Shown piece after piece: positions 1 to 64,000 of a stretch of DNA of 64,000 bases. The translations under genes were made by a program, and so were the position numbers. The stretch covers positions 62,001-126,000 of the forward strand of contig PMSN01000006.1 in assembly GCA_003167555.1 (NCBI GenBank), written 5' to 3'. The notes beneath the pieces are model-generated. The model worked only from the letters and a program-made list of their open reading frames with translations. It was not told the DNA's origin and searched no databases. Within the stretch, counting starts at the first letter, position 1; every line of letters begins with the position of its first letter. Source of the DNA: Spartobacteria bacterium (GTDB taxonomy: Bacteria > Verrucomicrobiota > Verrucomicrobiia > Chthoniobacterales > UBA10450).

Positions 1-25
1 GCGCTCCCCAGACCTTCCGCATCGA

Positions 26-211
26 CTAGAGATCTTGCCGCTGGGAGCATTTCCAGCAGGTCAACCATTTCCAATTGGAATCGGCGTAGTTCATCGCGCC
101 GCACACGCCGCATACATACATCAGCCGCCTGGCGCGGCCGGCGACTTCAGGCACGTCGTTTTCCAGGCCGGCGCCGCCTGCTGGTGTCTTACCCTCGTTC
201 TGCTCGCCCAT
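26..211 (-). CDS. Small zinc-ribbon protein (second of a tandem pair)
   Basis: A 61-residue protein whose C-terminal half holds two CxxC knuckles (VCGVC and CWKC) about 15 residues apart, the layout of a zinc ribbon. The ATG at 211 lies 15 bases after the stop of the gene before it, so the two are probably co-transcribed. Both share the pattern EVAGR-basic-Tyr-x-C ahead of the first knuckle, so they look like recent paralogues. No enzyme domain is present. Nucleic-acid or protein binding is a guess from the fold; no specific function is recognised. Confidence 0.6.
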   Translation of the reverse strand: MGEQNEGKTPAGGAGLENDVPEVAGRARRLMYVCGVCGAMNYADSNWKWLTCWKCSQRQDL

Positions 212-226
212 GGTCGTTGGTGGGCG

Positions 227-433
227 TCAGATAATCCCGCTCATCGCGCCGCACTTCCAACAGGTGAATGAGTTTTGATCTTCGGGAACGGAGCATTCGG
301 CGCCGCAATTGTAGCAGGTGTAAATGATGGTCCGTTTTCGCCCCGCCACTTCCGTTTGCTGCTCGGCGGGGGGCACGCTCAGTCTCGGTTTGCCTTCGCC
401 TTCCCATTTGGTCGTCGTTTTCTCGGTTGCCAT
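227..433 (-). CDS. Small zinc-ribbon protein (first of a tandem pair)
   Basis: A 68-residue protein with a charged, flexible N-terminal half and a zinc ribbon made of C40-x-x-C43 and C58-x-x-C61, plus an extra Cys at 47. The frame extends to a GTG at 484, but the ATG at 433 is preceded by a purine-rich AAGAGAA stretch and starts the conserved part, so I chose it. It is divergent from hpd and 15 bases upstream of its paralogue. Function unknown. Confidence 0.6.
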   Translation of the reverse strand: MATEKTTTKWEGEGKPRLSVPPAEQQTEVAGRKRTIIYTCYNCGAECSVPEDQNSFTCWKCGAMSGII

Positions 434-515
434 ATTCGAATTCTCTTCTGTTTTTTCAGTGAGCCAGCGTGTTTCGGAAAACACTGGACGTTGGTTTATT
501 GCAAGTTCGACGAGT

Positions 516-622
516 AAGATGCCACATCTTGCGTTCGGGAGACGAGCAGGATTTTTGCAAATTCGTTCTCTGATGATTCCGCGCGATGCTTGCAGTGGGC
601 CGCGGTCGATTTATATTCGACC
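516..622. promoter_or_regulatory. Divergent intergenic region with two short inverted repeats
   Basis: Between the zinc-ribbon pair (minus) and hpd (plus) lie two perfect 6-base inverted repeats: AAGATG/CATCTT at 516-530 with a 3-base loop, and GGTCGA/TCGACC at 604-622 around an AT-rich 7-base centre. The second looks like an operator, since AT-rich cores flanked by dyads are usual for dimeric regulators. No promoter boxes can be assigned with confidence. Confidence 0.3.
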
Positions 623-717
623 CACGGCGCGGCGCCGTTTCGACGATTGAACGGGAGATCGTTTGAAAGCCGGTCGCGGTGGGTTAACGTTGCTGCGTTC
701 GAGAAAGCCAAATTCCT

Positions 718-1851
718 ATGGAAACAACCATCGCCGCTCCCAAACCCAGCTCGTCCGCTGAAACCGATTTCCTGCCGCTTCAGGGAACGGATTACGTGGA
801 GTTTTACGTCGGCAATGCGAAACAGGCCGCGCATTTCTACAAGACCGCGTTCGGTTTCCAAAGTCTCGCGTATTCCGGGCCGGAGACCGGCATGAAAGAG
901 AAAGCGAGTTACGTCATTCGCCAGAACAAATTGACCTTCGTTCTCACGACGCCGCTGCGGTCAAACAATCCGATTACGGAGCACATCCATAAACATGGCG
1001 ATGGCGTGAAGGTGCTGGCCTTGAAGGTGGAAGACGCCACCTCGGCTTGGGAAGAGACCACCAAGCGCGGCGGCAAGAGTTATCTCGAGCCGACGACTCT
1101 TACGGATGACGACGGCGAGGTAGTCATGAGCGGCATCCATACTTATGGCGATACCGTTCACCTATTTATCGAGCGCGGTAACTATCGCGGCGACTTTATG
1201 CCGGGCTTCCGCAAATGGGAATCTTTCTACAACCCGCCTGAGACCGGCCTTCTCTACGTGGACCATTGCGTGGGAAATGTCGGCTGGAACCAGATGAATC
1301 CCTGGGTGAAATTTTACGAGGAGGTAATGGGGTTCCGCAATATTCTTACCTTCGACGACAAGGACATCTCGACGGAATACTCGGCCTTGATGAGCAAGGT
1401 CATGAGCAACGGAAATGGTTTCGTGAAGTTTCCCATCAACGAGCCGGCCGAAGGCAAGAAGAAGTCGCAGGTGGAAGAGTATCTGGAGTTCTACAACGGC
1501 GAAGGCGTCCAGCACGTGGCGGTGGCAACGAACGATATCGTCAAGACGGTGACCGACCTGCAAAAGCGCGGCGTGGAATTCCTGAACATACCAGCGAGCT
1601 ATTACGCCACGGTGCTCGATCGAGTAGGCCATATCGACGAAGACCTCGAACCATTGCAGCGGTTGGGCATCCTGGTCGACCGGGATGAAGAGGGCTATTT
1701 GCTCCAAATCTTTTCCAAACCGGTGGAAGACCGGCCGACTCTCTTTTTCGAAATCATTCAGCGCAAGGGCGCGAAGAGTTTCGGCAAAGGTAATTTCAAA
1801 GCGCTTTTTGAAGCATTGGAGAAGGAGCAGGACGCTCGAGGCAATTTGTAA
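718..1851 (+). CDS. hpd: 4-hydroxyphenylpyruvate dioxygenase
   Basis: Converts 4-hydroxyphenylpyruvate to homogentisate, the second step of tyrosine breakdown. The 377-residue length and two-domain VOC architecture fit the family. The Fe(II) facial triad is visible as H183 (VDHCVGN), H266 (GVQHVAV) and E345 (LFFEIIQR). It is followed 12 bases later by hmgA, the next enzyme of the pathway, so an operon is likely. No strong ribosome-binding site is seen before the ATG at 718. Confidence 0.96.
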   Translation: METTIAAPKPSSSAETDFLPLQGTDYVEFYVGNAKQAAHFYKTAFGFQSLAYSGPETGMKEKASYVIRQNKLTFVLTTPLRSNNPITEHIHKHGDGVKVLALKVEDATSAWEETTKRGGKSYLEPTTLTDDDGEVVMSGIHTYGDTVHLFIERGNYRGDFMPGFRKWESFYNPPETGLLYVDHCVGNVGWNQMNPWVKFYEEVMGFRNILTFDDKDISTEYSALMSKVMSNGNGFVKFPINEPAEGKKKSQVEEYLEFYNGEGVQHVAVATNDIVKTVTDLQKRGVEFLNIPASYYATVLDRVGHIDEDLEPLQRLGILVDRDEEGYLLQIFSKPVEDRPTLFFEIIQRKGAKSFGKGNFKALFEALEKEQDARGNL

Positions 1852-1863
1852 GGGAGAATAGAC

Positions 1864-3048
1864 ATGCCGTATTATCAGAAGCTCGGTGAGATTCCGAAAA
1901 AGCATCATATCTGGTTTCATCGCAATGGGAGCGGGCCCTCCTACAAGAATGAGGGAATCGCTTACGAGCACGTCATTACGACGGAAGGCTTCAACGAAGC
2001 GTACTCGATCATTTACCATCTCCGGCCGCCGACACGTGTGCGGAACGTGGAGCTGATAAAATATTGGGCGCCGAAAAAAATCGCGGAGAGTCCGCTCCGC
2101 CATCACCACATCAAGACCGCCGAGATTCCACGGAGGGGCGATCTCTACACAGGCCGCATCCCGATGCTCTTCAACGCGGACATGACCGCTTACCGCGCGC
2201 GTCCAGAAAAAGCTTACGGTGACTTCGAATATTACAAGAACGGCGGCGCCGATGAGGTCATCTTCGTATTTCATGGCGGCGGCACGCTGGAAACGGTTTT
2301 CGGCAAGCTCCGTTATCGTGCGGAGGATTATGTCGTCATTCCGCGGGGAATTACGTATCGCCTCGTGCCCGACAAGGTGGAGGAGGAAGATTACCTGATC
2401 CTGGAATCAACCGGTCCGGTGCGGATTCCGCCACGTTATCTGAATCACGAAGGCCAAATAAAAATGGGCGCGCCCTATTCGGAGCGCGATTTCCACGCGC
2501 CTGCGGAAATGCTCACGATCGATCGCGAGGAAGACGTGGAAGTCCTGGTGAAGGACGGCCCGCGGCTCACGCGCGTCGTGCATGCGCATCATCCGTTCGA
2601 CGCGCTCGGCTGGGATGGATACCTCTATCCGTTTACTTTCAACGCCCAGGATTTCGAACCGATCACAGGCACTGTCCACCAGCCCCCGCCGATCCATCAG
2701 ACGTTTGAAGTGCGCGGCTACGTCATTTGCACGTTCGCGCCGCGTCTCCTCGATACGCACCCCGAAGCGGTGAAAATTCCGTGGGTCCACGACAACGTCG
2801 AAGCCGACGAAGTTTTGTTTTACGTCCGGGGAAATTTCGGCTCGCGACGCGGCATTGAGAGCGGCTCGATCACGCTGCATCCGCGCGGCATCCCTCACGG
2901 CCCGCATCCGGGCACGATCATGGCGAGCAAGGACGCGCTGCGCACGGAAGAGCTGGCGGTGATGTTCGACACAGCGCACACGCTCGAGCTCACCGAGGAA
3001 TCGCTCGCGCTCGACGATCCGAAGTACCCGACAAGCTGGTTGGATTAA
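1864..3048 (+). CDS. hmgA: Homogentisate 1,2-dioxygenase
   Basis: Opens the ring of homogentisate to maleylacetoacetate. This 394-residue protein is the shorter bacterial form of the cupin-fold family. The iron ligands expected from the human enzyme are present as H309 (VHDN), E316 (ADEV) and H345 (PHGP), within the characteristic run [18 protein letters not shown] good GGGAGA ribosome-binding site precedes the ATG. Maleylacetoacetate isomerase and fumarylacetoacetase, needed to finish the pathway, are not in this window. Confidence 0.95.
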
Positions 3049-3053
3049 GAAAA

Positions 3054-3683
3054 GTGATCGGGCAGAATCACGAGACAGAGTTGGAGGCGGCCGAGCGCCG
3101 GCTCAAGGCCTTGCCTCGATGCGGGGCCGCCAAGCTCGCGAGCATGGAAGGCTCCTTCCGCGATTTGCTCGAAGCGGTCGGCGAAGATCCCGAGCGCCAG
3201 GGGTTACTCAGAACGCCGAACCGCGCCGCGCGCGCTTTCGAGTTTCTCACGAACGGTTACCGGCAGAGCCTGGAGCAGGTCGTCAACGATGCGATTTTCG
3301 ATTCCGATGCGAGCGAAATTATCCTCGTGAAAGACATCGAGCTTTACTCGATGTGTGAGCACCATCTGCTCCCTTTCATTGGGAAGGCGCACGTCGCCTA
3401 TATTCCGAACGGAAAGGTCATTGGACTTTCGAAAGTGGCGCGGATTGTCGACGTCTTTGCGCGGCGTTTGCAAATCCAGGAACATCTTACGTTGCAGATC
3501 GCCGACGCGCTCATGAAGACGCTTCGCCCCAGCGGTGTCGCGGTCGTGATCGAGGCGAAACATCTTTGCATGATGATGCGGGGTGTGGAGAAACAGAACT
3601 CGGTCATGAAAACCTCCTGCCTCCTCGGTTCGTTCAAAGAGGACGCGAGGACGCGGTCGGAATTTCTTGCCCTGTTGGCCTAA
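3054..3683 (+). CDS. folE: GTP cyclohydrolase I
   Basis: Makes 7,8-dihydroneopterin triphosphate from GTP, the entry to folate and to tetrahydrobiopterin. Zinc ligands C101, H104 and C172 and the catalytic H103 are all present (motif [11 protein letters not shown]). The GTG at 3054 is 5 bases after the hmgA stop; an ATG at residue 31 is an alternative start but would cut the conserved N-terminal helix. The position between hmgA and a PTPS gene argues for a role in pterin cofactor supply to the hydroxylase at 5836-7623, rather than in folate alone. Confidence 0.95.
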
Positions 3684-3697
3684 CGAGCTGTCGCGTC

Positions 3698-4921
3698 ATG
3701 CTCCTGACGGTCAGCAAACGCCTCGAATTCTCCGCGTCGCGTCGCCTTTTCGTGAAAGGCTGGAGCGAGGCCGAAAATCTGGCGGCCTTCGGACCGGAAA
3801 CATCGGCGCGCTTCGGCACGGGGCGCAATTACGTCGCCTATTTCGTTTTCTCCGGCCGCGTCGATCCGGCGACCGGGATGTTGATGAACATCAGCGAGAT
3901 CAAGGAGCGGGTGGGCCACGTCTTGCGCGACGGTTTCGACCACAAATTCTTGAACGAGAACAATCCTTCCTTCGCGGCCATGCCACCGACCGCGGAGAAC
4001 ATCGCCCGCCAGCTTTTTCTGGATGCCGCGCCTCTTTTTCGCGACAGCAGCGCTGAACTTGTGGCGTGTCATTTGTCGGAATCGCAAGAGCGCAGCGCGA
4101 CTTATTTTGGGACCGGAATTTCGGAGGCGAACTACTGGTTCGAATTTTCCGCCGCCCGCCAGACGATGTCGCCGCGGCTGACGCCCGGGGAAAATCAAAA
4201 GCTGTTTGGCGTCGCCGCCTCGCTCTTCGGCCACGGTCATAACTATCGCGCCCGGCTGACGTTTCGAAGCGATGACGGCGCCGGCGAAGGACCGATCATG
4301 AAACACGAGGCGATCCATCGCGAGATCGAATCGCTACGCAGCGAACTCGATCACAAGAATCTCAATCGCGAAGTGCCTGGCCTAACGAATCAACCGATGA
4401 CGACGGAAAATCTCGCCCGCTACATTCACGAGCGCGTCCGCGAGACGTGGCCCCTTCATCGAGTTCGCTTGCATGAGCGCGCCGATTTTTTTGCCGAATA
4501 TTGGCCGGAAGGAAATCATTTCCTTGGGTTGCAGCTTCCCTTCGGCGCCGCGCACCGTTTACACAGCGAGAAACTGTCCGCGGAAGAAAACACGGCGCTC
4601 TACGGCAAGTGCAATAATCCGCTCGGCCACGGTCACCTTTATCTGACGGAAGCGACGATCGGCGGCGCCTTCGATGAACGGAGCGGGACGCTCTGGGATT
4701 TCGAAGCTCTTCAGGCCGGAATCGCCGAGGCGCTGGAACCCTGGCAGAACAAACACCTGAACCTCGAAATGGAGGAATTTCGCGAAAACCCCTCGACCGG
4801 CGAAAACATCGTGCAGGCGCTCTGGCCGCGGTTCGACTCGCGTCTGGGCGGACGGCTCGTTCGCCTGCGACTCTGGGAAACGGCGAACAATCGTTTTACC
4901 TTGCGGAAAGTTCCGCTGTAG
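3698..4921 (+). CDS. Triple-domain 6-pyruvoyl-tetrahydropterin synthase fusion
   Basis: A 407-residue protein made of three tandem PTPS/QueD-type T-fold domains (roughly 1-135, 140-265 and 270-407). The usual enzyme has one domain of about 120-150 residues. Domain 3 keeps the zinc ligands H286, H311 and H313, the catalytic C305 (LYGKCNNP) and the pterin anchor E394, but its Asp-His pair is replaced by Q350-N351. Domains 1 and 2 keep Asp-His (D81-H82, D218-H219) but have lost zinc and Cys residues: R15 and TGR in domain 1, R154 and A173 in domain 2. The longer frame starts further upstream inside folE; I chose the ATG at 3698, 15 bases after folE. Likely step: dihydroneopterin triphosphate to 6-pyruvoyl-tetrahydropterin in BH4 synthesis. 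A QueD-like role is the alternative. Confidence 0.85.
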   Translation: MLLTVSKRLEFSASRRLFVKGWSEAENLAAFGPETSARFGTGRNYVAYFVFSGRVDPATGMLMNISEIKERVGHVLRDGFDHKFLNENNPSFAAMPPTAENIARQLFLDAAPLFRDSSAELVACHLSESQERSATYFGTGISEANYWFEFSAARQTMSPRLTPGENQKLFGVAASLFGHGHNYRARLTFRSDDGAGEGPIMKHEAIHREIESLRSELDHKNLNREVPGLTNQPMTTENLARYIHERVRETWPLHRVRLHERADFFAEYWPEGNHFLGLQLPFGAAHRLHSEKLSAEENTALYGKCNNPLGHGHLYLTEATIGGAFDERSGTLWDFEALQAGIAEALEPWQNKHLNLEMEEFRENPSTGENIVQALWPRFDSRLGGRLVRLRLWETANNRFTLRKVPL

Positions 4922-4963
4922 CCGTGCGATCCAGGCGCGCCGACAGAGCGGCGCGGCTACAGC
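4919..4963. repeat. Imperfect palindrome of the GTAGC...GCTAC family
   Basis: A GTAGCCG start pairs with a CGCGGCTAC end, around an internal CGCGCCG/CGGCGCG stem. Its first bases supply the TAG stop of the PTPS gene. It may act as a terminator hairpin, though no T-tract follows. Confidence 0.55.
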
Positions 4964-4975
4964 ACTCTTTAATTC

Positions 4976-5014
4976 GGCGTTGGACGTTGGGCGTTCGGCG
5001 TTGGACGTTTTCCC
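4976..5014. repeat. GTTGGACGTTGGGCGTT-type direct repeat
   Basis: Near-repeated units GGCGTTGGACGTT and GGCGTTCGGCGTTGGACG sit immediately upstream of the SDR start. The same family, on the opposite strand, occurs at about 29,501-29,522 and 31,197-31,218, which marks it as a dispersed element. Confidence 0.5.
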
Positions 5015-5021
5015 ATTCCAA

Positions 5022-5714
5022 ATGAAACGTTATCTCATCACGGGCGCCAGTCGCGGCATCGGGCGCGCGATTGCGGAAAAACTGGCGGGCGCCGGGCACA
5101 CTTTGCTTTTGCACGGCCGCGATCGGGACGCGCTCGCGAAGACGTGCCGGGCGGTGGAAGCAAAGACCGGGCTGGCCATTTCGCTTTGCTACGATCTGCG
5201 CGACGCCGGAGCCGTGGAAAAAATGATCGACGAGATCGGCCCGAAGCCGCTCGACGCTTTGATCAATAACGCCGGCGTCGCCCTAGTAAAACCGCTCGAC
5301 CAGATCACGCTCCAGGAGTGGCAGACAATTTTCGCGGTCAACGTCACCGCGCCATTTCTCCTCACGCAGCGGCTTTTGCCGATGATGACGAGCGGCGCGA
5401 GCATCGTGAACATCCTCTCAGTCGCGGCCAAGACCGGCTTCCCGAGCTGGAGCGCCTATTGTATGAGCAAATTCGCGCTCGAAGGATTTTCGCAATCAGT
5501 CCGCGAAGAGGTGCGCTCGCGCGGGATTCGCGTGCTCAATATTTACCCCGCCGCCACGAACACGGAAATCTGGAATGCGGTCGAAGGCGAATGGCCGCGC
5601 GAGCAGATGATGTTGCCGGAAGAAATCGGTGACGCCGTCGCCTACGCGCTCTCGCGTCCGGCGGAAGTCGCGGTCGAGAACATCGACCTCACTAATCTGA
5701 CAGGGCGGTTGTGA
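5022..5714 (+). CDS. Short-chain dehydrogenase/reductase, candidate sepiapterin reductase
   Basis: A classical SDR of 230 residues: TGASRGIG nucleotide-binding loop at 7-14, NNAG at 82-85, and catalytic S133, Y146 and K150 (SAYCMSK). The frame extends 14 codons upstream through a dispersed repeat, so I chose the ATG at 5022. The class alone does not fix the substrate. Its place directly after GTP cyclohydrolase and PTPS, next to a pterin-dependent hydroxylase, makes 6-pyruvoyl-tetrahydropterin/sepiapterin reduction, the last step of BH4 synthesis, the best inference. A general 3-oxoacyl or sugar reductase cannot be excluded. Confidence 0.8.
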   Translation: MKRYLITGASRGIGRAIAEKLAGAGHTLLLHGRDRDALAKTCRAVEAKTGLAISLCYDLRDAGAVEKMIDEIGPKPLDALINNAGVALVKPLDQITLQEWQTIFAVNVTAPFLLTQRLLPMMTSGASIVNILSVAAKTGFPSWSAYCMSKFALEGFSQSVREEVRSRGIRVLNIYPAATNTEIWNAVEGEWPREQMMLPEEIGDAVAYALSRPAEVAVENIDLTNLTGRL

Positions 5715-5731
5715 CGCTCGATCCCCATTTT

Positions 5732-5822
5732 GTCATCCTGAGCGAAGCGCAGCGGAGTCGAAGGACCCCGAATATTGTCGAGCGACGTAAAGCGAGGTCC
5801 CTCGACTGCGCTCGGGATGACA
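5732..5822. repeat. REP-like inverted repeat (GTCATCCTGAGC...GGGATGACAG)
   Basis: Arms GTCATCCTGAGCGAAGCGCAG and CTGCGCTCGGGATGAC pair imperfectly around an AT-rich centre. It lies between convergent genes, where it could end both transcripts. Relatives occur at 12,048, 37,594 and 59,442. Confidence 0.7.
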
Positions 5823-5835
5823 GCTTAGATGTGAT

Positions 5836-7623
5836 CTAACGCGTGTGACCCGCCGTCTCCACATTCGTCTTGTGATAAGTCACAAGCCGGAAGCCCCATT
5901 CGATGAGCGTGGCGTTGTCTTTATCGATCGTTTTCCGCCCATTCAAAAATGTCATGATCTGCTGCTTGAGCGCGTTCTGCTGGCCGGTCTCGTCGAGAAT
6001 TTCGAAGATTTCCATCGAGAGCAACCAGTCGTCGGCATGCTCCTTCTGCTGGGTCTCCCAGATTTCTCCGAGCCGTTCGTAGCCGATCTTGCGCTCACGA
6101 ATGTCGCGGACCTGCGCGTAAAGATTCTCCAATCTCTTGCGCTTCGCATCCGAGGGCGACTTGATTGTGCGTTCGCGCGGAACCAGCGCAACCAGGTTGT
6201 AGGCATCGTTGTCGGCCGCGCCGTTGAAGACGGAAACGACCCGCGAGCCGACCGCCATATCGAAATTACCCCACGCCGGTTCAAAGAGAATGCGATCGCC
6301 GAAGCTGACGCGGCAGTTGGTGAAAGTAATGAGCAGCAGTTTGCCATCGCGCCGGAGAATATTTTCGACGCGACCGCTGACGATCACTCCGCTCGCAAAC
6401 TCCACGTTTGCTTCCCGGCCGCTCGTAATTCCGAGCGTGCCAAGCTCTTCATCCGTGAGCGTCTCCAGAGATTTCGCAGTCGATTTCCAATTGCCAATCG
6501 GCGCGCCAAATCCTTCCGCATGATAATCGCGTCCGTGTCCCGGCAATTCCTTGTTCCGAAACGCGAGCGCGCTCGGGCCGGTCGTACGCATGTAAATCGG
6601 CTCGCCGCCGTCAGTAATCACCTCCGTGAAAACACCGGAGACTTGTAGGCCGGAAGAATACTCACAAGTCGTCGTGTTCTTGCACTCGATCGCCTTGTTG
6701 ATTCCCGCCAGACCGCCGACGCGGAAGGCCATCTTGCTCGCGAATTCCTCCAGCACGTCGGAGAGCTGCTTGAAATCGCGCGTCACGAAAAGCTGCGGCT
6801 GTTTCGTGGTGATATCGAACGGCATGTTCTGCGCGTCGATCGAATACGGAATTTTCTTCACGTGCGGCTCGAGGCAACTGACCGACTCGCCGATCGAAGA
6901 AAGCAAACCCGCGCCGTAAATTTTCGGTTTGTCGAGCGGCCCAATCAAACCGTACTCGACCGTCCACCAATGCAGGCGCGAGAGCAGCGCCATCTCGGAG
7001 GGGTCGCCCAGATTCTTTTGCCGCTCTTCCACGAGCTTCGTCGCCTTGTCGAGTTCTTCGGCATTGGGGTTTTGCTGCTCCTTTAGAATCGAGAGATGCC
7101 GGATCGCTTCGTAAACCTCGAAGTCTTTCTTCGACGACATCGCTTTCGCGCCGACTTCGCCGAAGCGCTGCAAATAATCCGCATACTCGCTGTCGACAAT
7201 GATCGGTGCGTGTCCGGCGGCTTCGTGCACGATGTCGGGCGCCGGCGTGTATTCGATGTGATTGATCTGGCGCATGTCGCACGCGATGACGAGGACGCGA
7301 TACGCCTGGAACTCCATGAACGCTGCGGGCGGAATGAAGCCATCCACCGCCACGCCGCCCCAGCCGATCTTGCCGAGGATTTCGTTCATCTCCTCGATCC
7401 GCGGAATGCGATCGAACGAAATCCCCGTATCGAGCAACCCCTGGAAGTAAAGTTTGTGCGCGTACTCGCGCAGGAAAAAAATGTTCTGCCGCATGATGAA
7501 ACGCCAGACGGCGTGATCGACGGACGTGTATTCGTCGTAGCGCTGGTCGACGGCGAATTGGAGCAAATGCTTCGGAAGCGCGGCGACGGATTTATTATTC
7601 ATCGGGACAGGATTGGATTTCAT
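5836..7623 (-). CDS. Aromatic amino acid hydroxylase (phenylalanine 4-monooxygenase, long form)
   Basis: Iron- and tetrahydrobiopterin-dependent hydroxylase, most likely Phe to Tyr. The catalytic domain fills about residues 30-310 and shows the iron triad H133 and H138 (DIVHEAAGH) and E223 (TVEYGL). The protein has 595 residues, roughly twice the Pseudomonas PhhA length, with a C-terminal extension of about 270 residues that resembles no domain I can name. It carries no N-terminal ACT domain. It converges on the BH4 genes and completes a local route Phe, Tyr, homogentisate, maleylacetoacetate, except for the transaminase. Pterin carbinolamine dehydratase and dihydropteridine reductase were not found nearby. 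Confidence 0.9.
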   Translation of the reverse strand: MKSNPVPMNNKSVAALPKHLLQFAVDQRYDEYTSVDHAVWRFIMRQNIFFLREYAHKLYFQGLLDTGISFDRIPRIEEMNEILGKIGWGGVAVDGFIPPAAFMEFQAYRVLVIACDMRQINHIEYTPAPDIVHEAAGHAPIIVDSEYADYLQRFGEVGAKAMSSKKDFEVYEAIRHLSILKEQQNPNAEELDKATKLVEERQKNLGDPSEMALLSRLHWWTVEYGLIGPLDKPKIYGAGLLSSIGESVSCLEPHVKKIPYSIDAQNMPFDITTKQPQLFVTRDFKQLSDVLEEFASKMAFRVGGLAGINKAIECKNTTTCEYSSGLQVSGVFTEVITDGGEPIYMRTTGPSALAFRNKELPGHGRDYHAEGFGAPIGNWKSTAKSLETLTDEELGTLGITSGREANVEFASGVIVSGRVENILRRDGKLLLITFTNCRVSFGDRILFEPAWGNFDMAVGSRVVSVFNGAADNDAYNLVALVPRERTIKSPSDAKRKRLENLYAQVRDIRERKIGYERLGEIWETQQKEHADDWLLSMEIFEILDETGQQNALKQQIMTFLNGRKTIDKDNATLIEWGFRLVTYHKTNVETAGHTR

Positions 7624-7666
7624 AAGCAGTAGCTCTCGTGCGCGACGCAGTTTAAAATAGGAGTGA

Positions 7667-8596
7667 TTGGAAACTCAGCAAGCGCATTCAAGTCCTACCT
7701 GTTCTTTGCCTGGTAGGGACGCCGCGCTGCGGCGTCCGCGGACAGCGCAGCGCGCTGTCCCTACCCGAACTCGTCTGGTTTGGCTGAATCTGGTCTGCCT
7801 CGACGCGCCGCTCGTGGCGCTGGCCTGGCTGGGGCTTTTTGCGCGAACGTTTCATGTCACTCTCGATGCCGGAAATTGTGCGGTGCTTTTTCTGACGGCC
7901 TGGATGATCTATCTGGCCGATCGGCTGGCGGACGCCCTGGCGCTGCCCGGCCAAGTTCCTTTCTCTCGCCGCGGAGAATTTTGTCTGACGCATCGCCGGC
8001 CCTGGAGCTGGACGCTCGCGGCGATCGCGATCGTTGACGCCGGATTGATCTGGCGAACCACGGACAGCAGAACTTTTTTCATCGGAGCTTTGGTCGGAAC
8101 GGTCGCTCTCCTCTATTTGGTCCTCAATTATTCGTTGCGCCGAATCTGGAGTTTCCTTCCCGTGAAGGAAGCCGCGATCGGATTTCTTTTTGCAGCCGGC
8201 ACATTGGTCGGGTTGCTCCCGGATTTTCCTCGGCTCAGCCCCACGTTCGTGTTCTCCGCGCTGGCGTTCGGATTTCTCTGCACGCTTAACTGTGTGAGCA
8301 TTGCCGTGTGGGAACGCGAACTGGATGTGGCCCAGGAGAAGATTTCGATTGCGACGCGGTATCCGTCCGTACGGCGGTATCTGGGAAAGATCGCGATTGC
8401 TGTGGCGCTCGCTTCATTGATCGCTGCGCTGATTCAACACGACGCGGCATCGATTTTCGGATGTGTGGGCGCGAGTGCGCTCTTGCTGGCGTTGCTTGAT
8501 TTTGTTGGTGGGGTAATTGGCCAGGATCAACGCACAGCCTTGGCCGATCTCGTGCTGCTTACGCCGCTGGTCGTGCTGATCGGCGCCGGCGCGTGA
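7667..8596 (+). CDS. UbiA-like integral membrane prenyltransferase (start uncertain)
   Basis: A polytopic membrane protein with about seven to eight hydrophobic segments. Two Asp-rich loops stand where UbiA enzymes bind the prenyl diphosphate-Mg: D85-x3-D89 (YLADRLAD) and ERELDVAQEK around 216-225. They are degenerate relative to NDxxD and DxxxD, so the enzyme class is tentative. The first ~36 residues are read from a palindromic repeat (7712-7766) after a TTG, so the true start is probably later, just ahead of the first membrane helix near residue 40. The stop overlaps the methyltransferase start by 4 bases, indicating coupling. Confidence 0.6.
   Translation: METQQAHSSPTCSLPGRDAALRRPRTAQRAVPTRTRLVWLNLVCLDAPLVALAWLGLFARTFHVTLDAGNCAVLFLTAWMIYLADRLADALALPGQVPFSRRGEFCLTHRRPWSWTLAAIAIVDAGLIWRTTDSRTFFIGALVGTVALLYLVLNYSLRRIWSFLPVKEAAIGFLFAAGTLVGLLPDFPRLSPTFVFSALAFGFLCTLNCVSIAVWERELDVAQEKISIATRYPSVRRYLGKIAIAVALASLIAALIQHDAASIFGCVGASALLLALLDFVGGVIGQDQRTALADLVLLTPLVVLIGAGA
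7712..7766. repeat. Palindromic repeat (GGTAGGGAC...GTCCCTACC)
   Basis: Outer arms GTAGGGAC/GTCCCTAC enclose two GC-rich hairpins (GACGCCGC/GCGGCGTC and GGACAGCG/CGCTGTCC). Half a copy recurs at 43,170. It lies in the apparent N-terminal coding part of the UbiA-like frame. Confidence 0.7.
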
Positions 8597-9285
8597 GCTT
8601 CGATGCCATCGCGCCGTGGTATCGATCGCTGGAGAGGATCGCCTTCGGCGATCAACTCCAGCGGTGTCGCGTGGCTTGTCTCGGAGAAATCCGCGCGCCG
8701 CGTCGCGCGCTGATTGTGGGCGAGGGGAATGGAAGGTTCCTCTGCGAGTTGCTCCGCGTGCATCCGACTGCTGAAGTGGATTGCCTCGACGCGAGCGAGG
8801 GCATGCTTCGATTGGCACGCAAACGCGTCGAACAGACATCGCCCGATCGCGCCGCGCGCGTCCGTTTCATTCACGATGACATCACGTCGTGGACGCCGCC
8901 TTCACCTCGCTACGACCTGATCGTCACGCATTTTGTTCTCGATTGTTTTCGCGAACCGGAGTTGGCCCTGATCACTAAGAAGCTCGCGACTGCGGCCACA
9001 GAGGATGCGACCTGGTTGCTCGCGGACTTCTGCATTCCCGTTGGGGGATTCGCGCGTGCGCGCGCCCGAGTGTGGCTCACCCTCATGTATGGATTCTTTC
9101 GCGCGACAGCTGGAATCGAAGCCACGGGCTTGATCGATCCCGCGCCCTTCCTCCAAGCGCATGGCTTCGCGCTTACAACGCAGCATCAATTTAAGGGTGC
9201 GATGCTGAAGTCAGAATCGTGGCGAAGGAATTCTCTGGGGAGCGCAGGCTGCCAGCCTGCCCATCTCGGCAGCTTGCCGAGATGA
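8593..9285 (+). CDS. Class I SAM-dependent methyltransferase
   Basis: A 230-residue Rossmann-fold methyltransferase with the SAM glycine loop (ALIVGEGNGRFL, about 39-50), an acidic residue after strand 2 (DCLDASEGML) and a motif-II-like HDDIT. The GTG start overlaps the membrane protein stop (GCGTGA). The two may modify the same lipid or quinone-type substrate, by analogy with UbiA/UbiE pairs. The last ~15 residues are encoded by the arm of a 27-base inverted repeat, so the tail is probably not part of the original fold. Confidence 0.75.
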   Translation: MSFDAIAPWYRSLERIAFGDQLQRCRVACLGEIRAPRRALIVGEGNGRFLCELLRVHPTAEVDCLDASEGMLRLARKRVEQTSPDRAARVRFIHDDITSWTPPSPRYDLIVTHFVLDCFREPELALITKKLATAATEDATWLLADFCIPVGGFARARARVWLTLMYGFFRATAGIEATGLIDPAPFLQAHGFALTTQHQFKGAMLKSESWRRNSLGSAGCQPAHLGSLPR

Positions 9286-9379
9286 TCTTCGGTTTTGTCG
9301 CGTCGAATCCTATGGGGCTTCGCCCAATGCAGCCGGCAAGCTGCCGGCTGCTGCAGGCTGGCAGCCTGCGCTCCCCAGA
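9234..9379. repeat. Element with perfect 27-base inverted terminal arms
   Basis: The 27 bases at 9234-9260 are the exact reverse complement of 9353-9379. Between them lie smaller hairpins (ATCTCGGCAGCTTGCCGAGAT, and GCAGCCGGCAAGCTGCCGGCTGC). It sits between convergent genes and supplies the last codons of the methyltransferase. A single-arm relative is at 31,974. Confidence 0.85.
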
Positions 9380-9381
9380 CT

Positions 9382-11418
9382 TTAGCTCCGTCCGGCTTCC
9401 GAATCGGCGATTTGCTTCCGGGCGCGTCGCGCCCGGGAAATACGCCGCGCCACCCAACCGACACCAGCGATCGCCAGCACCCACGGCGCAAGAAACGCGA
9501 GCGCCACGCCAATCATCCGCGCACTCCACATCAGCGCTCCGGCGCCCTGGCCGATCGTCCGGCGGAGGGTGGCGATGATCCCGGTCTCCTCCGAGACGAT
9601 GTTGCCCTGGCTGTAAACCTGGATCGAAATGTCGGCCGGCGCCTCGGCTTCGTTGATCTCCGAGCCGGGCCGATCGTCACGGCGCACGCTCACGTTTTCC
9701 ACCTTGCCGAGCGCGTTGAGCGATTGTATCAGCGCGTTGTAATTTTTCATCGGAACCCGAAGCGAGACATCGGCGTACTCGCGGCCATTGGTGTCGCGCG
9801 AGAAGGACGAGCTGCGGATGCGGGCGTTCTGTTTTGTCGCCAACTCCTTCAAGTCCTTCGTCCGATCGTTCACCTCGGAGGCGCGAATCCGGAGCGAGGT
9901 TTGCTGGAGCGCCTGTTCCTGTTCCTCGCGCGAGATCGTGATGTTCAAGACCACTTTGTCGCGCTCGGTTTTCGCGTTCTCGCCGAGACCGTCGCCGCCT
10001 TGCGACACGCGCTCGGTTTGCACCTGGAAATTCTCGACCCGTGCCATGCCTTTCACCTTCGCGATGACGGCGTCGCTTTCTTCCGGCGCGATCAACATAT
10101 TCAAGTGGGCGGAAACGCGGCCGGTATTATCGCGATCGATCTGCGCGTTTGTGATCTGCACTTTCGGCGAAGCGAGCGCTTTGATTTCGTTGTAGGTCTT
10201 CTCGACTTCGGCCGCGTAAAGAGCGAGCTGCGCCCGCTCCTTGAGCAGGAACGCCGCCGGGATGTTCATGTTCTTCTCGGCGAGCGTGATCGTCACCGTC
10301 GCGAACGCCACCTGTGAATCCATGAACTTCAGCTCGCCTTGCATCGTCTCGATCTGCTCCCGGACGCGTCCGAGTTCCTTTTCCACTTCGAGCAAATCGG
10401 AGACGTCCTTGCTTTTCGTCTTGAGGATCTCGATCAAGCGCTGCTCCATCAGCCGCGCGTTTTTCAGGCGCGATTCCGTGTCGAAATACGCTTTCGTCAC
10501 ATCTTCGGTGGTGAGCGCCTGGTTCTTCAGCTCGCCGAGCCCGCGCAGTTTTTGCAGAAACCGGTCGAGATTATCCGGCAGCACTTTGACGACAACTTCA
10601 CCGCGCAGTTTTCCATTCTCCTGTTTCTCGGAACTGCTCGTTGCGACATAGCCTTTCTCTTCCGACGCAAAGCCGGTGATTTTCTGAACGGCTTCCTCGA
10701 AGCTGGCCACCTCGAGTTCCGCCGTCGCGTTCCGGACCAGCTTGCGATTTGCCATCGGACCGGGCGTGGCTTCCGGCGAGGTCGACGAAGCGTTTTCCGT
10801 CGCACTGGTTGTTACAGCTTTTGCTTCCTCATCCTTGAAGTCGGCCTTCTTCGTCTTAGGCGGCGACACAGTGCGCGCGCTCGACTTGTCTACCGGGGGC
10901 GGGGGAGCCATCACGCTGGTCACCGAGGATGGCGCCATCGGCGACACATTCTGTTTTGTGGCAGCCAACTCATCCACGCCGCGAGTGCGACCATCGCCAG
11001 GTTTGAGTCGTTCGCTTTCAATAACATCCGAGATGTATTCGTTGCGCTTGGTTGGGGCAGCGACTTCGCCGGTGATCATTCGTCCCATCTGGGCGAGCGC
11101 GAGCAGGAGCGCGGCGGCGGCAGTGATTTGAACGGCGCGAAAACGCATGAGATTCGCCACCAATCTTATAAGACCGGTGCGCTGCGGAACGCGATTACGA
11201 AAACGCGCGACCATCCGCTGTTCGAACGCGGGATCCGCTTTCTGGTCGCCCATGGTTTCGTTAAGAAGTTTGTGCATGTTTTTTTCCTCCTGAAAATCTT
11301 TCCGGCACTGCGGGCACTCGATCAGATGAGCGTGGAGCGCATTTTGTTCGGCCGTGCTCAGCTCGCCGTGGAGATCGGCGGCAAGAAATTCGTCAATTTG
11401 TTCGTGGATCGTTGGCAT
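9382..11418 (-). CDS. Membrane anti-sigma factor fused to a DUF4349 domain
   Basis: A 678-residue protein. The N-terminus is a zinc-finger anti-sigma domain with H31-x3-C35-x2-C38 (HLIECPQC). A membrane helix follows at about 95-110, then a Pro/Ser/Thr-rich linker, a DUF4349-type region (about 225-395) with a coiled-coil segment, a second alpha/beta region, and a second membrane helix near 640-660. It begins 4 bases after the ECF sigma gene, the standard arrangement for a cognate pair. By family logic the N-terminal finger holds the sigma factor in the cytoplasm, and the DUF4349 part senses something on the other side of the membrane. Confidence 0.85.
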   Translation of the reverse strand: MPTIHEQIDEFLAADLHGELSTAEQNALHAHLIECPQCRKDFQEEKNMHKLLNETMGDQKADPAFEQRMVARFRNRVPQRTGLIRLVANLMRFRAVQITAAAALLLALAQMGRMITGEVAAPTKRNEYISDVIESERLKPGDGRTRGVDELAATKQNVSPMAPSSVTSVMAPPPPVDKSSARTVSPPKTKKADFKDEEAKAVTTSATENASSTSPEATPGPMANRKLVRNATAELEVASFEEAVQKITGFASEEKGYVATSSSEKQENGKLRGEVVVKVLPDNLDRFLQKLRGLGELKNQALTTEDVTKAYFDTESRLKNARLMEQRLIEILKTKSKDVSDLLEVEKELGRVREQIETMQGELKFMDSQVAFATVTITLAEKNMNIPAAFLLKERAQLALYAAEVEKTYNEIKALASPKVQITNAQIDRDNTGRVSAHLNMLIAPEESDAVIAKVKGMARVENFQVQTERVSQGGDGLGENAKTERDKVVLNITISREEQEQALQQTSLRIRASEVNDRTKDLKELATKQNARIRSSSFSRDTNGREYADVSLRVPMKNYNALIQSLNALGKVENVSVRRDDRPGSEINEAEAPADISIQVYSQGNIVSEETGIIATLRRTIGQGAGALMWSARMIGVALAFLAPWVLAIAGVGWVARRISRARRARKQIADSEAGRS

Positions 11419-11422
11419 AAAA

Positions 11423-11959
11423 TTAGGTGATGGTTGCGAGCGCTGGCTTCAGTCTCTTCCGCATCAGACCAAGCGCGCGCCCAAGGATTCCGCGCAGGGC
11501 GCCATTCGTCAGGCCGAGCGTGTGTTCGATCGTGGCGTAATCCAGTTCTTCGAAATAACGCAACGTCAGCGCGACCCGGTGAAGTTCCGGCAACTGCGCC
11601 AGCGCGGCCTGGACGTGCGGGCCGAGGTCGGCGGGTTCAGTTTCGGCGTCGGCCACCGCGGCCGATTCGAAGTCGTGTGGGAGCGGCTCGGGGCGCCGCC
11701 GCCGGGCGAGGTCCCGCGCGCGATGGCGCGCTATCGTTGAAAGCCAGGCGGGAAATTTCTCCGGGTCACGGACGCGCCAGCGTGATTTCCACGCCTTCAC
11801 CAGTGTGTCTTGCACGACGTCCTCGGCTTCCTGGCGGTTCTGCAAAATGCCGTAAGCGATCGCGAAAAGGTTTCGGCTGGAAGAATGGATGATCATTTCG
11901 AAGGCGTCGCGATCGCCGTGAATGGCTGCCTGGTAAGTGTCGTATTCTGTTCTGTCCAT
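11423..11959 (-). CDS. ECF-family RNA polymerase sigma factor
   Basis: A 178-residue sigma-70 protein with region 2 at about 10-85 (motif EAEDVVQDTLVKAWKS) and region 4 at about 110-165, ending in the helix-turn-helix around DYATIEHTLGLTNGALRGIL. No region 1 or 3, as usual in ECF factors. Its cognate anti-sigma gene is immediately downstream. The target regulon cannot be read from the window. An inverted repeat just ahead of the start may mark self-regulation. Confidence 0.93.
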   Translation of the reverse strand: MDRTEYDTYQAAIHGDRDAFEMIIHSSSRNLFAIAYGILQNRQEAEDVVQDTLVKAWKSRWRVRDPEKFPAWLSTIARHRARDLARRRRPEPLPHDFESAAVADAETEPADLGPHVQAALAQLPELHRVALTLRYFEELDYATIEHTLGLTNGALRGILGRALGLMRKRLKPALATIT

Positions 11960-11968
11960 TTGCGTCGA

Positions 11969-11982
11969 TCTACCAGCGTAGA
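11969..11982. promoter_or_regulatory. Short dyad upstream of the sigma factor start
   Basis: TCTAC and GTAGA face each other across CAGC, 10 to 23 bases ahead of the ATG of the ECF gene. It could be an operator or an mRNA hairpin that affects ribosome access. No ECF-type -35/-10 pair with correct spacing was found. Confidence 0.25.
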
Positions 11983-12047
11983 CGCGCGACCTGCCGTTTC
12001 CGCGCGAAATTTTTTGCGAAAAGTGTTCTGGAGCGCGCTAAGCAGTT

Positions 12048-12203
12048 GTCATCCCGAGCCGCGTCAGACGGCGAGGGACCTCACAACTGCAAATTGCATC
12101 GCCGAGGGGCATAGACGCGTGATCCAACGTAAACGCATGGCATTGCGCGGAAGCGCTAGAACCATTGCGAGATCCTTGGCCGTCTTCGCGGCTCAGGATG
12201 ACA
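12048..12203. repeat. REP-like inverted repeat (GTCATCCCGAGCC...GGCTCAGGATGACA)
   Basis: Divergent copy of the GTCATCC/GGATGAC family with a long spacer of about 130 bases. It fills most of the space between the sigma gene and the L,D-transpeptidase and holds no convincing ORF. Confidence 0.6.
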
Positions 12204-12238
12204 TGTGTTCGCCCGCGTCCGGCTAGATTCCGCGGTCG

Positions 12239-13252
12239 TTACTTGAAGATCGAGACTGAGTTGCCGACGCTCACCAGTTCTTTTACGCGCGCGGCATCCC
12301 AGTTCGCGGTGCGAATGCAGCCGTGGCTGGCGGCACGGCCGATCGTCTCGGGATTGTTCGTGCCATGAATACCGACGTGCGGTTTGTTCAATCCCATCCA
12401 CAAAATCCCCACCGGATTGTTCGGGCCGGGCGGGAGATCGAAGAACTGATCGGATTTCACTCCGTGCTGAAGCACGCCTTCATCGTGCCGGAACACCGGC
12501 AAGGTCGCGATTCCGAGAATTCTCCAGAGCCCGAGCGGCGCGGGCAGCGTCGTCGATCCCGGCGTGATCGGAAATTCTGCCACGAGCTGTTTTCCCTCGT
12601 AGATAAGCAGGAACCGCTCTTTCGTGTCCACGTAAAGCTTGCGGTTCGCGAAGGCCGGATTCGGCTGGGCGAAGCCTTCGTGCAGATCCTCGATCTTGAA
12701 CGGCAGCACGTTCGGCACTTTGACGGTGTCGCCCGGCTTCAGCGTCTCCATGTTCAAGCCGGGATTTAGCTTCTTCACGAAATCCTCGGCGGAATGATAC
12801 CGCTCCGCGATCAACTCGAGGAGCGAGCCATACTTCAGGCCTTTGAGCTTCGATTGCTCCGACGGTTTGCTCGCGGTCGGTCCGACGAAATTCAGCGCCT
12901 CGGGAGGAATGGTGAATGTCGTGTAGGTCTCCGGCACCTGATCGAAGAGCCACGAATCGACCGCGCCGGTTTCCGCCATGCCATGCGCGCGCTTGTAATG
13001 CACGAGCGCTTTGCGAAAAAACTCGCCCATCCGGCCGTCGATTTTCCCCGGCCCGAAGTCGCTGTTATCCAGAAAAATTTGCAGCTTTACACTCGTTTCT
13101 TCGTCGTAATTCGGCAGCGCGACCGGGATCGGCGCCGAGGCGCGTTCCGCCGCCGGCTTCTTCGTCTCGGGCGTTCTCACCTCGGGCTTTTTGACGGGCT
13201 TCGCCGCGACCGCGCTCAACGCGAGTAGAACAATCAGAATCCGGAAATGCAT
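12239..13252 (-). CDS. Secreted L,D-transpeptidase (YkuD family)
   Basis: Cross-links peptidoglycan or attaches proteins to it, outside the cytoplasmic membrane. The 337-residue protein starts with a signal peptide (MHFRILIVLLALSAVAA). It then has a peptidoglycan-binding-like helical region (55-105), a LysM-like segment (about 140-182, LNPGLN...LKPGDTVKVP) and the YkuD domain with catalytic H296, H310 and C312 in SHGCIR. The frame extends 136 codons upstream into the next gene, so I chose the ATG at 13252, where the signal peptide begins. Confidence 0.92.
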   Translation of the reverse strand: MHFRILIVLLALSAVAAKPVKKPEVRTPETKKPAAERASAPIPVALPNYDEETSVKLQIFLDNSDFGPGKIDGRMGEFFRKALVHYKRAHGMAETGAVDSWLFDQVPETYTTFTIPPEALNFVGPTASKPSEQSKLKGLKYGSLLELIAERYHSAEDFVKKLNPGLNMETLKPGDTVKVPNVLPFKIEDLHEGFAQPNPAFANRKLYVDTKERFLLIYEGKQLVAEFPITPGSTTLPAPLGLWRILGIATLPVFRHDEGVLQHGVKSDQFFDLPPGPNNPVGILWMGLNKPHVGIHGTNNPETIGRAASHGCIRTANWDAARVKELVSVGNSVSIFK

Positions 13253-13296
13253 CGGCGAAGTAATCGGCTGGAATCGCGGCGCAGGCAACCGCCCCA

Positions 13297-14340
13297 TCAT
13301 CGATTTGCCCCAGCGGGAAACATCACCTTGCCCGGCTCGGCATTGAGGGCTGCGAGAAGTTTCGGGATCAATCGCGTTTTCACGGCGCCCGCTTCCCGCG
13401 GCGGCACCACGTAACGCACGATCGCGTCGATCCACGTGACTTCGTCCACCCGGAAAAAAACGCGCGGATGCGCTCGCACCTCCAGTTCGTTCACCGGCGT
13501 TTTCGCCAGCAAATCGCGGTAGACCGTCACGCGTTCCTCCATGTCCTCGCCGATTTCTTCCTCCACGATGCGCTCCATCGTTTTCGCCACGAACTGCAAA
13601 TCGCTTTGGTAAGCGATCTGGAATTTGATCTCGTTCCAGATGTAGGGAAACAGCGGCCACGAGTAATTATAAACCATCGAGCTGAGCACTTTCGCGTTGG
13701 GGAACTTGATGACGCGCCCGCTCGGATGATCGGTGGAGAGAAACGAGCCGCCGAATTCCCACAACGTCGTGTCGATGTAGCTCACGTCGATAACGTCGCC
13801 AGTCGCATCGTCGATTTTGATCCGGTCGCCCACCCGATATGGCCGGCGCACGAGAATGTAAATCCAGCCGATGAAACTCTGCATTGGCGTTTGCACCGAC
13901 AGCCCGACGATGACTGAGATGACGCCGACAGAAATCAGCGCCGTATACCAATTCGCGAAGAAAATCGACAACCCGATCAGGACGATGAGAATCCCGACCA
14001 CCAGGTGTTCGATGCGGCGCAGGGTAAATTGCGTGGACGCATCCGCGATCCGCCCGATCGCATAAACTGACGCCGCTTTTGCGATCGCGAGCAGGATGAC
14101 GACAAAAACCGTCGCCCGCGTCGCCCGCTGGAGAAGATCGAGATGCAGCTGTGGAAGCGGAATGAATTTCCAGCCGAGAAGAAAATAAACGACCGCGCAG
14201 CCGAGCAGAACAAGGGCATGGGTGACAAACCAGAATTTGTCGGTCGCCTGCGCTGTGACCTTCGGCTTGCCGCCGGTCTGCGCGAGCGCTTCGCGCACCT
14301 CTGTTTTTCGCGAAAGTTCGGCAGCGGTCTCAGGCATCAA
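13297..14340 (-). CDS. Mechanosensitive ion channel, MscS family
   Basis: A 347-residue inner-membrane channel that releases solutes on hypo-osmotic shock. Four hydrophobic segments (about 38-58, 75-92, 108-130, 132-155) lead into the pore helix and the beta domain, whose hallmark RRPYRVGDRIKID follows directly. A cytoplasmic alpha/beta domain completes the fold. It sits 44 bases upstream of the L,D-transpeptidase, so both cell-envelope functions may share a transcript. Confidence 0.93.
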   Translation of the reverse strand: MMPETAAELSRKTEVREALAQTGGKPKVTAQATDKFWFVTHALVLLGCAVVYFLLGWKFIPLPQLHLDLLQRATRATVFVVILLAIAKAASVYAIGRIADASTQFTLRRIEHLVVGILIVLIGLSIFFANWYTALISVGVISVIVGLSVQTPMQSFIGWIYILVRRPYRVGDRIKIDDATGDVIDVSYIDTTLWEFGGSFLSTDHPSGRVIKFPNAKVLSSMVYNYSWPLFPYIWNEIKFQIAYQSDLQFVAKTMERIVEEEIGEDMEERVTVYRDLLAKTPVNELEVRAHPRVFFRVDEVTWIDAIVRYVVPPREAGAVKTRLIPKLLAALNAEPGKVMFPAGANR

Positions 14341-14390
14341 CTATTGAATCGGAACAGCCGGGCGTACTGAGCGCAGATTGCATTGCGTTT

Positions 14391-14459
14391 GGTAGGGCGA
14401 AGCTCTGCTGAGCCGCAAGTGAGCGCTCCGATGCGGCTCGACAGAGTCTCGCCCTACCA
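14391..14459. repeat. Inverted repeat GGTAGGGCGA...TCGCCCTACC
   Basis: Outer arms GGTAGGGCGA/TCGCCCTACC and inner arms GAGCCGCA/TGCGGCTC give a long, bulged hairpin between two same-strand genes. A partial copy lies at 23,966. Confidence 0.75.
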
Positions 14460-14473
14460 GGCGAAATGCAGGT

Positions 14474-16528
14474 TCACGCCGTTTTCACCCAGGAACGCAG
14501 CACTTCGGCCACGCTCCAAGCCTGCGCGATGCAACCGCCGGCGGTATGCGGTTCGCGCGCGTCGAATACTTCGCTGATCGTCCCGATGCCGTTTTCGTTC
14601 ATTCGCTCGGGAAAACGATCGAGAAACTTCCGCGCGCCCTGCTTGTCCCGCGGATGCACTTTCAGCCATGCGTCGATGAACGGCCCGATGAGCCACGCCC
14701 AGACGGTGCCTTGATGATAAGCGCCATCGCGCGAGCGAAGATCGCCGCTGTAGATCGGCTTGTAATCGGGATGTTTCGGCGAGAGTGAGCGCAGCCCGAC
14801 CGGCGTCAGCAATTCACTCTGCGCGACGTCGAGCACTGATTTCCAGCGCAATTCGTCGAGGACAGGGTGATCGAGCGAGATCGCGAAAAGTTGGTTCGGG
14901 CGGCACGCAGGATCGCTCGCGCTCCCACCATCCAAATCGATCACATCGTAAAGATGGCCGCCTTCAGCGAACCAGAAGCGCCGATTGAAGGATTCGTGCG
15001 CGCGAGCCGCATGCTGCTCGTAACGTTGAGCCGCCGCTGGATCGATCTCACGCAGCCATCCATCCAGCAGCCGAAGCGCATTGTACCAAAGCGCGTTGAT
15101 CTCCACCGCTTTCCCGCGGCGTGGCGTCACCACCCAATCGCCCATCTTCGCGTCCATCCAGGTGAGCTGGTAACCTTTCTGCCCTTGAATGAGCAGTCCA
15201 TCGTCCGGATCGACGTGGATGTTGAATTTCGTCCCGCGCAAGTGGTGCTCGACGATGTCCACCAGCGTCGGCAACAGGAGCCGCAGCGTGATGTGGTCCT
15301 TCGAGTTTTCCAGGTAACGGCCGAGCGCATGGAAGAACCACAGCGTTGCATCCGCGGTGTTATAAAGACCTTCCTTCTGTCCGTCGGGAAACATGTTCGG
15401 GATCAATCCGTCGCGGACATAATGCGCGAACGTGCGCAGGATGTATCCCGCTTCGAGCGAACGGCCGGTCACGAGGGTCAATCCCTCGAGGCTTATCATC
15501 GTGTCCCGTCCCCAATCCGTGAACCAATGATAGCCGGCGATGACCGTGCGAACTTCGTCGCCCGCCGCGTGCGCCCGCGCCGTTTCCTCGAAACGGCCCG
15601 CAGGCGTGATGACGTATTGATCGCTCGCAAAAACGAGTTCCGCGCCGACGCCTTCGCGCGCCTCGGCGTCCGCGTCCACGAGCAGGCGGGCGCGCCGCTC
15701 GCGCTCTGAAGACAGCACCTCCGCCGGACTTAGGACGTCGATGATTTCCCACGGCTCGGTCGAGCCGATCAAGGTTGCGGTTTTTTCATCCGCGAGTTCC
15801 ACTTGGAAAAAGCCCGGGCTCCAGAGTTCGCCCTGGTGGGCGTAACCGCGGGCCTGTTCGGTGCGATACATGACCTGATGGATTTTCGAAGGCGCGATCG
15901 TGAACGCGGAGGCGCGGCCGCAAAGACGCATGCGGATCGGCGGCAATTTTCGGCGCGCCGAAACGATTTCGTAGCGGTCGTTCACGGCGGTGAGTTTGTA
16001 GGGCTCCGCCAACGGGAGATCGACGGAAGCTTCGTGATGGCGAAAGTTAAAGGCCGGCCGCAGCTCCAGCCGCGGCGCTTTCCCGCCGCCGATAATCTGG
16101 TAACTGACGTGCACCGTGTTTTGCAAATGCGGCAGGAGGACGCGCTTCTCGATGATCAAATCCCGCACGTGATAACTCCAGACCGGCAGACCATCCTCCA
16201 GCCGGAATTCGCGCAGGTATTCCGCGCCGTGCAGATCGAGCTGGCCGCCCGCGCGCTCTTCCGCGCCTAACGACACCACTTCGCCATCATCAAAACGCAG
16301 GACCTCCGAGACATGACTCCACATCACCATGCGGCCAAGCGGAGCAGGCAGCGCGGCGATCAGGATGCCGTGATATTTCCGCGTGATCGCACCTGAGATC
16401 GTGCCGGACGCGTAGCCGCCGAGACCGTTCGTGATGAGCCATTCGCGGTTCAGCAAAATTTCGCGGGACGATTGCGCCGGGTCCCATCGCATCGACCGCG
16501 TAACTACAGGCTCATTCTTCGCGTACAT
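14474..16528 (-). CDS. Glycogen debranching enzyme (amylo-alpha-1,6-glucosidase, GH133 type)
   Basis: Removes alpha-1,6 branches from glycogen or maltodextrin. The N-terminal beta domain carries the signature ITNGLGGYASGT and RKYHGILIA; the C-terminal (alpha/alpha)6 barrel shows TDWGRDTMISLEGL and HQGTVWAWLIGPF. I chose the ATG at residue 29 of the long frame, giving 684 residues and a 17-base overlap with the end of treZ, which suggests translational coupling. Branch removal supplies linear chains for the TreY/TreZ route. Confidence 0.92.
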   Translation of the reverse strand: MYAKNEPVVTRSMRWDPAQSSREILLNREWLITNGLGGYASGTISGAITRKYHGILIAALPAPLGRMVMWSHVSEVLRFDDGEVVSLGAEERAGGQLDLHGAEYLREFRLEDGLPVWSYHVRDLIIEKRVLLPHLQNTVHVSYQIIGGGKAPRLELRPAFNFRHHEASVDLPLAEPYKLTAVNDRYEIVSARRKLPPIRMRLCGRASAFTIAPSKIHQVMYRTEQARGYAHQGELWSPGFFQVELADEKTATLIGSTEPWEIIDVLSPAEVLSSERERRARLLVDADAEAREGVGAELVFASDQYVITPAGRFEETARAHAAGDEVRTVIAGYHWFTDWGRDTMISLEGLTLVTGRSLEAGYILRTFAHYVRDGLIPNMFPDGQKEGLYNTADATLWFFHALGRYLENSKDHITLRLLLPTLVDIVEHHLRGTKFNIHVDPDDGLLIQGQKGYQLTWMDAKMGDWVVTPRRGKAVEINALWYNALRLLDGWLREIDPAAAQRYEQHAARAHESFNRRFWFAEGGHLYDVIDLDGGSASDPACRPNQLFAISLDHPVLDELRWKSVLDVAQSELLTPVGLRSLSPKHPDYKPIYSGDLRSRDGAYHQGTVWAWLIGPFIDAWLKVHPRDKQGARKFLDRFPERMNENGIGTISEVFDAREPHTAGGCIAQAWSVAEVLRSWVKTA

Positions 16529-18518
16529 GTCTGTCTTTCGGTTTGCGTCGGGGTTTTGTCGCCGGAATTGGTCGCAAGGCCACCGCTGCTTCCGCCGGCA
16601 GGAACCAGCCATCGTCGCTCACAGGCTTTGCGCTGCCTGGGCCGCCGTAGCGCGCATCATCACTCGACCAAATCGTTTCCCATTCGCAACCAAACGGTGG
16701 CGCGAGCAACGGTTCGGGCCCGGGAACGAACGATTGCCTTGGTCCGAAATTAACCACGAGCAATCGATCGTCGTTTCGTTCGCCGAAAAATCGGAGCACG
16801 AAACTTCGTTCACCCAGGACCGCGCCATCGACGCCTCGAGGAATTTGTTTTTGGAAGCGCGAATCTTCCCGTCGCAAGCGGATCAGGTCCTGATGCAAAA
16901 CGTAAAACGGCCGCTGTCCCGTGCGCTCGGCGAAGTTCAGTTTGCAACGCTCAAAGTTTTTTCGATCGGTCGGCACCGGCAGCTGGCGTTGTACGTTCGC
17001 CGTGGCCAGCGATGGAAATTGCGAGAGAAATTCGAAACGGCCCTTGCGGATCGCCTCGCGCAAATTCTCGTCGCCCACGTCGGCAAAGAAAGTGAAAGGC
17101 GTCGTCGCGCCAAATTCCTGGCCTTGGAAAAGCAGCGGCGTCCACGGGCCGAGCAGGAGCAGCGCGGTCATGGCGCGATATCGGCCCGGCGACGTTTCAA
17201 AACGCATGCGCGCGCCCTGGGCGCTGTTGGAAACCTGGTCGTGGTTTTCGATAAACGAAACGAAGGCCGCGGGAGACGCGCCAAACGTGGGCATGCCGCG
17301 CTCGGCCTCCTGCCACCAATAGGGTTGGCCTTGAAAGAGGTAACCGTACTTCGCCGCCGAAACGAATTCCTGCGGACGGCCCAGGTAATCGGAATAGTAC
17401 GCTTCGTTCCGGCCCGTCAGCGCCACGAAAGCGCTGTGATGGAAATCATCGTTCCACAAGCCATCGAGATCGTCTCCGCCTTCGCTCCGCGGCCGGATCA
17501 ATTTGGCTTCCTGCGATTCGTTTTCGGCCACGAGTATGATCGAGCGCTCGCCCGCCGCCGCCCGCGCCGCGCGACCAATCGCACCCACAATGTATTCGTC
17601 CGACCGATCGTGAATGCTCTGCGTCGCATCGAAGCGAAACCCGTCGAAGTGAAATTCCTCGATCCAGTATTTGCCGTTGGTGATGAAGAACTCGCGGACC
17701 CGTCCGGAATTGTTCCCGTCGAAATTGATCGAGTCGCCCCACTCGTTCGCGCGCTCGCGTTGCAGATAATCGTCCGAGAAAACGCCGAGATAATTTCCGT
17801 CCGGCCCGAAGTGGTTGTAAACGACATCGAGAATCACGCCCAGGCCTAACGAGTGGGCTTCGTTCACAAAAGAGCGCAAATCGTCCGGCGCGCCGTAAAG
17901 CCGCGTGGGCGCGAAGAGATCGACGCCGTCGTAACCCCAGCCGAATTCCCCTGGAAAATCCGCGATCGGCATCATCTCGATCACCGTGATTCCGATCCGG
18001 GCCAACTCGGCCAGCTCCCGCGCCGCCGCCATCCAGGTGCCTTCGCGCGTGAACGTGCCGATGTGCATTTCGTAAGTGATTTGGCCCGGCATTTGGATTC
18101 CCTTCCAAGCGCGGTCCGTCCACTGGAACCGCGTTGGATCGACGACACAGGACGGCCCGTGTGGTCCCTCGGGTTGAAAACGCGACGCCGGATCGGGGTG
18201 ATAATTTTCCGCGCCGTCGACGCGGAAACGATAAAGCGTTCCCGCGTCAGCGGCGATCGCGCCACAAAAATATCCCGTCGCCTCGCGTTCGAGTTCCTCA
18301 AATGTGGGAGCGGACTTTGCGCCGCGATCTTTTCCCCACTGACCTTCGATCACCACCTCCAGCCGTTTCGCCTTCGGCGCCCAGACCCGAAAATGCGTCC
18401 GGCCTTCGCCAATCAACTCCGCGCCGATGGGATAGCGGCGTTGCATTTTTAACATTCCCTTGCTTCGCTTCGCCTTCGCGGCGCGGTTGTGCGGGAATTT
18501 TCTTTTCGTGTGAGGCAT
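16512..18518 (-). CDS. treZ: Malto-oligosyltrehalose trehalohydrolase
   Basis: Releases trehalose from maltooligosyl-trehalose. A 668-residue GH13 enzyme with an N-terminal carbohydrate-binding-like domain (30-105) and a TIM barrel holding the three acidic residues D297 (DGFRFDAT), E332 (LVAENES) and D427 (ENHDQ). The family marker FGWGYDGVDLFAP is present. Met codons at 22 and 25 are possible alternative starts, because the first 20 residues are basic and unconserved. Its usual partner TreY is not in the window. Confidence 0.93.
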   Translation of the reverse strand: MPHTKRKFPHNRAAKAKRSKGMLKMQRRYPIGAELIGEGRTHFRVWAPKAKRLEVVIEGQWGKDRGAKSAPTFEELEREATGYFCGAIAADAGTLYRFRVDGAENYHPDPASRFQPEGPHGPSCVVDPTRFQWTDRAWKGIQMPGQITYEMHIGTFTREGTWMAAARELAELARIGITVIEMMPIADFPGEFGWGYDGVDLFAPTRLYGAPDDLRSFVNEAHSLGLGVILDVVYNHFGPDGNYLGVFSDDYLQRERANEWGDSINFDGNNSGRVREFFITNGKYWIEEFHFDGFRFDATQSIHDRSDEYIVGAIGRAARAAAGERSIILVAENESQEAKLIRPRSEGGDDLDGLWNDDFHHSAFVALTGRNEAYYSDYLGRPQEFVSAAKYGYLFQGQPYWWQEAERGMPTFGASPAAFVSFIENHDQVSNSAQGARMRFETSPGRYRAMTALLLLGPWTPLLFQGQEFGATTPFTFFADVGDENLREAIRKGRFEFLSQFPSLATANVQRQLPVPTDRKNFERCKLNFAERTGQRPFYVLHQDLIRLRREDSRFQKQIPRGVDGAVLGERSFVLRFFGERNDDRLLVVNFGPRQSFVPGPEPLLAPPFGCEWETIWSSDDARYGGPGSAKPVSDDGWFLPAEAAVALRPIPATKPRRKPKDRHVREE

Positions 18519-18531
18519 CTCAAATTACAAG

Positions 18532-18556
18532 GTAGCAAGCTTCCAGCTTGCGCTAC
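18532..18556. repeat. GTAGC-AAGCTTCCAGCTTGC-GCTAC hairpin
   Basis: A short dispersed palindrome lies directly against the ATG at 18558, where a ribosome-binding site would normally be. The left arm lacks two bases (GC) relative to the right arm. Confidence 0.6.
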
Positions 18557-18557
18557 G

Positions 18558-20951
18558 ATGGCCGGAATAATCGAACGTTACACGAAATGGCTCCACGCGC
18601 AGTGGCCCGCGGGCACCGTGGAAAAGCTCCCCGTCTCCGGACCGGAGGGGGTCACGGGTCAATCGGGCGTCCGAATCGTCGGTGATCTGACCGGCATTCC
18701 GCTCCTCAAATTTTCATCGGACACCGGCGCACGGGCGGTTCGCGCGATTTTGCGCGAGCCGGATTTCGCGAAAGGCGGAGAACGCGATCCCGCCGTGCTC
18801 GATCTCGCGATCATCGGCGCGGGCGTCGCGGGAATCTCCGCGGCGATCGAAGCGAAGCGGGCCGGGCTGAACTTCGCCGTCTTCGAAGCGACCGAGATTT
18901 TTTCCACCGTCATCAATTTTCCGAAAGCGAAACCGATCTACACCTATCCGACCGAGATGAAACTCGAGGGCGGCCTCCAGTTTACCGCCGATGTGAAGGA
19001 AGCGCTCCTCGAAGAAATGGAAGCGCAGCGAAAGGCGGCCGGGATCGAGGTCATACCGGCGCGGATCGAGCGGCTCGAGCCCCGCGGCCGTGGTAAGCCG
19101 CTGGTTCTGCACAAGAGCGACAAGACGACGTTGACGGCGCGGCGCGTCATCATCGCCATCGGGCGGAGCGGAAATTTCCGCAAGCTGGCGTGCCCGGGCG
19201 AAGAACTCGACAAGGTTTACAATCGTCTTTTCGATCCGAAGGAATTTGCCGGACAGAACGCGCTGGTCGTGGGCGGCGGCGATTCGGCGCTCGAGACTGC
19301 CATCGCGCTCGCTACCTGCGGCGCGCACGTGACGCTAAGTTATCGCCGCAAGGAACTGGCGCGCGCGAAACCGGCGAACATCGAGAAAGTCGAGATGCTC
19401 GTGCGCGATGCCTCGGCCGATGTGCAGATCGAGAAGCCGACCTCGGAACGCGTGAACACCGCCGTGACCTCCGGCATGCGTGGACAAAAATCGCCCGGCT
19501 CGCTCAAACTCGCGCTCGGGACCGAAGTCACCCGGATTGAGCGCGACCAGGTCTACTTGAAGAATGGGACCGAATCCCCTTTGCCTAACGACGTCGTCTT
19601 CACGATGCTCGGCCGCGAAGCGCCGCTCGAATTCTTCCGGCGTTCCGGAATTCCGATTGCCGGTGAAGCAACGCCGCGCGGCTGGATCGCGCTCGGAGTT
19701 TTCCTGGCCTTTTGCGTCTTCCTTTACGCCTGGAAATCCGGCGGGTTCGCGGAGACATGGCTGAATCCGTGGCCGGAAAATATGCCGGCGATTCTTGGCT
19801 CGTTAGGCGGATGGTTCCAGAGTCAGGTAGCGGACCGTTCGACGCTTCTCGGCACGGTCGCTGTCTCGCTCAAGTCGCGCTCGTTCTACTACACGTTGCT
19901 CTACAGCCTTAGCATCATCATCTTTGGCATCACGCGGATTCGGCGGCGGCGCACTCCTTACGTTACTTTGCAAACGACGGTGTTGATGCTCGTGCAGGTC
20001 GTGCCTTTGTTTCTCCTCCCGGAAATCATTCTGCCGTGTCTCGGTTACAACGGCTGGTTCGATCACGGCTTCGGCAAAACGATCGCCGATCATCTCTTCG
20101 AGTCTTACATTCCCGCCGACCAATACGCCGCGCATCAATGGCCGGTCTGGGGACATCCGCGCGCTTACTGGCGCGCCTACGGATTCATCCTCGCCTGGCC
20201 CCTCATGGTCTACAACGTCTTCACCGACGCGCCCCTTATGTGGTGGCTCGTGATCGCCTTCCTGCAAACGTTCGTCATCATCCCGGCGCTGGTCTGGCGC
20301 TGGGGCAAGGGCGCTTACTGCGGCTGGATTTGTTCCTGCGGCGCGCTCGCCGAAACCATGGGGGACAAGCAGCGGCAGAAAATGCCACACGGCCCGTTCT
20401 GGAACCGGTTCAACATGGCGGGCCAGGTGATCCTCGCGCTCGCGTTTCTTTTACTGCTCGTTAGGTTCGCTGGCTGGATCTGGCCGCAGTCCATCGCAGC
20501 TTCCGCGTTCCATTTGTTGCTCGAAGGAAAAAACGCGAGCGGCCAACTCGTTACCTACGCCAACTACAAGTGGATCGTCGATGTTCTCCTCGGCGGCGTC
20601 CTCGGCGTAGGCCTTTACTTCAAATACTCGGGTCGCGTCTGGTGCCGGTTCTTCTGTCCGCTCGCGGCCCTCATGCATATCTACGCGCGCTTCTCGCGCT
20701 TCCGGATTTTCCCCGAGAAATCGAAATGCATTTCCTGCAACGTCTGCACCTCGGTCTGCCACCAGGGCATCGACATCATGAACTTCGCGAACAAAGGTCT
20801 GCCGATGCAGGACCCCGAGTGCGTCCGTTGCTCTGCCTGCGTCCAGCAATGTCCGACTGGCGTCCTCGCCTTCGGCCATTACGACGGCGCCCAGCGCGTT
20901 GTTCTCGACAAACTCCCCGCCTCACCCGTTCGGATGCGCGAAACGCACTAG
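18558..20951 (+). CDS. FAD/NAD(P) oxidoreductase fused to a NapH-like membrane polyferredoxin
   Basis: A 797-residue fusion. Residues 80-390 form a two-Rossmann pyridine-nucleotide oxidoreductase (FAD loop GAGVAG at 87-92, NAD(P) loop VVGGGDSALETA), YpdA/thioredoxin-reductase-like but without a CxxC redox pair. After a membrane helix come several more helices and a NapH/NosR-like core with two cysteine pairs (CGWICSCG and CRFFCPLAA). Two 4Fe-4S ferredoxin motifs follow (CISCNVCTSVCHQ and CVRCSACVQQCPTG). The likely job is moving electrons from NAD(P)H through FAD and Fe-S clusters at the membrane. I chose ATG 18558, since the longer frame crosses a repeat. Confidence 0.85.
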   Translation: MAGIIERYTKWLHAQWPAGTVEKLPVSGPEGVTGQSGVRIVGDLTGIPLLKFSSDTGARAVRAILREPDFAKGGERDPAVLDLAIIGAGVAGISAAIEAKRAGLNFAVFEATEIFSTVINFPKAKPIYTYPTEMKLEGGLQFTADVKEALLEEMEAQRKAAGIEVIPARIERLEPRGRGKPLVLHKSDKTTLTARRVIIAIGRSGNFRKLACPGEELDKVYNRLFDPKEFAGQNALVVGGGDSALETAIALATCGAHVTLSYRRKELARAKPANIEKVEMLVRDASADVQIEKPTSERVNTAVTSGMRGQKSPGSLKLALGTEVTRIERDQVYLKNGTESPLPNDVVFTMLGREAPLEFFRRSGIPIAGEATPRGWIALGVFLAFCVFLYAWKSGGFAETWLNPWPENMPAILGSLGGWFQSQVADRSTLLGTVAVSLKSRSFYYTLLYSLSIIIFGITRIRRRRTPYVTLQTTVLMLVQVVPLFLLPEIILPCLGYNGWFDHGFGKTIADHLFESYIPADQYAAHQWPVWGHPRAYWRAYGFILAWPLMVYNVFTDAPLMWWLVIAFLQTFVIIPALVWRWGKGAYCGWICSCGALAETMGDKQRQKMPHGPFWNRFNMAGQVILALAFLLLLVRFAGWIWPQSIAASAFHLLLEGKNASGQLVTYANYKWIVDVLLGGVLGVGLYFKYSGRVWCRFFCPLAALMHIYARFSRFRIFPEKSKCISCNVCTSVCHQGIDIMNFANKGLPMQDPECVRCSACVQQCPTGVLAFGHYDGAQRVVLDKLPASPVRMRETH

Positions 20952-20970
20952 CCCGTCGTATCCACGGCCT

Positions 20971-21001
20971 GGGTAGCGCACGCGAGACGCGTGCGCTACC
21001 C
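20971..21001. repeat. Perfect 14-base-arm hairpin between convergent genes
   Basis: GGGTAGCGCACGCG and CGCGTGCGCTACCC are exact reverse complements separated by AGA. Placed 20 bases after the polyferredoxin stop and 48 bases before the patatin stop, it could serve as a bidirectional terminator, although no T-tract follows. Confidence 0.8.
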
Positions 21002-21049
21002 GGAGGCTCCGGTCACGCTGCAATCCTACCGTCCAACTAGCAGTCAGAC

Positions 21050-23155
21050 CTAGCGCGGAGAAGGCGGTAGACTGCTCAGGATTAATCTCATGGCTTCGCC
21101 GTTCTGGACGACATCGTCATCCAAATACAATTGCTCGCGCATGGTCCTCGCCGCCTCGCGGGACAACATCCAACCTAATGGCAAAGGCACGTCCGTCTCG
21201 CGCAGGCCGAAGTAAATGATGTCCTTGGTGACTAGCGGCATTGCCTCAGGCTGGGCCGCCTTGAAGCGCCGTTGCTCGCGTGCGATTGCCTTTTGCGCGT
21301 AGACGCCTCTGGCATCGCGCGTGTTCAGCAGCGCGTAGGGCGGCGCGGTCAGGTCGCCCAGGAAATCGCCCTGCGTTGTCACAGGTGTTGTCCGCTGCGG
21401 CTGCGAGGGGGACGGGCCCGGTTTCGCAGGGGCAATCGCGAGCGATCCTTTGCGCGGATCGTTACTGATCATAATAACCTTCACGTCCACATTAGTAATC
21501 TTCTCGACTCGACAGACATCCTTGATTCGCATGACGATCTCCAACGCGGTCGTAGCTCCGGAATTCTCGAAGTAGCCGCCATCGACGACATGGGAGCCGT
21601 TCGGAAAACGGCCGGCTGGACCCACGTAAGTAAAGCGCGCACTCATGTCGGCGGCGGTGCTGAGCGGGATGTTGCAGGCCGCTTTCGTCGCAGGCGGGCC
21701 GTACTGGGAGAGCTTGTCGGCCGCGTCCTCCGCATCGAGGAAGGCGTCGGTTACCCTGAGATTAGTGGTGATGATGCGATTGCCTATCTCGACCGACGTG
21801 CCGTTAAGAAAAAGCGCCGGCATCCACTCGCGCGGGCTCTGGCTCCAAAGATCGACGAACGACGCGGCGAAGCGATTGTTATTCATCGTGTCCCGCCAGC
21901 CCTTCTCCCATCCCAGCTCGAGGGCGCGCCCGCGATCGAAATGGGGAACGGGAAAAGGAAGGAAGCGTTGCACGAAATCCGGGTAAAGCATTGAGGCGAG
22001 GGCGGGGGAAAGAAAATCCTGGCCAAGGATGTCGTCCGCTTTGTCCTTGAACTTGAAAGCACTGGGGCTCGGCTCCGCCAGGAGCGCATCAAAGACGGTC
22101 GCGCCGAGGCTGCCACCGGAAACTCCGCTGATCGCAAAGAGATGCGGCGCAAAGTTCGGGTTCTTGTCCTGAAGCTCGCCGAGGATGGCAGCCGTCCAGT
22201 AAGCCGCGCGAATTCCGCCGCCTTCGGTCGCGACGACAAAGAGCGTGTGGGTTGCGCCAGGTTCATCATTCTTCTTCGCTAGCTCATGCCACTTGTGAAA
22301 GGACTGAATGACATCGAGGCGGTCTACTTCCTGCCGCGGAACGGTCCTGATAATATGGTTGTCGTTCCAAAAGCTGAAAAGCATCGCGGCCAGAATGAAG
22401 ATCGTGATTACCGGGAACTGCCAGCGGCCACCGAGGTAAACCAGGAAGCTGCCGGCACTGACCCATGAGGCAGCGGCCAGAAAGAGGACCGTGCCCATAC
22501 CGAGCCATTGCGGCACCGAAACGGGGTCTATCGCGAACAAGATGAAAAGCAGGAGCGAGGCAATCAACATGACGCTCACTGCTACAATCGTGGCCCACCC
22601 CAGGTCTTTGATATGTTTGACTTGCCGCGCCGGCGCCGCGCCGATCATTTTTCGGCGAAGCATAAGCAGAAGGTAGAAAATGATTGCCAGCACCGCGCAG
22701 AGGCCAGCGAAGAAATGTAACCAGAACTTTGCCGGCGAGGTTCCGGCATAAGGACCCGCCGCCGCCAGGAATCCGCAACCTACAATCAAGATCGGCGCGA
22801 TCCCCAGCAGCCGCGGCGCATGTTTCTCCGCGAACTTCGAGTAGGTCTCCGTGCGGGGCGCCCCAGGAAATTCGACGTAAAGTAAAACGCGCGCCGCATA
22901 CCAGCTAGTGAGCGCCCACAGCATCAACCCCGCGAAAAATCCGAACACTCGCGGCAAGTACCATTGCGCGCCGGCCATGCCTTCCCCGACCGTGCGCAGG
23001 ATTTCCGTGCCTTGAGCGACACAAAGGAAGACCGGCCAGGCGATAAGCGCGACGATAAAGCTGAAGCGGCATGGTTTGAGTTCACGGTAAAGCCCGCGAA
23101 TTGTCCACCAGATCCACTGAAGCCAGTTGCCGCGTTGGTTCGTTTCAGTACTCAT
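21050..23155 (-). CDS. Membrane-anchored patatin-like phospholipase
   Basis: The first ~265 residues of this 701-residue protein carry six to seven hydrophobic segments. The rest is a patatin-like lipid acyl hydrolase with the oxyanion loop GGGIRAAYW (312-320), nucleophile S346 in GVSGGSLG and the dyad Asp D525 in DGGYFENSG. It probably cleaves acyl chains from membrane lipids; the natural substrate is unknown. The nearest gene downstream converges on it. Some patatins are effectors of anti-phage systems, but the multi-helix N-terminus and the lack of a nucleotide-signalling partner give no support for that here. Confidence 0.85.
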   Translation of the reverse strand: MSTETNQRGNWLQWIWWTIRGLYRELKPCRFSFIVALIAWPVFLCVAQGTEILRTVGEGMAGAQWYLPRVFGFFAGLMLWALTSWYAARVLLYVEFPGAPRTETYSKFAEKHAPRLLGIAPILIVGCGFLAAAGPYAGTSPAKFWLHFFAGLCAVLAIIFYLLLMLRRKMIGAAPARQVKHIKDLGWATIVAVSVMLIASLLLFILFAIDPVSVPQWLGMGTVLFLAAASWVSAGSFLVYLGGRWQFPVITIFILAAMLFSFWNDNHIIRTVPRQEVDRLDVIQSFHKWHELAKKNDEPGATHTLFVVATEGGGIRAAYWTAAILGELQDKNPNFAPHLFAISGVSGGSLGATVFDALLAEPSPSAFKFKDKADDILGQDFLSPALASMLYPDFVQRFLPFPVPHFDRGRALELGWEKGWRDTMNNNRFAASFVDLWSQSPREWMPALFLNGTSVEIGNRIITTNLRVTDAFLDAEDAADKLSQYGPPATKAACNIPLSTAADMSARFTYVGPAGRFPNGSHVVDGGYFENSGATTALEIVMRIKDVCRVEKITNVDVKVIMISNDPRKGSLAIAPAKPGPSPSQPQRTTPVTTQGDFLGDLTAPPYALLNTRDARGVYAQKAIAREQRRFKAAQPEAMPLVTKDIIYFGLRETDVPLPLGWMLSREAARTMREQLYLDDDVVQNGEAMRLILSSLPPSPR

Positions 23156-23201
23156 GGAGAAGGCCTCCTCATGCGACGATTCGTTAGGTATTCCACGTAT
23201 C

Positions 23202-23723
23202 TTACAAGCCGACGAACTTGCGCAACGCGTTGTTTCGATTCAGCCAACCGGCTAGAAACTTCTGGCTGGCCGGCCTGTTCGCGGCGATGTTGCGGTAGAG
23301 TTGCTCCCGCGCCGCCAGCATGGCCTCCATCGTTTGCACCCGGTCGGCCGCGTCAACCAGACCGATCGTCTGGGGCCCCAACGCTCCATCCACCGTCGCG
23401 CCAACGGCTGCCTGGAGGATTTTGATCGCGCGGCCTTTGCCGTTGTTGACCGAGATATCGAGGACGATGTCGGCAATCCCATCCGGGAGTTTGTCGGCGC
23501 CCGAGCCGAGGTAGTAATCATTGTAATAAATGTCCTTCGCCTCGTCCTCCGTCAGGTTCCGAATGTCGACGTTCGGATGCGACCTCTGGTCGATTCCATA
23601 TTTGGTCAGCCCGCCCGGATCGTCCGGATCATCCTCGGCAATGACGTTGCCCTGCTTGTCTTTCACGACCTCCCATTGCAGGACAAAGTCGATCATCGGT
23701 TCGAATCGCTCATCACGCTCCAT
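23202..23723 (-). CDS. GH108 muramidase with C-terminal peptidoglycan-binding domain
   Basis: A 173-residue lysozyme-like protein. The GH108 signature is read as E18 in LQWEVV followed by DPDDPGGLTKYGID; the catalytic Glu normally sits in an EGG context. Residues 100-173 match the PG_binding_3 domain that follows GH108 in phage endolysins and in the ZliS secretion activator. I chose Met 22 of the longer frame. There is no signal peptide and no holin beside it, so either a relic phage lysin or a domesticated secretion-related muramidase fits. Confidence 0.8.
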   Translation of the reverse strand: MERDERFEPMIDFVLQWEVVKDKQGNVIAEDDPDDPGGLTKYGIDQRSHPNVDIRNLTEDEAKDIYYNDYYLGSGADKLPDGIADIVLDISVNNGKGRAIKILQAAVGATVDGALGPQTIGLVDAADRVQTMEAMLAAREQLYRNIAANRPASQKFLAGWLNRNNALRKFVGL

Positions 23724-24085
23724 ATTAGTTCCTCCTGTTTTGTTTGTTTTTGGGGAAATGGGGACATCGGTCAAATACACCACCACCCGCGGCGCGAAAA
23801 CGCTCGTAAATCACGTCCAGAATTGGGCGCGGAGTGGAAGGGGCGACTCATCGCGGGGAGATGTGTCATCATGGGGAAAAAGGGGTTGTGGTTGCCCCAA
23901 GGATGCGCAGGCGCTCCCCATCTTGTAAAGCGCATTCTTTCCGCTTCTTTGTGCTCAGCGACGATGGTAGGGCGAGACTGCGTCGAGCCGGTTCGGTTGG
24001 CTACCGTCTGAGTGACCGGTGTCTCTGCGACATTTTATCAAAAAAAGGCTCGCACGCTTACACGAAAACGTAGTAAGACGGGTTC
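23724..24085. other. Intergenic stretch of about 360 bases without a convincing gene
   Basis: All frames give only short, low-complexity peptides. It contains a half copy of the GGTAGGGCGA repeat family (23,966-23,991) and leads into a remnant gene. It may be eroded sequence on the left flank of the AT-rich insert. Confidence 0.5.
23966..23991. repeat. Half copy of the GGTAGGGCGAGAC...GTCGAGCC repeat
   Basis: Matches one strand of the 14,391-14,459 palindrome (GGTAGGGCGAGACT-C/G-GTCGAGCCG) without its partner arm. This suggests a truncated element. Confidence 0.5.
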
Positions 24086-24280
24086 GTGTGTTCCGTTCCC
24101 CTCGCCATTGCCCCTCTGTTTTGCAGCGGGACGGCGTTCGCCAACGAGATTCGCGAGTTCAATGTCCACACGTTGGAAAGACTGGGAAAAAAGCTATTTC
24201 GTAGGGGCAAAATTGCCGCGCACTCGCCGAATCTCGTCAATTATCTGATTGCCGAATTAAAGTCCTGCCGCGCACATGTC
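24086..24280 (+). pseudogene. Remnant of a secreted-protein gene at the island edge
   Basis: A GTG-initiated frame reads a signal-peptide-like hydrophobic stretch ending in Ala-x-Ala, then EIREFNVHTLERLGKKLF and KIAA. This resembles the N-terminus of a family of small secreted proteins that I recall from verrucomicrobial genomes (F-D-V-x-T-x-E-R-L-G). After about 60 residues the resemblance stops and composition turns AT-rich. I read it as a gene cut off by insertion of the neighbouring island. The right-hand end is uncertain, and no matching 3' part was found at 28.7 kb. Confidence 0.4.
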
Positions 24281-24400
24281 TATAAAATCATCTTGGCAGA
24301 ATGTTGTGCGCCCATTGTGCAATCTATTCATCACCAATCGACGCAGGAGAGTCTGTACTCCACATGACCTGTACCTATCGAGATTGAGCGAATTGCTACG

Positions 24401-27088
24401 ATGCCTTCCGAAACGAACGACGTACCGGGAAATAGTTTCGCTAAGAAGCGAATCGAACTTTCGATTCTGAGAAAAGAGAGATTCCTGGACCTTAGCGGAC
24501 TGGGAATCACGCGACTGCCGGATTCATTGAGAGAGCCGCATCAGTTAGAGCGATTGGACCTTAGAGGAAATAGCCTAACCAGGCTGCCTGATTGGATTGG
24601 CAATTTAGCGCAATTACAGCACCTTTATGTCGGCGGAAACGAATTACGAGATCTGCCAGATACGATCGGCGGGTTAGCAAGTTTAAAGTTACTCGACATC
24701 TCATTTAATAACGTTACTGAGCTTCCTAATTCTGTTGGACAACTAAGTTGCTTGGAACGACTCGACATCTCCAGAAACGATATTCTTAGGTTACCGAATT
24801 CGATGGGAAATTTGGAAAAGCTCCAGCTACTTTCTGCTTCACACAACCATTTAACGGCCCTTCCTGAATCATTTTGCAAACTCGTAGAGTTGCAGTCTCT
24901 ATCCCTCGATCACAACAGATTAACTACATTGCCAGAGGCGATTGGCTGCTTGTCCCAATTACGTAGGTTGGAGTGCGAGAGCAATGATCTAGCATACCTG
25001 CCGGACACTCTACTCGAAATGCCGAAACTGGCTGAATTGTACCTTCATGCAAACCCGCGGCTGGGGCTTGCCGAAGAAATTCAGGGCGCCAGGAGCGACG
25101 CTGTCGCGTCGCGTCGGGCGCGCCCCGCTCGCCCACTGGATATCCTGACCTTCTATTTCGAAACGAGGCGAGCATCGAAGCCGCTCAATGAAGTCAAGCT
25201 ACTTCTCGTGGGCAGAGGTGGCTCTGGCAAGAGCTCGATCCGAGACAGATTACTAATCAATAAGTTCCACCCCCAAAAGAAGGAAACACCAGGTATTCAA
25301 ATCGATCGTTGGCCGCTAGATGCCAATGACGAAACTGTTCGCGTTCATGTGTGGGATTTCGCGGGCCAGGAAATTACACACGCGACTCATCAATTCTTCT
25401 TAACCGAGCGCAGCGTTTATCTTCTTGTGCTAGATGCACGCGCCGATACACAAGATCGTGACGCTGAGTATTGGTTGCGGCTCATTTCGGCATTTGGCAA
25501 AGACTCGCCCGTTATTCTCGCGCTGAACAAGTGGAACGAAAAACCTTTCGATTTGGATAGATTCGCGCTTCAAGAAAAGTATCCGGCTATTCGAGCTTTC
25601 GTACCGACTGATTGCAAATCAAACCTAGGAATCAAGGCATTGCAAAAACAGATCGAAATGGCCGTAACCTCGCTCGACGGAGTCAAGGAACCGTTTCCTG
25701 CGGTTTGGGCTGAGTTAAAGGATTGCTTTTCGGACATGAAGGCGAATTACCTCACTTTCGATGCGTATCGGCGCGAATGTTCGCGGCATGGAGAGAAGGA
25801 CTGTGATCGGCAGGCGCAGCTCGCGCGAATCCTGCATCGACTCGGCGTGATCCTACACTATGGAGATGATCCCCGTCTCCGTGATACGACAGTCCTAAAC
25901 CCGCAATGGGTAACCGAGAGCATCTATACTCTACTCCGAGCTAAAAATCAACCAGGTTCCGATGGAACGTTAACATTAGCAGAAGCGTGCACGGCTCTCC
26001 CCAAGGAGAGTCGCAAGATGGTGGCGTATTTGCTGGACCTCATGCGTCGTTTCGAACTATGCTTTCCAGTTGACGAGGCGTCGGCTAGTTGGCTTGTGCC
26101 AGAGCTGTTACCGCGCTTTCAGCCGGAGTTAGGTCGCGAGTGGGTTAAATTCGACGCGCTACGACTTCGCTACGAGTACAAGGCATTACCCGAAGGCCTT
26201 GTTCCAAGGTTTATCACGCGCACCTATCCCTTGAGCACGGGCCAAGTACGGTGGCGAAATGGAGTAGTGCTTGAAATGGAAGGCGCTAGGGCACTAATAC
26301 GCGCCGACCCGGGAGCGGCCCGAGTAAACGTGACGATCTGCGGCGATCAGGACGGTAGCCAGCGTCTCGCAAAACTCATTCGGAACCACTTTTCGCACAT
26401 TCATGCAGACGTGCGAGGGTTAAACCCGCGCGAACTTGTTGAGGTCGACGGTCATCCGGGGGTGTTCAAATCCGTCGCGACCTTAATGATCGACGAACAA
26501 GCTAGGAGCATGACGACAGTCGAAACGCAGGCCGGAACAGTGCCCATCAACCATACTAAGGAGTTAAACCGGATCTCTGCACCTGCGGCTCGCGATTCTC
26601 GACAGCGAAGACTAAGGGTGTTCTTAAGCTATTCTCACAGCGACGCCAAGCTGCGCGATGTTTTTGCCGGGAACCTGGCTCTGCTTGAAGCAGATGGCCT
26701 GATAGAGTGGTGGTTTGATGGAAGAGTCCTGCCTTCGGCGACTTGGGATTCGGAGATTCGACGGGAATTGGATCAAGCTGATATTGTCATTTGCCTATTG
26801 AGTACCACTTATCTGGAATCCAAATACATTCAAGCAGTCGAAATGCCCCGGGCCATGGAACGCCGCGCGTTGGGAGAAGCCGAAATAGTCTCAGTGCTTC
26901 TCGAAGATTGTGCCTGGCAAGATCGACCGTTCACCAAGTTTCAGATGACGCAGCCGGGGGGCAAGGCAGTAAGACGGTGGGCACGTCATCGCGACGCTTT
27001 CAATGACGTTGAGATGACGCTCCGAAAATTAATCGCCGCAATACTTACAACGCGTAGTAGTTTACCGGATCGGGTGAAGCATTTTTGA
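24401..27088 (+). CDS. LRR-Roc-COR-TIR protein (bacterial Roco GTPase with TIR effector domain)
   Basis: An 895-residue protein in four parts. Residues 28-220 hold eight to nine leucine-rich repeats of about 23 residues (L-x-x-L-D-L-x-x-N-x-L-x-x-L-P). Residues 264-425 form a Ras-like Roc GTPase: P-loop GRGGSGKSS at 271-279, switch II DFAGQE at 319-324, base-binding NKWN at 376-379. Residues 430-720 are a COR-type dimerisation region (VLNPQWVTESIYTLL). Residues 737-880 are a TIR domain starting RLRVFLSYSHSD, with E814 (QAVEMP) at the position of the catalytic NADase glutamate. No signal peptide or membrane helix. LRR would sense, Roc-COR would switch, and TIR would degrade NAD or make a nucleotide signal. 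That reading is inferred from the families; no such protein is known to me to be characterised as a defence system. Confidence 0.9.
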   Translation: MPSETNDVPGNSFAKKRIELSILRKERFLDLSGLGITRLPDSLREPHQLERLDLRGNSLTRLPDWIGNLAQLQHLYVGGNELRDLPDTIGGLASLKLLDISFNNVTELPNSVGQLSCLERLDISRNDILRLPNSMGNLEKLQLLSASHNHLTALPESFCKLVELQSLSLDHNRLTTLPEAIGCLSQLRRLECESNDLAYLPDTLLEMPKLAELYLHANPRLGLAEEIQGARSDAVASRRARPARPLDILTFYFETRRASKPLNEVKLLLVGRGGSGKSSIRDRLLINKFHPQKKETPGIQIDRWPLDANDETVRVHVWDFAGQEITHATHQFFLTERSVYLLVLDARADTQDRDAEYWLRLISAFGKDSPVILALNKWNEKPFDLDRFALQEKYPAIRAFVPTDCKSNLGIKALQKQIEMAVTSLDGVKEPFPAVWAELKDCFSDMKANYLTFDAYRRECSRHGEKDCDRQAQLARILHRLGVILHYGDDPRLRDTTVLNPQWVTESIYTLLRAKNQPGSDGTLTLAEACTALPKESRKMVAYLLDLMRRFELCFPVDEASASWLVPELLPRFQPELGREWVKFDALRLRYEYKALPEGLVPRFITRTYPLSTGQVRWRNGVVLEMEGARALIRADPGAARVNVTICGDQDGSQRLAKLIRNHFSHIHADVRGLNPRELVEVDGHPGVFKSVATLMIDEQARSMTTVETQAGTVPINHTKELNRISAPAARDSRQRRLRVFLSYSHSDAKLRDVFAGNLALLEADGLIEWWFDGRVLPSATWDSEIRRELDQADIVICLLSTTYLESKYIQAVEMPRAMERRALGEAEIVSVLLEDCAWQDRPFTKFQMTQPGGKAVRRWARHRDAFNDVEMTLRKLIAAILTTRSSLPDRVKHF

Positions 27089-27166
27089 ATGAGGCAGCAT
27101 GGAGTTTCGCTCCACGATATGGTATGCGAATATCCGTGCATATCTCTAACTCAGTAGAAAGGCAAG

Positions 27167-28721
27167 ATGACAAAAAATGAAGTATTGCGACGAGCGAACT
27201 TTGGCAAACGGATCGCCGAGGAAGAGATCGAAGCTCTGGCGGCATATTTCGTAAAGACAAGCCTCTATAGTCGCATCCAAGGCGGTCACATTGATATAAT
27301 CTATGGTGCTAAGGGATCCGGGAAAAGCGCGATATATCTCAGTCTGTTAAAAGCCGAAGATGACCTTTTTCAATCAGGAGTTCTTCTGAAATCCGGTGAG
27401 AACTTGCGGGGAACTCCAGCGTTTAAAGATTTGGTTGCCGATCCACCGACTTCGGAGGAAGAATTTAGGAACCTCTGGAAGCTGTACTGTCTTACGCGGG
27501 TTTAAGATTTCAGGAAACAAAGCGGAAAAGGTAGTGTCATATTTGGAGGGTGCTGATTTGATCCCTCCAGACGGAACTTTGTCCTCGATCATTCGTCGCT
27601 CGCTTGATTATGTGCGGTTGCTGCTTCGAGTGGAGTCCGTGGAAGGCGGCTTCAAGATCAATCCGTTGACCGGTCAACCTGACGGACTTATCGGCAAGAT
27701 TACGCTGCGTGAGCCTGCTGCTAAAGAGAGCAAGCTCGGACTTGAGTCGATTGACAGGCTGCTGGCGCTGGCAAATGAAGCGCTGGAAAGTGCAGGCTAT
27801 AAACTATGGATTTTGCTCGATAGGTTGGATGTCGCCTTTGCGGAAACATCTGAACTAGAAGCAAACGCGTTGCGTGCACTGTTTAAAGCCTACATGGACC
27901 TGGCGAGTTTAAACCAAATTAAGCTGAAGATTTTTCTTCGCAGTGACATTTGGAAGCGGATTACGGAATCCGGGTTTCGTGAGAGCAGCCACATTACACG
28001 TCATGCTACGATTACTTGGACAGAGCAGTCCCTCCTGAACCTCATAATCCGTCGCGTCCTCAACAATTCTGATATTCGAGAGTTCTATGGCGTTACAGAG
28101 TCTGAAATTTTATCAAATTATGACGCGCAGGTGGCATTTTTCTACCGTGCCTTCCCAGATAAAGTTGATCCTGGCCAACGAAAAGCTAAGACCTTCGACT
28201 GGATGCTTAGTCGTACGAAGGACGCGTTGGGAATTGCTGCTCCGCGCGAGCTGATCCATTTGCTTACGTCAGTTCAGGACGTGCAGCTTGGCAAATATGA
28301 TGTTGGGACACCAGAGCCTGCCGGCTCGCAGTTGTTCGACAGGAGTTGTTTCAAAGAAGCGATGTTCGAGGTGTCACGGGTACGGGTAGAACAAACACTG
28401 TACGCCGAATACCCGGACACAAAACCCTGGATTGAGGAAGTGGAAGGAGAGAAAGCTGAACAGAGCGTCGGAACACTCGCTGACCTTTGGGACGTTGATG
28501 GTGATGAGGCAATGCGGCGTGCGGTACGATTAGTCGAGATCGGTTTCTTCGAAGCTTTAGGCCGCAAAGACTCTCCGCGATTCAAGGTGCCGTTTCTCTA
28601 TCGAAATTATTTAGCGCTGCTTCAGGGAAAGGCTGATCTTCCTGGCTACAGCGATGAAGATGTCTACGAGGATCATCCGAGCGAAGGGGGCAACAGCGCA
28701 CATGGAGGAAACCTGCCGTAA
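27167..28721 (+). pseudogene. P-loop ATPase of the Sll1717-like family, broken by a frameshift
   Basis: The first frame (27167-27505) starts after an AAAGG ribosome-binding site and encodes RANFGKRIAEEEIEALAAYF and Walker A GAKGSGKS (47-54). It stops early at TAA. From 27498 another frame continues without a break (GFKISGNKAEKVVSYLE onward) to 28721, with a Walker B-like LWILLDRLD. Skipping base 27497 joins the two into 517 residues, so there is one extra base in ACG-C-GGG-TTT. It lies 78 bases after the Roco-TIR gene, same strand and similar composition, so the two probably form one unit. Either a real mutation or a consensus error is possible. Confidence 0.75.
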
Positions 28722-28957
28722 ATCTGCAACAGTGCGGCTGCGCTCAAAAGCCACCCGTGGCATCTGTTTGCCCGCACGATCGTTGAGATCGCGGACTGCA
28801 TCCGATCCAAAAGAATCTGCGTAATTCTGCGGAATCTGTGGACGAATTCCCAGAGAAGGCCATCTGACAGCAGGCGTGCGATTTCTCAGCGCACGGCCAA
28901 GGCCCACAGCCGAAAATATTGAACCCTGCGGCGCGATGGTGCACAGTGCAGTACCTC

Positions 28958-29434
28958 ATGTATCAACTTCCGAAGAGAATCGTCTGGCTCGTGGCGGTGG
29001 CGGCGTTGGTTTGGCCAGGGCAGCCGGCCGTGGCGAGTCCGATTGGTGATTTTTTCAAGAGGCTGGGGAACTCGATCGCGCATCCGCAGCACACCCCACC
29101 GCCCAAGACGACAAAGAAGAACTCAACGCAGAGTAAGACCACAGGCGCCGGCCCCAAAGAGAACGGGACCCAGCCCAGCCCGCCCGAGACCCCGCCGACT
29201 CCGTCACTACCGCCGCCGCCGAGCGCCACGCCATTTCCCGCCGCCTCTGCCTCCGTGGTGCAGGAGAAGAGCGGCAAACGCCGGGACTTGCCTTACGCAG
29301 TTCCAGTGCCGAACAGGCCGGGCTTTGTCACGAGTCCTTATGCGCCGAAGGCGGGCTATGTCGATGTCCGCGGCTTTCCGAGTGGCGTCGAGGTCAAGGA
29401 TCCGTATACAGGAAAGATTTTTCTGACACCGTAA
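28958..29434 (+). CDS. Secreted proline-rich protein of unknown function
   Basis: 158 residues from the ATG at 28958. A signal peptide ends at about PAVA-SP. A short segment with [11 protein letters not shown] follows, then a Pro/Thr/Ser-rich linker and a folded-looking tail ([20 protein letters not shown]...GKIFLTP). The longer frame with 13 extra codons adds a Trp/Cys-containing stretch ahead of the signal peptide and is less likely. It marks the return to the genome's normal GC-rich composition after the island. No function recognised. Confidence 0.6.
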
Positions 29435-29461
29435 GGAATCAGAGGTCGGAGGACAGAGGAC

Positions 29462-29522
29462 GGAAGTCAGAAGTCAGAAGGCAGAAGGCAGAAGGCAGAA
29501 AACGTCCAACGCTCAACGTCCA
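29462..29522. repeat. Heptamer tandem repeat followed by a dispersed AACGTCCAACGCTCAACGTCC element
   Basis: AGAAGTC and AGAAGGC units repeat five to six times, then comes the CAACGCTCAACGTCC element also found at 31,197 and, inverted, at 4976. The lipoprotein ATG at 29523 begins directly after it, so its leader lacks a ribosome-binding site. Confidence 0.65.
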
Positions 29523-29999
29523 ATGAAAGAAGCAGCAAAACCACGACATGGGAGCAGCTCTGCGCGGCATATTTTTCCAGCGGTGTTCGCCATTGCCGTC
29601 ATTCTAAGTCTTCCAGGGTGCTTGAAGAAAAGTGGGGAGGCGATCGTGGTCGAGAAGGAACACATCGCGGCGAGGGAGGTCACAGCAACACCCGCCCCGG
29701 AGACATCGCCCACTCCGGCGAAGTCAGAGGAGAATGAGGAGCCGCGGGCTTTGGCCAGGAATGAGATCGCGGTAGATGGGATTGTGATGGATCGGGATGC
29801 GCGCGGGACGAGCCGGGATCCGCGGGCTGGCAGCGAGGAGCAATGGATCGTTAAAGTTCGATTGGTGGAAGGTGGGCGGCAATTCAATGTGCAGGCCGAT
29901 AAGACGAAGTGGGAAAAGCTGAAGCCGGGAGATCGGATCAAGGTGGCGTATCGCGAAGGGAAGTATACGGGCACTGTTTGGGGTGCGGAGATTCAGTAG
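29523..29999 (+). CDS. Small lipoprotein of unknown function
   Basis: 158 residues. A basic N-terminus and hydrophobic stretch end in the lipobox L-P-G-C (C33), so the protein is probably lipid-anchored. A Pro/Thr/Glu-rich spacer (50-75) leads to a compact beta-rich domain (82-158) with VDGIVMDRDAR...KVRLVEGGRQFNVQ...KPGDRIKVAYREGKYTGTVW. The end resembles an OB-fold or SH3-like barrel. No known family is recognised with confidence. Confidence 0.65.
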   Translation: MKEAAKPRHGSSSARHIFPAVFAIAVILSLPGCLKKSGEAIVVEKEHIAAREVTATPAPETSPTPAKSEENEEPRALARNEIAVDGIVMDRDARGTSRDPRAGSEEQWIVKVRLVEGGRQFNVQADKTKWEKLKPGDRIKVAYREGKYTGTVWGAEIQ

Positions 30000-30023
30000 G
30001 AACAAGGGAGCTGATAGGCGGGT

Positions 30024-31163
30024 ATGACCTATGATGTTGCGATAGTAGGGCTGGGTGGAATGGGGAGCGCGATCATGGCCCACTGCGCGGCACGGGGGGC
30101 CTCTGTTATTGGTCTGGAGCAATTCCAGCCGGTGCACGATCTTGGTTCGTCGCACGGGAAGAGCCGGATGATCCGCAAGGCTTACTTCGAAGATCCAGCG
30201 TATGTGCCGCTCGTCGTTAGGGCCTACGAACTATGGCGGAAGCTTGAGCATGACTCAGGCGAAGAGATCTTGCGGCTCACCGGTGTCTTATCGGTAGGTG
30301 AAGAAAGCAGTGAGATCATTGCGGGCACACGGCGCGCGGCGAAGGACCATGGTCTGGAGCTGGAGTCATTGAGCAAGGGGGAAGTCAAAGCGCGCTATCC
30401 GACGCTTGAGCTATTAGAGGATGAAGTGGCGATCTTCGAGCCGGACGGCGGCGTTCTGAACCCTGAACGCGGGGTAGCGGCGCATTTACAGGTGGCGAGA
30501 GCGAAGGGAGCAGAGCTGCGCTTTGGCGTAGCGATGGAAAAGTGGCAGGTAGCTGGCGAAGGTTTCGAGCTTCGCCTTTCCGATGGGACGCAGGTCTTAG
30601 CCGGCAAGCTTGTCCTGGCGCTTGGTCCCTGGTTTCAAGAAACGCTCGAAGCACTTGGCGTCCGCATTCGGGTGCAACGCAATGTCCAGGCGTGGTTTTC
30701 ACCGGCTTCCAACGCCTATGAAGCGTCGCGGTTTCCGGCCTTTCTGCTCAATCGTCGCGGCCTCCCAGCTCCGCTCTACGGCTTTCCCGATTTCGGTGAC
30801 GGCGTGAAGGCCGCCTACCACGGGCTCGGAGATTTGACGGACGCGGAGCGGGTCGATCGCACGGTGAATCTAGCGCGCGACGTGGAGCCGATCGCGCGGG
30901 AACTGGAGAGATGGATGCCGGGCGCGGCAAGGACTCTGCGGGAGGCGAAGCCTTGCATGTATACGTTAACGCCGGATGGAAATTTCGTGATCGATTGCCA
31001 TCCGCAGCATGCGGGTGTTACCTTGTGCGGCGGGTTTTCAGGACACGGGTTCAAGTTCGCTCCGGTGATAGGCGAGATTGGTGCGGACCTGGCGCTGGAC
31101 GGAAGATCGCGTCATGACATTGAATTTCTGTCGCTGCGGAGATTCGCGCTCGATGAAAGCTAG
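30024..31163 (+). CDS. Monomeric sarcosine oxidase / N-methyl-amino-acid oxidase family flavoenzyme
   Basis: 379 residues of the DAO superfamily: FAD loop GLGGMG at 9-14, SSHGKSRMIRKAYFED near the flavin, and C311 in KPCMYTLTPDGNFVID. This is the Cys that binds FAD covalently in monomeric sarcosine oxidase and SolA. The reaction would be oxidative demethylation of sarcosine or another N-methyl amino acid, giving formaldehyde and H2O2; the exact substrate is not readable. It starts 24 bases after the lipoprotein stop, with no functional link evident. Confidence 0.9.
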   Translation: MTYDVAIVGLGGMGSAIMAHCAARGASVIGLEQFQPVHDLGSSHGKSRMIRKAYFEDPAYVPLVVRAYELWRKLEHDSGEEILRLTGVLSVGEESSEIIAGTRRAAKDHGLELESLSKGEVKARYPTLELLEDEVAIFEPDGGVLNPERGVAAHLQVARAKGAELRFGVAMEKWQVAGEGFELRLSDGTQVLAGKLVLALGPWFQETLEALGVRIRVQRNVQAWFSPASNAYEASRFPAFLLNRRGLPAPLYGFPDFGDGVKAAYHGLGDLTDAERVDRTVNLARDVEPIARELERWMPGAARTLREAKPCMYTLTPDGNFVIDCHPQHAGVTLCGGFSGHGFKFAPVIGEIGADLALDGRSRHDIEFLSLRRFALDES

Positions 31164-31196
31164 ACGAGGGGAGGGACTAGCACAGGAGAAGAGAAC

Positions 31197-31296
31197 TTCC
31201 AACGCTCAACGTCCAACTGAAGAGAGCTATAGTTGAGGAGACAGGATTGACTGGATTTCAGAAAACCCAATCCTGTAAATCCCGTTAATCCTGTCT
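31197..31296. repeat. Two dispersed repeat elements in tandem
   Basis: 31,197-31,218 is the TTCCAACGCTCAACGTCCAACT element. 31,238-31,296 is an imperfect palindrome of ACAGGATT...AATCCTGT type that reads AATCCTGTAAATCCCGTTAATCCTGT on its right side. They fill the space between convergent genes. Confidence 0.65.
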
Positions 31297-31297
31297 A

Positions 31298-31918
31298 CTA
31301 ATACATCGCGCCGGTCATCGTAAAGGTAATCGGGACCTTGACCTGGCTCGCGGTGCCGGGTTTGAAGCGCCACCTACGAAAACCCGTGATCGCAGCGTTA
31401 TCCAAGACCTGACTACCCGTGCTTTCCGACATCATAACGTCCGTCACCACGCCATTGGCCGGATCGACAACCATCATAGCAATGCCGTTGCCCGTGATCT
31501 TCGCCCGTCGTGCTTCATAAGGATACTCAGGTCGCGGAGCACTAACCGCCAGCACTCTGGCCGAGGGCATCTTTAAGGAGCCAGGTGTCCCATGCGTCGC
31601 CTTCACGATCGGTGTGAGGGACTTTACTACTTGTCGCCGCACCGGCGGCGGAGTGGGCCGGTCCTCCGGGAACAATGCTTCGTCCGTCGGAGCCGGAGTT
31701 GGCGCCTGATCGTCCACGTCCGGGGGCTGCTCATCGGCCTGTGAAGGTGGATCGATGAAGGTTAACTCGGGAACATCGTACCCCGATGGCTCCTCCGTCT
31801 TCGTGTCGCGATGAGCATTCGCAAAGCCAATCGCGGCGAAATGAATCAGAACAGCCGCGCCGAAGGCCACTCCCACCCGCCATCGCTGTCTCGGCTGATA
31901 AAGTAATGCTCCTGTCAT
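31298..31918 (-). CDS. TonB-family energy transducer protein
   Basis: 206 residues with one N-terminal membrane helix (about 16-33), a Pro/Asp-rich periplasmic spacer (45-100) and a C-terminal TonB domain. The domain shows APRPEYPYEARRAKITGNGI and ITGFRRWRFKPGT, its usual alpha/beta core. It would carry proton-motive energy from an ExbB/ExbD complex to outer-membrane receptors, which implies a Gram-negative envelope. ExbB, ExbD and receptors are not in the window. Confidence 0.88.
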   Translation of the reverse strand: MTGALLYQPRQRWRVGVAFGAAVLIHFAAIGFANAHRDTKTEEPSGYDVPELTFIDPPSQADEQPPDVDDQAPTPAPTDEALFPEDRPTPPPVRRQVVKSLTPIVKATHGTPGSLKMPSARVLAVSAPRPEYPYEARRAKITGNGIAMMVVDPANGVVTDVMMSESTGSQVLDNAAITGFRRWRFKPGTASQVKVPITFTMTGAMY

Positions 31919-31973
31919 AACTGATCCTTTCCAATTCGATTTACCAGTTAGACACGCGAGTCGCGAAAATCTT

Positions 31974-32023
31974 AGGGGAGCGCAGGCTGCTAGCCTGCTC
32001 CGCTCGGCAGCCTGCCGAGCGGC
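31974..32023. repeat. GGGGAGCGCAGGCTGC element plus CCGCTCGGCAG hairpin
   Basis: The left part is a single copy of the arm found twice at 9234-9379 (one base different: TAGCC for CAGCC). It is followed by a perfect hairpin, CCGCTCGGCAG with CTGCCGAGCGG. It lies upstream of the TonB gene. Confidence 0.7.
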
Positions 32024-32185
32024 TCTTCATCCATCCGCCATTCTTAACTCTCGCGGCGCCAATACCTCACACAAAGGTCACCAAGTGCGAAAAAGACCGT
32101 TTGTGTCCTTTGTGTCCGTCGTGCGAGCCCTCTGGTAGCGGTATGACCGCCGTCTTCTACCGCGACGCTAAGGTCGCTCTTACCT

Positions 32186-34282
32186 TCACCAAATCCGCAC
32201 CCGTTCCTTCGGATCGACAAACATCTTCTCTTCCGGCTTGACGCTGAACGCGTCGTACCACGCATCGATATTCCGCATCACGCCGTTCACCCGATATTGC
32301 CTCGGCGAATGCGGATCGCTTACCACCTGGCGGCGGATGGCATCATCGCGTAACTTCCCGCGCCACGCCTGGGCCCAGCCCAGGAACACGCGCTGATCGC
32401 CTGTTAGCCCATCGATCACCGGCGCCGGTTTCCCCTTGAGCGATGCGCGATAAGCATCGAGCGCGATCGTGAGACCGCCCAGGTCGGCAATGTTCTCGCC
32501 CATGGTCAGCTCGCCATTTACCTTCGCGCCGGGGAGCGGCTCGAACTTCGAATACTGCGCGCCCAGCACCGCCGCGCGCGCCTCGAACGTCTTCGCGTCT
32601 TCGGCGGTCCACCAGTCGTTCAACTTGCCTTCCGAATCGAACTTCCGGCCTTGATCGTCGAACCCATGAGTTAGCTCGTGACCTATCACGGCACCTATCG
32701 CGCCATAGTTGATCGCTGGGTCGGCGTTAGCATCGAACATCGGCGGTTGCAGGATGCCAGCCGGGAACACGATGTCACGGAGCGAGCCATTGTAAGCGTC
32801 GTTCGTCTGCGGCGTCATCCCCCAATCCGACATATCGACGGGCCCGGGCAGCCGCTGGACATAGAACGCCCAGTCCGCCGCCGCGGCCCGGCGCACATTG
32901 CCCACCAGATCGTCATCGCGGATCTCGACCTTCGCATAATCGCGCGCCTTATCCGGATAACCGACCTTGATGTTGTAGGTATCGAGCTTCTTGAGCGCTT
33001 GTACCTTGGTCGCTTCGCCCATCCAATCGAGACCTTTGATGCGTTCGTGCATCGCGATTTTCAGATTCGCGACTAACTCTTCAATCTTCGCCTTGGCCGC
33101 GGGCGGGAAATATTTCGCACTGTAAAGCTGACCTACAGCCCACCCCAGGTTACCGAAGCGATCGTAACGATCGCCCGCCCCATAGTCGCCGCCGCTCACG
33201 GCATGCACGCCTCGCTTCCAACGCAGCTGCTGCTCCGCCTGTCCCGATAACGTCTTGTTCCGCATCTCGAACAAGGCATCGGTGAAACCTTTCGAGAGAT
33301 AAGGCGCAGCGTGGTCGGCGACGTTGAACGCCTGCCATGCCTGCAACGTTTCGATCGGCGTCTCGTTAAAGACCGCGGCGATCTTCGGGAACGCCGATTT
33401 CTCCGCGACAACGACGCGCTCGATCTTGCCCAGTCCCGCCTGAGCAAGAAACGGCCGCCAGCCGAAGTTCGGTGTGAGCGACTCGAGCTCGGCGATCGAC
33501 ATCGCATTATAAGTAGCGATGGGATCGCGTTGCTGCGTCTTCGTCCAGCTCGCTTCCGCGATCTTGGTCTCGAAACCTACAACCTCGGTCGCGCGCTTAT
33601 CCGCGTCCGGCCAATCGAGAAGATGCAGTAGCTGCGCGACGTAGGCCTGATACTTGCCTTTCTGTGTCGCGAAATCCGCCTTCAGGTAGTAATCGCGGTC
33701 CGGCAGACCCAGTCCCTGTTGGCCGAGATAGACCGCGTAATGTTTGGGATCCTTGATGTCCACGTCGATGAACACACCGAAAATCCCGCCATGGAAATCC
33801 AGGTTCTGCCTTCCCATCAGCGCTACGAGCGCGTCGCGCGTCTTGGCGGATTGAATCTCCGCCAGCTTGTCCTTGATGGTTGAAGCCCCCGTCTTTTCGA
33901 TGCGGGCTTCGTCCATAAACGATTTGTAGAACGCCCCAACCTTGCCCTCGATCGTCGACGGCTTTTGCTCCGCCTTCCTGGCAACTTCCTCCACGAGGTC
34001 ATGCAGCCGCTGCTCCGTCAGATCCGACATCGCGAGTCGCAGAGAGTAAGCCGGCTTGTCCGCTGGTATCTGGACGCGATCCAGCCAGGCGCCGTTCGCA
34101 TAGCGAAAGAAATCGTCCCCCGGCTTCGCCGCCATGTCTGCCCCCGCCGCGTCGAAGCCCCAGCTTCCATATTGTGGCTTCGCAGCATTCGCTGCGTCCG
34201 GTTTCTCAGGTTCAGCCTTTGTAACGGGAACAGGAAACAATGTCGCAAGCAGGAAAACGGAAAAGACGAATGGAGATTTCAT
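32186..34282 (-). CDS. Secreted M13 (neprilysin/PepO-type) metallopeptidase
   Basis: 698 residues with a signal peptide (MKSPFVFSVFLLATLFPVPVTKA). The large M13 N-terminal domain opens with GDDFFRYANGAWL. The catalytic zinc motif is HELTH in IGHELTHGFDDQGRKFD; the downstream zinc Glu and Asp are in GENIADLGG, and the substrate-binding region ends in NPHSPRQYR-like SDPHSPRQYRVNG. The length fits the family. It would degrade peptides in the periplasm or outside. No operon partners. Confidence 0.95.
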   Translation of the reverse strand: MKSPFVFSVFLLATLFPVPVTKAEPEKPDAANAAKPQYGSWGFDAAGADMAAKPGDDFFRYANGAWLDRVQIPADKPAYSLRLAMSDLTEQRLHDLVEEVARKAEQKPSTIEGKVGAFYKSFMDEARIEKTGASTIKDKLAEIQSAKTRDALVALMGRQNLDFHGGIFGVFIDVDIKDPKHYAVYLGQQGLGLPDRDYYLKADFATQKGKYQAYVAQLLHLLDWPDADKRATEVVGFETKIAEASWTKTQQRDPIATYNAMSIAELESLTPNFGWRPFLAQAGLGKIERVVVAEKSAFPKIAAVFNETPIETLQAWQAFNVADHAAPYLSKGFTDALFEMRNKTLSGQAEQQLRWKRGVHAVSGGDYGAGDRYDRFGNLGWAVGQLYSAKYFPPAAKAKIEELVANLKIAMHERIKGLDWMGEATKVQALKKLDTYNIKVGYPDKARDYAKVEIRDDDLVGNVRRAAAADWAFYVQRLPGPVDMSDWGMTPQTNDAYNGSLRDIVFPAGILQPPMFDANADPAINYGAIGAVIGHELTHGFDDQGRKFDSEGKLNDWWTAEDAKTFEARAAVLGAQYSKFEPLPGAKVNGELTMGENIADLGGLTIALDAYRASLKGKPAPVIDGLTGDQRVFLGWAQAWRGKLRDDAIRRQVVSDPHSPRQYRVNGVMRNIDAWYDAFSVKPEEKMFVDPKERVRIW

Positions 34283-34442
34283 GGCGCGCAGCCTAACCCA
34301 GAAGAAAACTGAGCGGCAAACAGATTCGAAGGTGGCAGTACGGCATCATCTCTTCCTTGCCCGAGCCGGCGGCGCCTGATAAAAATGGCGATATGCGAGA
34401 CGTTCCCCAGCGTATCCCCGGATTTGGTTGAGAAGGTGTGAG

Positions 34443-35525
34443 ATGAATCCAGTCACGCAGGATGAGTTCGATGACCTTGCGATGTTTGTCGCGGTAGCAG
34501 AAGAGTTGCGCCGAGAGCCTTTCTTCAGTGAAGATAACCACGAAACATTATCCAAAGTCGGAAACGAGACGTTCGCCTATTTTTGTCACCCGGCCTTCTT
34601 GAAGTCTGCGGTTTTACCATTTAGAAAGCTCTGGCTGGATTCAGAGCCTTGTGCCTTTCAGACAATTCGGGATTTCGTCTATCGCGTTCATCCCGATCAG
34701 GCGCTGACTAGTAGCTTTAAGCATTGGTTTTTTGAATTATATGACCGGGATCTCGCTCGGCCGGTTGCAGAATATCCAGATCTCAGCGCAAAAGATGTTA
34801 TTGAGATTTGGCTATATACTCACGCTGCACACGCTGGTCCGAAAAAGCGGAAGTCAGGGGAAAGGATTGGTCGCAAATTGGAAGAGTTTGATAAATGGGC
34901 GCGAAGCTTAGGTCGAGAACGGTTTGAGTTCGAATTTCGGCTTCATGTAAAACTCATTGGATCTCGCATGATTTCGTTCGAAGAGAAGTTAGCTAGGCCT
35001 TTGTTTGACATTCTGCAGCGTGATGCCGGAATGAAGCCTGGTTTTGAGGCCGAAGCAGCGCTCACCTACAGCCCCTATCCCGATTACCGATTCCGGATCA
35101 CATTCGACGATCCGTTCTGGCATCTTGATAAGGAATCTCTGGAAGAGACCTTCGATCGCCTGCTGGCTCGCCAGCAATTTGACTCTGTCTCTCGGTTATT
35201 TGTCGCGTTCTTTTCCACGCGAGCATCTGCACTGGCCGCTGTCTGTGAATTTCCAACTTGGGAGGATTTGTTTCAGGGTGTGGGTGGTGCACATTTGAAA
35301 AGTGGCGAGACGACCGCGGCGCAGCTCCGATGCAGTGGCGGGGGCGGGGAGATGTTGGGATCAGTCGGGTTCGAAGCGTATGACGGTCGACTTCTTCGCA
35401 TTGACACTCCGTCATTAGAAATGATCGGCGCATTCTACTCCGCATTTCGCGCCCAACTCTTCGAAGAGCGTAGGACGCAAGGGAAACGCCCACGCTGGTC
35501 GTTTCATTCTCGATGGGATATCTGA
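34443..35525 (+). CDS. Hypothetical protein, composition unlike its neighbours
   Basis: 360 residues from the ATG at 34443, chosen because a GAGAAGG ribosome-binding site stands just upstream. The frame also opens five codons earlier. The protein is soluble, with no signal or membrane segment. Notable stretches are FVYRVHPDQALTSSFKHWFF and an aromatic-rich FRITFDDPFWHL. Codon use is visibly more A/T-rich than that of adjacent genes, which suggests recent acquisition. I recognise no family. Confidence 0.6.
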   Translation: MNPVTQDEFDDLAMFVAVAEELRREPFFSEDNHETLSKVGNETFAYFCHPAFLKSAVLPFRKLWLDSEPCAFQTIRDFVYRVHPDQALTSSFKHWFFELYDRDLARPVAEYPDLSAKDVIEIWLYTHAAHAGPKKRKSGERIGRKLEEFDKWARSLGRERFEFEFRLHVKLIGSRMISFEEKLARPLFDILQRDAGMKPGFEAEAALTYSPYPDYRFRITFDDPFWHLDKESLEETFDRLLARQQFDSVSRLFVAFFSTRASALAAVCEFPTWEDLFQGVGGAHLKSGETTAAQLRCSGGGGEMLGSVGFEAYDGRLLRIDTPSLEMIGAFYSAFRAQLFEERRTQGKRPRWSFHSRWDI

Positions 35526-35692
35526 CGATAACCTGTCGGAGGACGGCTTGACATGTATAGCCAAGGTTGAGTAGATCGGCCCTTGGCGTGACGCGGAGCG
35601 CCAACTCTGCTTTTGTCTTGCAGAGAAATCATGAAACCGCGCTCGTTCAGATCGATTTACGACGCCGGTAAATCGGAAGACAAAACCTACCG

Positions 35693-36286
35693 CTAACGCG
35701 GTCCGCTCTCCTCGATCTCCATCAAGACGGGAGCGTATTTTTCGTTGACGTGGTGGTAGGATCTTATGAGCAGGAAGTAGAAGGAACCTACGGCGATCAG
35801 GAGCAGGGCGGCGGTGCCGTAGTGATGGGAGCGCAGGCGTTCCCATCGCGGGAAGAAGGCGATCAAGCCGAAGACGCTGAGCACGACGATGACGCCATCG
35901 AAGCTCGCGCGTTGCCAGTAGCTGCCGCCCAGGTTCAGCCACATGCCGAACTCATCGAAGGTTAGGCCCATGGCCAGGCCGTAGAGGAGCGCGCAGATTC
36001 CTTTGTAGCGGAGGTTGAGCGAGGCGAAGAGGAGAATGCCGGCGACGGCCGAGAGGAGAAAGATGCCGTAGTTAAGATGATGCACGTGGGTGGCGCCGGC
36101 GTGGAAAAACATATTGGGCATCCGGCGTGTCATGATGAGGATGACGATGACGCGCGAGCCGATGAAGGTGAGCAGGAACGCGATGAAGGTGAGCCGGGCC
36201 AGATGTCGCGCCGGGGTGGGCGGAATGCGGACGTGCTGATTGCGCGGCAGAAGGTGAAGTCGAACCAGGGTATCGTGGAAAGGCAT
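35693..36286 (-). CDS. Polytopic membrane protein with HxHH and DEF motifs
   Basis: 197 residues from the ATG at 36286; the longer frame reads through a purine-rich repeat. Five hydrophobic segments are visible. Conserved-looking features are THVHHLNYGIFLL at the start of a helix and GLTFDEFGMWL after another, a combination I recall from uncharacterised bacterial membrane proteins. The clustered His and acidic residues could bind metal. No function is known to me. Confidence 0.65.
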   Translation of the reverse strand: MPFHDTLVRLHLLPRNQHVRIPPTPARHLARLTFIAFLLTFIGSRVIVILIMTRRMPNMFFHAGATHVHHLNYGIFLLSAVAGILLFASLNLRYKGICALLYGLAMGLTFDEFGMWLNLGGSYWQRASFDGVIVVLSVFGLIAFFPRWERLRSHHYGTAALLLIAVGSFYFLLIRSYHHVNEKYAPVLMEIEESGPR

Positions 36287-36289
36287 GGG

Positions 36290-36412
36290 GGAAGTAGAAA
36301 GGAGAAAGGAGAAAGTAGGAAGGAGAAAGTTGGGACGCGATTTGTGGCGGCGCATTCGGCGGTCCCTTCGACTGAGCTCAGGGCAGGCGCCGACCGCCGC
36401 TACAGAAGAGAG
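36290..36412. repeat. Purine-rich GGAGAAAG tract and a CCGCCGCTACAG element
   Basis: 36,295-36,331 repeats GAAAG/GGAGAAAG units with drift. 36,361-36,412 carries a REP half (TCCCTTCGACTGAGCTCAGGG) joined to GCCGACCGCCGCTACAG, a unit that also occurs at 39,599 and 44,214. Confidence 0.55.
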
Positions 36413-36419
36413 GAAGAAG

Positions 36420-37499
36420 TTACTCGGAGGCCGCGCCGAACCACTTCTTTTGCAGCTCGTCCATGAAGCCGCGCTCGTTCAGGGCGAGCAAGGCGCGGTT
36501 GATGGGGAGGCGAAGTGGACTTTCCTGCTGGAGGCCGATGCCATAGGACTGTCTCTCGAAGGTGGGACCGACCAAACGGAGGCGCGTGCCGGTTTTCTTC
36601 GAGAGGTAGTAGCGCAGAACAGGAGCATCGTAGACCACGGCCTTCAACTCGCCGGAGTTAAGAGCGGCGATGGCACTGGGAACATCGGGATAGGAAGAAA
36701 GCTTCACCTTGTTCTTTGTTAACCAGGTTTCTGCCGTGCTGCCTGCGATTGTTCCCACCTTTAACCCAGGCAAATCGCCTGGGCCGCTGATGTCGCCGGC
36801 CAGGCTCTTGACCGTCATCTCTGTTGTCACTGCGGCGGTGAAGTAAGCGACGAGAACGATGCTGGCCACCATCCACAAGATCGCCAGGAGGCGCGCGGGG
36901 ACGCCCATGGGCCCCTTTGCTTCACAACCTCCGGAGAGCAGCATGCTGTTGGTCCACCAGAAGGACTCCCAGACTCCGGCACGGTAGGTTTCCGGATACA
37001 TCTCGGCGTTTCGCCGGCGCTCGAACCACCAGACAAGGTGCGAGATGATGAGCATGACGAGAGTCAGGACTCCTATGACCTTGAAGGTGGTCCAGTTAAA
37101 GAAGGTGCGGGACAGATTGGCGGTCAGGCTGCCGCTGCGCTGTGCATTGGTCGCGACCAAGATTTGCAAACCGGAATCGTAGTAGGGCTGGGAGAAATCC
37201 ATGAACGCGTGGCGCTCCGCCGTGATGCTGATGGCGGCGATAGCTACATCGGCTTCGCGCGCCTTCAACACATCGAGCATTTGTGGCACGGTCTGGACCT
37301 GGCGGATTTCGGATTGGAAGCCGGCTTCCTTGGCGACGGCCTCCCATAGGTCGATGCTAAAGCCGGCCAGCTTTTCGCTCTGGGTAAAAGAGAAAGGCTC
37401 GACTGGCTTTGTGACGACGCGGACTTTCTGCTGGGCAAAGGCGGCGCCGGCCCAAAAACAGAAGAGGTAGAAAAAGAGGCATCGGGTGGAGGCGCGCAT
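36420..37499 (-). CDS. Prokaryotic ionotropic glutamate receptor-like ligand-gated channel
   Basis: 359 residues from the ATG at 37499, where a signal peptide begins. A periplasmic-binding-protein domain is split by a channel: S1 (25-125, with R96 in SITAERHAFMDFS, the residue that grips an amino acid carboxylate in this fold), TM1 (139-159), a pore loop (176-198), TM2 (203-226, LVAYFTAAVTTEMTV, matching the iGluR SYTANLAAF region) and S2 (235-359). The pore reads MLLSGGCEAKG rather than the TVGYGD filter of the K+-selective GluR0. It probably gates ions in response to an amino acid; ligand and ion are not known. Confidence 0.85.
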   Translation of the reverse strand: MRASTRCLFFYLFCFWAGAAFAQQKVRVVTKPVEPFSFTQSEKLAGFSIDLWEAVAKEAGFQSEIRQVQTVPQMLDVLKAREADVAIAAISITAERHAFMDFSQPYYDSGLQILVATNAQRSGSLTANLSRTFFNWTTFKVIGVLTLVMLIISHLVWWFERRRNAEMYPETYRAGVWESFWWTNSMLLSGGCEAKGPMGVPARLLAILWMVASIVLVAYFTAAVTTEMTVKSLAGDISGPGDLPGLKVGTIAGSTAETWLTKNKVKLSSYPDVPSAIAALNSGELKAVVYDAPVLRYYLSKKTGTRLRLVGPTFERQSYGIGLQQESPLRLPINRALLALNERGFMDELQKKWFGAASE

Positions 37500-37593
37500 C
37501 GCCGAGGGATAGCTGGGCGTCGGCCTTGTTGTCAATCTTTGTCAGTCAAGGGAGCTGAAGTTCCTCGATTAAACTGCGCGTCGTCAACAACGT

Positions 37594-37685
37594 CGTCATT
37601 CCGAGCGGAGCGTAGCGCAGTCGAGGAACCCCGTGATGGAACCTCCAGCTATGCCACGGGATCCCTCGACTTCGCTCGGGATGAC
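37594..37685. repeat. REP-like inverted repeat (GTCATTCCGAGCGGAG...CTCGGGATGAC)
   Basis: Arms GTCATTCCGAGCG / CGCTCGGGATGAC flank a GGAACCCCGTG/CACGGGATCCC inner stem. Same family as 5732 and 59,442. Confidence 0.7.
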
Positions 37686-37702
37686 TGGAATCGAAGCCGC
37701 TT

Positions 37703-39001
37703 CTACGGCGTTTTCAGGATAGGAAGGATTGAAGTCTGAATGGGTTGGCCGGTTACTTCGATGTCCTTGTCGGCGACGTAAACATTGATCTCGGACCGGA
37801 CGCCGAACTTGCCTTCAAGGTAGATCCCGGGCTCGATCGAGAAACAAATGCCAGGCGTGAGGCGGCGCGAGTCGCGCGTCTCGAAGTTATCGATGTTCAC
37901 GCCGTTGCCGTGCACCTCTTCGCCGATGGAATGGCCGGTGCGATGGGTGAATTGCTCGCCGTAGCCGGCGCGTTTGATAACACCGCGCGAGACGTCGTCG
38001 ACTTCCGCGCCGCGGATGGCCTTGCCGGCACGGACATTCGTGCGGACAAACTCCACGGCGGCATCGCGCGCCTCGCGCACGATGTTAAAGATGCGCGCGA
38101 ATTCTTCCGGCACGGTTTCGCCGACGTAGCCGGTCCAGGTCTGATCCGTATAGACCGCTCCTGTCTTACGCAGCTTTCCGACAATATCGAGCAGAACGAA
38201 GTCGCCGCGTTTGATGGGCAAGGTTACCTCGGGGGTCGGGGCATAGTGCGGGTTTGCGGTATTAGCATTAACGGCCACGATACCGTTCTCACGTCCCATC
38301 CCTTCCTCTTCGAGCCGGCGCGCGATGAATTGCTGGATGTCGTATTCGGTTGTCGGTTTGTCGGTACGAATGTTGCGCGCGATCTCGGCGAACGCTTCCA
38401 GGATGATGCGGTGCAACTTGTCGGACGCTTCGATGTGCGATTGCTTCTGCGCTGGTGTCCAGACAGCTTCAAACCGTTGGACCAATTCGGCGCTCGTGAT
38501 GACTTCCACGCCGAAGGAATGGACAAGCTCGATCGTCCCGGCATCCACGCGCGACATGTACGGGATGTCGTTCATCGGTGAGTATTGCATCGCCACGCGT
38601 TTCACAGAGCTATGGCGCGGTCGAGTTTCCGCTGGTCCTCTGAGCGCGCCGGCCAGATGGGCGTGAAGCTCCTCCCAACCGCGGTAGATGACGCGTTGCC
38701 CCGGCAGCGCATCGAGTTTGGAGCGCTCGATCGAGTGCACAATCTTCGTCGGCTCGCCGGACGCGGGGATGTAGTAGAACCAGCGGCGCGAGCCGGAGGC
38801 GTGTTCGCCGAGCATCAGAATGCGCGGCGCGAGCGGATCGCTTCCGCGGAAGTCGTAGAAGAGCCAGCCGTCGAGGTGCGCCGCCTGCAAAGCGGTTTGA
38901 ATCTCGGCGACGCGTTCGGCCGGAGTTGGATCAGCGCGCATGAGGGAAGGTGGCATGAGAGTGGTGAGCGCGGCGAGCACGAAGAGAGGTATTGGTTTCA
39001 T
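37703..39001 (-). CDS. Secreted M24 (Xaa-Pro aminopeptidase-type) metallopeptidase
   Basis: 432 residues from the ATG at 39001, chosen because the signal peptide MKPIPLFVLAALTTLMPPS starts there. An N-terminal creatinase-like domain is followed by the pita-bread fold with the five metal ligands recognisable in VLLDIVG, VYTDQTW, HRTGHSIGEE, SIEPGIYLE and VRSEINVYV. It removes N-terminal residues ahead of proline, here probably in the periplasm. A start at 39022 is less likely. Confidence 0.9.
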   Translation of the reverse strand: MKPIPLFVLAALTTLMPPSLMRADPTPAERVAEIQTALQAAHLDGWLFYDFRGSDPLAPRILMLGEHASGSRRWFYYIPASGEPTKIVHSIERSKLDALPGQRVIYRGWEELHAHLAGALRGPAETRPRHSSVKRVAMQYSPMNDIPYMSRVDAGTIELVHSFGVEVITSAELVQRFEAVWTPAQKQSHIEASDKLHRIILEAFAEIARNIRTDKPTTEYDIQQFIARRLEEEGMGRENGIVAVNANTANPHYAPTPEVTLPIKRGDFVLLDIVGKLRKTGAVYTDQTWTGYVGETVPEEFARIFNIVREARDAAVEFVRTNVRAGKAIRGAEVDDVSRGVIKRAGYGEQFTHRTGHSIGEEVHGNGVNIDNFETRDSRRLTPGICFSIEPGIYLEGKFGVRSEINVYVADKDIEVTGQPIQTSILPILKTP

Positions 39002-39136
39002 GACTTGGCGAAGTACGAGCACGAGCGGGCGATCACGGAGATAATTGATGAACCAGCGGGATTGGGAAAGAAGAAAAGAGCATTGACCGGATTTGCGGAA
39101 CCCGATCTAATGGCCGTTCACCTAACGAAAAAACCT

Positions 39137-39562
39137 ATGAAAAAATTACTCACTCTTACAGCAACGGCGTTGTTCGCCCTGACCGCGGCATCTTTTGCTG
39201 CCTCGGACAAAGACGCGATCACCGCGGCGGAAAAGAATGCCTGGCAGAGCATCAAGGACAAGAAGTTCGATGCGTTTCAGAAAATGCTGGCCGCTGATTT
39301 CCGCGGTGTTTACGCAAGCGGAATCAACAAGGCGGACCAGGAGGTGAAGGACGTTAAATCGATCGATTTCAAGTCATTCACTCTCGGCGAAATGGATGTG
39401 GTCTTCCTCGACAAGGACTGCGCGATGGTGACTTATCAAGTCACGATCGAGGGAACAGAAGGCGGCAAGGACATCTCGGGGAAAGCCTACGCCGCCTCGT
39501 TTTGGAAGAAGGAAGGGAACGATTGGCGCATCGCCTTTCACACCGACATGAAAGCGGAGTGA
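39137..39562 (+). CDS. Secreted SnoaL-like / NTF2-fold protein
   Basis: 141 residues from the ATG at 39137: a signal peptide (KKLLTLTATALFALTAASFA) and then a DUF4440-type cone fold with AEKNAWQSIKDKKFDAFQKML, DFRGVYASG and a C-terminal AASFWKKEGNDWRIAFHTD. Such proteins bind small hydrophobic ligands or act as simple isomerases; nothing points to a substrate. The frame extends far upstream across the antisense of the M24 gene, which I reject. The start is eight bases after a CCTAACGA octamer (39,121-39,128). Confidence 0.8.
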   Translation: MKKLLTLTATALFALTAASFAASDKDAITAAEKNAWQSIKDKKFDAFQKMLAADFRGVYASGINKADQEVKDVKSIDFKSFTLGEMDVVFLDKDCAMVTYQVTIEGTEGGKDISGKAYAASFWKKEGNDWRIAFHTDMKAE

Positions 39563-39598
39563 GGGAAGAATTGCGTGAGTTAGTGATTGAGTGATAGA

Positions 39599-39632
39599 GC
39601 GGACGTGGCGGCGATCGGCGCCGCCGCTACAG
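39599..39632. repeat. GGCGGCGATCGGCGCCGCCGCTACAGC element
   Basis: GGCGGCG pairs with CGCCGCC. The right end (CTACAGC) supplies the TAG stop of the TPR gene on the minus strand, as its relative does for PTPS at 4919. Confidence 0.55.
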
Positions 39633-40757
39633 CTTCTGTTGCTTTGCGCTCACGGGACGCGATGGAAGAGATCGCATGTGGGAGGCGGCTCGTTTCGCGT
39701 CGTCGACGCGGCCGAGCGCGAGATATTCCTGGCTGAGATGCTGCCAGGGCAGGGGAAGCTGCGGCATGATCTGCGTGGCCTTTTCGAACGCCTTTGCCGC
39801 TTCCTGATGGCGGCCCTGTTTTTGATAGGCCAAGCCGAGATGCTCCCAAACCGGCCCGTAGCTCTTCGGCGCCAGGCTCGCGCCTTTGCGCAGCTGAGCG
39901 ATCGCCGCGTCCGTTTGTCCCACGACCATCAAACAATATCCAAGTTGTGAGTGGACCAGAAAATCCCGCGGCGCCAGCCGGGCGGCGCGCTCCAAAGGGG
40001 GAATGGCTTGCTGGAGACGGTTCAGGTTGACATAGCCGAAGCCGACGACGGCAAGCATCTCCGCGCTGTCGGGCGATACCTCGGCTCCCTTCGTGAGAGC
40101 GTTCAAAGTAGCCTCGGTATGGCCCAGCGCTTTCTCGGCCCGGGCGAGCTGGAGCCACGCGTAGGCCGACGACGGACCTTTCGCCGTAGCTGTCCTGGCG
40201 TAGTCGAGAGCTTCCTGCTTCCGGCCCAGGTGAGATGCGCAATCGCTCAGCGCAAACCAAGGCACAAAAGAATTGGGCTCGAGCTCGGCGACGCGCCGCA
40301 GGTGAGGCATGGCCGCGGCGAAATGCCCTTGTTCTCCTTCCACCAGGGCGAGGCCGAACGCGGCGAGCACCATGTTGGGTTGAAGTTGGGCCGCAGTGCG
40401 AAACGAAGAGGCGGCTTCGGCGAACTGCCGGATGTCCAGGGCCAGCGCGCCCCGGAGAAATTGCGCCGCCGCGCTGCGCGGATAGCGCTCCGTTAATTTC
40501 CGCGAGTAAGCCAGCGCCTGCGCAGTGTTCCGCGCGCCGAGTGATTGCGCGACCTGCCCTACGATCGGATCCTTTATTGCCGGATCGGATTGCTGGAGCG
40601 CCCGCTGCACCGGCGGTTTCACGAGCTTTTCCGGCGGCGGCAATTTGCTGAGTAACTTGTCGATGGAAGCGTCCTGTGCCAGCACGAAAGGAGCGCTCGA
40701 AGCCGCGGCAAGAAACGCCGCAATGAACCAGGTGATTTTAGCTGAGGAGAACGTCAT
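39627..40757 (-). CDS. Secreted tetratricopeptide-repeat protein
   Basis: 376 residues with a signal peptide ending near SSAPFVLA. About eight TPR units follow from residue 75 to 360, showing the usual pattern A-x-x-x-L-G-x-x-x-x-A and P-x-x-x-x-A-W. Examples are FVPWFALSDCASHLGRKQEA and YGPVWEHLGLAYQKQGRHQE. TPRs scaffold protein complexes; this one would work in the periplasm. The neighbour downstream converges, so no operon hint. Confidence 0.85.
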   Translation of the reverse strand: MTFSSAKITWFIAAFLAAASSAPFVLAQDASIDKLLSKLPPPEKLVKPPVQRALQQSDPAIKDPIVGQVAQSLGARNTAQALAYSRKLTERYPRSAAAQFLRGALALDIRQFAEAASSFRTAAQLQPNMVLAAFGLALVEGEQGHFAAAMPHLRRVAELEPNSFVPWFALSDCASHLGRKQEALDYARTATAKGPSSAYAWLQLARAEKALGHTEATLNALTKGAEVSPDSAEMLAVVGFGYVNLNRLQQAIPPLERAARLAPRDFLVHSQLGYCLMVVGQTDAAIAQLRKGASLAPKSYGPVWEHLGLAYQKQGRHQEAAKAFEKATQIMPQLPLPWQHLSQEYLALGRVDDAKRAASHMRSLPSRPVSAKQQKL

Positions 40758-40823
40758 GACATTCCTTTTAAGAGAAAGTGCCGCCGATTTCTACCTCAAA
40801 CTCGCTCTTGTCGTAATCGGCGA

Positions 40824-41720
40824 GTGCTGCTAGAGGCAGGCGTGCGTTTGGAAATCCTGGTTAAGCGTCTGGCCCTCGCCACTCTCCTGGCGGCGGCGTT
40901 CCTCGCCGCGCGCGCGGAGGGCGCGACCGGTTGTGTTTGGAAAGTGACGCGCGCCGGTGGCGGCACGCTTTTCCTGGGTGGGTCGATTCATGCCTTGCGC
41001 AGCACCGATTATCCCTTGCCGCCCGCCTACAATCGCGCCTTCGAAGCTTCCGACCGCCTCGCTCTCGAAGTGGAACCGAAAGTTCTCTCGGGCTCGGGCG
41101 AAGCGCTGGTCAAGGCCGGCCAATACCCGAAGGGCGACAGCTTGAAGAACCACGTCGACCCGCGGACCTACGATTATGTCCGCCGCGTCTTCGCGCTCAT
41201 GAAGATCCCGGAAGCAAAATTCTCGCGCTACCGGCCCTGGCTTCTTGTCTTGATGCTGGACTCACCCAGCGGAAGGGGCCTTTCCGATGACTTGGGCGTG
41301 GATGAATTCCTCGCAAAACGGGCCGCGGCAAATTCCAAACCGGCGATAGGCCTGGAAACATGGGGGGAACACGCCGCCGTTTTTTCCGGGCTCACGGATA
41401 GGCAGAGCGAGGCGCTTCTTCTTCTCAGCTTCATTCCGCAAGCGAACGGGAGCGGGGAAGCCGCGCGCATTATGAGCGCCTGGCGGCAGGGCGATGTCGA
41501 CGCACTGGCTCGCTCGACGCGCGAGTCGTTTCGCGACTTCCCGTATTTCGGCGAGCGAATTCTGGGCGCACGAAACCGCAACTGGCTGCCCAAGGTGGAA
41601 AACTTTGCCCGGAGCGGCAAGACTTACTTCGTGGTAGTAGGCGCGGCCCACCTTGGTGGAGCGGACGGATTGCTTGCCATGCTTCGGACGCACGGATACC
41701 AGGTCGAGCAGCTTCGATAA
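40824..41720 (+). CDS. TraB/GumN family protein
   Basis: 298 residues. A membrane/signal segment (about 15-32) precedes the TraB/GumN domain with its first conserved motif GGTLFLGGSIHALRS (GxxHxx type), a central YRPWLLVLMLD and a C-terminal FVVVGAAHLGGADGLL. These two His-containing loops are the putative metal-binding site by family analogy to Tiki/TraB proteases. GTG 40824 is the first start; GTG 40842 is an alternative. Biochemical role uncertain. Confidence 0.85.
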   Translation: MLLEAGVRLEILVKRLALATLLAAAFLAARAEGATGCVWKVTRAGGGTLFLGGSIHALRSTDYPLPPAYNRAFEASDRLALEVEPKVLSGSGEALVKAGQYPKGDSLKNHVDPRTYDYVRRVFALMKIPEAKFSRYRPWLLVLMLDSPSGRGLSDDLGVDEFLAKRAAANSKPAIGLETWGEHAAVFSGLTDRQSEALLLLSFIPQANGSGEAARIMSAWRQGDVDALARSTRESFRDFPYFGERILGARNRNWLPKVENFARSGKTYFVVVGAAHLGGADGLLAMLRTHGYQVEQLR

Positions 41721-41740
41721 CGTAGAACTTCGCGAATAGG

Positions 41741-42268
41741 ATGGCCAAATATCTTGTCGTCAGCACAAGCGGCAATCCCGACAGCAACAGCCGGCGAATG
41801 GGCCGGATCGCGTTCAATCACCTCGAGAAATCGAAAATGGAATGTGACTGGCTCGACATTAGCGAACTGGGTCTGCCTTTGTGCGACGCGGATGCGTGCT
41901 ACACGCAGCCCGCGGCCCTGACGCTGAACAAGGCAATCGAATCGGCGGATGGGATTCTTGTCGCTACTCCGGTCTATAACTACGACGTGAGCGCGGCAGC
42001 AAAGAACATGGTCGAATTAACGGGTAGCTCTTGGGAAGATAAAATCGTCGGATTTCTTTGCGCGGCTGGCGGGATGAGCAGTTACATGTCCGTCATGGCC
42101 TTTGCCAACAGCCTCATGCTCGATTTTCGGAGCGTGATCATTCCCCGTTTCGTCTACGCTACGGGGGATGCGTTCGATGGCGACAAGTTAAACGACGTCA
42201 CGATCGCCAAACGCATCAAAGAAGTCGCGGACGAGTTGGTCCGTTTCACGAAAGCGTTGCGAGGCTGA
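41741..42268 (+). CDS. NADPH-dependent FMN reductase-like flavodoxin-fold protein
   Basis: 175 residues. The FMN phosphate loop is STSGNPDSNSRRM (8-20), the isoalloxazine-side motif is ATPVYNYDVSAAAKNMVE, and a third loop, CAAGGMSSYM, lies near 112-121. This is the NAD(P)H-dependent FMN reductase / azoreductase type. It would reduce quinones, azo compounds or chromate; no specific acceptor can be stated. It starts 21 bases after the TraB gene. Confidence 0.88.
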   Translation: MAKYLVVSTSGNPDSNSRRMGRIAFNHLEKSKMECDWLDISELGLPLCDADACYTQPAALTLNKAIESADGILVATPVYNYDVSAAAKNMVELTGSSWEDKIVGFLCAAGGMSSYMSVMAFANSLMLDFRSVIIPRFVYATGDAFDGDKLNDVTIAKRIKEVADELVRFTKALRG

Positions 42269-42307
42269 CTCACGAGTGACGAAGTAGCACATCGAGAGCG
42301 CGCCGGC

Positions 42308-43165
42308 ATGGACCGATCAAAGAGCAAGGTCTGGAAAAAGATCGCGGTCTTCTACACGCTCACACTGGCCTTCAGCGGCGTGTTCAACGCGCTGGTCTTG
42401 CACGCCGGAAAAATGGACGCCGGGAACCTGCTCTATGTCACCGGCTCGATGTGGAGCCCGGCCCTGGCAGCTTTTGCGACAAAGGCAATGTTCGGCGAAA
42501 GCATCCGTGAGTTACCCTGGCGTTGGGGCAGCTCACGTTATACATGGCTCGGTTACCTCATCCCGATCGCTTACGCACTGCCTGTCTACCTTGTTGTTTG
42601 GCTTAGCGGACTTGGCGCTTTCGCCAATCTGGATTTCATCAAGAAGACCGCGGCGCAATTCGGTTGGTCCAACTTTCCACCGGCCCTCGCGCTCGCCCTC
42701 TTCATCCTCCTGACCGCTACTTTGGGAATGGTTGGCAAGACCTCGCGCGCTTTGGGTGAAGAAATAGGCTGGCGCGGCTTCCTTGTCCCGGAGCTGGCCA
42801 AGGTGGTTGGTTTTCCCGGCGTCGGACTTATCAGCGGCCTGATGTGGGCCGCTTACCATTACCCGGTCCTGATCTTTGCCGACTACAACGCCGGCACGCC
42901 GGTCTGGTACGGTCTTGGTTGTTTCACACTCATGGTCGTAGCCGATAGCATTATCCTGGCGTGGCTCACGCTGCGATCCGGGAGCCTTTGGCCCGCGGCG
43001 ATTCTACACGGCAGCCACAACCTCTTTATCCAATCAATCTTCACCCCGCTCACGCGCGACACCGGTCCGACCAAGTACATCATCGACGAGTTCGGAATAG
43101 GTCTCGTCATCACGATAACGATCGCGGCCGTCCTCGCCTGGCGATCCTTCGTGCGCAGTAAGTAG
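42308..43165 (+). CDS. CPBP-family intramembrane metalloprotease
   Basis: 285 residues with about eight hydrophobic segments. The CPBP/CAAX-protease motifs are E151-E152 in GEEIGWRGFLVPE, H184 in WAAYHYP and the C-terminal His pair in LHGSHNLF (H234, H237). It cleaves substrates inside the membrane; bacterial members are linked to bacteriocin self-immunity or to protein maturation, but no partner is seen here. It begins 40 bases after the reductase stop. Confidence 0.9.
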   Translation: MDRSKSKVWKKIAVFYTLTLAFSGVFNALVLHAGKMDAGNLLYVTGSMWSPALAAFATKAMFGESIRELPWRWGSSRYTWLGYLIPIAYALPVYLVVWLSGLGAFANLDFIKKTAAQFGWSNFPPALALALFILLTATLGMVGKTSRALGEEIGWRGFLVPELAKVVGFPGVGLISGLMWAAYHYPVLIFADYNAGTPVWYGLGCFTLMVVADSIILAWLTLRSGSLWPAAILHGSHNLFIQSIFTPLTRDTGPTKYIIDEFGIGLVITITIAAVLAWRSFVRSK

Positions 43166-43169
43166 TTTT

Positions 43170-43202
43170 GGTAGGGACGCCGCGCTGCGGCGTCCGCGCA
43201 GC
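43170..43202. repeat. Half copy of the GGTAGGGACGCCGCGCTGCGGCGTCC palindrome
   Basis: Matches the left half of 7712-7766, including the GACGCCGC/GCGGCGTC hairpin. It directly follows the CPBP stop codon and could help end transcription. Confidence 0.65.
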
Positions 43203-43219
43203 GTAAGCGTGTTCGTGCC

Positions 43220-43372
43220 CTATTTGCCGATCAGGATCAATATGCCCGCAACCAGCGCCAGGATCGGCACCACGATGGCAGCAGCGCCGAGACTCACGGC
43301 GAAGATGCCAATGATGCCGACTAGGATTAGATAAATGGCAAGCAAGAGCATGCCGATGTTTTTTGTGATCAT
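43220..43372 (-). CDS. 50-residue hydrophobic membrane protein
   Basis: An ATG at 43372 opens a frame of 50 codons ending in TAG. The peptide starts MITKNIGMLLLAIYLILVG and is nearly all hydrophobic, with two likely membrane helices (about 7-26 and 30-48) parted by a Gly/Ala turn, and ends in Gly-Lys. The pattern LxALYLILxG...AGxLILxG resembles small uncharacterised membrane proteins in many bacteria. No ribosome-binding site is obvious. Confidence 0.55.
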   Translation of the reverse strand: MITKNIGMLLLAIYLILVGIIGIFAVSLGAAAIVVPILALVAGILILIGK

Positions 43373-43496
43373 GGGCCGATCTTGACCGGATGGAGTGGAT
43401 TGTCACGTCAAAAGGCAGTCGGTTAAGCGCACGAAAAGGACTTTGTGAGGCTTGGCGAACGTTGTGCGAGGAGTCGGAAGGAAGCATAATCAGGCC

Positions 43497-44213
43497 ATGA
43501 ACATCTGGATCGGCACATCGGGGTTTCAATACGCGGAGTGGAAGGGGACTTTTTACCCGGAAGATTTGCCGGCGGCGAAAATGCTCTCGTTTTATGCACA
43601 GCGGCTTTCCAGCACGGAAATCAATTATACGTTCCGCCGGATTCCGAGCGCGAAGACGATCCAGGGCTGGTGGGAGGCGACGCCGGAACGGTTCAAGTTC
43701 AGTCTGAAAGCGCCGCAGAAGATCACGCACTTCGCGAAGCTGCGCGATTGCGGCGATACCTTGCGTTACTTCTGCCAGGTCATCACGGATCTTGAAGGCA
43801 AGCTGGGGGTAGTCCTGTTTCAATTGCCGCCCGCTTTCAAGAAGGACGCGGCGCTGCTTGCTTCCTTTCTCGAAGATGTTGCGCCCGGGATGCGAGCGGC
43901 TTTCGAATTCCGGCACGCGTCGTGGTTCGATGACGAAGTGTTCGCGTTGCTGAAGAACAAGAACGTGGCGCTCTGCATCGCGGAGAGCGAAAAGCTGAGC
44001 ACGCCAGTTGTCGCGACGGCGGATTATGGCTATCTGCGTTTGCGGCGGGAGGACTATCAGAGCGCCGACATGCTTCGATGGGCGCAAGCGATTCGGGAGA
44101 AGAGCGGCGTCTGGTCGGAGGCGTTCGTGTATCTCAAGCACGAAGAGAGCGGCATCGGGCCGAAGCTGGCGGGAGAGCTAAGGGAGCTGCTTGCGGGAAA
44201 TGCGGCAGCTTAA
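43497..44213 (+). CDS. DUF72 (YecE-like) protein
   Basis: 238 residues from the ATG at 43497, chosen because the family begins with IWIGTSGFQYAEWKGTFYP. TIM-barrel signatures follow: SSTEINYTFRRIPS, FKFSLKAPQKITH, VLFQLPPAFKKD, FEFRHASWF and YLRLRRE. The function of the family is not settled. It is often found in loose association with DNA repair genes, and here the Ku gene follows on the opposite strand. Confidence 0.92.
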   Translation: MNIWIGTSGFQYAEWKGTFYPEDLPAAKMLSFYAQRLSSTEINYTFRRIPSAKTIQGWWEATPERFKFSLKAPQKITHFAKLRDCGDTLRYFCQVITDLEGKLGVVLFQLPPAFKKDAALLASFLEDVAPGMRAAFEFRHASWFDDEVFALLKNKNVALCIAESEKLSTPVVATADYGYLRLRREDYQSADMLRWAQAIREKSGVWSEAFVYLKHEESGIGPKLAGELRELLAGNAAA

Positions 44214-44247
44214 GTCGGTCGGCGGTCAGAGACCGCCGCTACAGCTC
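44214..44247. repeat. GTCGGCGGTCAGAGACCGCCGCTACAG hairpin
   Basis: GGCGGTC and GACCGCC pair across AGA between convergent DUF72 and Ku genes. Relatives are at 36,395 and 53,902. It could be a bidirectional terminator. Confidence 0.6.
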
Positions 44248-45103
44248 AAGCGGCGACGCGGCGCTTTTGTTTGACCAACGAAGAAGTGGAACGGCCGCCG
44301 GAAGCGCGCGCGCCGTTGCGCTTCGGCTTGAGCGATTGATTCCGGTTCAAGCTTTCCTGCAAGACCTTCACGAGGTCGACTACGTTTGTCGTCCGCACGG
44401 CTGGCGCAGGCTTCCCGGCGACCTCTTTGTGCTGCGCCTTCTGTTCGATTAGTTCCATGACAGCGTTCCGGTATTCATCGCGATACTTCTCCGGCTCCCA
44501 AGCCCCAGACATGCTTTCGATGAGCGATTGCGCCATCTTCAATTCCTTCTCCGTGATGGCGCTGACAGGTCCGTTCTTCAATTCCTCGGGACTCAGAATC
44601 TCGGACGCGAAGTGCATCAGCTCGAGAATGAGGAACAAGCCATCCGGTTTCACTGAGGCCAGGTGTTCGCGATTGCTGATGACCACCTTGGCGATGCCGA
44701 TCTTGCCGGTGCCGGAGAGCGCGCGATGCAAGAGCGCGTAGGCTTTCTCACCGCCTTTTTGCGGTTCGAGGAAATACGGCTTGTAGAAAAACTTCGGATC
44801 GACCTGCGGCAGATCGACGAAGTCGGTGATGTCGATGGAATGAGTGGACTCGATCCGCACCTTGGCAAAGTCCTCATCCTTCATGACGACGTACTGGCCG
44901 CGCTCGTATTCGAAACCTTTGACGATCTGGTCCGCGGAGACTTCCTTCGAGTCTGCTTCCGCGACCTTCTTATACTTGATCGGGCTCAGGTCGGTGGCGC
45001 GAAGCTGCCGGAAACTGAGCTTCTCTTCGCGGGTCGCCGGATAGACGGCTATCGGAATGTAAACGAGACCGAAGCTGATACTGCCCTTCCAAATCGCACG
45101 CAT
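44246..45103 (-). CDS. ku: Ku protein of bacterial non-homologous end joining
   Basis: 285 residues. The protein starts with the hallmark MRAIWKGSISFGLVYIPI and continues through FRQLRATDLSPIKYKKV, YVVMKDEDF and FYKPYFLEP, ending in a basic Lys/Arg-rich tail (about 250-285) that binds DNA or ligase. It binds double-strand DNA ends as a homodimer and recruits LigD. No ligD is in the window, so the partner must be elsewhere. Confidence 0.95.
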   Translation of the reverse strand: MRAIWKGSISFGLVYIPIAVYPATREEKLSFRQLRATDLSPIKYKKVAEADSKEVSADQIVKGFEYERGQYVVMKDEDFAKVRIESTHSIDITDFVDLPQVDPKFFYKPYFLEPQKGGEKAYALLHRALSGTGKIGIAKVVISNREHLASVKPDGLFLILELMHFASEILSPEELKNGPVSAITEKELKMAQSLIESMSGAWEPEKYRDEYRNAVMELIEQKAQHKEVAGKPAPAVRTTNVVDLVKVLQESLNRNQSLKPKRNGARASGGRSTSSLVKQKRRVAA

Positions 45104-45230
45104 AGTAGGCGATCTTATTCACAAGGAGGGCATAATGTCAATTGAGACAATAGCTTGGAAGCTGGCAGCGTGTGCTGTGACCGACGTTTGAGCTTGTCGA
45201 ATCGGATCGCGTATTTAAGGCTTTCATCAC

Positions 45231-45881
45231 GTGTCTTCCATCTGCGTTACCGGCGGCACAGGTTACATCGGGCAGCGGCTTATTCCTTTGCTGGCCAAAC
45301 GCGGTCACGAAATAAGAGCGGTTGTTCGCGAAGGTTCACAGGACAAGTTGCCCAGCGTTACCTCGATCGTCGTGGCCGATCCCCTGAAGGATGGCTCTTA
45401 CACGGAAGCGATCAAAGGCGCCGACACGTTTGTTCATCTCATCGGTGTGCCGCATCCGAGTCCGGCAAAGGCGGCGCAATTCCGCGCGATCGATTTGCCT
45501 TCCGCGCAAGTCGCTCTCAAGGCCGCGCGCGACGCGGGCATTTGGCATTTCGTTTATCTAAGCGTGGCGCAGCCGGCCCCGATGATGCAGGCCTTCATCG
45601 CGGTGCGCAGCGAGGGCGAAGCGATGATTCGCGCGAGCGGAATCGACGCGACGTTCGTCCGCCCCTGGTACGTGCTCGGCCCCGGCCATCGCTGGCCTTA
45701 CTTTCTGTTGCCGTTCTACTGGCTGGCGGAACGGTTGCCGGCGACGCGCGAAGGAGCACGGCGGCTTGGTCTGGTCACGATTTCACAAATGCTCACGGCC
45801 TTGGTCTGGGCGGTGGAAAATCCTCCGATAGGCGTTCGGATTCTCGATGTGCCGAAGATCCGCGAAGTGTCGCTTCGCTGA
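45231..45881 (+). CDS. NAD(P)-binding epimerase/NmrA-like protein
   Basis: 216 residues from a GTG. The Rossmann loop GGTGYIGQRLIP (7-18) is an atypical-SDR signature. The rest (VAGDPLKDGS-like VVADPLKDGS, FVHLIGVPHP, FVYLSV) matches short NmrA/complex-I-39-kDa-type proteins with a lost or modified YxxxK site. It may be a redox sensor or a ubiquinone-linked assembly factor; the substrate is unknown. It is about 130 bases from the divergent Ku gene. Confidence 0.8.
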   Translation: MSSICVTGGTGYIGQRLIPLLAKRGHEIRAVVREGSQDKLPSVTSIVVADPLKDGSYTEAIKGADTFVHLIGVPHPSPAKAAQFRAIDLPSAQVALKAARDAGIWHFVYLSVAQPAPMMQAFIAVRSEGEAMIRASGIDATFVRPWYVLGPGHRWPYFLLPFYWLAERLPATREGARRLGLVTISQMLTALVWAVENPPIGVRILDVPKIREVSLR

Positions 45882-45899
45882 CTGAGAGCGGCCGACGCG

Positions 45900-47504
45900 T
45901 CAGAGCGTCTTCAGATATTCCAGCAGCTCCCGCTTTTGCTCGGTCGTTAGCTTCATGCCGTACTCGTGGCCGGAATTGGAATTGCCCTGGCTCGCGGTGT
46001 CGAAAACATAAACGCCGCCATCAGTGTAACCCATCTGGTTCGCATCGAAATCGTGCGAGCCGCGATGGAATGTTTTCGCGCGTTGCGCGGACGGCGTGAG
46101 CAATTCCTGCATGGTGCGGACCGAGCCGTTGTGCAAATACGGCGAGCGCGCCCAAACACCGGCCAGCGTCGCCGCCCAATATTTTCCGGTGCTGCGCAAG
46201 CCCTCTTCTTTCGCGGGCTGATAATCGGCGGCTTCCAGCTCGGCCAGGAATTTGTTGAAGCGCCCGGCTTGCTCCGCCGTGAAAAGTTCCGCGCGACGCG
46301 GATCGGTGCCGACTTCGGCCGCGGAATAAAGCCGCTTGTCGGTTTCGTCGCCGCCGTGGCAGGAAGCACATTGCGCGGCAAAGTGCGCGGCACCGCGTTT
46401 CGCGACGGTCTGCTCGATGGCAAACGGATAACGCGGCGGCTTGATTGTTTCCGTGAGATCGATCTGCCGTTTCACGAGGGCAAAATCAAGATCGCCCCGC
46501 TTGCCATGCAGCGGCGCCCCCAATCCGAGCGACGCGAGAAGATTCCTTCCGAGCGGCGATCGCGTGTTTCCATCCCAATGAACCCAGTGCCGCTCGCCGA
46601 CATTCCAAACGAGCCCGTCCTTCACCGGCGCATACGGCTGCGGTGCGTTGAAAAGTCCGGCGGAGAGCAATCCGAAAGCATCGTTCCGGCCTGGACCCGA
46701 AGAAGGCGGTGCCTTGTCCGGAGGCTGATCGGGGATGTGAAGTGCGGCGCGCATATTGTGGAAAAGTTTCAGGAACGAATGCGCCGCTTTGACGAGCTCC
46801 GGACCGGTGGGTTCTTTCGTGAGCTGCAAGTCGTTAGGCGCGATCTTGTGCAACTCGCCCGGCTCGACATTCTTCGAGCCGAAGGGGTCGGCGGCCATCG
46901 CGGCCGTGATAGTCGCTTCCTGCTCGGCCCAGGCGCGATCGAGCGCTCCTCCCACTTTTGTGTCGATGTTGTCCGACCCGCTGACATAAGCGCTGAGAAA
47001 GAGCTTCATGTTCGCTGGCTCAGACGTGCGAAACGTGGAGACCACAACCACGCCGACAAAAGCCTCAGCATCGAAGTGGCTCGTCGCGCCGAGCACACGC
47101 ACGGGCGCGGCGGTCGCGCTCGAATGAATTTCCGCGACGTGACACGCCGCGCAATTCACGCCGAGCGCCGGCAAATCGCCGAGATGGCTGACCTGCCTTT
47201 TCGAGAACCCAATCGGCCAGCCGAACTTCGGATCCGGGATCAGACCGAGGTAGGCGAGATTCTGCTACGGAAAAAGATCGGGATAAATTTTGATGAACGC
47301 GCGCAGCACCGGTTCGGGTACCACTTCCGTGCTCATCGATCCATGCAGAAAGAAATCGAGATCGTCCGCGGACCATTTCGGGATCTGCGCGGTATCAATG
47401 CCCGTCGTTGCCGTCGAGGGCTGATTGGAAGCTGCGTGAACTCCGACCGCGATGGCCAGGATCGCGATTGCTGCGGTGCTGCGACGAAGGAAATTGGGCT
47501 TCAT
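45900..47504 (-). pseudogene. Secreted di-haem cytochrome c (peroxidase-like) interrupted by an amber codon
   Basis: The gene opens at 47504 with a signal peptide (SFAxxIAILAIAVGVHAA type) and reads 79 residues to a TAG at 47265-47267. The same frame then continues with QNLAYLGLIPDPKFGWPIGF and on to 45900 without another stop. The second part holds two haem motifs, CAACH and CASCH, and the cytochrome-peroxidase-like run SPYLHNGSVRTMQELL. Without the stop the protein would be about 533 residues. Downstream starts would lose the signal peptide, and a cytochrome c cannot mature in the cytoplasm, so the gene is probably inactive unless the TAG is an error or is read through. Confidence 0.8.
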
Positions 47505-47593
47505 CGGCTGGCGATGCTATGAAGTCTCTCTCGCGATGTAAAGCCGCCGATTGACCCTGCCCGCGAGAAAACGTAGAACCGAAACGAGATCGC

Positions 47594-48259
47594 ATGGCGC
47601 AATACGAACCAACTTCGCGACGGCCGATCGCGGATGGGTTCCGATCTACCGCCAGGTTTGCGACGGCGCTGTGCGTCCGGCTCGGTGTTCATCCCGATGC
47701 GATTTCGTACGCGTCGATTGTGGCGTCAGCCGCTGCCGCAATTTGTTTTTGGAAATCGGGTCTCCATCCATGGCTGCTAATTCCGGCGCCGCTTTTTTGT
47801 TGCCTCCGACTTTGGTTCAACATGCTCGATGGCATGGTCGCCCTCGCTTCCGGCAAGGCGAGCTGGCGCGGCGAAATCCTGAACGACCTGCCCGATCGCG
47901 TCTCGGACGTTTTGATTTTCGCCGGTGTCGCGCACAGCGGTTGGATGAATCCTCTCCTCGGCTATTGGGCCGCGATCGCCGCGCTCCTGACCGCGTACGT
48001 CGGAATGTTCGGACAAGCCGTCGGCGTGCAGCGGGAATTCAGCGGGGTGATGTCGAAACCGTGGCGGATGGTGACGCTGCACATCGGCGCCTGGATGACA
48101 CTCGCGTGTGTCTGGGCGAGCCACGGCGTGCTGCGATTCGGGAGCTTGACGATTCTGGATTGGGCCTGCCTTATTGTCATCGCAGGCTGCTTGCAGACGA
48201 TGGCCATCCGCTTGAAGCGAATCATGGCGGCGCTGCGGGCGAAGTCTGCCGCTCATTAA
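47594..48259 (+). CDS. CDP-alcohol phosphatidyltransferase (YnbA-like)
   Basis: 221 residues with about five membrane helices. The active-site motif reads N76-x2-D79-G80 ... G93-x3-N97-x3-D101, so two of the four canonical Asp are Asn. I recall the same kind of variation in YnbA-type proteins, and more Asp follow (D98, D105). It would join a CDP-linked lipid to an alcohol. Its stop overlaps the next start by one base (TAATG), the first of a chain of overlaps through to 53038, so all five genes form one operon. Confidence 0.85.
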   Translation: MAQYEPTSRRPIADGFRSTARFATALCVRLGVHPDAISYASIVASAAAAICFWKSGLHPWLLIPAPLFCCLRLWFNMLDGMVALASGKASWRGEILNDLPDRVSDVLIFAGVAHSGWMNPLLGYWAAIAALLTAYVGMFGQAVGVQREFSGVMSKPWRMVTLHIGAWMTLACVWASHGVLRFGSLTILDWACLIVIAGCLQTMAIRLKRIMAALRAKSAAH

Positions 48260-49212
48260 TGTCGCCGCATCACGCGCTTCACGATCCGGTTTTCCTCGCG
48301 TATCTCCGGATCATTTTCGTCGCGTTGGCCGGCGGCGGAATCGTGCTCGGCATTTTGCATTTGGGCTTCAAAAAACAACTCGGCCCGATCTGGAGCACTT
48401 ACCGATCGTGGCTCGTCCTCGCGCCGATCGGCCTGGCCGTGATTTTCGCGGGCCGCGTCCCCACCATCATCGGAGTGACACTTCTCGCGGCTTTCGGGTT
48501 CAAGGAATTCGCGCGCGCGTCCGGATTGTATCGCGACTGGTGGATGGTCGGCGCGGTTTACGCCGGCATCGCCACCGTCGGCGCCGCTTCGTTGATGCCG
48601 CATCCGCGCGGCGAAGAACCGGGCACCGGCTGGTATGCCTTCTTCGTGGCCGTGCCGGTCTTCGCGATCGCGCTCATTCTCTTGGTGCCGATTTTGCGCA
48701 ATCGCGCGCGCGGCGAATTGCAACGCATGTCGCTGGGCATCGTCGGCTTCGTTTATATCGGCTGGATGTTCGGCCATCTCGGTTTTCTCGCGAACGCGAT
48801 CAACGCCTACGGTTATCTTCTCTACGTGATTTTCGCGACGGAACTGAACGACGTTGCCGCGTTCACCTTCGGCCGGCTCTTCGGCCGTCATCCATTGCGG
48901 AGCGAGATCAGTCCGAAGAAAACCTGGGAAGGCGCGCTCGGCGCTCTGGCCGTTTCGATGATCCTGCCGTGGCTGTTGCGCTTTTCGTTTCCGGAATTCG
49001 GCCCCTGGCAATTGATTCTCACCGGCCTGATTATTGGCATCGGCGGACAACTGGGCGATCTCGCCATCAGCGTAATCAAGCGTGACATCGGGACGAAAGA
49101 TATGGGAGCTTTGATTCCCGGCCACGGCGGCATTCTGGATCGGATCGACAGTTTGATTTACGTCGCGCCCCTCTTCCTGCACATGGCCGGTTATTATCAC
49201 GAGCTGCGATGA
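48259..49212 (+). CDS. CDP-diacylglycerol synthase-like protein (YnbB-like)
   Basis: 317 residues from the ATG at 48259. Eight to nine membrane helices and the CdsA signature: SPKKTWEGALGALAVS followed by GQLGDLAISVIKRDIGTKDMG and PGHGGILDRIDSL. It makes CDP-diacylglycerol from phosphatidate and CTP, the substrate of the gene before it. As a second CdsA in an accessory operon it likely feeds a special lipid. The longer frame through the preceding gene is rejected. Confidence 0.93.
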   Translation: MSPHHALHDPVFLAYLRIIFVALAGGGIVLGILHLGFKKQLGPIWSTYRSWLVLAPIGLAVIFAGRVPTIIGVTLLAAFGFKEFARASGLYRDWWMVGAVYAGIATVGAASLMPHPRGEEPGTGWYAFFVAVPVFAIALILLVPILRNRARGELQRMSLGIVGFVYIGWMFGHLGFLANAINAYGYLLYVIFATELNDVAAFTFGRLFGRHPLRSEISPKKTWEGALGALAVSMILPWLLRFSFPEFGPWQLILTGLIIGIGGQLGDLAISVIKRDIGTKDMGALIPGHGGILDRIDSLIYVAPLFLHMAGYYHELR

Positions 49213-49937
49213 AGAAATGGCAATACGAACCGGCCCAGGATCTCGATCAAAGGCTCATCGAGCGCCTCCGCAATTTTCCCCGCGAGCCGGACATGCTCAT
49301 CTACGGATTGCGCTCGCTCGTCGCGCTGATCATTCGCGGATTGCTCCGCACTTATTGCCGTTTTGAAATTATCGGGAACGAGCACGTGCGCAGCAATCGC
49401 TCGTTCGTCCTCGTGGCGAACCATTCCAGTCATCTCGACACCGTCTGCCTTCTCGCCGCGTTGCGGCTCCGGCAATTGCATCGGGCCTTTCCCGCCGCGG
49501 CCGCGGATTATTTTTTCAAAAGCGTCCCGCGCACGTGGATCGCGACCGTGGTCGTGAACGCGTTGCCTTTCGCGCGGCAGACGCATGTGCGCCAGAGTCT
49601 CGCCATTTGCGGCGAACTGCTCGCGAACGCGGGCAACGTCCTTATTATTTTTCCGGAGGGAACACGCTCGACAAATGGTGAACTCCAGGAATTCAAATCC
49701 GGCATCGGCGCGCTCCTGGCCGGTCGCGACATTCCGGTCTTGCCTTGTTTCCTCGACGGCGCCTGGCGCGCCTGGCCGAAAGGCAAACGCTTACCGCGGC
49801 CGCGCAAAGTGCGCCTGATCATCGGCGCGCCGCGCAATTACGCGTCAACGCCGCCGGAAAAACGAGCGAGCAGCGCGATCGCGGCCGAACTGCGCGACGC
49901 GGTGAAACAACTGGCGGAACAATATGCAGGTCGCTGA
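49209..49937 (+). CDS. plsC: 1-acyl-glycerol-3-phosphate acyltransferase
   Basis: 242 residues. The acyltransferase motifs are H72-x4-D77 in VANHSSHLD and the substrate-binding FPEGTRSTNG, with a later LPCFLDGAWRAWPKG. One or two weak hydrophobic segments near 35-50 suggest membrane association. It would make phosphatidate for the CdsA-like protein. The start overlaps the preceding stop by 4 bases and the end overlaps the next gene by 14, so the genes are tightly coupled. Confidence 0.93.
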   Translation: MKKWQYEPAQDLDQRLIERLRNFPREPDMLIYGLRSLVALIIRGLLRTYCRFEIIGNEHVRSNRSFVLVANHSSHLDTVCLLAALRLRQLHRAFPAAAADYFFKSVPRTWIATVVVNALPFARQTHVRQSLAICGELLANAGNVLIIFPEGTRSTNGELQEFKSGIGALLAGRDIPVLPCFLDGAWRAWPKGKRLPRPRKVRLIIGAPRNYASTPPEKRASSAIAAELRDAVKQLAEQYAGR

Positions 49938-51702
49938 AGAAACGATGGCGAGTTGGGACGGCGCGCAGTTGTTTTACCGCGCCTGGATCCCATCGGAGCC
50001 GGCGAAAAAAGCGCTCCTCCTCTTTCATCGGGGACACGAGCATTCCGGGCGCTGGTCGGAATTCGTGGAAATGCTCGGGCTCGGCGACGTGGCGATTTTC
50101 GCGTGGGACGCGAGGGGCCACGGCCGTTCGCCGGGCGAACGAGGCTCGGCGGAAAGCTTCGGCGCGATGGTGAAAGACGTCGATGCGTTCGTGCGCCACG
50201 TCTCGGAGCGCCACGGGATCGCATTGGAAAACATGATCGTGCTCGCGCACAGCGTTGGCGCGGTTTCGGTCGCAGCCTGGGTGCACGATTACGCGCCGCC
50301 GATCCGCGCGATGATTCTCGCGACCCCGGCGTTTCGGGTGCGACTTTATGTTCCGCTCGCGATTCCCGCGCTGCGGATGAAGCAGAAATTTGCCGGCCCA
50401 AGTTTTGTGAAGAGCTACGTGAAAGCGAAAATGCTCACACACGATCCGGCCCAAGCCGCGCTTTACAAATCGGACCCGCTCATTTTCCGGCAGATCGCGG
50501 TCAACGTTCTCATCGATCTGCACGACGCCGGCACGCGGTTGCTCGCAGATGCCGGGGCGATCCACGTGCCGACGCTCATGCTCTCAGCGGGCCGCGATTG
50601 GGTCGTGAGTTTCGAGGCGCAACGCGAGTTCTTTAACGGCCTCTCGTCGCCCGTGAAACGGATGCACGTTTTCCCCGCCGCTTTCCACGCGCTCTTCCAC
50701 GAAAAAGAACGCGCGCAGGTGGTCGACCGCGTGCGCGAATTTCTCAGCGAGCGATTCGCGGCGCAGCCGGTCACGTCGTCACTGCTCGATGCCGACAAGT
50801 TCGGTTACACGTGGGAGGAATACGAGCGCCTCAAGCTGCGGGGCGGCCCGCAGTTCGCCATCGTGCGCGCCGGCATGAGAACCGGCGGCCGCCTCAGCAA
50901 AGGCATCGATCTCGGCTGGCGGAGCGGATTCGATTCCGGGCTCTCGCTCGATTATGTCTACGAAAACAAGGCGCAAGGCTCAACGGCGCTCGGCCGTTTC
51001 ATCGATCACGGTTACTTGAACAGCATCGGCTGGCGCGGCATTCGGCAGCGAAAAAAAAATCTCGAGAAGCTGCTGCGAAGCGTGATCGAAGAAACCCATG
51101 CGGCGGGCCACGCCGTGCGCATTCTCGACATCGCGGCGGGCGGGGGACGCTATCTCCTCGAGACCATCCGGGGGCTCCCGGAAATACCGATGACCGCGGT
51201 GCTGCGCGACTACAAGCAGGAGAATGTCGACGCGGCCCGCCGTCTCGCCGTCGATTTCGGCCTAACGAATGTCACCGTCGTCTCCGGCGACGCGTTCGAT
51301 CGCTCTTCGCTCGGCGCGATCGCGCCGCGGCCGACGATCGGCATCGTCTCGGGGCTTTACGAATTGTTTCCCTCGAATGCAGAGGTGCTGAGTTCGCTCC
51401 GCGGATTGGCCGACGCGATCGAGCCGGGCGGCCATCTCATTTACACAAACCAGCCGTGGCATCCGCAGGTGGAATTCATCGCGCGCGTGCTGCGCAATCG
51501 CGAAGGCGAACCGTGGATCATGCGCCGGCGCACGACGGCGGAAATGGACGAGCTGGTGCGCGTGGCTGGATTCGAAAAGATGACGATGGAAGTGGACGAG
51601 TGGGGGATCTTCACGGTCGCGGTCGCGCGGCGCGTTGAAGCGAGTCCCGCGGCGGTGGGATCGCTGGATGGAAAGAGTAATGGAGCATCCGCGCACTCTT
51701 AA
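49924..51702 (+). CDS. Alpha/beta hydrolase fused to a SAM methyltransferase (YnbC-like)
   Basis: 592 residues. Residues 1-280 are a monoacylglycerol-lipase-type hydrolase: FHRGHEHSGRW, ARGHGRSPGERG, nucleophile S110 in LAHSVGA (Ala replaces the usual Gly), then AGRDWVVS and the late His in FPAAFHALFHE. Residues 300-575 are a class I methyltransferase with the SAM loop ILDIAAGGGRYLLE. The same fusion is found in E. coli YnbC. Lipid substrate is the natural inference from the operon. The exact reaction is not known. Confidence 0.87.
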   Translation: MQVAEETMASWDGAQLFYRAWIPSEPAKKALLLFHRGHEHSGRWSEFVEMLGLGDVAIFAWDARGHGRSPGERGSAESFGAMVKDVDAFVRHVSERHGIALENMIVLAHSVGAVSVAAWVHDYAPPIRAMILATPAFRVRLYVPLAIPALRMKQKFAGPSFVKSYVKAKMLTHDPAQAALYKSDPLIFRQIAVNVLIDLHDAGTRLLADAGAIHVPTLMLSAGRDWVVSFEAQREFFNGLSSPVKRMHVFPAAFHALFHEKERAQVVDRVREFLSERFAAQPVTSSLLDADKFGYTWEEYERLKLRGGPQFAIVRAGMRTGGRLSKGIDLGWRSGFDSGLSLDYVYENKAQGSTALGRFIDHGYLNSIGWRGIRQRKKNLEKLLRSVIEETHAAGHAVRILDIAAGGGRYLLETIRGLPEIPMTAVLRDYKQENVDAARRLAVDFGLTNVTVVSGDAFDRSSLGAIAPRPTIGIVSGLYELFPSNAEVLSSLRGLADAIEPGGHLIYTNQPWHPQVEFIARVLRNREGEPWIMRRRTTAEMDELVRVAGFEKMTMEVDEWGIFTVAVARRVEASPAAVGSLDGKSNGASAHS

Positions 51703-53038
51703 CTCTCGAGTGTCGAGCGCGCGCTCCGGCCTGCGTCTCAAAGCTCTCCGCACCTCCGCGCTGCTCGTGTTTCTTTTCCTGGTTATCTACGGCGGGTGCA
51801 ACTGGATCACAGCGCAACGCCACGGCGTTCCCACACTTTTCTTCCTGTGGGAACGCTCCATTCCCTTCGTGCCGCTGATGATCGTCCCCTATATGTCGAT
51901 CGATCTGTTTTTCATCGCGGCGCCTTTCCTGTGCCGCAACGAGCGAGAGCTGGCTACGTTTTCGAGAAGATTGATCACGGCGCTTTGCGTCGCGGCAATT
52001 GTCTTTCTGGCGTTTCCACTCCACTTCGCTTTTCCGCGCGCCCACGCGAGCGGCTGGCTCGGGATGGCGTTCGCTTGGTTTCAACTCCTCGATAAGCCCT
52101 ACAATCTTCTCCCGTCGCTTCACATCACGATGTTGTTCGTCCTGGGCAGCGTCTACGCCCGGCGGGGCAGCGTTGTCATGCGCATGACTGTCATCGCCTG
52201 GTTCGTCGTCATTGGGATCTCGGCCGTGCTGACGTACCAGCACCACGTCCTGGATGTCGTCGCGGGTTTCGCGCTCGCGGCGTATTGCTTTTATTTCATT
52301 CGCGAATCGGAGGCGCAGCATCCGCCGGTGATCGCGAATCGGCGAGTCGGTTTCTATTATGCAATCGGTGCGGTCACGTTCGCCGGCGCGTCGTTGTTAT
52401 TTTGGCCGTGGAGCGTTTTACTTTTTTGGCCGGCGATCGCTCTCGCCATCACGGCGAGTGCTTACTTCGGAGTGGGCCCGGGAATTTTTGACAAGACCGA
52501 TGGCCGCCTGCCTTGGAGCACGTGGTTCGTCTTGGGACCCTGTTTGTTGGGCCAGCGGCTCTCTTTACTTTACTATCGCCGCGAAAGCCGCGCATGGGAT
52601 GAGGTCACGCCTCAAGTTTGGATGGGCCGGCTTTTGAATCACCGCGAAGCCGCCGCCGCCGTGCGTTCTGGTGTCACGGCCGTGCTCGATCTCTCCGCGG
52701 AATTTTCCGAGGCCGCGCCTTTCCGCGCCGTGACCTACCGCAACATTCCGATCCTCGATCTTACCGCGCCCACTCGGGATCAACTCCAGGAGATGGCGAT
52801 CTTCATCGACGAGCAATCACAGAACGGCATCGTCTATGTCCATTGCAAGATCGGCTATTCGCGCACCGCCGCGGCGGTGGCGGCTTACCTCCTGCAGGCC
52901 GGCAAAGCTGGCAGCGTTTCGGAAACCGTGGCTATTCTTCGCCGGGTCCGGCCGCGCATCGTGGTGCGACCGGAAATCCTCGCGGCGTTATCGGATTTCG
53001 AACGCAGCCTGGCGCGAGTCGGCGGCGCAGTTGCGTGA
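51680..53038 (+). CDS. PAP2 phosphatase fused to a dual-specificity phosphatase (YnbD-like)
   Basis: 452 residues. I chose the ATG at 51680, which follows GGAAAGAG; the frame also opens at 51635 and 51668. About eight membrane helices with PAP2 motifs LLPSLHITM and YQHHVLDVVAGF fill the first 300 residues. A cytosolic dual-specificity phosphatase domain follows with the Cys-loop VHCKIGYSRTAAAVAAYL. It would dephosphorylate lipid phosphates. The pairing of both phosphatase types matches E. coli YnbD and closes the operon. Confidence 0.87.
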   Translation: MEHPRTLNSRVSSARSGLRLKALRTSALLVFLFLVIYGGCNWITAQRHGVPTLFFLWERSIPFVPLMIVPYMSIDLFFIAAPFLCRNERELATFSRRLITALCVAAIVFLAFPLHFAFPRAHASGWLGMAFAWFQLLDKPYNLLPSLHITMLFVLGSVYARRGSVVMRMTVIAWFVVIGISAVLTYQHHVLDVVAGFALAAYCFYFIRESEAQHPPVIANRRVGFYYAIGAVTFAGASLLFWPWSVLLFWPAIALAITASAYFGVGPGIFDKTDGRLPWSTWFVLGPCLLGQRLSLLYYRRESRAWDEVTPQVWMGRLLNHREAAAAVRSGVTAVLDLSAEFSEAAPFRAVTYRNIPILDLTAPTRDQLQEMAIFIDEQSQNGIVYVHCKIGYSRTAAAVAAYLLQAGKAGSVSETVAILRRVRPRIVVRPEILAALSDFERSLARVGGAVA

Positions 53039-53088
53039 TCGCTTTTCTCTCGCCTCGGGAAATCACCGCTCCATAATCGGCGGCGCTT

Positions 53089-53508
53089 ATGAAATACAGC
53101 GACTTGATTCAGCTCTACTTCGAACGCTCGAATGCCCTCCAGAGTTACTGGACGCTCTACGTTGTGATTGTCGGCGGTCTGCTCGCCTTTTCTTCGCTGC
53201 GCAAATTGCCGGCGGCCCTCACCACCTTGATCGTGAGCGTGCTCTTCGGTCTCTTCGCCTACGAAAACCTCGATGCGATCCAGCAAACGACCGTCGTGCG
53301 TTACCGCGCGCTTGACGCCATCAAACAATCCGATGCGAGCGCACCCGAGGTGAAAGCGGTGCGCGAGCTTCTCGAACCGGCGCTCACGCCCGCGACCATG
53401 AGTTCCGTGCGGACTACCCATCTGGTCAGCGACATCCTCACGATCGCCGCGCTGTGGGCGATGGAACTTCGCCGCAGGAAAGCTGCGACCTCAGTTGCCG
53501 CGCCGTAG
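53089..53508 (+). CDS. Small membrane protein of unknown function
   Basis: 139 residues with two membrane helices near 20-36 and 43-58 and a weaker one at about 112-126. The N-terminus MKYSDLIQLYFERSNALQSYWTLY resembles several small uncharacterised membrane proteins. A charged middle section (70-105) is probably soluble. It starts 50 bases after the YnbD-like gene, so it may be the last gene of that transcript, but it is not part of the ynb set in E. coli. Confidence 0.65.
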   Translation: MKYSDLIQLYFERSNALQSYWTLYVVIVGGLLAFSSLRKLPAALTTLIVSVLFGLFAYENLDAIQQTTVVRYRALDAIKQSDASAPEVKAVRELLEPALTPATMSSVRTTHLVSDILTIAALWAMELRRRKAATSVAAP

Positions 53509-53615
53509 CCGCCCCGCTCAGTCGGGGCGTTGGTGTTTGGAAACCTCGGCACGCGGCGACAGCGACTGCTCATTTCCACTAGTCGCGCGACTCTTCTCTG
53601 TCGCAGAATGCCGCA

Positions 53616-53900
53616 ATGTTCAAGACACGTCACCCTGTCCCGGGCGAATCGCCGGGGGCGCTCAGGCCCCGGGAAGAGCCGGCGAAAGGTCCGCCGGTCA
53701 TCACCCTGATCGAGTACGACCGCGCCCATCTCGAAGAACGCACCATCGCCGACACGACTGAACTCTTGCCGCATCTCGATAACCAGCGCGTCACCTGGAT
53801 CAACATCGACGGGCTCGGCGACATCGAGGTGCTCCGCGCGCTCGGGACGCGTTTCAGTCTCCATCCGCTCGTCTATTTCAAAAAACGCCGCTGGCTGTAA
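53616..53900 (+). pseudogene. corA: Truncated CorA-type magnesium transporter
   Basis: The first 85 residues match the CorA N-terminal domain: PGESPGALRPREEPAKG, ITLIEYDRAHLEE and VTWINIDGLGDIEVLRALG followed by FSLHPL. The normal protein is over 300 residues and ends in two membrane helices with GMN. Here the frame ends with YFKKRRWL and TAA, two bases before a palindromic repeat at 53,902, and no CorA 3' part follows. Inactive by loss of the channel. Confidence 0.75.
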
Positions 53901-53901
53901 A

Positions 53902-53965
53902 CAAGGAGCGGCAGTTTTCAACCGCCGTCGTAATAGGTCGGCGGTTTCAAACCGCCGCTCCTTGG
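53902..53965. repeat. Large hairpin AAGGAGCGGC...GCCGCTCCTT
   Basis: CAAGGAGCGGCAGTTTTCAA and the mirrored TTTCAAACCGCCGCTCCTTG pair with few mismatches around CCGCCG...CGGCGG. It directly adjoins the broken end of corA, which suggests that its insertion or a deletion at it removed the rest of the gene. Confidence 0.75.
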
Positions 53966-54034
53966 TTTGCTGCCCGCCGGAGCCATTAGGGTCACGGTGA
54001 AATCGCGGCTTAATTACTGCTGCTTTTTTCGTCG

Positions 54035-56152
54035 ATGATCGTGCCACGCAGCCTCCTATCGCTCCTCTTCCTTCTTGTGGTGGCATCGCAAGCGCACGCG
54101 GAGCGGATCAATCAGGGAGGCAGAATCCTCGGTCCGACGCCGGTCGTGACAACGCCGACGTTGTTCAACACCGCGGCTGCCGACGCCATCGTCTCCGCGA
54201 TGCAGATCATGCCGCGCGACAGCGCCTGGAACGAAGACATTTCCCGCCGCCCGGTTCTGTCAAACTCCGATGCGATCATCGCGCAGATCACCAGCGACCT
54301 CTCGGCGAATCGCCGGACGCTCCGCCCGTTTTACGAGATGAACTACGTCCTCGTGCCCGATAACCAAGCGCGCGTGACGATTCCCTTCTTCAATTATCCG
54401 GACGAATCCGATCTCGATGGCGGCACGTTTCCGAATGGGAGTTATCCGATTCCGGCGAATCTCCCGATCGAAACGTGGCCGCGCGGAACGGGCAACCTGA
54501 CGTTGCAACAATGGCAGCAGGACGTGAACAACACCGGCGGCGATCGCCACGCCATCATGGTCGCGCCCGGTGCCGGCGCGATTTGGGAAACCTGGCTGGC
54601 GAAGCTGACACCGAGCGGCTGGCAGGCTTCGAACGGGGCGAAGTTCAATTTGAATTCCAACGCGCTGCGTCCGGCTGGCTGGACTTCCGGCGACGCGGCG
54701 GGTCTGCCGATGTTTCCGGCGCTCGTGCGTTACGATGAATGCCAGCGCGGAATGGTGGAGCACGCCCTGCGAATCGTCGTCGCGAAGTCGAGGCGCGAAT
54801 ATATCTATCCGGCCAATCATTACGCATCGTCCATCCCTGCGACCTCGACAAGTTATCCGGCGATGGGTCAGCGCGTCCGCCTCAAATCCGGCTTCGTGAT
54901 TCCAGACACCTGGAGCATCGAAGAAAAGGCGGTCCTGCGTGCGTTGAAAAAATATGGAGCGCTCGTCGCGGACAACGGCAACTTCTTTTCGGTCTCGGTT
55001 TGTCCCGACGATCGCTTCGCCTCGAATGCATTCGATCATCTTTCCACGATCGGAATCAGTAATTTCGAGATCGTGCAAACCACAGGTCCGAACGAAGGGC
55101 CGCGTTCGCCGGGCGCGCCGAGTGTGGATGCTGGACCGGATCAATACCTCGAGGCCGCGATGAGCGTCGCGTTGAGCGGAACAATCAACGATCCTTCCGG
55201 CAACGCTGCGCTTCTTTGGAAAGTCTCTTCAGGGCCGGCGGGCGTTGTGTTCGCAAATCCGAATCAAGCGTCGACCACCGCGACGATCAATTCTCCTGGC
55301 ACATACACTTTTCTCTTGAGCGCGGATGATGGCGTCCACGCCGTTGCCTACGATGCAGTCGTGGTGCGCGTGACAGGACAAGACGCGCTCGCCAATATCT
55401 CGACGCGCGTTCAAGTCGGCACAGGCAACAACGTTGCCATCGGCGGTTTCATCATTGTCGGAAACAAGGCGAAGCAGGTCGTTGTCCGCGGTCTTGGTCC
55501 GTCGCTCGCGGCCGCGGGTGTGGCGAGTCCGCTCGGTGATCCGATCCTCGAACTCTACGACTCCGGCGGGAATTTGTTGCAGAGCGACGACAACTGGCAG
55601 GACACGCAGGCGCAAATGTTGCGCGATCTGCAACTCGCGCCTGCGAACGATTCTGAATCGGCCCTCGTGCGAACGCTCGCGCCCGGCGCTTATACCGTCG
55701 TGCTCCGCGGACAGAATAACGGAAGCGGTGTCGGTCTCGTCGAAGTTTACGATTTGCAAGAAAGCGCTCAATCGAAGCTGGGCAACATCAGCACGCGCGG
55801 TTTCGTCGGCGCCGGCGACAACGTCATGATCGGCGGCACAATCGTCACCGGACCAGATTCAGCGCGCGTTGTCCTTCGCGCCATCGGCCCGTCGCTCGCG
55901 GCTGCGGGGATACCGAATCCGCTGGGCAATCCGCAGCTCGGTTTGTTCGACGCGAATGGAACTGGGATCGCGGCGAACAACGATTGGAAATCGTCGCAGC
56001 AAAATGCCATCGCCGCGACGGGCCTCGCGCCGGCGAATGATTTGGAATCCGCCATCATCGCGGATTTGGCTCCGGGGAATTACACCGCAATCGTCAGCGG
56101 CGTGGGCGGCGCAACCGGCGTGGCTCTCGTCGAAGCGTATCATTTGCAGTAG
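54035..56152 (+). CDS. Large secreted protein with PKD-like and tandem beta-repeat domains
   Basis: 705 residues with a signal peptide ending at SQAHA. Residues 45-355 form a secreted domain (MPRDSAWNEDISRRPV, YDECQRGMVEHALRIVV) of a family I cannot name. Residues 365-450 are a PKD/Ig-like segment (VDAGPDQYLE...PGTYTFLLSADDGVH). Two direct repeats of about 120 residues follow (455-575 and 587-705), each with NISTR-x-x-V-G-x-G-x-N/D-x-V-x-I-G-G, GPSLAAAG and APANDSESA/APANDLESA. Such repeats are common in verrucomicrobial secreted proteins. Probably cell-surface or extracellular. Confidence 0.8.
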   Translation: MIVPRSLLSLLFLLVVASQAHAERINQGGRILGPTPVVTTPTLFNTAAADAIVSAMQIMPRDSAWNEDISRRPVLSNSDAIIAQITSDLSANRRTLRPFYEMNYVLVPDNQARVTIPFFNYPDESDLDGGTFPNGSYPIPANLPIETWPRGTGNLTLQQWQQDVNNTGGDRHAIMVAPGAGAIWETWLAKLTPSGWQASNGAKFNLNSNALRPAGWTSGDAAGLPMFPALVRYDECQRGMVEHALRIVVAKSRREYIYPANHYASSIPATSTSYPAMGQRVRLKSGFVIPDTWSIEEKAVLRALKKYGALVADNGNFFSVSVCPDDRFASNAFDHLSTIGISNFEIVQTTGPNEGPRSPGAPSVDAGPDQYLEAAMSVALSGTINDPSGNAALLWKVSSGPAGVVFANPNQASTTATINSPGTYTFLLSADDGVHAVAYDAVVVRVTGQDALANISTRVQVGTGNNVAIGGFIIVGNKAKQVVVRGLGPSLAAAGVASPLGDPILELYDSGGNLLQSDDNWQDTQAQMLRDLQLAPANDSESALVRTLAPGAYTVVLRGQNNGSGVGLVEVYDLQESAQSKLGNISTRGFVGAGDNVMIGGTIVTGPDSARVVLRAIGPSLAAAGIPNPLGNPQLGLFDANGTGIAANNDWKSSQQNAIAATGLAPANDLESAIIADLAPGNYTAIVSGVGGATGVALVEAYHLQ

Positions 56153-56187
56153 CGGGCGCCGCGGCGGCGAGGCATGGTCGAAAGATC

Positions 56188-57174
56188 ATGCAGGACGTTC
56201 GCGGACTTCATCACGTCACGGCGATTGCCGGGCCGGCGCAGGAGAATCTCGACTTTTACGCGGGCATTCTCGGGATGCGGCTGGTGAAGAAAAGTGTGAA
56301 CCAGGACGATCCCGGCACGTATCATCTTTTCTACGCGGACGCGGAAGGTCATCCCGGAACCGACCTGACCTTTTTCCCTTGGGCGCAGATGGCGCCGAGC
56401 CGCCGCGGTTACGGTCTCAGCAGTGAGGTATCGCTCACGGTTCCGCCTGGCTCTCTGGTTTTTTGGGCCAGCCGTTTGCAGCGATACGGCGCGACCATTG
56501 GCACGCCAGAAGAACGTTTCGGTCAACATGCGCTGCCGATAACCGATCCGCACGGCTTAAGCGTCGCGCTGGTGGAAAGCAATGACTCGCTCGCCACGGC
56601 GGAGCCCGTCCAGGGCGAAGGCGGGTTAGGCCGCACCTTCACGCCATGGGAGGAAAGTCCGGTGCCGGTCGAGCATCAGATCCGCGGATTGGAAAGTGCG
56701 CGCATGGTCGAACGCGATCTCGTGGTCACGAGTTCTTTTCTGACCAAGGCGATGGGCTTCGCGCATCTCGGCACGGAGAACGGCTGGCATCGCTACGGTG
56801 TGGGCGGCGGAAAATCTGGATCGTATGTCGATCTTCGCGAAGAGCCGACGATGAGTCGCGGCGCGTGGGGGACGGGCAGCATTCATCATCTCGCCTGGCG
56901 CGTCGACGATGAAGCGCATCAACTGGAGATGCGCAAACGCGTCGCGGAAAATGGCTCGCGGCCCACGCTGGTGATCGATCGCTTCTGGTTCAAGTCCGTT
57001 TATTTTCCGGAACCCGGCGGCGTACTTTTCGAATTGGCGACGGAAGGCCCGGGGTTCGCGGTCGATGAAGATCGCGCGCATCTCGGCGAATCGCTTGTCC
57101 TGCCGCCGTGGCTCGAAGCTGATCGCGCGACGATCGAAGGCGTGCTTCCTAAACTCGCGCCGCCAAGGTATTGA
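56188..57174 (+). CDS. Ring-cleaving dioxygenase of the MhqO/LinE-like VOC family
   Basis: 328 residues in two VOC modules. Metal ligands are expected in LHHVTAIAG (H8 or H9), GSIHHLAWRVDD and VLFELATEGPGF (Glu). The hallmarks FYAGILGMRLVKKSVNQDDP and YHLFYADAEGHPG fit hydroquinone-type dioxygenases such as MhqO. The likely substrate is a (methyl)hydroquinone. It is not near other aromatic catabolism genes here. Confidence 0.9.
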   Translation: MQDVRGLHHVTAIAGPAQENLDFYAGILGMRLVKKSVNQDDPGTYHLFYADAEGHPGTDLTFFPWAQMAPSRRGYGLSSEVSLTVPPGSLVFWASRLQRYGATIGTPEERFGQHALPITDPHGLSVALVESNDSLATAEPVQGEGGLGRTFTPWEESPVPVEHQIRGLESARMVERDLVVTSSFLTKAMGFAHLGTENGWHRYGVGGGKSGSYVDLREEPTMSRGAWGTGSIHHLAWRVDDEAHQLEMRKRVAENGSRPTLVIDRFWFKSVYFPEPGGVLFELATEGPGFAVDEDRAHLGESLVLPPWLEADRATIEGVLPKLAPPRY

Positions 57175-57186
57175 CAGCGATCGCGT

Positions 57187-59433
57187 TTACTTACGCGCCT
57201 CCAAATTCGCATCGAAGAATTCGGCGATGCGCGTTTGCCGGCGGAGGCGCAGCACTGGATCGCTCACCATATGGGTGCCGAGCAACGGAAGAAAATTGAA
57301 CGTCTTCCCGGCGGCGAAGAGCGCTTCGGAAAGTTGGAGCGAGTGCTGGAAGTAAACGTTGTCGTCAGTCAGGCCGTGGATGAGCAACAGCGGCTGGCGC
57401 AATTCCGATGCGTAAGTGAGCACGCTGCTCGCTCGATATCCCTCCGCGTTTTCCGACGGCAGCCCGAGATAACGCTCGGTGTAATGCGTGTCGTAATTCT
57501 CCCAGGTCACGACCGGCGCGCCCACGACGCCGCAACGAAAAATATCCGGCCTCCGGCTGATCGCCATCGCAGAGAAATATCCACCGAACGACCAGCCGAC
57601 CACGCCGACGCGTTTCAAATCCATCGCCGGTTCCTGTTTCGCGAGCGCCTGCAAACCTTCGATCTGATCCGCGAGCGCCACGTCGATCAGGTTCCCTCGA
57701 ATCGCGCGTTCCCATTCGCGACCGTGTCCCTGCGTCCCGCGTCCATCGATCGCGACGACAACGTAACCGCGGTTCGCCATCCATTGATCGATCATGTAGC
57801 GATCCGGCTGCGCCCAGACCTGCTTGTGTCCTGGGCCCGCATACACATCGAGGATCACCGGATAGCGCTGGCCCTTTTTGAAATCGCGCGGCCGGATGAT
57901 CGCCGCATCCATTGGACGCCCGCCCGCCGTCCGCGTCAGTTCGAGCGCCGGCAGCGACGAGGGATGTTCGGCGACGGAAGGCAGGGCGACGATTTTGCCG
58001 CCGTCCGACGAACGCAAGACTTCCCAACCGGCGCGCCCATCCAGCAGATCGAAGCGATGCAGCAGTTGTTCTTTCGCCTCGCCGAAAACGGCGTCGTGCC
58101 GTCCGCGCTCTGAAGTCAATCGGCGCGGCTCCGCCGGTTTATCGAGATTGAAACGAAAGAGGTGACGCTCGCGCGAATCCGATCCGCCGGCGACGACGAC
58201 GGAACGATCGGCTTCGTTGAGATCGATGAACTGGTCGAAACCGAAATCGGTTTGCGTGATTGCACGCACGAGAGCGCCATCGGCGGAGTGCAACTCGATC
58301 TGCCACGCGCCAACGCGTTCGGTCGTCCAAAGAAATTCGCGGCCGCCCTTCAACCAAACCGGCATCGGCTTATGATCGAGATTCAGCCACGCGGCATCTT
58401 TTTCGCGGAGCAGTTCGCGCGTCGCGCCCGATTGCGGATCGACGGCGAGGAGAAGCTCCTCCTGTTGCGCTCGATTTTGCACGACGAGGCAAAGCGGCGC
58501 GGCGGCTTCCTTCCAAACCACGCGCGCGAGATACGGATATTTCTCGCGGTCCCAATCCACCCAGCGCGTCGCTCCACCGGAGCGTGCCACAATTCCGAGC
58601 CGGACCTTTGCGTTGTTCGTGCCCGCGCGCGGATAAAAATTCTTCGCCGGCGGCGTTTCCGGATGGAGCGGATCAACGATGAAGCGGGTTTCAACTCCAC
58701 TGTTGTCGACCTCTTCGTAGGCGATCCATTGCGAATCGGGCGACCACCAGAATCCTTCGTGCCGATCCATCTCTTCCTGGGCGACAAACTCGGCCAGGCC
58801 GTGTTCCAGCGTCTCGGTTGCGCCGCTCGTGAGAGCGAGATCCGCTTTCGTCTCGAGATCGATCACGTGCAGCTCGCCGCCGCTGACCGCGGCAACCGCG
58901 CGGCCATCCGGCGAAAAATGCGGATCGAGCCAGCTCCGTCCCGGAAGTTCCGTGACGCGGGAATCCGCGCGCGTGATGACGTACAGTTTGCTCGAAAGCG
59001 CCACGAGCAATTTGGTCCCGTCCTTCGACAACTGAAAGCTGGTGAAACCGCGCAAGCTTTGGCGTTCGCGCTCGCGGCGGCTCCGCTCTTCCGCTGTGAG
59101 TTTTTCTTCCGCGCCCTGGAGCAATTTTTCCGGCGTCAGGATTTCCCGCAGCGTCGCATCTGCGATCGTGAATTCATAAAGCCGCAGCACGGGATCGCGC
59201 GGGCCGCCGCGCAGAAAAATCACGGCTTTCCCATCCGGTGTCAGTTGGGGAGAGACCGGCTGGCCTAACGAGTAGTTCCGGGTTTCGACGAGTTCGCGGA
59301 AATAACGCAAGTCGGCTGACTCTTGTTCGGCCGCGTGGGCGGAGGCGGCAATCACCATGGCGATGAGTGTAGCGTGGAAAATAAAGCGGCCTCGCACGAA
59401 TAGGTTTGTAGCCGACTGAAAGCGCTGCGCCAT
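57187..59433 (-). CDS. Secreted S9 family peptidase (dipeptidyl-peptidase IV type)
   Basis: 748 residues from the ATG at 59433. The longer frame adds 38 residues read from a REP repeat, which I reject. After an N-terminal signal-like helix comes a beta-propeller domain (DPP_IV N-term; DRHEGFWWSPDSQWIAYEEVD). The alpha/beta hydrolase domain follows with catalytic Ser in GWSFGGYFS, Asp in IHGLTDDNVY and His in LGTHMV. It cleaves X-Pro or X-Ala dipeptides from peptide N-termini, probably in the periplasm. Confidence 0.92.
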   Translation of the reverse strand: MAQRFQSATNLFVRGRFIFHATLIAMVIAASAHAAEQESADLRYFRELVETRNYSLGQPVSPQLTPDGKAVIFLRGGPRDPVLRLYEFTIADATLREILTPEKLLQGAEEKLTAEERSRRERERQSLRGFTSFQLSKDGTKLLVALSSKLYVITRADSRVTELPGRSWLDPHFSPDGRAVAAVSGGELHVIDLETKADLALTSGATETLEHGLAEFVAQEEMDRHEGFWWSPDSQWIAYEEVDNSGVETRFIVDPLHPETPPAKNFYPRAGTNNAKVRLGIVARSGGATRWVDWDREKYPYLARVVWKEAAAPLCLVVQNRAQQEELLLAVDPQSGATRELLREKDAAWLNLDHKPMPVWLKGGREFLWTTERVGAWQIELHSADGALVRAITQTDFGFDQFIDLNEADRSVVVAGGSDSRERHLFRFNLDKPAEPRRLTSERGRHDAVFGEAKEQLLHRFDLLDGRAGWEVLRSSDGGKIVALPSVAEHPSSLPALELTRTAGGRPMDAAIIRPRDFKKGQRYPVILDVYAGPGHKQVWAQPDRYMIDQWMANRGYVVVAIDGRGTQGHGREWERAIRGNLIDVALADQIEGLQALAKQEPAMDLKRVGVVGWSFGGYFSAMAISRRPDIFRCGVVGAPVVTWENYDTHYTERYLGLPSENAEGYRASSVLTYASELRQPLLLIHGLTDDNVYFQHSLQLSEALFAAGKTFNFLPLLGTHMVSDPVLRLRRQTRIAEFFDANLEARK

Positions 59434-59441
59434 TCCTTTTT

Positions 59442-59547
59442 TGTCATGTCGAGCTTGTCGAGACACCCCGTCGAGCGTCTGGCGATGCGATCGGTTCCTT
59501 GAAACACGGGGTCCCTCGACGCCGCTTCGCTCCGCTCGGGATGACAA
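59442..59547. repeat. REP-like inverted repeat (GTCATGTCGAGC...GCTCGGGATGAC)
   Basis: Arms GTCATGTCGAGCTTGTCGAG and CTTCGCTCCGCTCGGGATGAC pair imperfectly around an inner ACCCCGT/ACGGGGT stem. It lies directly upstream of the S9 gene start and is the source of that gene's false N-terminal extension. Confidence 0.7.
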
Positions 59548-59550
59548 CCG

Positions 59551-60449
59551 CTATTTGAGATCAGTCGCGGAAATCGGAATCGATTGGATTGCGTCGAGAT
59601 AGCGGACGCTAACCATCGCTCCATCACTTGAGACGAACGGCAGTTTCGTCCCCGGTTGCAACACCGTTTCGCCGTACGGAATTTTGATCGTGACCGCGCG
59701 CGTGATCGTTACGAACTTCTGCGGCGCGGCTGAAAGCTGCGGCGGAGGAATCGTGGCGGACCGTGGCGGCGCGCTCGGGGCCGGTGCGCTCGGTGGAGCA
59801 GGGGGCGCCTCGGAATTTTCCACCTCGAGCGCCATGACCGGATGAATTTCCTACACGGCTTTCTCTTTATCGCGCGGACGCCGGTTGTTATGCAGTTCCT
59901 TCCCGGAATGATCGGTGTCGTAAAAGGCTTTTCCGATCACAGTGATGATCGGCCGGCGGACGAGGCGAAATGGTTGTTCGTTTCCGGTCGTGAACGGGAA
60001 GACCGCGTTCGTCCACGAAAAAGCGATTGTGCGTAACGCGCACCATCTCGTCCCCAGCGGAATTTCCGCGATCACCTTGCCAGGCTTCTCGTCGTGCGCG
60101 TCCACCAGGACCATGTGCACGGCGCCATCGTTCTCGGCCTGCACGCTCACGACGCGCCCGGTGAGCGCATACCAGCGAACTTCATTTCCGGTGCGCGCAC
60201 CGCCACGCGAGATCATGCCCGGGCCCCTCCAATCAAAAATTCCGAGGGCGTGATCGATTGAATGTCGTGGCGATTCGAGGGCGGTGCGAATGGATCGGTC
60301 TTCGCGCGCCAGCGGGCCACGCCGCCATCGCCTTCGCAGGAACACTCGGAGCTGTAGGTCACCGTTTTTTGCGGAGCCCAGGCAAAGGTCCGCAGCAAAA
60401 CGATGCAAACAAGCGCGGCGCAGACAATTCGCAGGCAAGTGCGGTTCAC
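59551..60449 (-). pseudogene. Secreted protein gene broken by a frameshift and an amber codon
   Basis: Three pieces read as one protein. A GTG at 60449 starts a signal-like NRTCLRIVCAALVCIVLL piece that reaches QSITPSEF; it then runs out of frame. In the second frame IFDWRGPGMISRGGARTG continues, so one base is missing in GAATTTTT at about 60,236-60,240. That frame runs through WYALTGRVVSVQ and IITVIGKAFYDTDH to a TAG at 59851-59853. The same frame continues with EIHPVMALEVENS and a C-terminal domain (KIPYGETVLQPGTKLPFVS) to 59551. Homologues I recall read A-W-E-I-H-P-V-M here, so TGG to TAG is likely. Function unknown. Confidence 0.65.
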
Positions 60450-60584
60450 GAGGCGTCGATGATGCGAATCCCGCCACGAAGAGGAAAGCGAATAGCGTCT
60501 GCTGATTCGCGTCCGAAAAAATGCGGCAGAGGTGTTGTTCCTCTGCCGCATCGGGAAGGCGCGTGGAGCGCCCGACAAATTCGT

Positions 60585-60932
60585 TTAGCTAAATTCGAGC
60601 TCGATATTCTTCTCGCAGAAATCGAACTGCACCGGCGCGGATTCGCTGTCGTCATCGTAGACGGCCTTGAACCACTGCTTGCACTTTCCTTCGTTGGTCG
60701 ATTTGTCCCAGACGAGCGTCATCGATTCACCGGGCTTGATGCCCTTGCCGATGTCGAAGAAGCCGTATTTCTCGCCATCTTCCGAAGCGAGCAGCTTCTT
60801 GATGGTGTTCTTCGTGTTGTTATGAACCTTGAACGAGTACTCCGCGTCCGCGCCGCGCGCGAAATTCGGGATGAACGTGAGGAGCAGAAGGGTGCAGGCG
60901 AGCGCGGTGGCTCTTTTGATTTGAAGCTTCAT
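60585..60932 (-). CDS. Small secreted protein of unknown function
   Basis: 115 residues. A signal peptide (ALACTLLLLTFIPNFARG) precedes a compact beta-rich domain with HNNTKNTIKKLLASEDGEKYG, DIGKGIKPGESMTLVWDKST and two cysteines (GKCKQW and FDFCEKN) that could form a disulfide. The pattern of N-N-T, an S-E-D loop and a paired Cys recalls small exported proteins from soil Verrucomicrobiota. No enzyme motif is seen. It probably has its own promoter, being far from other same-strand genes. Confidence 0.7.
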   Translation of the reverse strand: MKLQIKRATALACTLLLLTFIPNFARGADAEYSFKVHNNTKNTIKKLLASEDGEKYGFFDIGKGIKPGESMTLVWDKSTNEGKCKQWFKAVYDDDSESAPVQFDFCEKNIELEFS

Positions 60933-61044
60933 GGTAATCTCCGGTTTGGTTTTGTTTGGTTTGGTCGATTCGACGCGACGTTATCCAGCCGTCGGCGTGT
61001 GGCAACAGCAAATCAAACCCCGCAAAAAGCGCGGCGTCGCGGAA

Positions 61045-61485
61045 TCAGTAAACGCGGTAATCGACGATGCGCCATTGATCCTCTTCGTGGGCGAGGATCA
61101 CGCGTTCGGCTGCGAGCGCTTTGTGTTCGAATGAAGTTCGGAAAAGGATGCTCTCGTAGCGGCCGTCGGGCGAGCCCGTGAGTTTGCTGGTGAAAGCGGC
61201 GCCGATAAATTTTCGCGACAGCACCCGCCCGAAAGGCGCTCGCCGGCTTTCCATCGAGCGAATGAATTGTCCCTCGGTAGTCGCGGCCCGCAGCCGTGCG
61301 GGCTCCTCGGCATACGCGCGCGCGTACTTTCCCTCATCGATCAAGCCCAGCCAGTCCAGCGCGGCGGTCCGTGCCTCCTTCTCACGCTCCCGCTTTTGCG
61401 TGCGTGCCTTCGACACCGAATGAAAGATGCAACTCTGAAACAGGATCATCGACAGGCACACGAGCAGGGCGAGACTGCGTTTCAT
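61045..61485 (-). CDS. DUF4019-like lipoprotein
   Basis: 146 residues. The N-terminus ends in a lipobox-like F-Q-S-C (C19), so it is probably lipid-anchored. A charged helix (28-42) leads to a DUF4019-type domain with ALDWLGLIDEGKYARAYAE and then RRAPFGRVLSRKF, SILFRTSFEHK and a final EEDQWRIVDYRVY. This is the usual order W-lid-G-Y, R-x-P-x-G and W-x-x-x-Y. Function of the family is not known. Confidence 0.8.
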   Translation of the reverse strand: MKRSLALLVCLSMILFQSCIFHSVSKARTQKREREKEARTAALDWLGLIDEGKYARAYAEEPARLRAATTEGQFIRSMESRRAPFGRVLSRKFIGAAFTSKLTGSPDGRYESILFRTSFEHKALAAERVILAHEEDQWRIVDYRVY

Positions 61486-61540
61486 TCACTCGACGGTTTA
61501 ACGAGTGGCGCCCGCGAGAGCAATTTTAAAACAGCGCCGT

Positions 61541-62260
61541 TTAATCCACCGGCGCGCTCTGGTCGATGGGCTTGTCGAGTTTCGCCACTTTGAAATACGT
61601 GCCGTCGAAGTAGGCGCGCGCGCCGTGATAATATTCGGTGTTCTTGCCGGTAAGTTTCACGATGTGCCCGTCAGTAAATGCAAACGTCAGCTCGCAAGGT
61701 TTGCGGTCTTCCGGCGGTTCAATCTTTTCCTTGTAAATGGCGCCGCTCCCTTTGCGCGTGGCCACGCCGGTCAAGCCGCCGGTGTGCGTGGTGGGACCGC
61801 GCACGACGTTGATGGAAAAGACGAGGCCTTGCGCCGTCTCCTCCAGTTGGAGCGCGCCGCCGTACGAATCCTGATACACGCCGGTGATTCCTTTCGGCAG
61901 CGAGCTGTCGAACGCCGCGCGCAAAAACGCCGTGCGCTCTTTCGTGAGTTCGGCCATCGCTTCCCAGTAATCGGGGCTCTGTTTGAAATCGCTGCCCTCG
62001 AATCCGTTCTGCCGCGGTTGATCCGACGCCATGTAATCGCGGTGCTTCAACCATTCGCGTTGCCGGTCGCGCAGATCGATGAGCGCGCTTCCGCTGAGTT
62101 TGCTCCGCGTTTCCTGGAACGCCTTGTTGAGGTCCGCATCGGTCGCGGCGAAACGCTGCTTCGCTTGCTCGAGTTTAGCCGCCTCATCTTCGCCGCGTAC
62201 GACAGGCGCTGCGAAAATTCCCAGGCAGAGCAACACCAGCGCGATCTTCATTTTGGACAT
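61541..62260 (-). CDS. Secreted DUF1311 (LprI-like) protein with C-terminal beta domain
   Basis: 239 residues from the ATG at 62260. A signal peptide (KIALVLLCLGIFAAPVVRG) is followed by an LprI/DUF1311-type helical domain (about 28-125: LEQAKQRFAATDADLNKAFQ, LRDRQREWLKHRDYMA). A beta-rich tail follows (GITGVYQDSYGGALQLEE...YFDGTYFKVAK). LprI members inhibit lysozyme, though without the conserved cysteines that role is unsure here. It starts two bases after the stop of the methyltransferase, so the two are probably co-transcribed. Confidence 0.8.
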   Translation of the reverse strand: MSKMKIALVLLCLGIFAAPVVRGEDEAAKLEQAKQRFAATDADLNKAFQETRSKLSGSALIDLRDRQREWLKHRDYMASDQPRQNGFEGSDFKQSPDYWEAMAELTKERTAFLRAAFDSSLPKGITGVYQDSYGGALQLEETAQGLVFSINVVRGPTTHTGGLTGVATRKGSGAIYKEKIEPPEDRKPCELTFAFTDGHIVKLTGKNTEYYHGARAYFDGTYFKVAKLDKPIDQSAPVD

Positions 62261-62262
62261 GA

Positions 62263-63276
62263 CTATTTTGTTGCGAGCACCGCCGTCGCGCTCGATGGCG
62301 GCAATGGGTGCTGACGGATTTCTTTGAACCCCGATTTGCTTAACATCTCTTCGAACTCGGCAAACGTGTAGGCGTCGCCCGCGGTGGTGGTCGCCAACAT
62401 CACGAGACTGAAGCTGGCTGCGTCTGGCGGCGTGATGCGATCCGGGTTGGGGACGAATTCGACAATCGCAATGCTGCCGCCCGGCCGGAGCGCGCGATGA
62501 ATTTTCCTCAGAAAGGTCACGCAGGCCGGCGGATCGAAGTGATGAAGGAAATTCGGGACGAGCACGACATCGTAATCTTCTCCGAGATCGACCTCGAAAG
62601 CACTGCCGATGATGGTGCTGAAGCGAGCGTCGAGATTTGCGGCCTTTGCGTTTTCCCGCGCCACTTCCAGGACCGGCGCCCAATCAAGCGCGACTAATTG
62701 CGCGCGAGGATTTTTTTGCGCGAGCGCGATCCCGTACATGCCGTGGCCGGCCGCAATATCGAGAATGCGCGGCGCATCGGTGGCGTCGAGCGGAAGCAAC
62801 TCAGCCAGCGCGCGCGCCACCGGGATCATCATCGGCGCCATGCCGCGCGCAAAATCGATCCAGACCGGATGGTCCGGCTCCATCGTGCCTTCGTCAGACA
62901 AAGCGGTGCCGCCCTTTCGCACCGCCACGGCGAGATCGTCGAACGCGGCTCGGATCGTCGGCGAAAGAAGAAACGTCGCGGCGCGTCCCGCATAGGCAGG
63001 AGAATTCTCGTCGAGGAACACGGCGGAATCGGCAGTGAGCGAGTAGCGCCCGTCATTTTTTTCCAGGAAGCCGAGGATCGTCAGGAAATCGCAAAGCATG
63101 CGGACTCCACGTTCCGCCGCGTCGCACTTCGCTGCGATCTCCGCGGCGGTCAGGCGCGATTGCCCGAGCGCGGTGAAAAGTTTCAGGTCGAGTGCCGCCT
63201 TGAGCGCCGCGGTGTTTTGGTAGGCCGTCAAAGTGTCGAAAAACAAAATCGGCGACGGCGGCGGCGAAATGCTCAT
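62263..63276 (-). CDS. SAM-dependent O-methyltransferase with winged-helix dimerisation domain
   Basis: 337 residues. The first ~95 are a winged-helix dimerisation domain (AALDLKLFTALG, ERGVRMLCDFLTILGFLEKND). The catalytic domain carries the SAM loop ILDIAAGHGMYGIAL, an acidic ALDWAPVLEVA, and PNFLHHFDPPAC with the His pair typical of acetylserotonin/hydroxyindole O-methyltransferase-like enzymes. The substrate is probably a small hydroxylated aromatic; not identifiable. The C-terminal end overlaps nothing, and the small secreted protein gene follows after two bases. Confidence 0.88.
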   Translation of the reverse strand: MSISPPPSPILFFDTLTAYQNTAALKAALDLKLFTALGQSRLTAAEIAAKCDAAERGVRMLCDFLTILGFLEKNDGRYSLTADSAVFLDENSPAYAGRAATFLLSPTIRAAFDDLAVAVRKGGTALSDEGTMEPDHPVWIDFARGMAPMMIPVARALAELLPLDATDAPRILDIAAGHGMYGIALAQKNPRAQLVALDWAPVLEVARENAKAANLDARFSTIIGSAFEVDLGEDYDVVLVPNFLHHFDPPACVTFLRKIHRALRPGGSIAIVEFVPNPDRITPPDAASFSLVMLATTTAGDAYTFAEFEEMLSKSGFKEIRQHPLPPSSATAVLATK

Positions 63277-63372
63277 GGCAGTGAGTTATGGAAGAGAGTC
63301 AGCTTGTCAATCTTCGCGCCGGCATGGTTTTTCTTGACATCGAGGACTGAAAATTAGTTGATCGAAAACACA

Positions 63373-63416
63373 ACCCCCAACCAACCCCCACCCACCCCGA
63401 ATAACCCACCAACCCC
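63373..63416 (-). promoter_or_regulatory. G-quadruplex-capable tract in the leader of the M4 protease gene
   Basis: On the minus strand six G-runs (4, 3, 4, 3, 5 and 5 bases) lie within 44 bases; the central four have loops of 6, 1 and 1. The plus strand is correspondingly C-rich and ends 2 bases before the protease ATG, so the leader has no ribosome-binding site. A quadruplex in the template could slow transcription. Confidence 0.6.
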
Positions 63417-63418
63417 AA

Positions 63419-64000
63419 ATGAACACAAATACTCGTAGTCGCCGTCGCACCCATCCTTCGTGCCCGTTTTGTACAATCATACCTGCCCACATGTTGCGAG
63501 CCCTGGCTCAGCATGATGATGACAAGGTGAGTGGCCCAGCGCTAGGATCGCTCCTGGTCTCGGAACGGTTACGCGGTCGCCGGGATGCCTTTACCTACCT
63601 GGGCGCTGTCACCCTGGCTAATCCCACCGGGACCAAGCGCCGCACCATTTACGACGCCCAGAAGCAGCCCAATCTGCCGGGCAAACTCGTTCGCTCCGAG
63701 AACAGCCCGAAGAACAAGAAAGATCGTTTTGTCAACGAAGCCTACGATTACTCCGGAGCGACCTACGACTTTTACGAAAAGGTTTTTGGCCGGAAATCGA
63801 TCGATGGAAAGGGAATGCGCTTGGACTCCACCGTGCATTATCGTGAAAACGCGACCGAAGCTTATGACAACGCCTTTTGGGACGGGAGCCAGATGATTTA
63901 TGGAGACGGTGATGCCGTCATTTTTGATCGCTTTACCAAATGCCTCGATGTCGTCGGCCATGAACTAACCCATGGCGTCACGCAATACGAAGCGGGACTG
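63419..64000 (+). CDS. M4 (thermolysin-like) metalloprotease, 5' part
   Basis: 194 codons are present and the gene runs off the window. The N-terminus SCPFCTIIPAHMLRAL matches the short propeptide motif (I-P-P/A-H-M-L) of the protealysin subgroup, without a classical signal peptide. The M4 domain follows: TIYDAQKQPNLPG, AYDYSGATYDFYEKVFGR, MIYGDGDAVIFDRFT and the zinc helix VVGHELTHGVTQYEAGL, broken off just after. ATG 63419 lies directly behind a C-rich tract. Secreted protease, or a cell-retained protealysin-type enzyme. Confidence 0.9.
   Translation, partial: MNTNTRSRRRTHPSCPFCTIIPAHMLRALAQHDDDKVSGPALGSLLVSERLRGRRDAFTYLGAVTLANPTGTKRRTIYDAQKQPNLPGKLVRSENSPKNKKDRFVNEAYDYSGATYDFYEKVFGRKSIDGKGMRLDSTVHYRENATEAYDNAFWDGSQMIYGDGDAVIFDRFTKCLDVVGHELTHGVTQYEAGL

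What the first reader, a model, noticed from the sequence alone, without database searches (positions are those of the whole stretch)
3698..4921. Three fused PTPS domains with the active site divided between repeats
Seen: domain 3 has the zinc His triad, catalytic Cys and pterin Glu but lacks Asp-His, while domains 1 and 2 keep Asp-His and have lost zinc and Cys residues. Known: PTPS is a hexamer made of trimers and its triad is formed across subunits, Cys from one and Asp-His from the next. Inference: this protein is a covalent pseudo-trimer with one working site built from domain 3 plus domain 1 or 2, and the remaining pockets have decayed. That is a clear case of division of labour after internal duplication.
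Basis: partly seen in the sequence, partly recalled or inferred. Interest (0 to 1): 0.8.

Follow-up and report, generated by a model that had tools for sequence, protein, structure and literature searches.

The report
Fused enzyme with a shared active site
A soil bacterium makes a cofactor-building enzyme as three joined copies, of which one holds the metal and the reactive cysteine and the other two hold the remaining catalytic pair; related two-gene systems in other bacteria have divided the same site in the same direction, so evolution has repeatedly kept one kind of site and let its mirror-image partner go.

Summary
ORF 3698-4921 (+) is three PTPS (PF01242) domains. Across 36 homologues, domain 3 alone keeps the zinc triad H286/H311/H313 and C305, and never has Asp-His. 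Domains 1 and 2 keep D81-H82 and D218-H219, with invariant Arg in place of zinc His. The triple form was found only in one Chthoniobacterales family, in a BH4/phenylalanine cluster (HPPD-HGD-FolE-PTPS3-SDR-PAH).

Three points change the interpretation. (1) The protein looks like alpha-alpha-beta: domains 1 and 2 resemble the first, domain 3 the second, of two adjacent PTPS genes beside FolE in Acidobacteriota and a Dadabacteria-like phylum. (2) The same division occurs there, in separate genes and in two-domain fusions. In 76 pairs alpha always keeps Asp-His and beta keeps Cys (75 readable); alpha lost Cys in 33, beta lost His in 28. (3) The dead pockets are not rotting: dN/dS is about 0.1 in each domain and both pterin-site Glu persist.

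So one pocket type (beta-Cys with alpha-Asp-His) is kept and its reciprocal lost. Whether Asp-His reaches C305 within one chain or, as I think likelier, from the partner chain of a dimer is not shown; no coordinates or activity data were available.

The parts
3698..4921 (+). Triple-domain PTPS (alpha-alpha-beta), 407 aa
   Evidence: translation; 3 PF01242 stretches; AF2 model pLDDT 94.7, pTM 0.92
3698..4114 (+). Domain 1, alpha type: Asp-His donor, no Cys, no zinc triad
   Evidence: conservation; tree and HMM scores
3938..3943 (+). D81-H82, Asp-His pair of domain 1, 36/36
4118..4510 (+). Domain 2, probably alpha type (long branch): Asp-His kept, Cys and first zinc His lost
4349..4354 (+). D218-H219, Asp-His pair of domain 2 (D 35/36, H 36/36)
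4514..4912 (+). Domain 3, beta type: zinc triad, Cys and pterin Glu, no Asp-His
   Evidence: matches rat/human PTPS E 2e-22
4553..4555 (+). H286, zinc ligand
   Evidence: 36/36
4610..4636 (+). C305-NNPLG-H311-G-H313: catalytic Cys and two zinc His; CxxxxxHGH signature of PTPS-II (biopterin) enzymes
   Evidence: 36/36; signature as defined in PMC5041015
4745..4750 (+). Q350-N351, where Asp-His stands in ordinary PTPS; never Asp-His in the family
4877..4879 (+). E394, pterin-site Glu (rat E133 equivalent)
   Evidence: 36/36
3054..3683 (+). FolE, GTP cyclohydrolase I: first step of BH4 synthesis
   Evidence: NCBIfam above cut-off; adjacent in the relatives with enough flank
4980..5714 (+). SDR, presumed sepiapterin-reductase-like last step
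   Evidence: adh_short; conserved neighbour; the specific function is inference
5836..7623 (-). Aromatic amino acid (phenylalanine) hydroxylase, presumed BH4 user
   Evidence: NCBIfam PRK14056 790 bits; PF00351
718..1851 (+). 4-hydroxyphenylpyruvate dioxygenase
   Evidence: TIGR01263 above cut-off
1864..3048 (+). Homogentisate dioxygenase-like (short form)
   Evidence: HgmA_N/C; far under the hmgA cut-off

Best explanation
The protein is a PTPS-II enzyme (7,8-dihydroneopterin triphosphate to 6-pyruvoyl-tetrahydropterin, second step of BH4 synthesis) whose subunits are fused as alpha-alpha-beta. Domain 3 (beta) binds zinc and the pterin and carries the proton-abstracting C305. An alpha domain supplies the Asp-His that activates C305. 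Each beta pocket with an alpha Asp-His is a complete site; the reciprocal pocket (alpha Cys with beta Asp-His) has been given up on both sides at once. The three domains probably close into one pseudo-trimer ring. I think two chains then stack head to head, so that C305 of one chain meets the Asp-His of an alpha domain of the other chain (two sites per dimer), most likely D81-H82 of domain 1. BH4 made this way serves the phenylalanine hydroxylase in the same cluster. Shown: residue pattern, conservation, operon, recurrence in other lineages, high-confidence three-T-fold model. Inferred: oligomer, trans geometry (about 60%), choice of domain 1 over domain 2 (about 55%), catalytic activity.
For: Residue split conserved in 36 homologues. 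Operon FolE-PTPS3-SDR with HPPD/HGD and PAH conserved. PTPS-II signature in domain 3 only (for the definition). Alpha/beta assignment with the motif columns removed: tree and HMM differences, domain 1 +8 to +20 bits alpha, domain 2 +6 to +16 alpha, domain 3 +10 to +22 beta, each 9/9. Natural complementation elsewhere: 76 adjacent pairs, alpha Asp-His intact 76/76, beta Cys intact in 75 readable, alpha Cys lost in 33, beta His lost in 28, both in 25; parsimony 4 and 6 changes. 26 single-gene PTPS of Verrucomicrobiota all complete. Pairs also sit beside FolE, often SDR. Trans geometry: Cys A42 and Asp-His B88/B89 in rat PTPS (recalled from memory); 'intersubunit catalytic triad' is in the title of Burgisser 1995 (reference list); two chains per rat entry with D3 symmetry puts A and B in opposite trimers. 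Domain 1 as donor: its DHKFLN loop is the more constrained, and one homologue (L015) has D218N with the rest intact.
Against: No activity, mass or structure data. No model coordinates, so no distance was measured. Two-domain alpha-beta fusions with short linkers cannot fill trimer rings of three, so at least in them the assembly must differ from ordinary PTPS. Both Asp-His pairs of the triple are conserved, which one donor alone does not explain. Alpha/beta clade support is modest (93 and 80 SH-aLRT, no bootstrap), domain 2 is a long branch, and rat PTPS itself scores 10 bits higher with the beta HMM, so domain 3 may simply be the most canonical domain. Pair-level tests have too few independent events for significance.
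Confidence: 0.72

Rival explanations
1. In-cis version: the Asp-His of domain 1 or 2 of the same chain completes the C305 site inside one covalent trimer; a monomer would be active.
For: Short linkers make the domains ring neighbours; two-domain fusions with even rings could pair neighbours in the same ring; bimodular QueF has its site between the two T-folds of one chain (PMC5372742).
Against: In rat PTPS the donor B is, as far as I can reconstruct, in the opposite trimer (memory). An odd ring of two unfused subunit types cannot complement every beta site in the ring, whereas alpha3 stacked on beta3 can.
Confidence: 0.3
2. Degenerate or repurposed protein: a structural or regulatory pterin-binding scaffold without PTPS chemistry, the real PTPS activity coming from the other PTPS-family gene of the genome (C7:133933-134280).
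For: Two of three pockets lack catalytic residues; pterin-site Glu remain in all domains.
Against: The domain-3 zinc/Cys set is invariant in 36 homologues and alpha Asp-His is kept with it; the only other PTPS-family gene is a single 131-aa QueD-like one outside this cluster.
Confidence: 0.1
3. Separate internal duplication: the triple arose from one PTPS gene inside Chthoniobacterales and its likeness to the alpha/beta pairs is convergence of the same constraint.
For: Long branches of the three domains, modest support for the alpha and beta clades; 2-4% identity differences only.
Against: Motif columns were removed, yet all nine triples sort the same way by tree, identity and HMM; gene order alpha then beta matches domain order.
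Confidence: 0.25

Closest known systems
6-pyruvoyl-tetrahydropterin synthase (rat/human PTPS, PTPS-II of COG0720)
   Same: Fold, zinc triad, CxxxxxHGH signature, pterin Glu, pathway neighbours
   Different: Known enzymes are homo-hexamers of one domain with every residue in every subunit; here three fused domains share the residues
Bimodular QueF (V. cholerae/E. coli)
   Same: Fused T-fold domains, catalytic Cys and anchoring Glu kept in the C-terminal module and another motif in the N-terminal module, after duplication (PMC5372742)
   Different: Different reaction and family; two modules; division of NADPH-binding motif versus Cys/Glu, not of a Cys-Asp-His triad plus zinc site
Urate oxidase
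   Same: Tandem T-fold domains in one chain; model pairs of domains align to it at Z about 11, rmsd 4.4
   Different: Two domains, no metal, different chemistry; resemblance is of fold only
QueD (6-carboxytetrahydropterin synthase)
   Same: Same Pfam family and fold
   Different: CxxxHGH spacing and queuosine pathway; this genome has a separate QueD-like gene

Membership tests
PTPS (PF01242) | Sequence profile match above the curated cut-off | tested here: met
   209 bits against 22.4, three stretches
PTPS-II (biopterin-type PTPS) | CxxxxxHGH signature | tested here: met
   C305-NNPLG-HGH in domain 3, 36/36; definition PMC5041015. Not present in domains 1 and 2
PTPS-II (biopterin-type PTPS) | Complete Cys-Asp-His triad and zinc His triad within one subunit sequence | tested here: not met
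   Met by the chain as a whole but by no single domain
PTPS-II (biopterin-type PTPS) | BH4 pathway context (FolE, SDR, aromatic hydroxylase) | tested here: met
PTPS-II (biopterin-type PTPS) | T-fold | tested here: met
   human PTPS Z 12.4, 1.7 A over 136 residues; pLDDT 94.7
PTPS-II (biopterin-type PTPS) | Dimer-of-trimers assembly | not testable with these tools
   No multimer prediction or coordinates
PTPS-II (biopterin-type PTPS) | PTPS activity | not testable with these tools
   Needs an enzyme assay
QueD (PTPS-I) | CxxxHGH signature | tested here: not met
   Spacing in domain 3 is CxxxxxHGH

The most novel reading that the evidence does not exclude
A large, undescribed class of two-component (alpha/beta) PTPS exists in at least Acidobacteriota and a Dadabacteria-like phylum. 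It forms hetero-oligomers in which one of two reciprocal active sites per alpha/beta contact has been abandoned repeatedly and always in the same direction, and the Chthoniobacterales protein is its covalent alpha-alpha-beta end form.
Probability: 0.55. Interest if true: 0.75.

Novelty: new variant of a known kind. Interest (0 to 1): 0.62.

Why it matters
It gives a natural series from two complete paralogues, through loss on one side only (8 pairs alpha, 3 pairs beta), to loss on both sides, then fusion, in an enzyme whose site is built between subunits. That makes the origin of obligate hetero-oligomers and of pseudo-symmetric fused enzymes directly testable by mutation and mixing. It also means that PTPS genes annotated as inactive because they lack the Cys or the His may be the obligate halves of one enzyme.

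Tried and rejected
Measuring C305 to Asp-His distances in the model: structure prediction returns no coordinates. Structural comparison with single PDB chains cannot show inter-subunit sites. Literature for the exact subunit origin of Asp88/His89: Nar 1994 is not held; searches found only general descriptions. No paper on fused or two-gene PTPS was found in the held library, which is not proof of absence. Independent-pairs test of the alpha/beta losses: all informative pairs go the same way, but too few for significance. Idea that the dead pockets are decaying: rejected by dN/dS. Idea of a frameshift or strand artefact: rejected, open frames in dozens of genomes. Aromatic hydroxylase as general user of the alpha/beta product: rejected, 23 of 26 such genomes show no PF00351.

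Full report
WHAT IS THERE. Window 3698-4921 (+) encodes 407 aa. Pfam finds three PTPS domains; NCBIfam finds QueD/6PTHBS-type matches. The ATG at 3698 lies 14 bases after the FolE stop; the frame is open further upstream, but that stretch overlaps FolE. The window lies in a 4.2-Mb, 98%-complete genome whose named relatives are Verrucomicrobia/Chthoniobacterales soil MAGs such as Candidatus Udaeobacter. The only other PTPS-family gene is a single 131-aa one, QueD-like.

THE RESIDUES. The motifs were read in 36 homologues, three of them truncated at the N-terminus. Domain 3: H286, C305, H311, H313, E369, E394 invariant; Asp-His position Q/R/E/N then D/N. Domain 1: D81-H82 invariant, zinc His replaced (R15 and R43 invariant), no Cys, E128 invariant. 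Domain 2: D218 (35/36), H219 invariant, first zinc His replaced by invariant R154, H179 and H181 kept, no Cys, E260 invariant. The spacing C305-x5-HGH is the signature given for PTPS-II, the biopterin enzymes (PMC5041015).

CONTEXT. The order HPPD - HGD-like - FolE - PTPS3 - SDR, with PAH on the other strand, recurs in nearly all relatives that have enough flank. This is a BH4 synthesis set beside phenylalanine/tyrosine degradation. Within the order about 60 genomes have the form, all in the window's family; the phylum-wide sample has none outside that family. Other classes of the phylum have single-domain PTPS that are complete at all motif positions (26 of 26).

NOT DECAYING. Pairwise dN against dS for close relatives gives dN 0.06-0.25 and dS of about 0.9 or more in every domain (dS near saturation, so ratios are rough). 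The catalytically empty domains are kept under purifying selection.

FOLD. AlphaFold2 with 30 homologues gives pLDDT 94.7 and pTM 0.92: three T-folds with 3-4-residue linkers between the last strand of one and the first strand of the next. Single domains match human PTPS (Z 12.4, 1.7 A); neighbouring pairs of domains match urate oxidase, a tandem T-fold protein (Z about 11, 4.4 A). This fits ring neighbours and a closed ring of three, but closure was not seen directly, as no coordinates are returned.

THE WIDER PATTERN. A homology search also gave pairs of adjacent, separate PTPS genes beside FolE and SDR in HR37, Dadabacteria and Terriglobia records. A search of the phyla of two of these genomes found such pairs in most of 58 genomes of the one and in several dozen of 247 of the other. 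Pairs were fetched and aligned. I call the upstream unit alpha and the downstream one beta. Of 78 loci with two units I set aside L155 (a different, degenerate second copy) and L175 (truncated). In the 76 left, alpha Asp-His is intact in 76, beta Cys in all 75 readable. Alpha Cys is lost in 33 (S, A, N, H, R, K, L); beta His in 28 (Y, Q, G, C). Both are lost in 25, only alpha Cys in 8, only beta His in 3, neither in 40. Five (L136-L140) are two-domain fusions, all with both losses. The pairs lie beside FolE in almost all cases with flank.

HISTORY. With the six motif columns removed, a tree of 128 domains puts alpha units together with triple domains 1 and 2 (SH-aLRT 93) and beta units together with triple domain 3 (80). 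Alpha and beta HMMs without these columns agree for all nine triples tested. So the window protein is best read as alpha-alpha-beta. On a concatenated tree the losses need 4 (alpha Cys) and 6 (beta His) changes; none is in the opposite direction. Support is modest and branches are long, so the number of origins is approximate.

MECHANISM. In a D3 hexamer any contact between a subunit of one trimer and one of the other is mapped onto itself by a two-fold axis. If A's Cys meets B's Asp-His, B's Cys must meet A's Asp-His: sites come in reciprocal pairs (geometry, not a tool result). For an alpha/beta contact the two sites are beta-Cys/alpha-DH and alpha-Cys/beta-DH. The observed losses remove both halves of the second and never touch the first. 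This is what one expects if a single pocket of the two is given up. For the fused triple as a head-to-head dimer, a 3-3' contact would be dead, which leaves 3-1' (with 2-2') or 3-2' (with 1-1'). I favour 3-1' because the loop around D81-H82 is the more constrained and because L015 has D218N with everything else intact. That the triad of PTPS crosses the trimer-trimer interface rests on my recollection of Nar 1994 and Ploom 1999 (chains A and B), on two chains per rat entry and on D3 symmetry (PMC7546909); I could not read those papers. The in-cis arrangement stays possible, and the two-domain fusions with short linkers show that trimer rings cannot be the rule for every member.

KNOWN OR NEW. 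PTPS, its zinc site and its intersubunit triad are known. Division of a T-fold site after duplication and fusion is known for bimodular QueF (PMC5372742). I found no report of fused or two-component PTPS in the held library. I file it as a new variant of a known kind.

Noticed in passing
G590-G593, G718, G822, G843 and others: 23 of 26 genomes sampled among those with alpha/beta PTPS pairs have no aromatic amino acid hydroxylase (PF00351), so what uses the tetrahydropterin there is unknown.
   Followed up: partly
L155:370-2500: A complete PTPS followed by a second copy that lacks Cys and Asp-His (Y and H-Y) but keeps the zinc His; not an alpha/beta pair.
   Followed up: no
L136-L140: Two-domain alpha-beta PTPS fusions with short linkers in genomes of the Terriglobia record's phylum; their ring cannot be an ordinary trimer, so the assembly should be unusual.
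   Followed up: partly
L045:4896-6096: An apparent RNase H-like domain fused to a QueD-like PTPS domain in a Coriobacteriales MAG.
   Followed up: no
window 1864-3048 (+): Homogentisate dioxygenase-like protein of 394 aa that scores only 63.8 bits against a cut-off of 510.75 for hmgA; a divergent short form conserved in the cluster.
   Followed up: no
window 7667-9285 (+): A prenyltransferase-like membrane protein and a methyltransferase downstream of PAH are conserved in the closest relatives (L005-L007).
   Followed up: no
L178, L184, L190 and L189, L196-L204, L212: Intermediate states: pairs in which only the beta His (D-Q) or only the alpha Cys has been lost.
   Followed up: yes
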